This document shows, piece by piece, positions 1-33,239 of a stretch of 33,239 bases of DNA (its first letter is position 1; each line of letters begins with the position of its first letter). The position numbers were made by a program, and so were the translations under genes. The notes below the pieces were generated by a model. It did no database searches and was not told where the DNA came from. It saw nothing but the letters and a program-made list of their open reading frames with translations. The stretch comes from Acidilobaceae archaeon (lineage in GTDB: Archaea > Thermoproteota > Thermoprotei_A > Sulfolobales > Acidilobaceae). The DNA is taken from assembly GCA_027014125.1 (NCBI GenBank), contig JALWEI010000025.1, positions 1-33,239 of the forward strand. Direction: 5' to 3'.

Positions 1-577
1 CGTCTAGATCCTGGTCGGGGGCTAGTACTCCCCTGTTTCTCAGTATCTCCCTGGTTAGTATCCAGAAGAGTAGGGCTAGGCTCTTCCTGCCCTTGTTGTT
101 AGCAGGTATGACTAGGTCTATATTGTCTACCTTGTTGTCTGTGTCTGCGAATGCCACTACTGGTATGCCCACCTTTGTGGCCTCCTTTATGGCCTGCTTG
201 TCGGTCCTGGGGTCTGAGACTAGGACCACGTCCGGCTCCATGTAGTGCTCTGGGTAGGGGTTTGTGAATATGCCGGGTATGATCCTGCCTGTTATAGCCT
301 TGCATCCTACCCTCTTGCACATCTCTGTTGCTGGCTTCTGGGCGTAGATCCTGGTTGCCGCCACCGCTATCTTCTCTGGCTCGAATGATGCTAGGAACCT
401 GGCCGCTATCCTTAGCCTCTCGTCGATCTTGGCAACGTCTAGGAGGTAGAAGCCGTCGGGTAGTATCCTGTATGTGAACTGCTTCATGTACTTGGTGCAT
501 ATCTGGGTTCCGAAGACTACTCCAGCCTTCTTGTAGACCTCTACTGGGACCAGTGTCTCCCCTGTCTGGACGCTCAT
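1..577 (-). CDS. rps2: Small ribosomal subunit protein uS2 (3' end cut by window)
   Basis: This is the archaeal uS2 protein of the 30S subunit. Reading leftward from the ATG at 577 gives an open frame to the window edge, about 192 codons; the stop lies outside. The N-terminus carries the usual GTQICTKYM segment, followed by RIYAQKP, the FTNP region and the conserved [10 protein letters not shown] and [10 protein letters not shown] blocks, which together are diagnostic. Its ATG overlaps the rpoN stop in an ATGA arrangement, so it is translationally coupled as the last visible gene of the ribosomal/RNA polymerase cluster. In many archaea rpoK and eno sit between rpoN and rps2; here they are absent. 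Identification is very secure; only the C-terminus is unseen. Confidence 0.95.
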
Positions 578-807
578 CCTAGCACACCCCCGCTCCTATA
601 CCTCTTCGCCCTGAGGGTGTAGTACCTCGCCACCTCCTCGATGTAGGTTATGGAGGTTAAAAGGGTCCTCCTGCAACAGTACCTCTTGACTCCGAGGCTG
701 TCTAGGACCTTGCCTGAGTCCTCGCCTGCCTCGACCCTCCTCTTGTACTCTTCCCAGAGGTGGCCTAGGGGGGCTCCGCAGGTGAAGCATCTTACTGGGG
801 GTAGCAT
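574..807 (-). CDS. rpoN: DNA-directed RNA polymerase subunit N (Rpb10 homologue)
   Basis: This is the small zinc-binding subunit of archaeal RNA polymerase, part of the D-L-N-P assembly platform. The 77-residue product begins [11 protein letters not shown], the family hallmark CxxCG near residues 7-11, and has the second zinc pair RYCCRR near residues 43-48. Family members are usually about 65 residues; the extra length is a basic C-terminal tail ending RYRSGGVLG. The start is ATG at 807, six bases after the end of rps9. The stop overlaps the start of rps2 by four bases. It is co-transcribed with the ribosomal protein genes on the minus strand. Confidence 0.95.
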
Positions 808-813
808 GGCTGG

Positions 814-1278
814 TCACCTGTAGCTCTTCTGCCAGCGCCTCCTGGCGCTGTACCTCATGTACTTCTCTGGCTCTGTCCTCCTCGGGTCTCCTGATAGCAT
901 GGTCCTGTCGTACTCCTCGAATATTCTCTTGAGGTCCTCTGCTATCCTGTTCATCCTCTCGCACTCCTCTCCGCCGCCTTGGCAGCGGAAGTACTCTATT
1001 AGGCCCCGGGCTATTGCCATCCTTACAGCGTCTGCCTGGCCCATGACTCCGCCTCCCTTTACCCTGACTTCTATGTCTATGAGGTCCCTGATCCCCTGGC
1101 CTGCCAGGAGTAGTGGCTCCATCATCTTTATCCTGGCCATCTCTATGGGGTAGACCTCTATGGGTACCCCGTTTATCTTGACCTTGCCTGTGCCTGGCTT
1201 GAGGACCGCGGTGGCTATGGCCCTCTTCCTCTTGCCCGTGGCTATGACTAGCCTCGTGGCCTGCCTCTGCCTGGTCAA
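814..1278 (-). CDS. rps9: Small ribosomal subunit protein uS9
   Basis: This is the uS9 component of the 30S subunit, 154 residues. The N-terminal ATGKRKRAIATA segment and the C-terminal basic tail ending ARRRWQKSYR, whose extreme end in this family reaches toward the P-site tRNA, identify it clearly. The start is a TTG at 1278 that overlaps the TGA stop of rpl13 as TTGA, implying coupled translation. Both neighbours, uL13 and RpoN, are the standard archaeal ones. An additional internal segment with Cys residues (CQGGGEECERM, roughly residues 99-109) lies in a variable region. The call is secure. Confidence 0.95.
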   Translation of the reverse strand: MTRQRQATRLVIATGKRKRAIATAVLKPGTGKVKINGVPIEVYPIEMARIKMMEPLLLAGQGIRDLIDIEVRVKGGGVMGQADAVRMAIARGLIEYFRCQGGGEECERMNRIAEDLKRIFEEYDRTMLSGDPRRTEPEKYMRYSARRRWQKSYR

Positions 1279-1718
1279 GCCTCACCCCTCCATCCAAGCT
1301 CCTTGGCTATTACTCCAAGCTCTATATAACCCCTTGAGAGCCTGGAGGCGTCCGCCTCCTTGAACCGGATCATCTCCTTGCCCTGGTACTCCTCGGGCAC
1401 GCCTATATAGACCCTTAGCCTTGAGAGGGCCTCCCTCCCCCTCTTATTGTTCTTGGGCAGCATCCCCTTCACGGCTGCCTTGAATAGCCTGACCGGGCTC
1501 CTGGGCCTCTTGGGCCTGAGCCTGTGGCTGTAGTGGCTCTTGACGCCTAGGATCGTGTCCTTGTAGAACTTCTTGAGCTTGACTGGGTCCCCGCTGACTA
1601 CTATCTTCTCCGCGTTTACAACCACGACCCTCTCTCCCTGGAGTAGCTTCTTCGCCACTATGCTGGCCAGCCTGCCTAGGATCTGGCCGGACCCGTCTAC
1701 TACGACCTCTCCGGGCAT
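1275..1718 (-). CDS. rpl13: Large ribosomal subunit protein uL13
   Basis: This is uL13 of the 50S subunit, 147 residues. The N-terminal VVDGSGQILGRLAS motif, the following VVNAEKIVVSG strand and the basic HRLRPKRPRSP segment are typical of archaeal/eukaryotic L13 (L13a type), as is GMLPKNNKRGREAL. ATG at 1718 is the start, about 13 bases after the stop of eL18, with a purine-rich GGAGGTGT just upstream acting as a Shine-Dalgarno. The stop overlaps rps9. It lies in the conserved L18e-L13-S9-RpoN order. Confidence 0.95.
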   Translation of the reverse strand: MPGEVVVDGSGQILGRLASIVAKKLLQGERVVVVNAEKIVVSGDPVKLKKFYKDTILGVKSHYSHRLRPKRPRSPVRLFKAAVKGMLPKNNKRGREALSRLRVYIGVPEEYQGKEMIRFKEADASRLSRGYIELGVIAKELGWRGEA

Positions 1719-1731
1719 GCCACTACACCTC

Positions 1732-2094
1732 CTAGACTATTATCCTGGTGTTCCTGCCTGAGGGGTTTTCCCTCACCGCCTCCTCCAGGGTTATCGCCCT
1801 GGCGCCGGCGGCTTTTATCTTAACCAGGGCCTGCTCGCTGAAGGCTAGAGCTGCTATCGTGACCTTCTTGGTTAGGGTGCCCGAGCCGAGGACCTTGCCT
1901 GGGACCACTACCATCTCTCCTTCCCTTGCGTGCCTCTCGATCCTGCTCAGGTTTACTGCTGCCATGGACCTCCTGGGCTTTGCCAGGTCCTCTGCAACCC
2001 TTGCCCATACTGCGGCGTTGTGGAGCCTGGATGCCTTCCTCAGCGCCTCTATGAGGCGCCGGGCCACTATGTTGGTTGGGCCTGTCCTCTTCAC
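1732..2094 (-). CDS. rpl18e: Large ribosomal subunit protein eL18
   Basis: This is eL18, a 50S protein found in archaea and eukaryotes but not bacteria, 120 residues. The start region [20 protein letters not shown] and the [11 protein letters not shown] segment (about residues 62-72), followed by [10 protein letters not shown], are family signatures. The start is GTG at 2094, overlapping the TGA of rpoD as GTGA, so translation is coupled. The position directly after rpoD is the usual archaeal one. No anomalies are visible. Confidence 0.94.
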
Positions 2095-2933
2095 CTTCCT
2101 GTCCCCCTTAGACCCTCCAGCTCCTTCTTCAGGTTATTAGCCCTAGCGTAGAGGGATTTGGCGGCCTCTAAAACTATTCTCCCCGGCTCTAGGGCTCCTG
2201 TGCTCTCTATGGTTAGTATGAGCCTTTCTTGGCTGTAGGATAGCCTTATGGAGCCGCTGCATGGCCCCTCGCTACAGTACCTTAGGCCGCTGGTGTTTAT
2301 GTTCCTCGTGTATACTACCCTGCCCTCGCCCCTCTTGGCGGCCTCTGCTACCTCCGGGTAGGCTTGTAGGCACTCTAGGCACTCCTCCCCGGGCTTGCCG
2401 GTTACCTCTATTATTGGGGTGTACTGGAGGATCGCTATGGAGGCTGGGCTCCACTTTGTATGCTCCTTGCCCCTGCCTAGCCTTGCGTATGCTACCAGGT
2501 GTATCCTCTGCCCGGGTGCTAGGTATATTATTGGGGTCTCCGGGTGGACTGGGTTTACTAGCTCGTCTGATATGAGTAGGTCCTTGGCCTTCACATAGTA
2601 CCCCGTGGGGGCGTCGTGGCTAACCTCCTTGTCTAGGAAGATCTCAACGTAGCAGTCCGGGTTTGGCGGCTCCTCGCCCTTGCACTCCTCGGGCTGCTTG
2701 TACTTGTATATAGCGTCGTCCGACTTGAGGACTGTCAGGCCTAGCCTGTGGGCTATTATCTCGTCGTACACGCTAGTACTGTTGTCGTAGAAGTATGCGA
2801 AGTCGACTGCCATGGTTGGTACATCGGATAGCGCCAGCCTCCTGAGCGCGTTGGCGAACGCTATGCTGTAGCCCTCCAGCAGGAGGGTTATCCTCTGCTC
2901 ATCCAGCTCCACTACCTCTACCTTCTTAGCCAA
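2091..2933 (-). CDS. rpoD: DNA-directed RNA polymerase subunit D (Rpb3/alpha-like)
   Basis: This is the archaeal homologue of Rpb3 and of one bacterial alpha subunit; it pairs with subunit L and nucleates assembly of the polymerase. The 280-residue length is normal. The dimerisation segment [19 protein letters not shown] (about residues 25-44) is diagnostic. The inserted ferredoxin-like region carries C185 and C188 (CLEC), then C220 and C225; two further cysteines are at 84 and 94. Several archaeal D subunits bind a 3Fe-4S or 4Fe-4S cluster there, and Sulfolobus keeps a reduced set. Whether this one binds a cluster cannot be told from sequence. The start is TTG at 2933 with a GGAGGTG about 11 bases upstream. 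Confidence 0.95.
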
Positions 2934-2975
2934 TTTACGTGGGACACCTCCCCATGTATACTGGAGGGTTGGAGG

Positions 2976-3377
2976 CTATACCCTCCTACCCCTGCGTCCT
3001 CCCGGCCTCCTGGTCGTGTCGTGTGGTATCGGGGTCACATCCTCTATCCTTCCAATGATGAAGCCGCTCCTGGCTAGGGCCCTTATGGCGGCCTGGGCCC
3101 CGGGTCCTGGTGTCTTAGGCCCGTGGCCTCCGGGTGCCCTGACCTTTATATGTACCGCCGCTATTCCCCGTGCCATCGCCTGCTGGGCTGCCCTGCTTGC
3201 TGCGATCATCGCTGCGTACGGGGACGGCTTCTCCCTGTCCGCCTTGACTACCATTCCTCCGCTTACCCGGGCTACGGTCTCCGCTCCCGTGAGGTCGGTT
3301 ATGTGTATGATCGTATTGTTGAAGCTGCTGTAGATGTGTACCACGCCCCATTTGAGCTCTCTTCCTGGGAAGGCCAT
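2976..3377 (-). CDS. rps11: Small ribosomal subunit protein uS11
   Basis: This is uS11 of the 30S platform, 133 residues. The opening [22 protein letters not shown] and the later [26 protein letters not shown] are unmistakable archaeal S11 motifs, and the C-terminus ends in the basic [12 protein letters not shown]. The ATG at 3377 is 19 bases past the stop of rps4. The gene sits between rps4 and rpoD as in most archaea. There are no unusual features. Confidence 0.96.
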
Positions 3378-3396
3378 TCTACCTCACCCCACCCCT

Positions 3397-3903
3397 TTAT
3401 GCCTCCTCGGCCTTGGCCTCCTTAAATGGGCTCCCCGGTGCGTAGTCTATCAGCGGCTCCTCGTCCCTCGATACCAGGTAGCCCGGCGATGTCACTCTTC
3501 TCCCCGCTATTGCTATGTGGCCGTGGACTATCATCTGCCTGGCCTGGTATATGGTCTTGGCTAGGCCCTTCTTGTATACGATCGTCTGTAGCCTCCTCTC
3601 TAGTATGTGGCTGGCTGTTAGGCCTAGGATATCGTCTACCGTTGCGTTCTTCTCGACTAGCCCCATCTTGTATAGCCTGTCTAGTAGGGCCCGGCCCGCC
3701 TTGGCCCTCTCGTCCTCGGGTAGTGCTAGGAGTGCTCTGGCCTGGTGCCTCAGCTTCCTGGCCAGCGTCTCGGCCCGCCATACCTCCCTCTTGTTCTTGA
3801 GCCCGTACTTACCTACAAGCTCTATCTCGCGCTGTAGCCTCTCCTTTATCCATGGGTGCTTGGGGCCCTCCCACTTCTTCCTGGGCTTCTTAGGGTCACC
3901 CAC
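3397..3903 (-). CDS. rps4: Small ribosomal subunit protein uS4
   Basis: This is uS4, a primary 16S rRNA-binding protein, 168 residues. The N-terminus [17 protein letters not shown] is typical of archaeal S4, and the S4 RNA-binding domain appears as [31 protein letters not shown] (about residues 106-136, in parts). The start is GTG at 3903, with GGTGG a few bases upstream. Order S13-S4-S11 is conserved. The C-terminus is acidic (EAKAEEA). The call is secure. Confidence 0.95.
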
Positions 3904-3929
3904 TCCATAGCCACCCCGTCCACACTACG

Positions 3930-4397
3930 CTACTTCTTCTTCTTTTTGACTCCAACGGTCATTCCTAGCCTGCCGGTGGTGTGGGTCCTCTGGCCCCTCA
4001 CCTTCAGGCCTGCCTTGTGCCTTACTCCCCTCCAGCTACCTATCCTGATCTCCCTCTCTATGTCCCTCCTTGCGTGGAAGAGTAGGTCTGCTCCTATCAG
4101 GTGCTTGTCCTCCCCGGTCTCGTAGTCCTTCCTCCTGTTGTATAGCCACGAGGGTAGGCCTATCTTGTGCATCTCGGTTACAGCCTGCTCTATCCTCTTG
4201 ATCTCCTCATCCGTCAGGAAGCCGACCCTCTTGTCGGGGTCGAGGCCCAGCATCCTTATTATGGCTAGGGCCGTCGTGTAGCCTATCCCCTTTATGGCTG
4301 CTAGCCCGTATGGGAGCTTCAGCTTCCCGTCTATATCGGTCCCGGCGATCCTCACTATGTACCGGAACTGTGCCTCGCTGGACACTCCTACCACCAT
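3930..4397 (-). CDS. rps13: Small ribosomal subunit protein uS13
   Basis: This is uS13 of the 30S head, 155 residues. Recognisable parts are the helix-hairpin-helix region [16 protein letters not shown] near residues 31-46, and the C-terminal segment [21 protein letters not shown] that contacts rRNA and tRNA. The tail is lysine-rich (GVKKKKK). ATG at 4397 is the first gene of the operon: a TATA-like box lies at 4433-4442 on this strand, predicting a start of transcription about 15 bases before the ATG, so the leader would be very short. Confidence 0.96.
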
Positions 4398-4432
4398 CTA
4401 TACTCCACACTGCCCCCCGGATTTGCTAGGGG

Positions 4433-4442
4433 AAATAAATAG
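4433..4442 (-). promoter_or_regulatory. TATA-type promoter of the rps13-rps2 operon
   Basis: On the minus strand the segment reads CTATTTATTT, an AT-rich island in otherwise G+C-rich DNA. Its centre is about 41 bases from the rps13 ATG, so with the archaeal spacing of roughly 26 bases the transcript would begin near 4412. Inferred from sequence only. Confidence 0.6.
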
Positions 4443-4453
4443 CTATGAGCGGG

Positions 4454-4831
4454 TTAGGCCTTGGACCTGAGCTCCTTGACCTTCTCTATGATCTCCCTTA
4501 CCAGGGGCTCGGCCTCACCCGCCTCTAGTATAGCTGCGCTGGCCGCCTGGACCTCTATGCCCGCAGCCTCTCCCAGCTTCTTCTTGCTCCTAACATAGAC
4601 GTAGGGTATCTTCTTCTCGTCGCATAGCACCGGTAGGTGGGCCACGATCTCCGGCGGGTCGACGTCCTCCGCTATGACTACAAGCTTTGCTATGCCCCTC
4701 TCGCAGGCCTTAGTCGTCTCGTTTGTACCCTTCTTTATCTTACCCGTCTCCCTAGCCTTCGACACGGCCTCGTAGACCTTGTCCACGAGGTCGTCCGGGA
4801 CCTCGAACTTCACATAGAATGGCTTAGACAC
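4454..4831 (-). CDS. rpl7ae: Large ribosomal subunit protein eL8/L7Ae, kink-turn binding protein
   Basis: Archaeal L7Ae binds kink-turns in 23S rRNA and also serves in box C/D and H/ACA RNPs and in RNase P. The 125-residue product shows the family core [28 protein letters not shown] (about residues 34-61, read in parts), then [15 protein letters not shown] and the KKLGEAAG segment. The start is GTG at 4831: there is no in-frame ATG upstream, and a strong GGAGGAT Shine-Dalgarno lies about eight bases before it. It is divergent from ppa with a palindromic TATA box between them, and ends 57 bases before rps13 begins; rps13 has its own TATA island in that gap. Confidence 0.95.
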
Positions 4832-4889
4832 CGCTCATCCTCCTCCCCATGCCTCCTGGGTCGTCCAGGGAGTGCATGGAGCCAGGAGG

Positions 4890-4899
4890 TATTTAAATA
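4890..4899. promoter_or_regulatory. Palindromic TATA box shared by rpl7ae and ppa
   Basis: TATTTAAATA is a perfect 10-base palindrome and the only AT-rich element between the divergent genes. Spacing of about 26 bases each way predicts starts near 4869 (minus) and 4921 (plus). The plus start lies 13 bases before the ATG at 4934 chosen for ppa. Bidirectional use is inferred. Confidence 0.6.
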
Positions 4900-4933
4900 T
4901 GCCCTGGCGTAAATGCGTGTGACGGTGGTGGAC

Positions 4934-5461
4934 ATGTCCTGCCTGGACAAGCTGGGCCCGGGCAGTAAGGCTCCGGAGCTAGTCAACGTCCTGGTCGAGA
5001 TACCCATGAACAGCGGGGTCAAGTACGAGTTCGATAAGGACGCCTGCGTGGTCAAGGTGGATAGGTTCCTCTACACCAGCATGGTCTACCCCTTCAACTA
5101 CGGCTTCATACCAGGCACCCTGGAGGAGGACGGGGACCCCGTTGATGTACTCGTGATCAGCAGGGAGCCACTAGTCCCAGGCTCGGTTATAGAGGCCAAG
5201 CCCATAGCGGTCCTCGACATGGAGGACGAGGAGGGCCCGGATAGCAAGATAGTAGCGGTCCCCAAGGCCAAGCTCGACCCCTTCTACAAGGACTGGAACG
5301 ATGTAGACGATATACCCGACCACCTCAAGGAGAGGATACGCCACTTCTTCGAGAGGTACAAGGAGCTGGAGCCGGGCAAGTGGGTCAAGGTAACCGGGTG
5401 GCGGGGGGCCGAGGAGGCCAGGAAGAGGATAAAGGAGGCAGTCGAGAGGTTCAAGGCATGA
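4934..5461 (+). CDS. ppa: Inorganic pyrophosphatase, family I
   Basis: This soluble enzyme hydrolyses pyrophosphate to phosphate and drives nucleotide-polymerising reactions. The product (175 residues from ATG 4934) has the family pattern: [16 protein letters not shown], then [23 protein letters not shown], which contains the D-x-x-D-x-x-x acidic metal site DGDPVDVLV, and later [17 protein letters not shown] with further metal-binding aspartates. The family is typically about 175 residues, which favours this ATG over an in-frame ATG at 4913 that would precede the predicted transcription start. Its TGA overlaps the start of the next gene by four bases (ATGA), indicating a two-gene operon. Confidence 0.95.
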
Positions 5462-6084
5462 GGCTCCTACCCCTCCTCCTGATCCTGCTAGCCCTGGCAG
5501 CACCCCTGGCGCAGGCCCAGGAGGAGGCTTACATATACACGGGTATAGTCTATATCCTCTCCGAGACCCCACAAGGCCTTGCCCTGGCAGCTGAGACTCC
5601 GGTGACGGTAACATACTTCCCCATGGAGAGGCTCGTTGATATAAGCCACGGCATAAGCCACCCCGCAGTGGCGGCTGCGCTCAAGAGGGTCCTCTCCATA
5701 CCCTTCACTGGGGCTGAGCCTGCTGGGGAGACTATTGTGGACGTAGTGTATATGGCGTCATCAACTAGGAGCTTGTACCTATGCAAGTCCGGCCTGGAGG
5801 CGAGGATCCCTGGAGGCCGGGTCATCCTGGACCCAGGCAGCCTAGTGCCGCTGGCAGCCGAGTATAGCGTCGAGTCCCAGGGGCTCGTGTTCAGGGTTAG
5901 TATACAGCTGTCCGTGGCCCCTGGCCCTATATGTGGGGAGAGCATAACGAGCCCGGCTAAGCTGGCCCTGGTCGGGGGCATCTCCCTGGCTATAATAGCT
6001 GGGGCGATCTACGCCTTCACATCGTGGAGGAGCCGCTTGACCCCGCTGTGGTTCGAGCCGGGGCCGTACCATGAATACTCTTAA
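5458..6084 (+). CDS. Secreted, C-terminally membrane-anchored protein of unknown function
   Basis: No family was recognised. The 208-residue product starts at the ATG that overlaps the ppa stop (ATGA). It begins with a classic signal peptide ([20 protein letters not shown], likely cut before QEE) and ends with one hydrophobic segment, [19 protein letters not shown] (about residues 171-189), followed by a short basic then acidic cytoplasmic tail. The middle, about 150 residues, should be outside the cell and looks beta-rich ([35 protein letters not shown]). Two cysteines (SLYLCKSG and GPICGES) could form a disulfide. Coupling to pyrophosphatase is curious, but nothing shows a functional link. 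Confidence 0.8.
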
Positions 6085-6085
6085 C
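6076..6085 (+). promoter_or_regulatory. Possible TATA box for hutU
   Basis: TACTCTTAAC overlaps the stop of the upstream gene and lies about 46 bases before the hutU ATG. It is a weak match; the alternative is read-through from ppa. Confidence 0.3.
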
Positions 6086-6126
6086 CCCAGCCCTCCTACC
6101 CCACTAATGTGGGTGTCTTCTAGGCT

Positions 6127-7866
6127 ATGCAGGCTCCTAGCAGTGTTTATGAGAAGTACCGGGGTAGGCCTATACTTAGGCTCATCGAGGAGGGCTACTA
6201 TAGGCCCTGGGAGAGGCTCCGTGTGAGGCACATAAGGGGAGGCGGGCTCCATGTCAGGAGCCAGAGCTGGCAGGTCGAGGGCCCTCTTAGGATGCTCTTC
6301 CACGTCCTAGACCCTGAGGTTGCCCGCGACCCTGAGCACCTGATAGTTTATGGGGGCACAGGGAGGGCGGCGAGGAGCTGGGATGCGTTCGAGGCTATAG
6401 TTGATACCCTGATGGAGATGGGGCAGGAGGATACTCTGGTTGTTCAGAGCGGGAAGCCAGTAGCGGTATTCAAGACCCACAGGATGGCTCCTAGGGTGAT
6501 CATAAGCAACGCCATGCTGGTCCCCAAGTGGGCCAACTGGGACTACTTCCGGGAGCTGGAGAAGAGGGGGCTCACTATGTACGGCCAGATGACCGCCGGG
6601 TGCTGGGCCTACATAGGTACACAGGGGATCCTCCAGGGCACATACGAGACCCTAGCGTTCGCGGCCGAGAAGCACTTCCCGGACGGCACCCTGGAGGGTA
6701 GGCTTGTCCTCACCGCTGGCCTTGGCGAGATGGGTGGAGCCCAGCCCCTAGCAGTCAAGATGAATGGAGGGGTGGCTATAGTCGTCGAAGTTGACAAGAG
6801 GATGATAGAGAGGAGGATCAGGCACGGCTACCTTGACACCTGGACTGATAGCATAGACAAGGCCCTAGACATGGCCATTAAGGCCAAGGAGGCCAGGAAG
6901 CCCCTGAGCATAGGCCTCCTAGGCAACGCGGCCGAGGTTTACCAGGAGATCCTGCATAGGGGGATAGTGCCGGACATGGTCACTGATCAAACCCCGGCCC
7001 ACGACCCGCTCAGCTATGTACCTGCCGGGATGAGCCTCGACGAGGCCGAGAGGCTGAGGGATGAGAACCCTCGGGAGTACGAGAGGAGGGCCCTTGAGAG
7101 CATGAAGATGCACGTCAAGGCTATGGTGGAGTTCCAGAGGAAGGGGGCGGTGGTGTTCGAGTACGGCAATAACCTGAGGAAGATGGCCTATGAGGCCGGG
7201 TACAAGGATGCATTCTCCTTCCCAGGATTCGTGCAGGCGTACATAAGGCCCATGTTCGAGGAGGGTAGGGGCCCCTTCAGGTACACCAGCCTAACCGGCG
7301 ATCCAAGTGATATAGATAGGCTAGACGACGAGCTGATAGCGACATTCAAGGACAACAAGAGGCTGGTTAGGTGGGTCGAGAAGGCTAGGAGACACGTCAA
7401 ATTCCAGGGTCTGCCAGCCCGGGTCGTGTGGCTGGGCTACGGGGAGAGGGCAAGGTTCGGGAGGATAATGAACACCCTCGTTAGGCTAGGCGAGATAGGG
7501 CCGATGTGGATCGGGAGGGACCATCTAGACACCGGGAGCGTGGCTAGCCCTTACAGGGAGACGGAGGGGATGAAGGATGGGAGCGACGCCATAGGCGACT
7601 GGCCCGTGCTGAACGCCCTCCTCAACGCGGCGAGCGGGGCCACCTGGGTGTGCTTCCACCATGGTGGGGGCGTGGGTATAGGCTACTCTATACACGCTGG
7701 CATAGGCCTGGTCCTGGATGGTAGCGATGAGAGCATGAGGAGGGCGGAGCTGGTGCTAACCAACGACCCGGGCCTGGGCGTTGTGAGGCACGCGGATGCA
7801 GGGTACGAGAGGGCCCGCGAGGTCGGGTGTAGCAAGGGTATATGGATGCCTATGATGGGATGCTAG
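6127..7866 (+). CDS. hutU: Urocanate hydratase (urocanase)
   Basis: Urocanase uses tightly bound NAD+ as an electrophile to hydrate urocanate to imidazolone propionate, the second step of histidine breakdown. The 579-residue length fits the family. Seen motifs: [12 protein letters not shown] (75-86), [14 protein letters not shown] (155-168), NAD-binding [12 protein letters not shown] (198-209), [13 protein letters not shown] (346-358), and the highly conserved [23 protein letters not shown] (471-493, in parts) and HHGGGVGIG (511-519). As I recall the bacterial enzymes, an active-site Cys precedes the GKGPFRW motif; here that region is [11 protein letters not shown] with Glu at 378 instead. 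No histidase or imidazolonepropionase gene is visible nearby. The metalloprotease gene follows two bases after the stop. Confidence 0.93.
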
Positions 7867-7868
7867 CC

Positions 7869-9509
7869 ATGAGGATCTCGGCTATAATACTGGTAGCCAT
7901 CGTGGTCCTCTCCTCCTACCCAGCCGCGGCTAGCCAGGATGCATGCCTATACAATATTAGCTACCCCATGGCAGTCGTCCCCGTATCCATACCGGACGAT
8001 ATAGTCTCCATGGTTGAACACTCCTTGAGGCCGTGGACAGAGAAGGCCCAGATCCAGGGTTGCATAGTCAATATACACGTGGAACCCATCATAGTTGACG
8101 GCTCCCCGCTGGCCAACCCCCTAACCAGGTACCTTGCTGGCGTATACGAGGACCTCGGTATCCCAGAGTGGATAGATAACCCCGAGATACTAGGCGGGAG
8201 GCCCGTCTACTGGGTCGAGCTGATAGGATTTTATAGGACCCTGTATAACTACACGTACAGCCTCCTACTCTCGACGAATCTAACGGTGGTCGACGCGCTA
8301 GTCGTTATAGGCGACCTAGACGGCGTCTCGAGGCAATACTACTCGTACCGTCCCTACAACTACACTGGCGGCCTCCTACTAGAGGGTGTTAGGGGATGGG
8401 CAGGCCCGCTGCCTATGGCCTTCTACGACCTCACAGTAATCCCCAGGCCCAGGCCAGAGCCCGAGATGCCTTTCTACCCCTACGGGGAGCCGGTTAACTA
8501 TAAGAACGATCCTCCCATATGGGCTGCGAGTAAAAGCTTCATCGCGGAGTACATAGAGGATCTGGCCGTTAGCCACGTTAGGTATCATATAGTGAATGTA
8601 CCTAATGACGGCTTTACTCCATTAGTAGTCCATTATAATATATCTATAGTCAGCTTTGGCAACGACACAGTAGTTCGGGGGGCCCTAGCCCAGGCGTCTC
8701 CCAGGGAGGTGGAGTGGCTTACCAAGACAATGGCTCCGTGGCTGGTTGTAAGGGTTAGTGTTAGGGTTGTGAATGCGTCTAGCATACCTGGGCTCTGGGA
8801 GTACGTCTCGCATCTCCATCCGGCCAGCGATGGGTTCATAGAGATGGATTACTATAAGATCATGGATATACTTAGGAGGCAGGTTAGGGAGCAGGATGCA
8901 TTCCCAAAGTTGACCTACACGTTCTTCGTCCTAGCGACCAGCACTCCATCGAGGATGGTGGCGGGGGAGCTGCGATTCACCGGATTCTCCATGGGCCTGT
9001 GGGGCGCCACTTCCTGGCCCGGCCACGGATACAGGGTGCTGGAGACTGGGCTGCCCAGGATCCTGGCCCACGAGCTCGGCCATAGCCTAGGGCTAGGGCA
9101 CCCGTTCGAATACCAGGAGTATCGCGGGGGCCGCTTCATGAAGTGGTTGATGGATTGGGAGTCCTCGGTCATGAGCTACGATAACAATGTGTTAGCTGGC
9201 TTCCTGGGCGGAGGCCCCTACTACTTTAATAGGTATGAGAGCCTGAGGCTGGCATTCTCCTATATAATATCAATATCGAAGATGCTCTCCTTGGACCGGG
9301 TGGAGGTCGAGGATCTACTCTCCAGTGCCGTGTCAAACCCTCTAGGTGGTGTCGAGGATGCGGCCTGGATCTATAGGAGCTGGGCTAGCCTGCCCTGGGA
9401 GGGCCCCATAGGGCCAGCGGATGATGGCTGGGGTTGGGAGGTCGAGGCTCCCCTGGCCCCGCTCACCCTGGCCATGGCTAGTCTATTCTTGGCGACACGT
9501 AGAAGGTGA
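7869..9509 (+). CDS. Exported, C-terminally anchored metzincin-type zinc metalloprotease
   Basis: The zinc site HELGHSLGLGH (residues 401-411 of the 546-residue product) is the full metzincin HExxHxxGxxH motif, and the required Met-turn follows at ESSVMSYDN (Met435). An N-terminal signal peptide (MRISAIILVAIVVLSS, processing likely after YPAAAS) and a C-terminal hydrophobic segment ending in RRR (about 526-546) suggest that it is displayed outside the cell on a membrane anchor. About 350 residues precede the catalytic part and contain many N-glycosylation sequons (NYT, NLT, NIS, NDT). ATG 7869 is preferred over an in-frame ATG at 7842 because the signal peptide then starts the protein. Operon with hutU; the 3' end overlaps the pcna 3' end by 32 bases. 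The exact subfamily was not identified. Confidence 0.87.
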   Translation: MRISAIILVAIVVLSSYPAAASQDACLYNISYPMAVVPVSIPDDIVSMVEHSLRPWTEKAQIQGCIVNIHVEPIIVDGSPLANPLTRYLAGVYEDLGIPEWIDNPEILGGRPVYWVELIGFYRTLYNYTYSLLLSTNLTVVDALVVIGDLDGVSRQYYSYRPYNYTGGLLLEGVRGWAGPLPMAFYDLTVIPRPRPEPEMPFYPYGEPVNYKNDPPIWAASKSFIAEYIEDLAVSHVRYHIVNVPNDGFTPLVVHYNISIVSFGNDTVVRGALAQASPREVEWLTKTMAPWLVVRVSVRVVNASSIPGLWEYVSHLHPASDGFIEMDYYKIMDILRRQVREQDAFPKLTYTFFVLATSTPSRMVAGELRFTGFSMGLWGATSWPGHGYRVLETGLPRILAHELGHSLGLGHPFEYQEYRGGRFMKWLMDWESSVMSYDNNVLAGFLGGGPYYFNRYESLRLAFSYIISISKMLSLDRVEVEDLLSSAVSNPLGGVEDAAWIYRSWASLPWEGPIGPADDGWGWEVEAPLAPLTLAMASLFLATRRR

Positions 9510-10224
9510 GCCTGCCCCCGTCCTGGTACTCCACGTCCACCCTCACCGGGGCGTCGGCGCTGTACCTAACCGTCACTATCTCCGCTGCCTGCGCTGCCTG
9601 GTTCATGTAGGAGAAGTACTCCAACGCGTATGAGGATGTGTCGGGTGATTCCACCCTGTAGTCTACCATGCTGCCCCTTGATAGGCTGAACTCAGCCTCG
9701 CCGCTGGCTATGTCTCCCTCTCCCCTCATCACTAGTATATCCTCGTCCACGGCCTGGAGTGTAATGGTGTCTGCTATCGGTTCTAGGTCTTTGACTGCCT
9801 CCCTGAACGTGGTGCTCATCAGCCTAGCCTCTACTGTGTATGTTATCCGGGGCTCTGGTAGCCTCTCTAGGGCTAGGTTTATCTGTGGTATCCTGAATCT
9901 CCTCACGCCCCGGCTTATGAATGAGACCTCTATGGATGACTCATCCACCCTAAGCTCCAGGGCGTCGTCCTTCCTGGCTCTCCTGAGGACTTTTGAGAGC
10001 AGGCTGAAGGACACGCCGAAGCTGGCCTCGTCACCCTCCACCTCGTACTCCGTGAAGGAGTCCCTAGGGTAGAATAGGTCAACCATGACCACGTGACTAG
10101 TGTCCAGGGCCCTTAGGCTAAGCCCCTCGCTGGTGGCTAGGAAGACGGACTCGTCCAGGATCTTCTCAATGCTGGCTATCATGTACCTCCATATCCTCGC
10201 ATCTGCAAACCTGAACCTGAACAA
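9478..10224 (-). CDS. pcn: DNA polymerase sliding clamp (PCNA)
   Basis: PCNA rings encircle DNA and tether polymerase B, FEN1 and ligase. The 248-residue length and two-domain pattern fit: DESVFLATSEGLSLRALDTSHVVMVDL (about residues 24-50, in parts) is the canonical first-domain signature. The C-terminal YFSYMNQAAQAAEIVTVRYSADAPVRVDVEY block corresponds to the conserved YLxxMxKA...V.L.......PL.L.Y region. The start is TTG at 10224 with a GGGGAG Shine-Dalgarno about five bases upstream. Crenarchaea commonly carry several PCNA paralogues that form heterotrimers, so this may be one of a set; no other is present here. Confidence 0.93.
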   Translation of the reverse strand: MFRFRFADARIWRYMIASIEKILDESVFLATSEGLSLRALDTSHVVMVDLFYPRDSFTEYEVEGDEASFGVSFSLLSKVLRRARKDDALELRVDESSIEVSFISRGVRRFRIPQINLALERLPEPRITYTVEARLMSTTFREAVKDLEPIADTITLQAVDEDILVMRGEGDIASGEAEFSLSRGSMVDYRVESPDTSSYALEYFSYMNQAAQAAEIVTVRYSADAPVRVDVEYQDGGRLTFYVSPRID

Positions 10225-10284
10225 GACGCTCCCCGCGGGGAGGTATTCGCCCCTCCCGGGGGAAATAAGGGGTACAGGGATAGA

Positions 10285-10292
10285 GTTTAAAG
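10285..10292. promoter_or_regulatory. TATA island shared by pcn and the trans-sulfuration gene
   Basis: The core TTTAAA (10286-10291) is palindromic and is the only strong AT island in the 116-base divergent gap. It predicts starts near 10262 (minus) and 10314 (plus). Inferred. Confidence 0.55.
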
Positions 10293-10340
10293 GCGCCCCA
10301 CGCGTGTGGGCATCCTAGCAGTAGGGGGTGGGCGCTTGCT

Positions 10341-11528
10341 TTGGCCTCGAACGGGTCGGGATGCCTGGGGGAGGGCGTCTCCACCCGCCTCGTGTGGGGA
10401 GGGTGGAGGCCTGGAGAGGACAGGTCCGCCGGGTCTATAGTGCCCCCCGTCTTCGTCTCGGCGATATACAGCTACCCTATCGGGGAGAAGACGCTGGAGC
10501 CGAGGGCGGGGGACCTCAAGTATAGCAGGGAGAATAACCCCACCGTGATGCTTCTAGAAGAGTCGCTCGCGTGCATAGAGTCTGGGGAGTGGGCTCTAGC
10601 CTATAATAGCGGGATGTCCTCGATAGCATCGATACTGCTGGCCTACACGGGCAGGGAGTCGAGGATCACCGTGGCGCGTCTAGTCTATGGAACCACTAGG
10701 AGCCTAGCAGCTGGGCTGTGGAGGAGGATCGGGTTCGACCTCAGGATAGCGGGGCCCCCATGGGAGGACCTGCTGGAGGAGGCAGAGGCCTCTGACCTTG
10801 TCATAGTGGAGACAATGGCTAACCCCACGCTAAGGATACCCCCGCTACTGGAGCTAGCCAAGACGTGCAGGAAGAGCGGGTGCAGGCTGGTGGTGGATAA
10901 CACGTTTGCCTCACCCATACTATTCAAGCCCCTGGAGCATGGGGCCTGGCTCGCCGTCGAGAGCATGACCAAGTACATGGCCGGCCATAACGATGTCACC
11001 GCTGGCCTAGTCGCTGGCAGGGGAGATGATGTATACCGGAAGCTGTGGGACTGGAGGAGGGCTATAGGCGGCACCCTCCAACCCCTCGATGCATACCTGG
11101 TAATGAGGGGGCTCAAGACGCTCAGGCTAAGGGTTGAGGCATCGTCTAAGAACGCCATGGAGCTAGCCTCGTGGCTGGAGGAGCATCCCAACGTGTCTAA
11201 GGTCTACTACCCAGGCCTGCCCAGCCACCCTGACCACGGTGAGGCCAGGAGGCTACTCCACGGCGGCTACGGTGGTGTGGTCTCCTTCGAGATCAAGAGT
11301 GGAGACCCTCTCAGGTTCCTGGAGAAGCTTAGGGTGATAGCCCCGGCTCCCAGCCTAGGAGGGGCGGAGAGCCTGGCATCGCTCCCCTACTACTCCAGCC
11401 ACAGGAGCCTGCCTGAGGATGAGAAGGCCAGCCTTGGCATAACGCCGCGCCTTGTCAGGCTCAGCGTTGGCCTGGAGGATGTTGATGATTTAAAGAGGGA
11501 CCTTGACAACGCGTTGAGGAGCATCTAG
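10341..11528 (+). CDS. PLP-dependent cystathionine gamma-lyase/synthase family enzyme
   Basis: This is a Cys/Met metabolism PLP enzyme. The 395-residue product has the N-terminal ST-R signature (STRLVWGGWRPG), VPPVFVSAIY, the PLP-phosphate region YNSGMSSIAS (about 88-97), VVDNTFASPILFKP (184-197) and the Schiff-base lysine K211 in ESMTKYMAGHNDVTAG. The C-terminal SLGGAESLASLP and GLEDVDDLKRDLDNAL are also family features. The reaction (cystathionine gamma-lyase, gamma-synthase or methionine gamma-lyase) cannot be fixed from sequence alone. The start is TTG at 10341 behind GGGGGTG; no ATG lies between it and the conserved N-terminal motif. It shares its CTAG stop with the convergent tryptophanase gene. 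Confidence 0.9.
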   Translation: MASNGSGCLGEGVSTRLVWGGWRPGEDRSAGSIVPPVFVSAIYSYPIGEKTLEPRAGDLKYSRENNPTVMLLEESLACIESGEWALAYNSGMSSIASILLAYTGRESRITVARLVYGTTRSLAAGLWRRIGFDLRIAGPPWEDLLEEAEASDLVIVETMANPTLRIPPLLELAKTCRKSGCRLVVDNTFASPILFKPLEHGAWLAVESMTKYMAGHNDVTAGLVAGRGDDVYRKLWDWRRAIGGTLQPLDAYLVMRGLKTLRLRVEASSKNAMELASWLEEHPNVSKVYYPGLPSHPDHGEARRLLHGGYGGVVSFEIKSGDPLRFLEKLRVIAPAPSLGGAESLASLPYYSSHRSLPEDEKASLGITPRLVRLSVGLEDVDDLKRDLDNALRSI

Positions 11529-12916
11529 ACCGGTTTAAGCTTGGCTAGGAAGTGTCTCACCCCCGGGACGCTGGGCTCCCAGACTAGCTTGAGGCCCCTG
11601 ATCCTGCTGGGCTCTTCGAGCAGGCTTGCCAGGCTCCTAGCCACGTACTCCAGGTGTGTTGTAGTGTAGACCCTGCGTGGTATGGCTAGCCTGAGTAGCT
11701 CCCTCTCGGGGTAAACGATCCTGCCGTTGATCCTCCTGGAGAACGCTAGTGCACCCAGCCCTACAGCCCTAACCCCCGAGTGCAGGTAGAGGGCTGCTGC
11801 TAGGGAGTCGGCGGGGAAGTTCTCCCGGGGTATGTGTGGAGCCGCCTCCAGCGCGTCCACGTAGACAGCGTGGCCCCCTACAGGCTTGAGTATAGGCACC
11901 CCGGCCTCGGCCAGCAGCCTGCCTAGGTATCGCACCTGTCCTATCCTATGCCTCATGTAATCCTCGTCTAGGACCTCTACGAGGCCCTGGGCTATGGCTT
12001 CTAGGTCCCTGCCTGCTAGCCCACCGTATGTTATGTAACCCTCCTCGAGCACTACCCTGGCTGCTAGCTCCTGGTATAGGTCTTCGCTCCTGGTTGCTAT
12101 GAAGCCTCCTATGTTTGCTAGCCCGTCCTTCTTGGCGCTCATGATGAAGTGGTCCCCGTAGGATAGCATCTCCCTTGCGATGTCTCCCAGCTTCCTGCCT
12201 GTGTATCTCGGGTCCATCTCTTTTATCATGTAGGCGTTCTCCGCGAACCTTGACATGTCTATTACCAGCGGTATACCGTACCTGTCGGCGATCCTCCGCG
12301 CCCCGGCTATGTTGTCCATCGATACTGGCTGCCCTCCCAGCGTGTTGTTGGTTAGGACTAGTAGTATGAACGCTATAGACTCTGGCCCCTCCCTGGCTAT
12401 TAGCTCCTCCAGCGCCCCTAGGTCTATGTCCCCCTTGAAGGCTAGGGGCTCCGAGCTTCTGGCCCTAGGGGTTGGTAGGTCTACCGGCTCTCCACCCGCG
12501 TTTATTATAACAGCCCTGCCTGTGTCGAAGTGCGTGTTCGCTGGCACTATCCTGGCTCTTCTAGTCCTCATGAGTGTAGTGTAGAGGATCCTCTCCGCAG
12601 CCCTGCCCTGGTGGACTGGCAGTACGAGGGCGTCACCCCCGAGGAGGCTCTTTACTGTTTCCTCTAGCCTGTACCAGCTCCTCGACCCTGCGTAGGACTC
12701 GTCTCCGAGCATGAGTGATGCTAGCTGGTATATGCTCATGGCGCCAGTGCCGCTGTCCGTTAGGAGGTCTATATACACGTCGTTCGAGCGGAGGCGGAAT
12801 ACGTTCCACCATGCCTCCTCCAGCCTACGCCTCCTCTCCTCCGGGGATGGCAGCTTTATGGGCTCGACTATCTTGATCCTATAGAATTCCATAGGAGGAT
12901 CCATGTGGATCTGCAC
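11525..12916 (-). CDS. tnaA: Tryptophanase / tyrosine phenol-lyase family (beta-eliminating lyase)
   Basis: Enzymes of this family split tryptophan into indole, pyruvate and ammonia (or tyrosine into phenol) using PLP. The 463-residue length matches. Seen are YIDLLTDSGTGAMS (about 48-61), LPVHQGRAAERIL (99-111), the PLP aspartate region VIDMSRFAENAYMIK (218-232), and the Schiff-base lysine in SAKKDGLANIGGF (260-272, second Lys). The C-terminal domain contains RLAIPRRVYTTTHLEYV, typical of the family. Indole versus phenol specificity is not certain, but TrpB2 next to it favours tryptophan. The start is GTG 12916, nearly leaderless behind a TATA box at 12941-12950; ATG 12904 is an alternative. 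Confidence 0.88.
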   Translation of the reverse strand: MQIHMDPPMEFYRIKIVEPIKLPSPEERRRRLEEAWWNVFRLRSNDVYIDLLTDSGTGAMSIYQLASLMLGDESYAGSRSWYRLEETVKSLLGGDALVLPVHQGRAAERILYTTLMRTRRARIVPANTHFDTGRAVIINAGGEPVDLPTPRARSSEPLAFKGDIDLGALEELIAREGPESIAFILLVLTNNTLGGQPVSMDNIAGARRIADRYGIPLVIDMSRFAENAYMIKEMDPRYTGRKLGDIAREMLSYGDHFIMSAKKDGLANIGGFIATRSEDLYQELAARVVLEEGYITYGGLAGRDLEAIAQGLVEVLDEDYMRHRIGQVRYLGRLLAEAGVPILKPVGGHAVYVDALEAAPHIPRENFPADSLAAALYLHSGVRAVGLGALAFSRRINGRIVYPERELLRLAIPRRVYTTTHLEYVARSLASLLEEPSRIRGLKLVWEPSVPGVRHFLAKLKPV

Positions 12917-12940
12917 CGTGTGTGATGGGGGGCTTTGGAG

Positions 12941-12950
12941 GGTAATAAAG
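12941..12950 (-). promoter_or_regulatory. TATA box for the tryptophanase gene
   Basis: The minus strand reads CTTTATTACC, predicting a start near 12920, only a few bases before the GTG at 12916. A near-leaderless transcript is inferred. Confidence 0.5.
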
Positions 12951-12958
12951 TGGCTGGG

Positions 12959-13258
12959 CTAAGGCTTTCTGAGGTTCTCTATGAACTCCTCTACGGGTAC
13001 TAGCCTGAAGGTTGAGGTCCTTATTGTTCCCCTCCTGTTGAGTGCTACTAGCGCCTTGTATAGGGTGATCTCGTCTGGAGCCTCGACTATGTTTAGGAAG
13101 TCGTAGTCTCCTAGCATGACGTACTGGTGCAGGACCTTGACTCCCATGCCCTCGAGCTCCATGTTTACTTCCTTGATCCTCTCGGGCCTCGTGAAGAGGG
13201 TCTCCGCACCCTTCTCGGTTAGCTTAGATAGGACTAGGAAGACCGGCACGTCTACCAC
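12959..13258 (-). CDS. GYD-domain small protein
   Basis: The 99-residue product matches the GYD-type ferredoxin-like small protein pattern: FLVLSKLTEKGAETL at the start, a central HQYVMLGDYDFLNIVEAPDE (about residues 44-63) holding the G-D/Y-D motif, and a final strand TSTFRLVPVEEF. The biochemical role of this family is not established. Its place between tryptophanase and TrpB2, on the same strand, is notable. It has its own TATA-like element at 13286-13296, so it may form a separate short transcript. The start is GTG 13258 with a very short leader. Confidence 0.8.
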   Translation of the reverse strand: MVDVPVFLVLSKLTEKGAETLFTRPERIKEVNMELEGMGVKVLHQYVMLGDYDFLNIVEAPDEITLYKALVALNRRGTIRTSTFRLVPVEEFIENLRKP

Positions 13259-13285
13259 CTAGAAAATATTATAGTGCGAAGGGGG

Positions 13286-13296
13286 GTTATATTACT
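13286..13296 (-). promoter_or_regulatory. TATA-like element before the GYD gene
   Basis: AGTAATATAAC on the minus strand lies right after the TrpB2 stop, about 33 bases before the GYD GTG. Predicted transcript start is near 13266. Inferred. Confidence 0.4.
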
Positions 13297-13300
13297 TCCC

Positions 13301-14647
13301 CTAGCCCCCTTGCACTGGTAGGCTGCTTGGCTCGTAGTCCTCCAGCTTACCGTCTAGGTAGTCCCTGTACCCTTGCAGGTCTAGCAGGCCATGGCCGCTT
13401 AGGTTGAACGCTATCACTATCCTCCTGCCCTCCTCCTTCGCCCTCAGCGCCTCGTCTATAGCCGCTTTCACCGCGTGTGCCGTCTCGGGTGCTACAACGA
13501 TCCCCTCTGTCTTGGCGAATATGTGTGCTGCCTGGAAGACCTCGGTCTGGTGGTATGCCACCGGCTCTACTATGCCGTGGTTTAGTAGTATGCTCAGGGT
13601 TGGGGCGACCCCGTGGTACCTGAGGCCCCCAGCGTGTATCGGGGGTACCCTGTACTGGTGGCCCACGGTATGCATCTTGAGCATCGGGGTTAGCCTGCCG
13701 GAGTCGGCGTAGTCGTAGGTATAACTGCCACGCGTCATCGATGGGCTCGCCCTTGGCTCCACTGCTATGAACCTAGCCTTCTCGCCTCCCCTTAGCATCC
13801 TGCCTATGAAGGGGTAGGTGAAGCCGGCGAAGTTGCTTCCACCCCCCACGGATCCTATGAAGACGTCGGGATACACGCCTGCCTCGTTGAACTGCTTCTC
13901 CGCCTCCAAGCCTATCACTGTCTGGTGGAGAAGTACATGGTTGAGGACGCTTCCCAGCGAGTACTTGGCCTTCTCGTCGGAGAGCACGTCCTCTATAGCC
14001 TCGCTTATCGCTATCCCGAGGCTACCCGGGTGCTCGGGGTCCTCCTCCAGGAACCTCCTCCCCACACTGGTCTTATCGCTGGGGCTCGGGTAGACCTCGG
14101 CTCCGAATAGCTCCATGAGGGTCCTCCGATAGGGCTTCTGGAGGTAGCTGCTCCTAGTCATGTATACCCTTACCTTCACCCCATAGTACGCCCCTGCCGC
14201 CGCTAGGGCTGAGCCCCACTGTCCTGCACCGGTCTCTGTGACGAGCCTCTCAACGCCCTCCAGCTTATTGTAGTATACCTGTGCTAGCGCAGTGTTGATC
14301 TTGTGGCTCCCAGTAGGCGTTATGCCCTCATACTTGAAGTAGATCTCGGCGGGCGTGCCTAGGTACTCCTCAAGCTTCCTGGCCCTGAAGAGGGGTGTCG
14401 GCCTCCTGGCGTACTTCACCAGGGCCTCCCTGACGCTGGCGGGTATCTCTATGTACCTCTCCGTTGACACCTCCTGCTTTAGCAGCTCCACCGAGAATAT
14501 CCTGGCGAGCTTCTCAGGCGAGACCGGCTCCCCCGTCTCTGGGTCCAGCGGCGGGGGGACCTGTTCGGGGAGGTCCGGGAGGATGTTGTACCAGGAGGTG
14601 GGCACCTCCTCCGGGCTCAGGTCGAACCTGAGCCCAGCTAACGCCAT
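13301..14647 (-). CDS. trpB2: TrpB2-type tryptophan synthase beta chain
   Basis: This PLP enzyme joins indole and serine to make tryptophan; TrpB2 forms lack the surface that binds TrpA tightly and often act alone. The product (448 residues, longer than the roughly 400 of TrpB1) has the TrpB2 N-terminal extension [21 protein letters not shown], the Schiff-base lysine K116 in [20 protein letters not shown], the phosphate-binding GSVGGGSNF and [12 protein letters not shown] near the end. There is no trpA or other trp biosynthesis gene nearby. Adjacent tryptophanase suggests indole recapture (inference). ATG 14647 starts with GGAGCG upstream; the divergent partner is sir2. Confidence 0.93.
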
Positions 14648-14696
14648 TGGCGCTCCATCGACCTCGCACCTCTACGCGGGCCGGCTGCTTGCATGG

Positions 14697-14704
14697 TATT
14701 TAAG
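14697..14704. promoter_or_regulatory. TATA island shared by trpB2 and sir2
   Basis: TATTTAAG on the plus strand and CTTAAATA on the minus strand. Predicted starts are near 14674 (minus, 27 bases before trpB2) and 14727 (plus, about 6 bases before the sir2 GTG). Inferred. Confidence 0.55.
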
Positions 14705-14732
14705 TGTTCCGCCTGGCCCACCTGGGTCTAGG

Positions 14733-15482
14733 GTGGGGCTCCTGGATCCCGTTGTGGAGGCTGCGAGGCTGCTTAGGTCTTCTAGGTATGCCATAGTCTT
14801 CACTGGCGCTGGCGTCTCGGCTGAGAGTGGGATACCAACGTTTAGGGGTAGTGGTGGCCTGTGGAGGAGGTTTAGGCCGGAGGACCTAGCCACGCCTGAG
14901 GCCTTCCAGAGGGACCCCAGGCTAGTGTGGGAGTGGTATGCCTGGAGGATCAAGATGGTGCTTGAGGCCGAGCCTAACCCTGCCCATAGGGCTATAGCTA
15001 GGCTGGAGGAGGCTGGACTTGTCAAGGCGGTGATCACGCAGAACGTGGACGGCCTCCACCGCTGGGCCGGGTCTAGTAATGTGGTGGAGCTCCACGGCAG
15101 CATACTACGGGTCAGGTGTACCAGGTGCAGCTACCGCTCCAACCTGGCGAGGGTGCCAAGCGAGATCCCGCCCAGGTGCCCCCGGTGCGGGGGCCTCCTT
15201 AGGCCCGATGTAGTCTGGTTCGGGGAGCCCCTGCCCCGCGGCGAGTTGGAGAGGGCTTGGAGGGAGGCCGGGAAGGCTGACCTGGTTATAGTTGTGGGGA
15301 CCAGTGGAGTAGTAGAGCCAGCCGCCAGTATACCCCTCATAGTCCTCAGCCATGGCGGCTCCATGGTTAATGTGAACCCGGAGCCTAACAGGTATACCGG
15401 GCTGGCTGATGTAGAGGCCAGGATGACCGCTGCCAGGTTCTTCAGCCTCCTCCTGGCCGAGCTGGGGCTGGGTGACGTATAA
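14733..15482 (+). CDS. cobB: Sir2-family NAD-dependent protein deacylase
   Basis: Sir2 removes acyl groups from lysines (for example from the chromatin protein Alba) while consuming NAD+. The 249-residue product has FTGAGVSAESGIPTFRG (residues 23-39), QNVDGLH (103-109), catalytic His121 in VELHGS, the zinc tetrad C129-C132 and C149-C152, and the VVGTSGVVEPAA and VNVNPEP nucleotide-binding segments. GTG 14733 was chosen because it lies just after the predicted transcription start and gives the normal length; the frame stays open for 126 codons upstream, antisense to trpB2, but this stretch has no Sir2 features. Archease follows. Confidence 0.92.
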   Translation: MGLLDPVVEAARLLRSSRYAIVFTGAGVSAESGIPTFRGSGGLWRRFRPEDLATPEAFQRDPRLVWEWYAWRIKMVLEAEPNPAHRAIARLEEAGLVKAVITQNVDGLHRWAGSSNVVELHGSILRVRCTRCSYRSNLARVPSEIPPRCPRCGGLLRPDVVWFGEPLPRGELERAWREAGKADLVIVVGTSGVVEPAASIPLIVLSHGGSMVNVNPEPNRYTGLADVEARMTAARFFSLLLAELGLGDV

Positions 15483-15522
15483 CACCCCACAGGGTATGCA
15501 TTATAGCCTGGGGTGGCGGTGG

Positions 15523-15957
15523 ATGGGGTGCCCGGGGTTTAAGCATGAGGAGCATACTGCCGACGTCCTTATAGAGGCGTGGGGTAGGACCCTAGAGGAG
15601 GCGTTCGAGCAGTCGGCCCTGGCTGTTTATGAGGTGATCACCGACACCAGCAAGGTCAAGCCAAAGACTAGGATCGACCTGGGGGTGGAGGGCTTCGACC
15701 TCGAGAACCTGTTGTACCGTTGGGTGGAGGAGATGCTACTCTACACCGATGCGGATGGCATGGTATTCGGGATGTTCAGGGTGTGCAGGATCGAGAAGGG
15801 GGATGAGGGTTATAGGATCGTGTCCTCGGCGTGGGGAGAGAGGTTTGATCCGGAGAGGCATGAGCACCGTACTATAGTGAAGGCTATGACGTATGCCCAG
15901 ATGAGTATAGGCGAGGTCGACGGGTGCTGGAGGATAACTTTCGTCGTGGACATCTAG
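15523..15957 (+). CDS. Archease, activator of RNA ligase RtcB
   Basis: Archease loads and reactivates the tRNA-splicing ligase RtcB, and can modulate other RNA-modifying enzymes. The product (144 residues from ATG 15523) has the defining HTADV near its start (metal-binding Asp14), RWVEEMLLYTDADGMVF in the middle and the C-terminal RHEHRTIVKAMTYAQM block. A GGTGG Shine-Dalgarno supports ATG 15523; ATG 15496 and GTG 15472 are in-frame alternatives that would add up to 17 residues. It follows sir2 by 40 bases and shares a CTAG stop with the convergent archaemetzincin gene. Confidence 0.9.
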   Translation: MGCPGFKHEEHTADVLIEAWGRTLEEAFEQSALAVYEVITDTSKVKPKTRIDLGVEGFDLENLLYRWVEEMLLYTDADGMVFGMFRVCRIEKGDEGYRIVSSAWGERFDPERHEHRTIVKAMTYAQMSIGEVDGCWRITFVVDI

Positions 15958-16544
15958 CCTATGAGCCTGGAGAGTTTCAGAGTGCAGGAGTCGCAGAAGC
16001 CTGGCCCCTTTCTGTCAACATCCCCGACGCTGTTGCTGAACGACATTACGCAGGTAGGGTTGCTACAGTGCTCCAGGCCTAGGAGGTGGCCGACCTCGTG
16101 CGTAATCTCCTTAGCGATCCTTTCCATGTAGAGAGAGGGGCTCGTGGCCCAGAGCCTCTTTGTATATACCGTTGCTACCCCGATTCCGGGGGTGGCTAGG
16201 CCGAAGACGAAGTTTAGCCCTGGTATGTAGCCGTCTCCCTCCACCACCGCTACCAGCATCCTCCTATGGGGCTCCAGGTAACCCTCGAACATGGAGGCCA
16301 GGTGCCTGTTCACATCGTCAGCCCTGTACTGCATCCTGTCCAGGTCCATGAGGCTCATGGGCAGGCTGATCCCTTCTAGGGTGACAAGCATTCTTAGCCC
16401 CCCGGCTGGGCTGAAGGCTCTCGACGCGGCCTCGACCGCTCCTGATAGGAGCTCTAGGTCCCCCATTCCGGCTGGGGCCACTAGCACCGTTGGTCTAGGC
16501 ACCGCCCCTAGCACACCCCTCCAGGCTACATAGCCGAGGTGCAC
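15954..16544 (-). CDS. amzA: Archaemetzincin-type zinc metalloprotease
   Basis: Archaemetzincins are cytosolic-type metzincins with a structural second zinc. The 196-residue product ends in the complete family signature: HEVGHLLGLEH (149-159), followed by C160, C165, a Met at CVMSFSNS, then DRKGPGFCDSC with C184 and C187. No signal peptide is present, which agrees with the family. The start is GTG 16544, about 11 bases after a predicted transcription start, without a visible Shine-Dalgarno. It is divergent from tRNA-Phe and unrelated in subfamily to the large exported metzincin at 7869. The physiological substrate is unknown for the family. Confidence 0.93.
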   Translation of the reverse strand: MHLGYVAWRGVLGAVPRPTVLVAPAGMGDLELLSGAVEAASRAFSPAGGLRMLVTLEGISLPMSLMDLDRMQYRADDVNRHLASMFEGYLEPHRRMLVAVVEGDGYIPGLNFVFGLATPGIGVATVYTKRLWATSPSLYMERIAKEITHEVGHLLGLEHCSNPTCVMSFSNSVGDVDRKGPGFCDSCTLKLSRLIG

Positions 16545-16579
16545 CCGTAATTAACCTCTCCACAAGTGCCACGGAAAGG

Positions 16580-16587
16580 ATTAAATT
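16580..16587. promoter_or_regulatory. TATA island shared by amzA and tRNA-Phe
   Basis: ATTAAATT, and AATTTAAT on the other strand. The centre is 32 bases from the tRNA 5' end and about 40 bases from the amzA GTG, so both transcripts would have short leaders. Inferred. Confidence 0.55.
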
Positions 16588-16615
16588 CCTCCATGGAGGA
16601 GCCTATTACACTGGT

Positions 16616-16690
16616 GCCGCCGTAGCTCAGCGGGAGAGCGCCCGGCTGAAGACCGGGTGGTCCGGGGTTCAAATCCCCGCGGCGGCACCA
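16616..16690 (+). tRNA. tRNA-Phe (anticodon GAA), CCA encoded
   Basis: A full cloverleaf can be folded by eye: acceptor GCCGCCG/CGGCGGC (16616-16622 with 16680-16686), D arm GCTC/GAGC, anticodon stem CCCGG/CCGGG with loop CTGAAGA (anticodon GAA at 16648-16650), variable TGGTC, and T arm CGGGG/CCCCG with loop TTCAAAT. Discriminator A is followed by genomic CCA. There is no intron. Confidence 0.97.
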
Positions 16691-16727
16691 CTCCTCTCCC
16701 GCGCAGGGCCACCCACGGGTGAATAGG

Positions 16728-17453
16728 ATGGTCATCGCACTGATCCTGGCAGGAGGCTATGGGAAGAGGCTTAGGCCCCTCACCCTCCAGGTGCCCAAGC
16801 CCCTACTCCAGGTCGGCCGGAGGGCTGTTATAGAGTACCAGCTAGAGTGGCTCCGCTTCTACGGGATCACCGAGGTGGTCGTGTTAGCCGGGTATTTGAA
16901 GGAGAAGCTTATAGAGGCGCTGGGGAGCGGGGCCAAGTACGGCGTCTCGCTGACATACGTTATCGAGGACGAGCCCCTGGGGACTGGTGGGGCGCTGAGG
17001 AACGCCTCCCACATACTTGGTAGGAGCGAGTTAACCATAGTGACTAACGGCGACATAATAACCAACCTGGACCCGTGGAAGCTAATAGAGCACACCAGGT
17101 CCGGAGGCCTAGTCGCGTCCCTAGCAGCGGTCCCGCTCAGGAGCCCTTATGGCGTGTTGGATATAGAGGATGGGAGGATCAGGGGGTTCAGGGAGAAGCC
17201 TGTTATAAGGGACTACTGGATAAACGCGGGCGTCTACGCCATGAAGCCCGAGATCGTGCCCCACCTGCCCGAGTCAGGGGATATAGAGAAGACGACCTTC
17301 CCCCTACTAGCGTCTGAGGGCAGGCTTGGGGTGGTTAGGTACGACACGCCACCCTTCTACTGGAGGAGCATAGACACTCATAAGGACCTGGAGGAGGCGG
17401 CGAAGGAGATAGAGGAGATGGGCGGGCTCCTGCCCCCCGAGAAGGAGGCTTAG
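16728..17453 (+). CDS. Sugar-phosphate nucleotidyltransferase (NTP transferase family)
   Basis: Enzymes of this family couple a sugar phosphate to a nucleotide, giving GDP-mannose, dTDP- or UDP-glucose for glycan synthesis. The 241-residue product opens with the nucleotide-binding LAGGYGKRLRPLT (residues 7-19) and continues with PKPLLQVGRRAVIEYQLE, TNGDI (catalytic metal aspartate), FREKP (sugar-phosphate contact) and WINAGVYAM. It stops after the Rossmann-like catalytic domain and lacks the C-terminal left-handed beta-helix found in longer members, so substrate cannot be assigned. ATG 16728 is preferred over GTG 16719 because GGGTG sits at proper distance. Confidence 0.9.
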   Translation: MVIALILAGGYGKRLRPLTLQVPKPLLQVGRRAVIEYQLEWLRFYGITEVVVLAGYLKEKLIEALGSGAKYGVSLTYVIEDEPLGTGGALRNASHILGRSELTIVTNGDIITNLDPWKLIEHTRSGGLVASLAAVPLRSPYGVLDIEDGRIRGFREKPVIRDYWINAGVYAMKPEIVPHLPESGDIEKTTFPLLASEGRLGVVRYDTPPFYWRSIDTHKDLEEAAKEIEEMGGLLPPEKEA

Positions 17454-17455
17454 GG

Positions 17456-18214
17456 CTACCACTCGTAGGAGGGGCTCCTCTTCTCCACGAAGCTCTGGGC
17501 GGCCCTCCTGGCCTCGCCCGTCATGGATAGCCTCACGAGCTCTGATATCCCAAGCTCTACCAGCCCCGTTGATAGGCTGGCCCTGGCTATCCTCCTCACA
17601 CTATACACCGCCTGGGGCGAGTTCCCCATGATCCTGGTTGCTACTGCCTTGATCTCTCCTGCTAGCTCTTCCCTAGAGTCTACTAGCCTAGAGACTATCC
17701 CGGCCTGGTGCGCCTCCTCCACGCTCATAGGCTCTCCAGTCATGGCGTGGTACAGTGCCCTTGCGTGCCCTAGTATATGGGGCCCGAGCACAGTGAGCAT
17801 AGGGGGGACCAGGCCCCACCTGGCCTCGACCCAGTATAGCTTAGCCCCCCGTACAGCAACCACTATATCACCCGTCCACACCAGCTCGGCCCCTCCCCCG
17901 TAGGCGTCCCCGTTGATCCCGAGTACCACAGGCTTCTCTAGGGAGAGTAGGCTCCTGAACAGGCCTGCCAGCTCCTCGAAGAGCATAGAGGCCTGGTCTG
18001 GGCTGTTCGACGTGGCTACATGCTTGAGGTCTGCCCCCACCGAGAAGTACTTGCCCTCTCCTGTTATCGCTACTATCCTCGCATCCCCGCTGGATTCGGC
18101 CTCCTCTACTAGCCCTGCCAGCTCCCGTATCGTGTCTATGCTTAGGACCCCTGGGCTGCCTAGGCTTATCCACGCTATCTTATCCTCTATTCTGAGTGAT
18201 GGGCCTGTGGGCAT
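17456..18214 (-). CDS. Enoyl-CoA hydratase/isomerase family protein
   Basis: This is a crotonase-fold protein of 252 residues. The oxyanion-hole elements are visible as YFSVGADLKHV (around 57-66) and GDAYGGGAEL (102-111). Both glutamates used by true hydratases appear to be present: E110 in GGGAEL and E130 in WVEARWGLVP. Hydratase activity on a short-chain enoyl-CoA is therefore plausible, but the fold also serves other CoA reactions. It is followed two bases later by the convergent nucleotidyltransferase end. It has its own TATA element at 18251-18260. An acyl-CoA dehydrogenase gene lies elsewhere in the window (29041). Confidence 0.88.
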   Translation of the reverse strand: MPTGPSLRIEDKIAWISLGSPGVLSIDTIRELAGLVEEAESSGDARIVAITGEGKYFSVGADLKHVATSNSPDQASMLFEELAGLFRSLLSLEKPVVLGINGDAYGGGAELVWTGDIVVAVRGAKLYWVEARWGLVPPMLTVLGPHILGHARALYHAMTGEPMSVEEAHQAGIVSRLVDSREELAGEIKAVATRIMGNSPQAVYSVRRIARASLSTGLVELGISELVRLSMTGEARRAAQSFVEKRSPSYEW

Positions 18215-18249
18215 AGCTGTCTACCCCGGTTGTGGTGGATGCTCTTCCC

Positions 18250-18927
18250 CTATTTTAACCCCCGGGGTGTTGTGGCGCCGCGGCATCCTACCCTGTATGT
18301 TGCCAGTAGGCATAGGGCTAGGGCCACGGCTGCCAGTAGCCATGGGGTCTTGTAGCCTGGGCTGGCTATGGCTAGGAGGGTGGATGAGGCTAGGGAGGTT
18401 GCTAGGATGAGCCGTAGCCTCCTCTTGGAGGCTCCGTGGAGAAGGGCGGCTGAGATCGACCCGATCACCACGCCGCCAGCGACATCTACTGGGTAGTGGA
18501 CCCCTAGGGCAACCCTGGATGCAGACACTGCTAGGGTGTGTATTGCCCCTGCGATGCCCAGGGCCGGGCTCCTGTACTCCAGGTATACCAGGGTCCAGAA
18601 GGCGGCGGTCGCGGCGGCGTGGCCGCTGGGGAAGCTAGGCCCCTCTGCCCCCACTAGCCAGCCTTCAGGCGGAGGCCTGGGGGCTCCTACTAGTACCTTG
18701 ATTATCGCCACCAGGGTTGCCGAGCCGAGTAGCGCTGCCCCGGGGGCTATCCACCTCTCCGGGGCCTTGCAGATTAGTACCGCTAGGACTAGGAGGACGG
18801 ACCCGGCCCCGCCCGTGTATGTAGCTGCCTTGCATAGGGTGACGTGGCCTGTTATACATGCCGCCAGGGCTGCTAGGGAGAACAAGGCCACTGGGATGGC
18901 GGCTTCCTCAGGCTTAAATCCCCTCAT
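18250..18927 (-). CDS. PAP2-family membrane phosphatase
   Basis: The three PAP2 motifs are present in order: K77-x6-RP (KVLVGAPRP), PSGH (100-103, SFPSGH) and SR-x5-H-x3-D (S137, R138, H144, D148 in SRVALGVHYPVD). About six hydrophobic helices span the 225 residues, with the active site expected at the outer face. Related membrane enzymes dephosphorylate lipid (di)phosphates such as isoprenyl pyrophosphates; a polyprenyl/dolichyl phosphate role is likely but not shown. ATG 18927. Its 3' end abuts the promoter of the crotonase gene on the same strand. Confidence 0.9.
   Translation of the reverse strand: MRGFKPEEAAIPVALFSLAALAACITGHVTLCKAATYTGGAGSVLLVLAVLICKAPERWIAPGAALLGSATLVAIIKVLVGAPRPPPEGWLVGAEGPSFPSGHAAATAAFWTLVYLEYRSPALGIAGAIHTLAVSASRVALGVHYPVDVAGGVVIGSISAALLHGASKRRLRLILATSLASSTLLAIASPGYKTPWLLAAVALALCLLATYRVGCRGATTPRGLK
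18251..18260 (-). promoter_or_regulatory. TATA box for the crotonase gene
   Basis: GGTTAAAATA on the minus strand, overlapping the last codons of the PAP2 gene. Predicted start is near 18230, 16 bases before the ATG. Inferred. Confidence 0.45.
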
Positions 18928-18978
18928 CGAGACGTTACCCCTCCCGGTGGTGTACCTTACCCGGTACGGGATTACCGG

Positions 18979-18986
18979 TTCTTAAG
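18979..18986. promoter_or_regulatory. TATA island shared by the PAP2 gene and the ABC/GNAT gene
   Basis: TTCTTAAG with palindromic core CTTAAG (18981-18986). It is the most AT-rich spot of the 125-base divergent gap. Inferred starts lie near 18957 and 19010. Confidence 0.45.
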
Positions 18987-19052
18987 CCTTTCAGGGCAAA
19001 GGTCCTGGGTGCTAGGGTTCCTAGGGTTGGGGCCAGGTGGCTTGGGGGCCTC

Positions 19053-20915
19053 ATGGTTGAGGCCTGGGGATCCAGGCTCTACCTCTTAATGCCTGGGGCT
19101 ATAGCCAGGTGGTTCCAGCCCGGGGAGGAGGTTCAGGTCGAACTCCTAGAGGAGCCTGAGCAGCTCGGCAGGATCAGCGTGGCCCCTAGGGACTCCTTCA
19201 GGCTGTGGAGGCTGTGGGAGGGGGACGAGGTCCTGGCCTGGCCTCCGTGGAGTGGGAGGGAGACCCTGGCTAGGGAGTCCGTGGCTGGGGATAAGGTTTA
19301 CGAGTATAGGGTGCTGGCTAGGGAGGCCTCCAGCGAGCAGGATTACAGGAGTATAGTCGAGCTGGAGCAGTATCATTACGCGAGTAAGGAGGAGATTGTG
19401 GCGATATGGAGGTGCCCCCAATGCGGTTACTACATGGAGTCTAACATCCAGCCCCGGTGCCCCAGGGATGGAACCCCTATGAAGCTCCAGGAGATTAGGG
19501 GTAGCCTACCCTCCAGTAGGTTCCTCATCCTGGAGCTGGAGTCCAGGATGGAGTATGAGCCCCAGGTGGTTGCTTATGTCAGGGTTGATACCCCCATACC
19601 ATTGATGCACCGCAGGGTACCCAAGGATGGGGGGTATGTGGTAGAGAGGATGATAAGGGAGAAGGTCTTCCCGCCCGACTGGTTCCACCCCACCTTCTGG
19701 CCCCTACGGGGGGAGCAGAGGAGGCTCATACTATCCCGCTTCAAGGAGCTTGCTAGGCTTTATGGGAGCAAGAGGATAGCCCGAGCCGCCGTCGGGGAGG
19801 AGATAGCGCGGGAGGCGCTTAGGAGGGCTAACACAGCCGCCGCGAGGATAGCTAGGGTCGTCGTCCACCCCGACTATAGGGGGGATGGTCTAGGGGTCCT
19901 CGCGGTCAGGATGGCGCTCCAGTGGATCAGGGAGAGGAGGATCCCTGAGATGAGGAGGAGGAAGCATGTTGTGGAGACTATAGCCCAGATGGCCAGGTAT
20001 AACCCCTTCTTCGAGAGGGTAGGCTTCAAGTACATGTGGGAGACTGCCAGTGGGAGGCCAGTGCTCATGTACCCCCTGACGGAGGAGGCTAGGGAGATCA
20101 TAGAGAGGTTCCTGAGTGAGGATGAGTATGCTAGGATGCATGGGGGGAGGTTATACAGGTCTAGGCATGGCAGGGTAGACCCCATGCCTGGGCCTATAAG
20201 GCTGGTGGGGGTGTCTAAGCTGTATAGGAGTGTGCTCGACCTCTCAAGGCTCCCCGAGGAGCTTCAGGACGTGTTGAGGGCCTTCGGGGCCGAGAGGAGA
20301 GTGGTGGAGAGGGTCATCCTGAGGGATGTTACCCTCGAGATCGGGCCGGGCGAGGTTGTAGCGGTAATAGGGGCTAGCGGGGCGGGGAAGACTACCCTGC
20401 TCAGGATGATTATAGGCGGAGTAGCGGGTGTTAGCGGCGAGGCTTATACGCCCAGCGAGGGCCGGGTTGAGGCGCCGGAGGGTGTTAGGGTCGAGTACCT
20501 TCTCCCTGGGGAGCATGAGCCGTCCTTCGGCGATGAGACCCTCCTAGAGCATCTCTCATCCAAGCTAGGGGATCCCGCAACCGCCGTCGAGGTCCTCAAC
20601 ATGGTTGGCCTGGGGGACGCGATATTCTATAGGGCCAGGTATGGGGAGCTGTCTACCGGGCAGAAGGAGAGGGCTAAGCTGGCTAGCCTCCTCGCCTCAA
20701 GGCCCAGCCTCCTTGTTATAGACGAGTTCACCGCCCACCTGGACACTGTGACTGCTAGGAGGGTGGCTAGGAAGGTTGGCTCCCTGGCCAGGAGGGCCGG
20801 GATTACACTTGTGGTCTCCACTAATAGGCCCGAGGTTCTCAAAGCCCTTGCCCCGGATAGGGTGTTCCTGGTTGGGTATGGATCGGTGGCCTCAAGGCCT
20901 CCCGCCAGAGGCTAG
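19053..20915 (+). CDS. ABC-type ATPase fused to a GNAT acetyltransferase-like domain and zinc ribbon
   Basis: The 620-residue architecture fits COG2401, an archaeal ABC ATPase fused to a predicted acetyltransferase. In order: a unique N-terminal domain; a zinc-ribbon-like segment with C121, C124 and C136 (CPQC...CPRD, the fourth ligand would be D139 or absent); a GNAT motif with acetyl-CoA loop VHPDYRGDGLGVLAVRMA (271-288); then one ABC domain with Walker A GASGAGKTT (440-448), signature LSTGQ (533-537) and Walker B LLVIDEF (553-559). The usual switch histidine after Walker B appears to be missing (VVSTNRPEV, 588-595). There is no transmembrane part, so it is not a transporter subunit by itself. 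The cellular role is unknown. Confidence 0.88.
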   Translation: MVEAWGSRLYLLMPGAIARWFQPGEEVQVELLEEPEQLGRISVAPRDSFRLWRLWEGDEVLAWPPWSGRETLARESVAGDKVYEYRVLAREASSEQDYRSIVELEQYHYASKEEIVAIWRCPQCGYYMESNIQPRCPRDGTPMKLQEIRGSLPSSRFLILELESRMEYEPQVVAYVRVDTPIPLMHRRVPKDGGYVVERMIREKVFPPDWFHPTFWPLRGEQRRLILSRFKELARLYGSKRIARAAVGEEIAREALRRANTAAARIARVVVHPDYRGDGLGVLAVRMALQWIRERRIPEMRRRKHVVETIAQMARYNPFFERVGFKYMWETASGRPVLMYPLTEEAREIIERFLSEDEYARMHGGRLYRSRHGRVDPMPGPIRLVGVSKLYRSVLDLSRLPEELQDVLRAFGAERRVVERVILRDVTLEIGPGEVVAVIGASGAGKTTLLRMIIGGVAGVSGEAYTPSEGRVEAPEGVRVEYLLPGEHEPSFGDETLLEHLSSKLGDPATAVEVLNMVGLGDAIFYRARYGELSTGQKERAKLASLLASRPSLLVIDEFTAHLDTVTARRVARKVGSLARRAGITLVVSTNRPEVLKALAPDRVFLVGYGSVASRPPARG

Positions 20916-20918
20916 CTA

Positions 20919-20927
20919 TGTATAAAC
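20919..20927 (+). promoter_or_regulatory. TATA box for the resolvase-like gene
   Basis: TGTATAAAC begins three bases after the ABC/GNAT stop. Predicted start is near 20949, giving a leader of about 25 bases with a GAGGGGAG Shine-Dalgarno. Inferred. Confidence 0.55.
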
Positions 20928-20973
20928 CGATATACCCTCCCACAATCATCCCACTATCCCGAGGGGAGCCATC

Positions 20974-21297
20974 GTGGTGTTTGGTATATTCTCCAGGAGG
21001 AAGACCCGGGTTGTAGGGGTTCTCGTCGAGGGTGTGCAGGTTAGCGTGGAGGAGCAGAAGAGAGCTATAGAGGAGTGGGCAGCCGCCGAGGGGGTGAGGA
21101 TAAGCGAGTGGACAACCACTAGGCCCGGAGAGGCCCCGGAGGCGGGTAAGGGAGACCTGCTAGTAGTGTACACCATGAGGAGCCTGGGCGGGAGCCCCGG
21201 GGAGGCGGCTAGGGTCTACGAGGAGCTTAGGAGGAGGGGCGTTAAGCTTGTCCAGGTTGCTAGCACTGGGCCTAGCCAGCCCTCGATGGGGTGCTAG
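20974..21297 (+). CDS. Small resolvase-fold-like protein lacking catalytic residues
   Basis: The 107-residue product resembles the N-terminal catalytic domain of serine recombinases: VEEQKRAIEEWAAAEGVRI (residues 25-43) and GDLLVVYTMRSLGGSPGEAARVYEELRRRGVKLVQV (60-95, in parts) follow the order QxxAIxxya...GDxLvVxxldRLgRs...l...L..rGv.l. The catalytic Tyr-x-Arg-x-Ser motif is missing: the corresponding place reads VGVLVEGVQ. The DRLGRS arginines are replaced as well (MRSLGGS). There is no DNA-binding helix-turn-helix. It starts GTG 20974 (GTG 20977 also possible). It shares the CTAG stop with the convergent SplB-like gene. The resemblance is by pattern only; function is unknown. Confidence 0.75.
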   Translation: MVFGIFSRRKTRVVGVLVEGVQVSVEEQKRAIEEWAAAEGVRISEWTTTRPGEAPEAGKGDLLVVYTMRSLGGSPGEAARVYEELRRRGVKLVQVASTGPSQPSMGC

Positions 21298-22211
21298 CTC
21301 CACGACTCCAAGGTTCTAGGGCTTACCCGGGAGGGGATTAGGTGCACCCCGTCGCAGCTCCCGGCCCTGAACCACTGGGGGCCTGTGAGCCCCTCGCGGC
21401 ATGTGGCATACTCCAAGCCTAGCCTCCTGGCCTCCTCTATGACTGGCTTTAGAAGCTCCTCCCTGAGGCTCCGAGGCAGGTAGGTGTAGCCCCCGGCCCT
21501 GACGCCCTTGTCCCTATAGAGCCTGTATATCTTCTCTCCCACCTCTGGTAGGCGCCTCATCCTTGCCAGGTTATCGGGCCTGGCCTTGTATGTCGAGGTT
21601 ATCACTAGCTTGGCCCCGGCCTCAGCTAGCCTGGCTACCAGCTCCCTTAGCATGCTGGGGTCGTCGTTTATGTATGGTATGACCGGGTCCACCCTGACCC
21701 CTACTGGCACCCCAGCCCTTGTAGCCTTTTCTACTGCATGGATCCTCTCCGCCGGCCCCGGGGCCCTGGGCTCTACTCTCCTCGACCAGAGCTCGTCTAG
21801 CATGGTTATCGATGGCGTCACGGCCACGTTACCGCTAGCCAGTAGGTCTAGGTCCCTGGATGCGTATAGTGTCCCCTTAGTCGTTATGAGGATCCTCCTA
21901 CCCCTGGAGACTAGTAGCTCTAGCACGCTCCTGGTTAGGCCTAGGCTCTCCTCCTCCGGAGGGTAGGGGTCGCTGCTTGTGCCTATGTTTATGGGGAGCC
22001 TGGGGTCCATCTTCTCTAGGTCTCTCCTTAGCCTCTCAAGTAGCATCTTCTTGGGGCTGCTGTCCTTCTCTCCTATGTAGGCTGTGGCGTAGCAGTACTT
22101 GCATCCTATGCTGCAACCTGTGTAGGGGTTGAGGCTGTACTTGACTGGGCATGTGCATAGTGGGCTCTTCCATGGGTCGAATAGTTGTGCTACTCTTAGC
22201 CTTACTGGCAA
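21294..22211 (-). CDS. Radical SAM protein, SplB-like (COG1533)
   Basis: The 305-residue product has the radical SAM cluster motif at C33-x3-C37-x2-C40 (TGCSIGCKYCYA) after the family lead-in NPYTGCSIGC. Next come INIGTSSDPYPPEEE, typical of the SplB/spore photoproduct lyase-like group, then ITTKGTLYASRDLDLL and GVRVDPVIPYIND. The group name derives from spore DNA repair, yet most archaeal members have unknown substrates, so a photoproduct role should not be assumed. A TTG start at 22211 with GGGGAG seven bases upstream fits the conserved N-terminus; no ATG precedes the cluster motif. Confidence 0.88.
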   Translation of the reverse strand: MPVRLRVAQLFDPWKSPLCTCPVKYSLNPYTGCSIGCKYCYATAYIGEKDSSPKKMLLERLRRDLEKMDPRLPINIGTSSDPYPPEEESLGLTRSVLELLVSRGRRILITTKGTLYASRDLDLLASGNVAVTPSITMLDELWSRRVEPRAPGPAERIHAVEKATRAGVPVGVRVDPVIPYINDDPSMLRELVARLAEAGAKLVITSTYKARPDNLARMRRLPEVGEKIYRLYRDKGVRAGGYTYLPRSLREELLKPVIEEARRLGLEYATCREGLTGPQWFRAGSCDGVHLIPSRVSPRTLESWS

Positions 22212-22244
22212 TCTGACACTCCCCTCATGTTGCTCCTTGTAATG

Positions 22245-22252
22245 CTATTAAT
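22245..22252. promoter_or_regulatory. TATA island shared by the SplB-like gene and the membrane protein gene
   Basis: CTATTAAT with palindromic ATTAAT (22247-22252), alone in an 87-base divergent gap. Predicted starts are near 22223 and 22276. Inferred. Confidence 0.5.
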
Positions 22253-22298
22253 CCTATGGGGTCTTGTGTAGAGTTATGCATTCCCCCGGTGGTGTGCT

Positions 22299-22898
22299 AT
22301 GCCTGTCCAGGATGGGGCTGGTGGCGGAGGCTATAGGGTTCTACTAGTGCTAGTCCTGGTCGCGGCTCTCCTCTTTGCCCTGTCATCCTCGGTACAGAGG
22401 CTCTTATCGGATAGTGATGAAGGCTCCTATACATACTCAATAGCATGCCTGGCGCTCCCCGATATTAATGCTAGTGGCAATGCCACCCTGGAGGCTAGGC
22501 TAGCTGGTGTTCACGTTTCAATCAGCGAGGGTCTTATACAAGTGGGTCTACGCTACGAGGTATACAATAAGGGGCCCTCTGCTGTGACGATACTTGGGGT
22601 GGCCTCCTCGTCATGCTCCTTCAACCCGCCTGCTCCCCCGTCTTGGAGGGTTAACGTTAGCCAGTCCTATACGCCCGGATCCGGGGGAGGCCAGGCCTTA
22701 GGGCCGGGTGAGAGGGCTACTATGGAGCTTGAGGCCGCCATATATGCCCCTGACCTTAGGAGGGGCGCTATACTGGATAGTGGCTCCTTTACAATTGTCG
22801 CCGGTTTTGACCCGGAGAAGGGCCTTGTGATCCCCTATAGCTGGGAGCCTGTCGAAATAATCGTTGAGGGGTTGAACGTCACGGTCTCCGCCCGCTAG
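22299..22898 (+). CDS. N-terminally anchored extracytoplasmic protein of unknown function
   Basis: No family was recognised. The 199-residue product has one N-terminal hydrophobic segment, VLLVLVLVAALLFALSSSV (about 14-32), preceded by a short mostly uncharged start, and should place the remaining 165 residues outside the membrane. That part is rich in beta-strand-like, small-residue sequence with several N-glycosylation sequons (NAS, NAT, NVS, NVT). It has two cysteines (IACLALP and SSSCSFN) and a repeated layout of a short strand with Gly/Pro turns, as in beta-sandwich domains (inference). ATG 22299 has GGTGGTG just upstream. It shares its CTAG stop with the convergent secreted Lon-like protease gene. 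Confidence 0.75.
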   Translation: MPVQDGAGGGGYRVLLVLVLVAALLFALSSSVQRLLSDSDEGSYTYSIACLALPDINASGNATLEARLAGVHVSISEGLIQVGLRYEVYNKGPSAVTILGVASSSCSFNPPAPPSWRVNVSQSYTPGSGGGQALGPGERATMELEAAIYAPDLRRGAILDSGSFTIVAGFDPEKGLVIPYSWEPVEIIVEGLNVTVSAR

Positions 22899-24724
22899 CC
22901 CCGCCGGGAGTATGAGAGTGATACCCCGACTATAACACCAAGCGCTAGCCCGAGGAGTAGGCCTGTGGCAACTGCTCCGGGGAGGCTTGGTGCGGCGGGC
23001 TCTTCGTCCCCGGTCTCCTCGGTGATGGTTACTGTTCTTGTGACTGTGGCCGTCGCCTGGGGCTGCTGGGTGGGTCCTGCTATCTGGCTTGTCTCCTCGT
23101 TGTAGCTGATTTGCATCCATGACGCTAGTATGGAGAGGTCTAGGTATGTCCATGCCCTCTCGGTGTCTCCCTGCTCCTTGTAGTACTCGTATGCTTGTAG
23201 TAGTGCTGCCGCCGCTTGTGATCCTGTTCTTCCTGCTAGGCTGTAGGCCAGTTTTTCTGCGTACGGCATTAGGGTCTCCCCGTCGAATGTGTTGTGGATC
23301 GCCGCTGTGGCCATGGCCACTCCTGCCAGGGATAGGTATGCCTTTGCTATCCTGCCTGGCTCCGCGCTTGCCGATACTACTAGCTCTGCCGCGGTGTCTA
23401 GGTTTGGATCCTGCGCCCCAGTTTCTGCGAAGAGTGTCGAGGCATATGCCGTAACTGCTTTGCCTAGGCTGGCTACTATCATAGTCTTGCTGTTAACCCC
23501 CTGGGGCTTGGGCCAGTCTAGGCTTGCTAGGAGGCTGGCATACTCTGCCATGGTCTTTGCATAGGCTATCATTACCAGGGGGCTGTAGTCTATTGCAGGT
23601 CCTGTTATTGTTATTACTCTGGGCAGGCTCCCGTTGTCTAGTGCCTCCTGCGCCTGCCTGAGGTTCGATGCTGCCATCCAGGTGTATATGGATGCCAATC
23701 CCCCGGCCTCAGTGTCTATACCCTCCAGCATGGAGGTGGTCTGGTTTACCGTCTTTATCGCCTCCTCTAGAAGTGGCGTTACATTGTAGTTATTGCTCTT
23801 AGCCTCCTCGATCCACGTGGATGCCTGTAGGAGGGCTATAGCGTCTACCATCTCCCGCGTGGCTGGGAAGTAGAGTCCGTGCCCCGCCAGGTCCTGGGCA
23901 GCCTTGTAGTGCTCCTCCGCACGGCTGGCTACCTCTTCTAGCCCTGTTCCCGTCTTCTTCATCGCCTCGTATGTGCCCTTGAGCCTATTGTATACTTCAT
24001 CCAGCCCTTGTGGAGCCCCGGGCTTGGAGGGGCTTGGCTCGAGGTTTATGCCTAGGAGTAGGTTTGAGGCTTCCCATATGCTTCCAGCCTCCCTGACCTT
24101 TACTCCTAGCTTCTCGCCCTCCTCGCTTAGGTTTACTTGTACTGGCACGGTTCTGACTATTGCCAGGGGACCGATCCTCTGAACCACCCTCTCGTAGGAG
24201 GTGTATACTAGCTGCCCCTTGGGGACTATGAAGAGGGTGCCCCCGCCCTCTGCTACCGCCTTTAACTTATCCTTCAGGCCTCCTACCGGGCCTATTGTGG
24301 AGTCCGGGTATATCATCCCTGTGATCACGTTTGGGGTTCTGCATTGTATCCCTGAGAGGGCGGCTATTGTTGCTAGCGTCATCGCTGCCCCCGCGCTGGG
24401 GCCCCCCACTATTATGCTTGGGGCCTCTAGCCTATAGTAGAAGTCGTATTTCTCTATGTCTAGTCCCAGGATGAGTGTGGCGGTGAATGCTGCTATCCTG
24501 GCTGCCCCCTGAGTGTCGATCTCCGTTGCCGGGCTTGTGCTTATGTACACTCTCCCCTCTCCTGGTGTTACCCTTACACTTATGTTGCCAAGGACCCCGC
24601 CTCCCCCTGTTGATACTGCTGCTATCCTGAGCGTGCACTCTCCCACGGTGTCGCTGTGTGATGGAATTGGTGTTGCCGTTAGGAGTGTTAGTATGATGAT
24701 AGCTAGGGCTATGCCCGTCTTCAT
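22895..24724 (-). CDS. Exported Lon-like (S16-type) serine protease, membrane-anchored
   Basis: The 609-residue product begins with a signal peptide (MKTGIALAIIILTLLTATPI) and ends with a C-terminal membrane helix (GLLLGLALGVIVGVSLSY, then SRRG). Between residues 60 and 200 lies a Lon-type proteolytic domain: catalytic Ser110 in VGGPSAGAAMTLA and Lys151 in GPVGGLKDKLKAV. It has no AAA+ ATPase domain, unlike cytosolic or membrane LonB, and matches the archaeal group of predicted secreted serine proteases (COG1750). About 330 mostly alpha-helical residues follow, then a Thr/Glu-rich linker before the anchor. The product likely works outside the cell without ATP. ATG 24724. Confidence 0.87.
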   Translation of the reverse strand: MKTGIALAIIILTLLTATPIPSHSDTVGECTLRIAAVSTGGGGVLGNISVRVTPGEGRVYISTSPATEIDTQGAARIAAFTATLILGLDIEKYDFYYRLEAPSIIVGGPSAGAAMTLATIAALSGIQCRTPNVITGMIYPDSTIGPVGGLKDKLKAVAEGGGTLFIVPKGQLVYTSYERVVQRIGPLAIVRTVPVQVNLSEEGEKLGVKVREAGSIWEASNLLLGINLEPSPSKPGAPQGLDEVYNRLKGTYEAMKKTGTGLEEVASRAEEHYKAAQDLAGHGLYFPATREMVDAIALLQASTWIEEAKSNNYNVTPLLEEAIKTVNQTTSMLEGIDTEAGGLASIYTWMAASNLRQAQEALDNGSLPRVITITGPAIDYSPLVMIAYAKTMAEYASLLASLDWPKPQGVNSKTMIVASLGKAVTAYASTLFAETGAQDPNLDTAAELVVSASAEPGRIAKAYLSLAGVAMATAAIHNTFDGETLMPYAEKLAYSLAGRTGSQAAAALLQAYEYYKEQGDTERAWTYLDLSILASWMQISYNEETSQIAGPTQQPQATATVTRTVTITEETGDEEPAAPSLPGAVATGLLLGLALGVIVGVSLSYSRRG

Positions 24725-24763
24725 TATCTGGGCACCAGTGGCTCCCAGTTGGGGCGGGCGGGG

Positions 24764-25570
24764 TTATACGGGTTTCCAAGATATATGGCCGTGGAGCAGC
24801 CATTCCCTCGTGTTGTACTTGCTAGTGTAGAGCTTGTGCACCTCCTCCACCTCAGCTAGTGTCAACCCCCCGGTATACGCGTCTGCCCCTAGAACCCTCT
24901 TGAAGCCCTCTACCAGTGCCTCATATACCTCTCTGAGGCCCGGGTTTAGGCCTAGCTGCCTAAGCCCGGCTATCCTCGAGGCCAGCTCTTCTGAAGGCGT
25001 GCTTGTATTGATTACTGCAACCCACTCTCTTGGGTCGAAGTCTAGTAGAAGGGTGCCGTGTTGGAGGAGCGCCTCCCCCGTCCTCACCTGGGCGCTCCCC
25101 GAGATCTTCTTGTCCTCAACGGTGACGTCGCTGGCCCCCTCGGTTAGGTAGCAGAGCTCCTCCCCGCCGAGTCCCCTGTAGCCGCCTACCCTGGCGTCTA
25201 GTCCTAGTAGCCTGGCCGCCTCTGCTACCCCCTCCGCTATCTTCGCTGCTGAGGTTGCTACGTCTAGCTTGTATAGGGGGGTGTTGCTGGAGAGGACTAT
25301 ACTGTATGTGACCTCGCCGGTTGAGGAGTGGAGGAGCGCCCTGCCCCCGGTTGGCCTCCTCACCAGGGGGTAGCCCCTCCTCTCTGCCTCTCTAATGTTC
25401 ACCGCTTTACGGGGGTCTTGGCTCCTGCCTATGGTTACGCCTGTGGGGAGCCATGTGTATACCCTGAGAGTGTCTACCCCTGTGCGAGGCCTCATCCTTA
25501 GGATGGCCTCGTCTATGGCCATATTGACTCGTGGATCCCTGGCCCCGTCAAGTATTATCCTCAGCTTCAA
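24764..25570 (-). CDS. lplA: Lipoate-protein ligase A family protein
   Basis: LplA activates lipoate (or octanoate) with ATP and attaches it to a lysine of a lipoyl domain. The 268-residue product has the N-terminal NMAIDEAIL, the lipoate-binding [11 protein letters not shown] (71-81) and the catalytic Lys in KKISGSAQ (Lys155), followed by [12 protein letters not shown]. The C-terminal region after about residue 220 is short ([22 protein letters not shown]) and resembles a reduced accessory domain. The ATG at 25570 overlaps the lipA stop (ATGA). It is the third gene of a lipoyl cassette. Whether octanoyl or lipoyl is its natural substrate cannot be told. Confidence 0.92.
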
Positions 25571-26418
25571 CCTCGTGTTGCCTCCATGTATGCCTCCTTT
25601 GCCTTGTAGCTCGTCCTTGCCAGGGGGTGGGCTATTACTGCCTTGAAGCCTAGGCTACGGGCCTTCTCCTCTAGCGTCTTGAACTCTTGCAGGGTGTACA
25701 TCTTTACTAGGGGGTGGTGGCGCGGGCTTGGCCTTAGGTATTGGGATAGGACTAGTATATCCACGCCAACACCTCTTAGGTCCCTCATTGCCTCTACAAC
25801 CTCCCATTGCTCCTCGCCCATGCCGAGTAGTATCGAGGACTTCGTGATTATCCTTGGGTTCATCTCCTTCACAGTCTCCAGTACCTTTAGGCTCTGCTCG
25901 TACCCCGCCCTCCTGTCCCTTACCTTCGGTGTGAGCCTCCTGACCGTCTCTATGTTATGGGCTATAACCTCGGGCCCGGCCTCCACCACTGTCCTTAGCG
26001 ACTCCCTGCTCCCCTGGAAGTCGGGTATCAGGGCCTCAACAATCACCCCCGGGTTTAGCCTCTTCACTGCCCTGATCGTCTCGGCGTAGTGCCCGGCGCC
26101 CCCATCGGGCAGGTCGTCCCTATCCACGCTTGTTATTGTGACGTAGTCTAGGCCCATCCTCTTGACCGCTAGTGCCACCTTCATAGGCTCTCCCGGGTCA
26201 AGTGGCTGGGGCCTGCCGCTCTTCACGTAGCAGAACCTGCATCCCCGGGTGCATATGTCGCCCATTATCATGAACGTGGCCGTCCCACTCCCCCAGCACT
26301 CACCAATGTTGGGGCATAGGGCCTCCTCGCAGACAGTTGCTATCCCAAGCCCTGCTACCAGCTTGGCCACGTCCCTATGCCGCCTGCCTGGCCTGACTCT
26401 GAGCCTGATCTTCTCCAA
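25567..26418 (-). CDS. lipA: Lipoyl synthase (radical SAM)
   Basis: LipA inserts two sulfur atoms into a protein-bound octanoyl group. Both iron-sulfur motifs are present: the auxiliary cluster Cys30-x4-Cys35-x5-Cys41 ([12 protein letters not shown]) and the radical SAM Cys56-x3-Cys60-x2-Cys63 (CTRGCRFC). The family's C-terminal RSSY reads RTSY here (Ser270 retained), so the serine ligand is kept. The 283-residue length is normal. The start is TTG 26418 with GAGGGTGAG upstream, which makes the gene overlap the lipoyl-domain gene by 44 bases. It is coupled to lplA downstream. The call is secure. Confidence 0.95.
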
Positions 26419-26659
26419 CAGGGCTCACCCTCAGTAACGGGGCCCCGGGGCCCACGGGGTCGCCGGGGCTGGCTAGGACCTCCTCTACCACGCCTGCTAC
26501 TGGGGATTCTATGACTAGTATGGCCTTCTCTATCTCAACCTCGGCCACTGGCTCGCCCTCCTCAACCTTATCCCCCGGCTTTTTTGCTATGGAGACTATC
26601 TTACCCTTCCAGTCGCCCCTCCTGGGCCACAGGTCTCTTGGAACCTCTACTATCGCCAT
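26375..26659 (-). CDS. Stand-alone lipoyl-domain carrier protein
   Basis: The 94-residue product is a single biotinyl/lipoyl domain: [39 protein letters not shown] (residues 20-58, in parts). The modified lysine is expected at 45 in EIEKA, as in E2 lipoyl domains (DKA). The C-terminal tail is Gln/Ala-rich. It is far too small to be an E2 acyltransferase and lacks the GcvH length and pattern. As first gene of an operon with lipA and lplA it is probably their substrate; its enzymatic partner is not in this window. Biotin attachment is less likely because the usual MKM is absent. ATG 26659. Confidence 0.88.
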
Positions 26660-26717
26660 CTCGGCACACCTGGGGGAGAACCCCTCTCCTGGGGCCTGGA
26701 TCCCGTTGCTGTCAAGG

Positions 26718-26730
26718 CTTAATAATATAG
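26718..26730. promoter_or_regulatory. AT island shared by the lipoyl cassette and the heme-like membrane protein gene
   Basis: CTTAATAATATAG, and CTATATTATTAAG on the other strand. It predicts starts near 26698 for the lipoyl operon and 26750 for the plus-strand gene. The latter favours a start codon at 26756 or later. Inferred. Confidence 0.55.
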
Positions 26731-26755
26731 GCTCTTAGTGATCCCTGGTGCAAGG

Positions 26756-27271
26756 GTGGATACTGTGGGCTACAGGCTATCCTACCCACCGCTACTGCTC
26801 GTTTTAGCCCTCCTACTAGCTTCTCTCGCCTCTGGCACCGTCTCATATGCGGATGGAGATGATTATGGCGAGGGCGAAAATGGGGTTGCCGATGGTCTAG
26901 GCGAGCTGGCTTGGAGTCTGGGCCCTGTGCTGGTGGCCGCGTTTGCTGTATACAAGTATAGCTTGCCCTACCAGGCTAGGATGGGCCTCAGGCTACCCGT
27001 TAGGTATAAGCATGTACTCGACCTGCACATCTACAGTAGCATCGGACTGGGCCTTGTTGCGCTGGCCCACGGGTACCTTCTGCTCGAGGAGGCTACTGTG
27101 CTCGAGTATGCTATAGGGGCCGTGATCGTGTTTATGATGATCACGGGGATCCTGCTACGCTGGTCTAAGAATAGGAGGGTTAAGGCCTACGCCAGGCTAC
27201 TGCACACCCAGAGGCTGCTCGCGGTAACCCTGCTGGTGCTCGTTGCAATACATACGGGGATTAGGGACTAG
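26756..27271 (+). CDS. Four-helix membrane protein with paired histidines (possible b-type cytochrome)
   Basis: No exact family was recognised. From GTG 26756 the product is 171 residues with about four hydrophobic stretches. The first looks like a signal peptide or helix and leads into an acidic segment (ADGDDYGEGENG) presumably outside. Two later helices each hold two histidines: His91-x13-His105 (LHIYSSIGLGLVALAHG) and His150-x15-His166 (LLHTQRLLAVTLLVLVAIHTG). Such pairs on neighbouring helices are how ferric-reductase-like and cytochrome b membrane proteins bind two hemes. GTG 26738 is an upstream alternative start but precedes the predicted transcript start. It is followed by pckA, which has its own TATA. 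Confidence 0.75.
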   Translation: MDTVGYRLSYPPLLLVLALLLASLASGTVSYADGDDYGEGENGVADGLGELAWSLGPVLVAAFAVYKYSLPYQARMGLRLPVRYKHVLDLHIYSSIGLGLVALAHGYLLLEEATVLEYAIGAVIVFMMITGILLRWSKNRRVKAYARLLHTQRLLAVTLLVLVAIHTGIRD

Positions 27272-27277
27272 TAGACG

Positions 27278-27285
27278 GTTATTAC
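27278..27285 (+). promoter_or_regulatory. TATA-like element for pckA
   Basis: GTTATTAC lies 38-45 bases before the TTG start of pckA and predicts a transcript from about 27308. Inferred. Confidence 0.4.
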
Positions 27286-27322
27286 ACCCATCCACCGGTC
27301 CTCACCCACCTGGTGCCCGTGG

Positions 27323-28822
27323 TTGGAGGCTGTAGCCAGGATCCTGAGGGCCCTCGAGGAGAGGGCTAGGCTTGTGAGGAACCCTGGTGCGTCGTGGCTT
27401 AGGAGGGAGGCCTCCCGCTATGCTGTCCCTAACGAGTGGGGTGTGCCCCTATTCAGGTCTAGGGTATGCGCCAGGATGCCCGACGCCACGATAGAGGATG
27501 TTAACAAGCTGGAGGGTGGAGAGGCTGCTAGGCTTGAGGAGGAGTTGAGGCGCGTCGAGGAGTACGTATCCTCCCGGGAGTTCATCGTTGTCGACTCTAG
27601 TATAGGCTCCTCCCTCGGCTTCAGGCTGAAGGTGAGGTCTTTTATCTCCTCCACGAGCCCCCACCTGGCGCTCATGTTCTCCACCAACTACTTCCCCGGC
27701 CCCGATGACGGGGAGCCGGTGATCTATAGCGTGGATATACCCGAGTGGCCTAGGAGGCTCGTCGCTGTTGACCCGGTTGAGAGGGCCACCATAATACTCG
27801 GGAGCGACTACTATGGCGAGCTCAAGATGAGCGCCCTTAGGATGGCCATGAACTATGCCAGGGATCATATGGGGATGCTCGGGGTCCACGCCGGGTCTAA
27901 GGTGTACCACCTGGAGGGGGCTCCCAGCCGTGGGCTCGGGGTACTAGTCTTCGGCCTGAGCGGTACAGGGAAGTCTACGATCACATTCCACCTCCACGAG
28001 GGCCAGCTGAGGCAGGGGGAGTGGGTTTCGATAAGGCAGGACGATATAAACATCCTGACCCGGGGCCTCTACGCCTACGCCACCGAGAGGAACTTCTACC
28101 CCAAGACCGACTCCGCCCCGGGTATACCCAACCTCTACCGGGCGCTGAGGCACCCTGATACGGTGCTTGAGAATGTCTACGTTGAGGATGGGAGGATAGA
28201 CTTCACCGTGACCAGCGGGTGCCACTCCAACGCCAGGGCGGTTGCGGTTAGGCACGCAATAGAGGGGGCCGATAATACGTATGACACCCCTAGGATCGAC
28301 TTCATATTCTTCCTAACCAGGAGGAGCGACATGCCGGTTGCGGCCAGGCTAACGGGGCCGGAGCAGGCTACTGCATACTTCATGCTCGGCGAGTCGATTA
28401 AGACCAGCGCAGGCACCATGGACCCGAGGGAGGTGGGGAAGCCTGTCAGGGTTCCAGGCTTCGACCCCTTCATAATAGGGCCAAGGTGGATAAACGGCCT
28501 CCGCTTCTACGAGGCCCTGCACCTCAACCCCGAGACCAGGGTCTACATACTCAACACCGGGTACGTGGCGGATAGGAAGGTAACCCCACGGGACACCCTG
28601 TCGACGATACTCGCTATAATGAGGGGCGAGGCGGAGGAGGAGTATGACGAGGCCTTGAATATGTACATGGTCACCAGGGCACCTGGAGCAGATCTGGAAA
28701 AACTGGACCCGCGCAGGGCGATACCGGGCTACAAGAGCCACATGATACAGGCTAGGGAGGAGAGGAGGAAGTACCTACTAGGCAAGTACCCCCAGCTAGC
28801 TTTCGCCGCAAATGCGATCTAA
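27323..28822 (+). CDS. pckA: Phosphoenolpyruvate carboxykinase (ATP type)
   Basis: The enzyme interconverts oxaloacetate and phosphoenolpyruvate with ATP. The 499-residue product has the kinase loop GLSGTGKST (211-219), the second metal motif DDINI (240-244), YFPGPDD near residue 123, and the late LTGPEQATAYFMLGES region that resembles the ATP-PEPCK nucleotide-binding part. The GTP-type enzyme is longer (about 600 residues) with a different P-loop signature, so the ATP type is favoured. In a peptide fermenter it could make PEP for sugar synthesis. The start is a TTG at 27323 after GGTG. No ATG gives the conserved N-terminus. Confidence 0.88.
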   Translation: MEAVARILRALEERARLVRNPGASWLRREASRYAVPNEWGVPLFRSRVCARMPDATIEDVNKLEGGEAARLEEELRRVEEYVSSREFIVVDSSIGSSLGFRLKVRSFISSTSPHLALMFSTNYFPGPDDGEPVIYSVDIPEWPRRLVAVDPVERATIILGSDYYGELKMSALRMAMNYARDHMGMLGVHAGSKVYHLEGAPSRGLGVLVFGLSGTGKSTITFHLHEGQLRQGEWVSIRQDDINILTRGLYAYATERNFYPKTDSAPGIPNLYRALRHPDTVLENVYVEDGRIDFTVTSGCHSNARAVAVRHAIEGADNTYDTPRIDFIFFLTRRSDMPVAARLTGPEQATAYFMLGESIKTSAGTMDPREVGKPVRVPGFDPFIIGPRWINGLRFYEALHLNPETRVYILNTGYVADRKVTPRDTLSTILAIMRGEAEEEYDEALNMYMVTRAPGADLEKLDPRRAIPGYKSHMIQAREERRKYLLGKYPQLAFAANAI

Positions 28823-28874
28823 ACCCGGGGGCCCCATCCACTGCTATATGGGGTGCGCAGGAGGCTGGGCGCCA

Positions 28875-28962
28875 TGGTGCGGGGGGTGGGATTCGAACCC
28901 ACGCAGGCCTACGCCAACGGGTCTTAAGCCCGCCCCCTTTGGCCGGGCTCGGGCACCCCCGC
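28875..28962 (-). tRNA. tRNA-Leu (anticodon TAA), CCA encoded
   Basis: On the minus strand the gene reads from GCGGGGG at 28962-28956 to CCA at 28877-28875. The acceptor pairs with CCCCCGC, the anticodon stem-loop is CGGGCTTAAGACCCG with anticodon TAA, the long variable arm (TTGGCGTAGGCC) marks a class II tRNA, and the T arm is GTGGG-TTCGAAT-CCCAC. There is no intron. It is convergent with pckA and divergent from the acyl-CoA dehydrogenase gene. Confidence 0.96.
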
Positions 28963-28997
28963 GCCTCCCCTACTTATTCTTAGGTCTATGGGAACTC

Positions 28998-29008
28998 CAT
29001 ATTTTAGT
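28998..29008. promoter_or_regulatory. TATA island shared by tRNA-Leu and the acyl-CoA dehydrogenase gene
   Basis: CCATATTTTAG, and CTAAAATATGG on the minus strand. Predicted starts are near 28976 (14 bases before the tRNA) and 29028 (13 bases before the GTG). A second AT stretch, CTTATTCTTA at 28973-28982, is too close to the tRNA to be its TATA. Inferred. Confidence 0.5.
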
Positions 29009-29040
29009 GTCTCGCCCCGGATACGTATTCCTGGTGGCGC

Positions 29041-30093
29041 GTGGTGCTGCTGGATCCTCTTGGCATGGTTCCTGACGGGCTTAGGAGGCTCCTGTTGGAG
29101 GAGGTCCCTGCTAGGGCTGGGGAGATTGACAGGCTTAACAGGGTGCCTGACAGCCTCTTGGAGGCCCTGGCCTCTGAGGGCGCCTTCGACGCTACCTCCC
29201 TCGGGCTTGGGGGCCTGCTTGAGGCGGTGAGGCTCGCTGCTAGGAGTAGTCCTGGGCTGGCCCACGTGATCCTTGTCCACGGTACTAGTGTTATCGCCTC
29301 TGGAGGCGTGGCCGGGTCTAGGGGCATCGTGGCCTTTAGCGTCACTGAGCCTGGCGGGGGTAGTGATGTGATCGCTAATCTGAAGACCAGTGCTAGGGAG
29401 GAGGGCTCCTCGGCTGTCATTGACGGGGTTAAGGTCTTCACCAGTAACGCCCTGTACGCGGGTGAGTTCCTGGTCCTAGCCAAGGGGCCCGGGGGGCCGA
29501 CGATGTACCTCGTCCCTAGGGGCGGGGGCGTCGAGGTGGAGCCTTTGGAGCTTTCCGGGTTCAGGGGGAGCGGTGTCGGCCGTGTAGTGTACAGGGAGGC
29601 TAGGGGCGAGAGGGTCGGGGAGCCTGGACGCGGCCTGAGGGAGGCCCTACAGGGCATCAACGTGGGGAGGCTGGGATACGCCGCTATAGCCCTCGGCATG
29701 GCCGAGTCTATGGTGGAGGAGGCGTATAGGGCGGCCTCGGGGAAGAGGGTCTTCGGTAGGGGCCTGCTGGAGCTCCAGGGGCCCCGGTGGATGCTGGCTG
29801 AGGTGTATAGGAGGAGCCTCCTCCTACGGGGGCTAGTCGCCAGTGCTATAGCGGGGGCGAGGGGGTGGACCGTGGACCCGGTGCTTGCTGCTGCCGCCAA
29901 GGTTGAGGCGGGCTCCCTGGCTAGGGAGGCCGTGTGGACCGGGGTCCAGCTCCAGGGCGGGCGTGGCCTGGCCCTTGGGGGCCTCGGGGAGAGGCTGTGG
30001 AGGGACTCCCGTGTGCTCGATATAGGTGAGGGGAGCCGGGAGGTCCTGCTAGACTTCCTGTGGGGTAGGCTTGAGAGGAGGCTGGGAGGGTGA
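29041..30093 (+). CDS. Acyl-CoA dehydrogenase family protein
   Basis: These flavoproteins introduce the alpha-beta double bond in acyl-CoA. The 350-residue product is somewhat shorter than the usual 380 or so. Seen are FSVTEPGGGSDV (99-110), the flavin/substrate loop region, QLQGGRG (303-309) and the C-terminal IGEGSREV (328-335) with Glu330 at the place of the catalytic base in short-chain enzymes. The N-terminal helical domain is reduced, which explains the length. Reading starts at GTG 29041 after GGTGGC. Its stop overlaps the phosphoesterase start (GTGA). The electron acceptor (ETF) is not in this window. Confidence 0.87.
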   Translation: MVLLDPLGMVPDGLRRLLLEEVPARAGEIDRLNRVPDSLLEALASEGAFDATSLGLGGLLEAVRLAARSSPGLAHVILVHGTSVIASGGVAGSRGIVAFSVTEPGGGSDVIANLKTSAREEGSSAVIDGVKVFTSNALYAGEFLVLAKGPGGPTMYLVPRGGGVEVEPLELSGFRGSGVGRVVYREARGERVGEPGRGLREALQGINVGRLGYAAIALGMAESMVEEAYRAASGKRVFGRGLLELQGPRWMLAEVYRRSLLLRGLVASAIAGARGWTVDPVLAAAAKVEAGSLAREAVWTGVQLQGGRGLALGGLGERLWRDSRVLDIGEGSREVLLDFLWGRLERRLGG

Positions 30094-30662
30094 TCATACT
30101 CCACGTCTCCGACCCCCACTGCGCGACGGGGGTGCTGAGGAGGATCCTGGGGGAGGCTAGCTACGACCTGGTCGCCGCTACCGGGGATTATGAGTGCCTC
30201 GACACTGCCGAGGCCCTGCTGGGTGCAGGGGGCCGGGTTGTTGCTGTTACTGGTAACATGGATACCCCCGCGATCCGTAGGCGCCTCCAGGAGGCTGGCG
30301 TGCTGGTGGAGGGTAGGGTAGCCACAGTCTCGGGGCTGAGCGTGGCTGGGGTTGGGGGCCTGGATCCTGCGGGGACCATGGCTAGGCTGGGGGGTAGCGC
30401 TGAGGTCCTCCTGAGCCACCATCCCCCTCGGGGGGTGCTGGACCTCACCCTCCTAGGCGTCCATGCTGGGCTCGACGAGCTCGTGGAGGTGGCCTCTAGG
30501 CTGGGGGCCCGGCTGCACCTCTTCGGGCATATCCACGAGAGCCCCGGGTTTAGGGTGGAGTGGGGCCGGCTCCACGTTAATCCTGGGCCTGCGCTTGAGG
30601 GTAGGTATGCGGTTATCGATTATCCCCGCGGGGTGGTGTCGCTGGGGAGGGTTAGAGTGTAG
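30090..30662 (+). CDS. Calcineurin-like metallophosphoesterase (YfcE/MJ0936-like)
   Basis: The 190-residue product has the complete metal-binding series of the family: D8-x-H10 (SDPH), GD33 (TGDYE), GN56 (TGNMD), H110 (LSHHPP) and GHIH (H147, H149). Archaeal members hydrolyse phosphodiesters in vitro, with unclear natural substrates. GTG 30090 overlaps the dehydrogenase stop, and GGGAGG lies directly upstream, so the two genes form an operon. Its last 43 bases overlap the convergent MFS transporter gene. The call is secure for the fold and metal centre, open for the substrate. Confidence 0.9.
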   Translation: MIILHVSDPHCATGVLRRILGEASYDLVAATGDYECLDTAEALLGAGGRVVAVTGNMDTPAIRRRLQEAGVLVEGRVATVSGLSVAGVGGLDPAGTMARLGGSAEVLLSHHPPRGVLDLTLLGVHAGLDELVEVASRLGARLHLFGHIHESPGFRVEWGRLHVNPGPALEGRYAVIDYPRGVVSLGRVRV

Positions 30663-31777
30663 GCGGCCGCCACTAGTAGGCTGGCCGCTACCACCCATGC
30701 TACCCCTGCTAGTCCGTGGGTTGATGCTACTCCCCCTATGGGTGCCCCTACTGCTACTCCTGCTATGTTTGCCACCTGCTGTATAGCCATGCTGGTCCCC
30801 CGTGCCTCCCTTGGAGCCTGGGCTGCTAGGTAGGTGCTCGCCGTCATGAGGCCTGCGATGGTTGCCCCGTATAGGGTGAATCCTGCTAGTATCCCGGGTG
30901 TGCCCCTGGTTAGTGCTATCCATAGGCCTGCTAGGCCTATGGCTGCTGATGCCGCCGTGACTAGGCGGAGCTGGCCCTTGTCTAGCCTGGAGCCGGCTAG
31001 GGGGAAGAGTGGTATGCTTGCTAGCGTGGCGACTCCTATGGCTGCCCCTGTCAGGGCTGATGCCTCCTCCTCTGCCCTGGCTAGGCCGTCGTTTAGTAGT
31101 GCCTGGGGCATGCCTCCTACTATGGCCCCGAAGCCTGTGTAGAGGAGGAATATCAGGATCCCGGCTCCTGCTACTAGCCCTCGAGCCTCTGAGAGGCCCC
31201 TGGCTAGGCTTCCGCCCCTGCTCCCGGTCTCGGGGAGGCCCCTGGTGGATAGGAGGCCTGCCAGCAGGATTAGGGCTATGAGTAGGAAGGAGGGTTTGAA
31301 TCCTAGCCTAGAGACTGCTGCCGCTGAGGAGAGGCTTCCTAGGGCTACTGATGCTGCTACTACCGAGAGGTATCTGCCTGTTGATGATCCTAGCCTGCCC
31401 TTTGGGGCTGTGTCCCCTACTATGGCCATGTAGGCTGGGTAGACTAGGCTCCCGCCTAGTGCGTGTAGCCCCCTGACGGCGGCGAGCTGGGTGGGGCTTG
31501 ATGCTAGGGCGTAGCCTGTCATGGATAGGGTGTCCCATGCTAGTCCTATGGCTAGGCTCCGTTTCCTGCCGATCTTGTCTACTATGATCCCCGCTGCTAT
31601 GCTTGCGGGGAGGGCTACCATGCTGTAGAGCCCGGCTATGAGGCCTGCCTGCTCGTCCCCTGCCCCCAGGCTTTTTGCGTACCCGGCTATGAGGCCTAGT
31701 AGGAATGCCGTGTCCATCACTCCTGCCAGGCCTACTATGGCTAGTTGTATCCTCCAGCGCTCCACCCCGTTGTGCAC
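30620..31777 (-). CDS. Major facilitator superfamily transporter
   Basis: The 385-residue product is almost entirely hydrophobic, with about twelve membrane helices and few loops. The MFS signature between helices 2 and 3 is visible as DKIGRKRSL (about 67-75), and the middle cytoplasmic loop is around residues 188-205 (PETGSRGGSLARG). Substrate cannot be inferred; the layout resembles drug/proton antiporters. GTG 31777 is the longest start, but its GGAGG lies immediately next to it, so GTG 31765 may be used instead. The 3' end overlaps the phosphoesterase gene by 43 bases. A TATA box is at 31816-31823. Confidence 0.88.
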   Translation of the reverse strand: MHNGVERWRIQLAIVGLAGVMDTAFLLGLIAGYAKSLGAGDEQAGLIAGLYSMVALPASIAAGIIVDKIGRKRSLAIGLAWDTLSMTGYALASSPTQLAAVRGLHALGGSLVYPAYMAIVGDTAPKGRLGSSTGRYLSVVAASVALGSLSSAAAVSRLGFKPSFLLIALILLAGLLSTRGLPETGSRGGSLARGLSEARGLVAGAGILIFLLYTGFGAIVGGMPQALLNDGLARAEEEASALTGAAIGVATLASIPLFPLAGSRLDKGQLRLVTAASAAIGLAGLWIALTRGTPGILAGFTLYGATIAGLMTASTYLAAQAPREARGTSMAIQQVANIAGVAVGAPIGGVASTHGLAGVAWVVAASLLVAAAYTLTLPSDTTPRG

Positions 31778-31815
31778 CCTCCAGGGGGGTGGGGGCTCTT
31801 GGGGGCTCCTTGCAT

Positions 31816-31823
31816 GTATATAC
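31816..31823 (-). promoter_or_regulatory. TATA box for the MFS gene
   Basis: GTATATAC is palindromic and sits between the MFS start and the stop of the upstream gene. It predicts a transcript start near 31794, 17 bases before the GTG at 31777. Inferred. Confidence 0.5.
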
Positions 31824-31833
31824 CGGCATGTAC

Positions 31834-32658
31834 CTATCCTCCCCCCGTTATTACGTGTATCCTGTTTCCGGTGACTGGGTCTGGGGGGAGCTCTTGTAGC
31901 CCCTCGAGTGCCTCTAGGGGGTCCTCTCCTGACCCTACTGCTTTGGCGAACCTCGCTATCGCCTCATCGACTGTCTGCCACTGTACTAGGCCTTGGAAGC
32001 CTGCGTACCCCGAGGCTCCTTTGCTGAGGAGTATCTCGCCGAGGACTGGGTCTAGCTCCTCGTCGCCCATTCCATAGCATGCACCTACCAGTATCACCGT
32101 GCCGTTGAAGTAGTAGGGGGTCTCCTCGAAGTAGCGGGGGCCTAGGGCCAGGTATCGTGGCAGCCCCTGGAGCTCCTCCTCGCTGACTGGGGCCAGGGGG
32201 CCGCCGGGGGGTATGACTGCCATCGCCGCCAGGCCCTGGTCTAGCATTGTGATGACCCTGCCCCCCACCTCCTCCTCTGCCTCCTCAACGAGGAGGCCCG
32301 TGTATATGTATGGGCCCCGCGGGCCCTGGCTCCCGTTGCTGTAGGCCCCGTGGCTCCTGATAATCACTATGTCATAGGCGTCTAGCATATCCATCTCCAG
32401 GATCCCAGCGTCGCTGCCCAGCCTCACGTCGACCACGTACCCGGCCTTGCCGAGCTCCTCTACAACCAAGTCGACCAGCGTCTCGTTGGGGTAGGCCCTC
32501 CACAGCGGGTCGTAGTAGAGAGCCCTAGGGACGAGGCTAACCGTGACGCCGGTATCGACGGCGTCCCCACCCCTCAGCTCCAGGGCCGCAACAGCAGCTA
32601 CTAGGACTAGTAGCAGGGCGAGCGGCCATATCCTACGCCTTCCACGCAACCACTGCAC
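31834..32658 (-). CDS. Membrane-anchored, exported protein with clan CD (caspase/CHAT-like) signature
   Basis: The 274-residue product starts with a basic stretch and one hydrophobic helix (WPLALLLVLVAAVAALEL, about 11-28), so the rest should be outside. Two blocks stand out: hydrophobic-His-Gly at AYDIVIIRSHGAY (His103), and hydrophobic-Ala-Cys at GTVILVGACYGMG (Cys194). This is the catalytic dyad pattern of clan CD cysteine peptidases (caspases, gingipains, clostripain, CHAT). After the Cys comes EILLSKGASGYAGFQGLV and then TVDEAIARFAKAVGSGEDPLEAL, which mirrors the GA-x-x-h-G and F-x-x-L-x-x-G...AL features of CHAT/C25 domains. Family assignment is by pattern, not by search. GTG 32658 is nearly leaderless. 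The gene lies next to, and in the direction of, the 23S rRNA gene. Confidence 0.8.
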   Translation of the reverse strand: MQWLRGRRRIWPLALLLVLVAAVAALELRGGDAVDTGVTVSLVPRALYYDPLWRAYPNETLVDLVVEELGKAGYVVDVRLGSDAGILEMDMLDAYDIVIIRSHGAYSNGSQGPRGPYIYTGLLVEEAEEEVGGRVITMLDQGLAAMAVIPPGGPLAPVSEEELQGLPRYLALGPRYFEETPYYFNGTVILVGACYGMGDEELDPVLGEILLSKGASGYAGFQGLVQWQTVDEAIARFAKAVGSGEDPLEALEGLQELPPDPVTGNRIHVITGGG

Positions 32659-32849
32659 CCAGGACGCGGCCTTGGGGCGGTGAGGGGGTTATAGGAGGTT
32701 CCACGCGCCGCCCCCACCAGCACGGCGGGCCACGGGGATACATCCCTCCGGGGGCATTTCCCAGCGCCTGGCCATGGGGGCCTCTGGGCCCCTGGCGGCC
32801 CCACTGCGGGCTACACCATTATACGCCGTGCAGCCCGCCCCCAGGTGAG
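32659..32849. other. Intergenic spacer downstream of 23S rRNA
   Basis: This 191-base, very G+C-rich gap holds the TATA-like element near 32690 and otherwise nothing that I recognise. No 5S rRNA or tRNA is visible, and no clear U-rich terminator for the rRNA transcript. GGCGGGCT (32877-32884, inside the rRNA) is complementary to AGCCCGCC (32832-32839), so part of the spacer can pair with the rRNA 3' end and may belong to a processing stem. Confidence 0.5.
32688..32695 (-). promoter_or_regulatory. TATA-like element for the clan CD-like gene
   Basis: CCTATAAC on the minus strand centred about 33 bases before the GTG, predicting a start near 32665. Inferred. Confidence 0.4.

Positions 32850-33239
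<390 letters not shown>

Follow-up and report, generated by a model that had tools for sequence, protein, structure and literature searches.

A small archaeal protein with a serine recombinase-like fold, an erased active site and an invariant terminal cysteine

The window analyzed here, a stretch of 33,239 nucleotides from an Acidilobaceae archaeon (contig JALWEI010000025.1), encodes at positions 20974-21297 of its forward strand a 107-residue protein (107 codons, from a GTG start to a TAG stop) that, with its counterparts in the same genus, belongs to the serine recombinase superfamily; the identity is strong. The protein is almost certainly a dead, exapted recombinase domain. Its catalytic losses, the selection acting on it and the Gly-Cys tail common to its family suggest that it has probably been recruited to a role distinct from DNA cleavage, and the best explanation, one we hold to be probable, is that the exapted dead core now works together with a functional C-terminal thiol arm. 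Dead, domesticated serine recombinases seem to be rarely described. The present family offers a compact example from cells: what was lost can be traced by comparison with a relative whose motifs are intact, and its lone terminal cysteine is a new invariant feature that points to a testable new function.

The original prediction had recognized in the protein the landmarks of the resolvase catalytic domain, and a Pfam profile, a pairwise alignment and a predicted fold all bear this out. The PF00239 (Resolvase) model matches residues 23-98 at E 1.2e-6, scoring 29.2 bits against a gathering cut-off of 23.3; most matches to this model in relatives reach 75-102 bits, so the score is a low one. All four members from the window's genus match it at E <= 1. 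The helix A signature EEQKRAIEEWA is common to the window protein and the serine recombinases. The best match outside the family in a profile search of a phylum sample (398 genomes) is L105, a serine recombinase of the HTH type whose motifs are intact, with the catalytic domain first and the HTH behind. BLASTP (a single comparison) aligns the window protein to L105 at 33% identity over 86 columns (E 1e-11), and in 1000 shuffles per comparison the alignment scores of the four genus members are never reached, whether against L105 (Z 13-18) or against a second recombinase, L083; both of these partners were picked by profile searches, so the BLASTP and shuffle results are not free of that choice, as the Pfam scan and the Foldseek and VIA results below are. 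Neither of the two outcomes named beforehand as refuting the original reading occurred: profile and predicted fold do show a relation to serine recombinases, and L105, whose motif is intact, aligns to the window protein without restoring the motif there. L105 is encoded at 1177-1824 on the minus strand of its locus, in a genome that is distant but belongs to the same phylum; of the live relatives found, it scores best against the dead protein.

Iterated searches bring in recombinases in mixed company. Profile A3 (8 sequences), run against 229 genomes of the class, has serine recombinases as its three best non-family matches and as 14 of the 20 non-family loci fetched; only those 20 were classified, and the reference profile was built from 11 frames, L041, which gave no frame, being left out. 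Recombinases make up one of four non-family matches (L036) in an early profile search and 4 of 11 in the phylum sample (L105, L106, L110 and L111, the best two included), while in the final class search 4 of 27 were recognized as such, including the best one, the rest being unclassified. When 638 frames are ranked by hhalign, the genus profile places recombinases first, second and third, with most IS607-type recombinases under unrelated proteins; the "recombinase-like" label used in this ranking is a regular expression that marks 42 of the 638 frames and makes errors (L107 is marked though probably no recombinase, and the recombinases L084 and L087 are left unmarked). An alignment of recombinases, A5, compared with the family gives probabilities of 96 and 95, values biased towards a match because the A5 members were found by the family's own profile.

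Several other matches were set aside. DUF4350 in Pfam (E 0.01, under its cut-off), ImuA' and LipB in NCBIfam (E 0.019 and 0.2, well short of their cut-offs) and PHROG 20291 (E 0.35) were taken as noise, a plasmid match at E 0.06 covering 41% of the query was rejected, and designed PPR proteins and TIM barrels from phmmer and profile searches were discounted, their repeats aligning to the EEL..RGVK helix. PADLOC gave no match at E <= 1, and a search of viral contigs with the window protein found no relative.

An AlphaFold model of the window protein, built from 4 sequences, has pLDDT 84-90 for residues 11-90 and below 50 for residues 1-7 and 98-107. From this model and VIA alignments, residues 12-98 (21007-21267, plus strand) are predicted to adopt the serine recombinase catalytic-domain fold, with the elements in the order strand 1, helix A, strand 2, strand 3, helix D, strand 4. 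Serine recombinase catalytic domains fill rows 1-38 of the best 50 from Foldseek, beginning at E 2.9e-5, and the best non-recombinase row among these 50 stands at E 0.015. VIA, which was run on 999 chains that Foldseek itself had listed and is thus no independent search, has serine recombinases in rows 1-27; the first other protein follows at Z 6.4. The Foldseek and VIA counts of recombinase rows include 3lhk and 3ilx, which we take to be IS607-type entries (their titles are silent). TP901-1 integrase aligns at Z 9.9 (rmsd 2.6, 84 aligned), and residues 2-96 of gamma-delta resolvase, the comparison proposed from the outset, at Z 9.2 (rmsd 2.5, 79 aligned). The window protein agrees with the PF00239 proteins used as comparators (gamma-delta resolvase, Sin, TP901-1 integrase and IS607 TnpA) in its fold, in how strands and helices follow one another, in the helix A signature and in the spacing of strand 3 and helix D. 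Unlike these enzymes, it is without the catalytic serine and arginines, the helix-B stretch (in this genus), helix E and the DNA-binding domain, and has a short Gly-Cys tail instead. As a side observation, the fold matches that score highest after the recombinases are to ribosome-bound HflX/GTPBP6 proteins (VIA rows 28, 30-32 and 39; Z 5.7-6.4); a deep link between that domain and the recombinase fold is possible, as is a merely common arrangement.

Helix names and catalytic roles of residues are used here as is customary for serine recombinases. The site of the lost nucleophile motif is residues 13-17 (21010-21024, plus strand), its register fixed by the alignment of another genus member, G003, to L105, which is ungapped through strand 1 and helix A; before helix A the window protein has two residues more than G003. 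Where Y, R and S of Y-x-R-x-S are expected, the window protein has V13, G15 and L17, and G003 keeps the Y, followed by G and L. The motif was sought in the window protein in every register, and none was found. At 21172-21195 (plus strand) the alignment to L105 places TMRSLGGS as the degenerate counterpart of ELSRLGRS/DRLGRS, a change by which both arginines are gone: their positions hold S70 and G73 in the window protein, and I and D in G003. The claim of an erased active site, based at first on these same two motifs, is thereby upheld.

Further losses, and the single C-terminal cysteine discussed below, go beyond the original prediction. At the junction between residues 55 and 56 (21136-21141, plus strand) a 12-residue gap relative to L105 follows GEAP and, throughout the window's genus, takes out the stretch of helix B and the RP arginine that it contains; at this point the model shows no helix. 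The chain stops approximately where helix E would start (residue 98 of the model corresponds to gamma-delta residue 96), and the protein ends 9 residues past the core, helix E and the DNA-binding domain being absent from both sequence and model. Helix E is described as the pairing interface of small serine recombinases, and IS607 TnpA as pairing through helices B and D (PMC6188088). With helix E absent, and helix B missing in this genus, the description of the protein as dimerizing loses its support: dimerization by the known recombinase interfaces is disfavored, and a dimerizing regulator is possible only by way of another interface. That the window protein has no recombination activity is, to judge from its residues, nearly certain. 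With the cutting residues and the DNA-binding and pairing parts all gone, a DNA-rearranging role is very unlikely.

The gene is nevertheless maintained, as had been proposed from its signals. Between related species dN/dS is about 0.1: 0.12 for G000/G001 (bootstrap upper bound 0.24), 0.10 for G000/G002 (0.17) and 0.11 for G001/G002 (0.20), with dS of G002 against the other two near saturation (1.1-1.25). The reading frame is without stops in all ten genomes that have the gene. By these ratios the remaining alpha/beta core is under purifying selection. A Shine-Dalgarno-like stretch, GAGGGGAG, can be read at 20961-20968 (plus strand), and both nearest relatives, G001 and G002, have GGGGGAG in its place. 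G002 has an ATG where the window gene has its GTG, in support of the start assigned here. TATAAA at 20921-20926 (plus strand), a possible archaeal TATA box, is identical in G001 and missing in G002, so that the proposal of a TATA box of the gene's own is only partly conserved.

Iterated profiles find the family, one copy each, in 10 of the 229 class genomes. These are all four genomes searched of the window's genus (G000-G003) and all six searched of a second genus, g13, in the same taxonomic family (G079, G080, G081, G015, G023 and G031); 48 genomes of that taxonomic family were searched. In the class search the ten members stand at E <= 4.1e-27, the next match being a recombinase at E 7.1e-4, and the phylum sample of 398 genomes has no further member at E <= 0.01. 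The proteins are 101-116 aa long, and those of the second genus are 22-31% identical to the window protein.

The second-genus proteins resemble recombinases far more faintly. None of the six matches PF00239 at E <= 1. Against L105, between 20 and 630 of 1000 shuffles reach their scores; against L083 the count is 0 of 1000 for G080 (Z 5.5) and 28-823 for the other members. Their profile, run through hhalign, scores best (33) to L107, probably no recombinase; the best recombinase is L083 (score 32, probability 55), the highest probability for a recombinase fragment is 64 (L087), and 24 of the 42 marked frames fall inside the first 56 of 638. The first profile steps link the second genus to the window protein at E 1.7e-4, then at 7.8e-6, 3.9e-4 and 0.006, and the shared tail contributes to the iterated-profile E values of these members. 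Profile iteration, length, element order and tail suggest that the second genus belongs to the family, a sequence-based assignment that is otherwise weak. Single-member matches to TusA (E 0.014), Lsr2 (E 0.0078) and others were treated as noise, though TusA would suit a sulfur role.

The C-terminal tail, GPSQPSMGC (21268-21294, plus strand), is called flexible from the pLDDT below 50 of residues 98-107, and in the window protein it is predicted to be disordered. All ten members have exactly one cysteine, which is the final residue and follows a glycine, and all ten end in [ML]GC. When the ten are aligned, no column other than G89, G106 and C107 is invariant. The tail was also considered as a tag common to many proteins. 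In the window's own genome P-x-[MLV]-G-C-stop, searched for as a DNA pattern, has seven matches, two of which are confirmed as gene ends, namely the dead-recombinase gene and a urocanase-like gene at 6127-7866; at L118 and L124 no frame of at least 50 aa ends in the tail, and at L121-L123 TGG is read in place of a stop. With only two confirmed gene ends in this genome, the P-x-[MLV]-G-C form is no general tag, and the idea was dropped. The gene at 6127-7866 (plus strand) encodes a 579-aa protein, urocanate hydratase-like by eye, that also ends in PMMGC, probably a coincidence.

On the explanation we favor, the protein would have arisen by loss from an active recombinase and would neither cut nor join DNA; its globular core would serve to dock on a partner protein, with the functional contact made by the C-terminal thiol on its flexible arm. 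The tail thiol is likely to be central to the function. Since this cysteine is the sole one of the protein, any disulfide must be intermolecular: a partner could be bound in a mixed disulfide, or two copies could be joined tail to tail in a covalent dimer, which would stand in for the lost helix E. Certain thermophilic archaea are described as using cytosolic disulfides (PMC3177088). The protein would be a carrier or redox partner if the tail formed a mixed disulfide or a persulfide; a shared metal site is a further possibility. A disulfide with a partner, or a covalent dimer, is a tentative choice at somewhat less than even chances, and a persulfide or other carrier arm is unlikely. The tail may also be conserved for a reason other than a thiol-arm role.

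DsrC, in which a flexible C-terminal tail bears a penultimate cysteine that carries sulfur (PMC3397948), suggests how such an arm could operate. DsrC/TusE is an analogy in the way of working, through a flexible tail whose last or next-to-last residue is a cysteine, and no relative; the cysteine is last and only in the window protein, penultimate in DsrC as that source describes it. The DsrC/TusE profiles gave no Pfam or NCBIfam match to the window protein at E <= 10, in a search whose HMMER filters drop most matches above 0.1. A more daring form of the proposal, which we consider doubtful, has a transposon-derived fold turned into a cytoplasmic thiol-arm protein whose core docks on an enzyme and whose cysteine carries or exchanges sulfur or a disulfide. 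If true, the serine chemistry of DNA cutting would have been replaced by cysteine chemistry at the opposite end of the protein.

Among other explanations, the one that survives best, though it is quite improbable, makes the protein a membrane-associated scaffold, in which a basic or amphipathic N-terminal segment tethers the core and the core or the tail recruits a partner. Four second-genus members (G079, G081, G015 and G023) do start with an 11-residue segment of helical moment 0.74-0.77 (shuffle p 0.000-0.10), but p is 0.14 for G080, 0.29 for G031 and 0.45-0.83 for the window protein and its three closest relatives, so that the amphipathic signal at the N-terminus of the window protein is not significant by these helical-moment shuffles; its residues 1-7 are, moreover, among those modeled with pLDDT below 50.

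Less probable again is a trans-acting inhibitor, a dead core that poisons live IS607-type TnpA or invertases in mixed complexes and so shields the host. Relatives often have PF00239 matches (29 of 60 genomes, with the dead copies of G000-G002 counted in), while in G000, G001 and G002 the dead protein is the sole match at E <= 0.001, at a completeness of 78% for G001 and 90% for G002, a distribution that would suit an inhibitor. G003, however, has the dead protein together with a strong PF00239 match (84 bits), and genomes of the taxonomic family that are without the protein (e.g. G005, G006 and G007) are also without PF00239 matches. Both dimer interfaces known from the account in PMC6188088 are damaged, helix E being missing, as is the helix-B stretch in this genus, and inhibition leaves the conserved cysteine tail unexplained.

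That the gene is a decaying insertion-sequence remnant, still recognizable and functionless, would fit the loss of the active site, of one helix and of the DNA-binding domain, as well as the low Pfam score. It is already contradicted, and highly improbable, in view of the dN/dS values in three species, of the frame kept open in ten genomes and of a terminal GC that stays invariant where the second-genus members have drifted to so low an identity. Least probable of all is that the protein is no recombinase relative but some other small alpha/beta protein with a general likeness. In favor of this, the second-genus members are hardly recognizable, many profile matches outside the family are non-recombinases and alpha/beta proteins of similar size look alike (other folds hold VIA rows 28-50 at Z 5.4-6.4); against it speak the pairwise scores of the window's genus to L105 and the clear gap between the serine recombinases that dominate the fold rows and the next fold.

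As a dead serine recombinase, the protein has its closest precedent in poxvirus F16, described as a predicted catalytically inactive serine recombinase kept in its lineage (PMC4304020, PMC11980589). F16 is the only inactive one that we recognized in searches of the open-access literature, and we recognized no cellular counterpart in them; a review on recruited mobile elements (PMC8987985) treats active DNA invertases. In a viral fold search with the window protein, OPG061 (F16) proteins appear at E 0.025-0.095. Both are dead serine recombinase domains, and the likeness is one of general kind: the four OPG061 models listed have 215-264 aa, in contrast to the 101-116 aa with a terminal cysteine of the archaeal family, and F16 is nucleolar according to those accounts, the present family archaeal.

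The surroundings of the gene were examined as a clue to function and then dropped, as neighbors vary between lineages. Upstream lies a GNAT-ABC gene (19053-20915; label from Pfam), whose stop is 58 bases before the GTG, and a convergent radical SAM gene (21294-22211; label from Pfam) overlaps the end of the dead-recombinase gene by four bases. The synteny with ABC/GNAT and SplB-like genes that had been proposed for survey holds in the three closest genomes (G000-G002), where both neighbors are found, and gives way to others in G003 and the second genus. There, with names read by eye and without a family scan, the family gene lies next to a phosphoesterase-like gene (G003), a dihydrolipoamide-dehydrogenase-like gene (G080), a Get3/ArsA-like ATPase (G079 and G081) or enolase and a FixX-like ferredoxin (G015, G023 and G031). 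The single-copy gene thus changes place within the second genus, beside the ATPase in two genomes and between enolase and ferredoxin in three. The ATPase that it adjoins (L055 and L057) has a CPG.C motif, again by eye. Further along the window, a 199-aa protein encoded at 22299-22898 (plus strand) has no Pfam match at E <= 1e-4; convergent with its gene is that of a 609-aa protein (22895-24724, minus strand), in which only a Lon-type C-terminal protease stretch is recognized (residues 104-169, E 4.7e-7).

Follow-up and report, generated by a model that had tools for sequence, protein, structure and literature searches.

An exported caspase/CHAT-like protein family of Thermoproteota is associated with surface proteins carrying a C-terminal VGG tail

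The window (the whole stretch of 33,239 nucleotides analyzed here, from an Acidilobaceae archaeon) encodes a protein that, judging from conserved residues and a predicted structure, is probably an exported, membrane-anchored cysteine peptidase with a caspase/CHAT-like fold, and that represents an undescribed archaeal family (as judged from the open-access literature, Pfam as of 2025 and NCBIfam as of 2026). Genes of this family are found next to, and in the same genomes as, genes encoding secreted proteins that end in a three-part tail with a VGG motif. The window protein is likely, in our view, to be an extracellular enzyme of clan CD. In a manner resembling PorU or GPI transamidase, it would cut surface proteins at VGG and perhaps also transfer them. 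The association suggests an archaeal system, undescribed so far, for trimming and perhaps anchoring cell-surface proteins.

The gene is an ORF of 274 codons on the minus strand (31834–32658), with a GTG start at 32658 and a stop codon ending at 31834. Its next neighbor downstream, after a gap of 56 bp, encodes an MFS-type transporter (30620–31777, minus strand), and its upstream neighbor is the end of an archaeal 23S rRNA gene (32849–33239, minus strand; Rfam RF02540), which is cut by the window end. The nearest relative (69% identity) is found in the same genus, where an MFS-type gene follows too (L070). The window protein has one N-terminal membrane helix (residues 10–28; 32575–32631, minus strand), preceded by an Arg-rich start (RGRRR), modeled as a helix by AlphaFold2 and matched in the homologs by a single hydrophobic N-terminal segment; the ectodomain that follows bears His103 (within AYDIVIIRSHGAY) and Cys194 (within GTVILVGACYGMG). 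The original prediction had pointed to this ORF, the helix and both residues, as well as to GASGYAGF and a DEAIARF...EDPLEAL helix (both present in the sequence and in the AlphaFold2 model), and all of these hold, with the minus strand as the coding strand.

We aligned the window protein with 71 homologs from Thermoproteota (72 rows). Four residues are invariant (72/72): Asp50, where strand 1 ends (32509–32511), His103, Cys194, the putative nucleophile (32077–32079), and Gly214 of the KGAS motif (32017–32019, all on the minus strand). Arg101, which forms an Arg101-Ser-His103 stretch (32350–32358, minus strand), is kept in 68 of the 72 rows, as is Asp231. The invariance of His103 and Cys194 excludes a chance occurrence of the His/Cys layout, and provides at the sequence level the conserved dyad of clan CD. 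The original prediction had described the layout as exactly His-Gly...Ala/Gly-Cys: the His, the Cys and a small residue before the Cys (G 31, S 28, T 7, A 6) are indeed found in every row, but the His-Gly part was overstated, as fewer than half of the sequences have Gly after the His (G 34, S 19, T 8, A 7, others 4). The window protein itself has HG and AC at these positions, and the motifs of the most divergent rows are YIN(S/T)HG and DAC(F/Y/H)S.

Of 147 related genomes, 35 gave relatives at E<=1, the weakest of which are chance matches; a profile search of 229 genomes of the class identified the family in about 38, with a clean gap in E-values (1e-27 versus 5e-4), and in a phylum-wide sample 63 of 398 genomes carry it. 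The named relatives are from metagenome-assembled genomes of Acidilobaceae, Pyrodictiaceae, Thermodiscus and Tiamatella. Their loci were gathered with an alignment of the closer relatives, one spanning every subgroup being too diverse. Structure prediction drew on the window and the loci gathered as related to it. In one genome (G075, L072:965-1830) the family gene is split into two ORFs, by a frameshift, a pseudogene or an assembly error.

The AlphaFold2 model has a pLDDT of 84.6 for the whole chain and 90.4 for the ectodomain (pTM 0.91). In this model, His103 and Cys194 are each two residues past a beta strand (97–101 and 188–192, respectively). In caspases, the catalytic His and Cys likewise come just after strands. 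The predicted model shows a caspase-like alpha/beta fold with the two residues at strand ends. The best PDB matches of the ectodomain model in Foldseek are a SAVED-CHAT filament (8.6e-6), caspase-9 (1.9e-4) and the CHAT protease Csx29/Craspase (4.8e-4 to about 7e-4). TM-scores are modest (0.41–0.47 on query length) and flavodoxins come close behind, so we call the fold caspase/CHAT-like and name no single family. We regard it as very improbable that the protein is no peptidase and instead an alpha/beta domain, flavodoxin-like or otherwise, in which the His and Cys play a structural part: flavodoxins do appear in the Foldseek lists with TM-scores of about 0.5 on target length, but CHAT proteins and caspases top the ranking, the His and Cys are invariant and each comes right after a strand as in caspases, and one divergent homolog (L108, with YINSHG and DACHSG) reaches the Pfam CHAT cut-off, if narrowly (24.3 versus 24.0). 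Neither of the refuting conditions attached to the original prediction, a dyad not conserved among homologs or a different predicted fold, was borne out, and its reading of an exported, probable cysteine peptidase with a caspase/CHAT fold from an undescribed archaeal family is supported.

Apart from that one remote homolog, no Pfam, NCBIfam or PDB sequence model scores above cut-off against the family; the window protein has no match above cut-off in any of the three, and single-sequence searches of phages and genome contigs with it were also empty. Below threshold, homologs match Peptidase_C25 (PF01364, E 0.0066) and CHAT (PF12770). No match to C13 (legumain/PIGK) was seen for the window protein or the family in Pfam or PDB sequence searches, and by sequence the protein falls in none of C13, C25, C14, CHAT, sortase and archaeosortase. 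A defense or death effector outside the cell had also been suggested at the outset. Such a peptidase would act against viruses or competitors; in its favor, the solved fold closest to the protein is CHAT, whose proteases serve in CRISPR- and CBASS-type defense. But PADLOC gave 0 significant matches among 27 members, no phage match or relative on a viral contig was found, and the neighbors are surface proteins, not defense genes; we reject this role on these grounds and consider it barely credible. The CHAT defense proteases (SAVED-CHAT, Csx29/Craspase) are cytoplasmic and carry TPR or SAVED sensor domains, whereas the window protein is a lone, presumably exported ectodomain below the CHAT cut-off.

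We infer the likely job of the family from its gene neighborhood. Of 100 genes adjoining family members, 26 encode a signal peptide together with a C-terminal TM helix, versus 8 of 232 genes far from them (p=5e-9). VGG tails are likewise concentrated near family genes (23 of 130 near genes versus 3 of 372 far genes, p=8e-12). In the same near/far count IGG shows a slight excess (4 versus 0), and LGG, PGG, TGG, AGG and SGG tails show no enrichment near family genes. The tails share a layout of P-x-(L/x)-VGG-(E/D/T), often with the Pro and a Glu, and after it come a spacer of median length 14, a membrane-spanning helix and a basic end. All 45 tabulated tails are positive in net charge over their last eight residues. 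The bodies of these VGG-tailed neighbors include CARDB, DUF11, SpaA and carboxypeptidase-regulatory domains, and none of the NCBIfam sorting-signal models matches the neighbors' tails above cut-off. VGG adjacency is scattered through the family, with 13 changes of state on the family tree. In the clade of the window protein itself, 0 of 15 members have a VGG gene within 500 bp (strict count); in one case (L126) a mini VGG gene is located at a distance of about 1.7 kb, and another (L125) has a GGGEI variant next door. The earlier suggestion of a role in cell-wall maturation can be kept in a narrower form, as an association with VGG-tailed surface proteins by adjacency and, as given below, by co-occurrence.

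The genome of the window (1.79 of 1.82 Mb covered) encodes seven secreted VGG-tailed proteins with unrelated bodies: 1005 aa (C3:10315-13329, plus strand), 498 aa (C5:48686-50179, minus), 290 aa (C22:41195-42064, minus), 975 aa (C26:78799-81723, plus), 263 aa (C26:81857-82645, minus), 1336 aa (C28:58584-62591, plus) and 503 aa (C43:3773-5281, minus). Their bodies are two DUF11 paralogs, a VWA protein, a subtilase, a beta-propeller, an MG2/Ig-like protein and one weak propeller match. In BLAST comparisons the VWA protein (tail peptide YTPPLVGGEARLAAS) and the DUF11 proteins are alike only in the tail; a shared motif, TM helix and basic end thus recur on unrelated bodies, as in tripartite sorting signals. 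LVGG occurs six times in the 75 pre-helix stretches of this genome, versus 0.24 in shuffles. Neither a sortase (PF04203) nor an exosortase/archaeosortase (PF09721) was found in this genome, and control genomes gave matches in the same searches. The genome also has a second family member (L093:4981-5781, contig C46), in a same-strand cluster with two secreted C-terminal-helix proteins (445 aa, and 275 aa and beta-helix-like), both without VGG; a different tail specificity of this paralog is possible.

Across genomes, the family and the tail go together. A VGG match was counted where a match to the profile covered VGG (start <=3, E<0.002, thresholds chosen by hand), and tails were read at true C-termini. 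Among the 229 class genomes, 25 of 38 with the family have a VGG match versus 8 of 191 without it (p=3e-17), although 18 of those 25 also contributed tails to the profile. For genomes outside profile building, the counts are 7 of 20 versus 8 of 191 (p=9e-5), and for high-quality genomes 11 of 15 versus 1 of 107 (p=1e-11). Of the eight genomes with a VGG match and no family gene, seven are 55–78% complete; the other, G146, is 99% complete (L321). A VGG-like tail without a detected family gene was also seen in G032 (L163; 99% complete), with an earlier profile only, and a repeat search of G032 for a missed family gene found none. The tails of G032 and G146 imply either another enzyme or a missed family gene. 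Conversely, G016, G063, G071 and G105 have a family gene, and a VGG tail was looked for there and not found. The cases of G032 and G146, together with the lack of adjacent VGG genes in the window's clade and the VGG-free neighbors of the paralog on C46, would fit an explanation in which VGG tails and the caspase-fold family cluster as surface-protein genes, some other enzyme processes VGG, and the window protein acts on a different substrate (for example its own partner or the S-layer). We think this unlikely, as VGG adjacency extends across much of the family tree, co-occurrence is strong and the window's genome yielded no sortase or exosortase. In addition, VGG tails persist in the genomes where the window's subgroup is the only one found (G006, G012, G018, G020, G035, G056 and G066), which ties this subgroup to the motif though VGG genes are not adjacent to it.

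For an enzyme acting at VGG, we infer the following course of catalysis, with its cleavage site, transfer and acceptor. The window protein would be a type II membrane-anchored cysteine peptidase with an extracellular, caspase/CHAT-like ectodomain (MEROPS clan CD), and its substrates would be secreted surface proteins of the same cell with the three-part VGG signal at the C-terminus. The helix and basic end of the tail would keep the precursor in the membrane, with VGG close to the active site; Cys194, activated by His103, would attack at or beside Gly-Gly, and the helix would be removed. The surface protein, held as a thioester, could then be freed by water or handed to an amine of a partner (a lipid, a glycan or the S-layer), as happens with sortase, PorU and GPI transamidase; we put transfer, as against plain hydrolysis, at about even odds. 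A Gly cleavage site is unusual in clan CD, GPI transamidase apart. Known clan CD peptidases mostly cut after Arg, Lys, Asp or Asn (PMC12445089).

An enzyme that cleaves VGG-tailed proteins and does nothing else, shedding or maturing them by release from the membrane without attachment, would fit the same data as the proposal above. No acceptor or ligation is evident from the sequences, and the window's organism has a VGG-tailed subtilase, an enzyme for which release is conceivable. We nevertheless find cleavage without any transfer somewhat doubtful: as a rule, tails with this tripartite form are substrates of transpeptidases (LPXTG/sortase, PGF-CTERM/archaeosortase), and the bodies that bear VGG tails are adhesin-like (CARDB, DUF11, SpaA, VWA), a type usually retained, neither point being decisive.

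Several known systems resemble parts of the proposed enzyme–signal pair; the nearest functional analogs are GPI transamidase, PorU and, as regards the tail, archaeosortase/PGF. PorU, the type IX secretion sortase (C25 gingipain-like, clan CD), is a transpeptidase that removes a C-terminal signal and anchors many unrelated surface proteins (PMC8545088, PMC4560394); however, it reads a folded Ig-like C-terminal domain at the bacterial outer membrane, whereas here a short VGG motif and a helix are found in an archaeon, and the C25 match in the window family, from a homolog, is sub-threshold. PIGK/GPI8, the catalytic subunit of GPI transamidase (MEROPS C13, clan CD), is also a membrane-bound His-Cys enzyme outside the cytosol. 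Its substrates have a small residue, a spacer of 8–12 residues and a hydrophobic C-terminal stretch (PMC9098846), comparable to VGG, about 14 residues and a helix. The likeness is functional, as no sequence relationship between PIGK and the window family is detectable; in addition, PIGK is part of a five-subunit complex that acts on GPI, and, unlike VGG tails, the signals for GPI lack a consensus motif. In archaea, ArtA processes PGF-CTERM tails, also tripartite, on many unrelated surface proteins, the S-layer protein included (PMC5744192). The tripartite tail on unrelated bodies is shared with VGG proteins, but archaeosortases are multi-pass membrane enzymes (PF09721) that use a PGF motif, whereas the window protein has a caspase-like predicted fold and one helix. 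GlyGly-CTERM/rhombosortase and MYXO-CTERM/myxosortase likewise combine a motif, a helix and a basic end with many substrates per enzyme (PMC3237569, PMC11980579), but these enzymes are intramembrane proteases of other folds from bacterial systems.

More tentatively, Thermoproteota may have an anchoring system of their own, with a caspase-fold transamidase of one helix that would cleave VGG tails and attach the proteins to a lipid or glycan of the archaeon. Such an enzyme would match the eukaryotic GPI transamidase in function among prokaryotes, and may be distantly related to it. If the window protein is a transamidase, it would offer a prokaryotic caspase-fold parallel to that enzyme. We found no description in searchable papers of how C-terminal tails are handled in Thermoproteota without a recognizable archaeosortase, and no paper in PubMed Central linking sorting signal, VGG and archaea. 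The family and the VGG tail form a testable enzyme–signal pair, with seven predicted substrates in the window's genome, and together they permit the annotation of surface proteins throughout a phylum.

Three other genes in the window drew attention. They encode a secreted 555-aa protein without VGG, which has a zinc site of metzincin type (HELGHSLGLGH) and whose hydrophobic C-terminus ends in RRR (7842–9509, plus strand); an archaemetzincin-like protein (15954–16544, minus strand); and a secreted 609-aa Lon-like protein with a GPSAGAAM motif and a C-terminal helix (22895–24724, minus strand).

We also observed mini-proteins of 77–133 aa (stop-to-stop frames) that comprise little beyond a signal peptide and, after a few residues, a (V)VGGE(L/V)-like motif followed by a helix and a basic end, at loci of other genomes (L144, L146, L155/L180, L301, L182, L308, L310, L126, L320 and L143). 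They lie near the caspase-fold gene in G198, G011 and G124, and are possibly an acceptor, a pilin-like subunit or a decoy of the VGG system.
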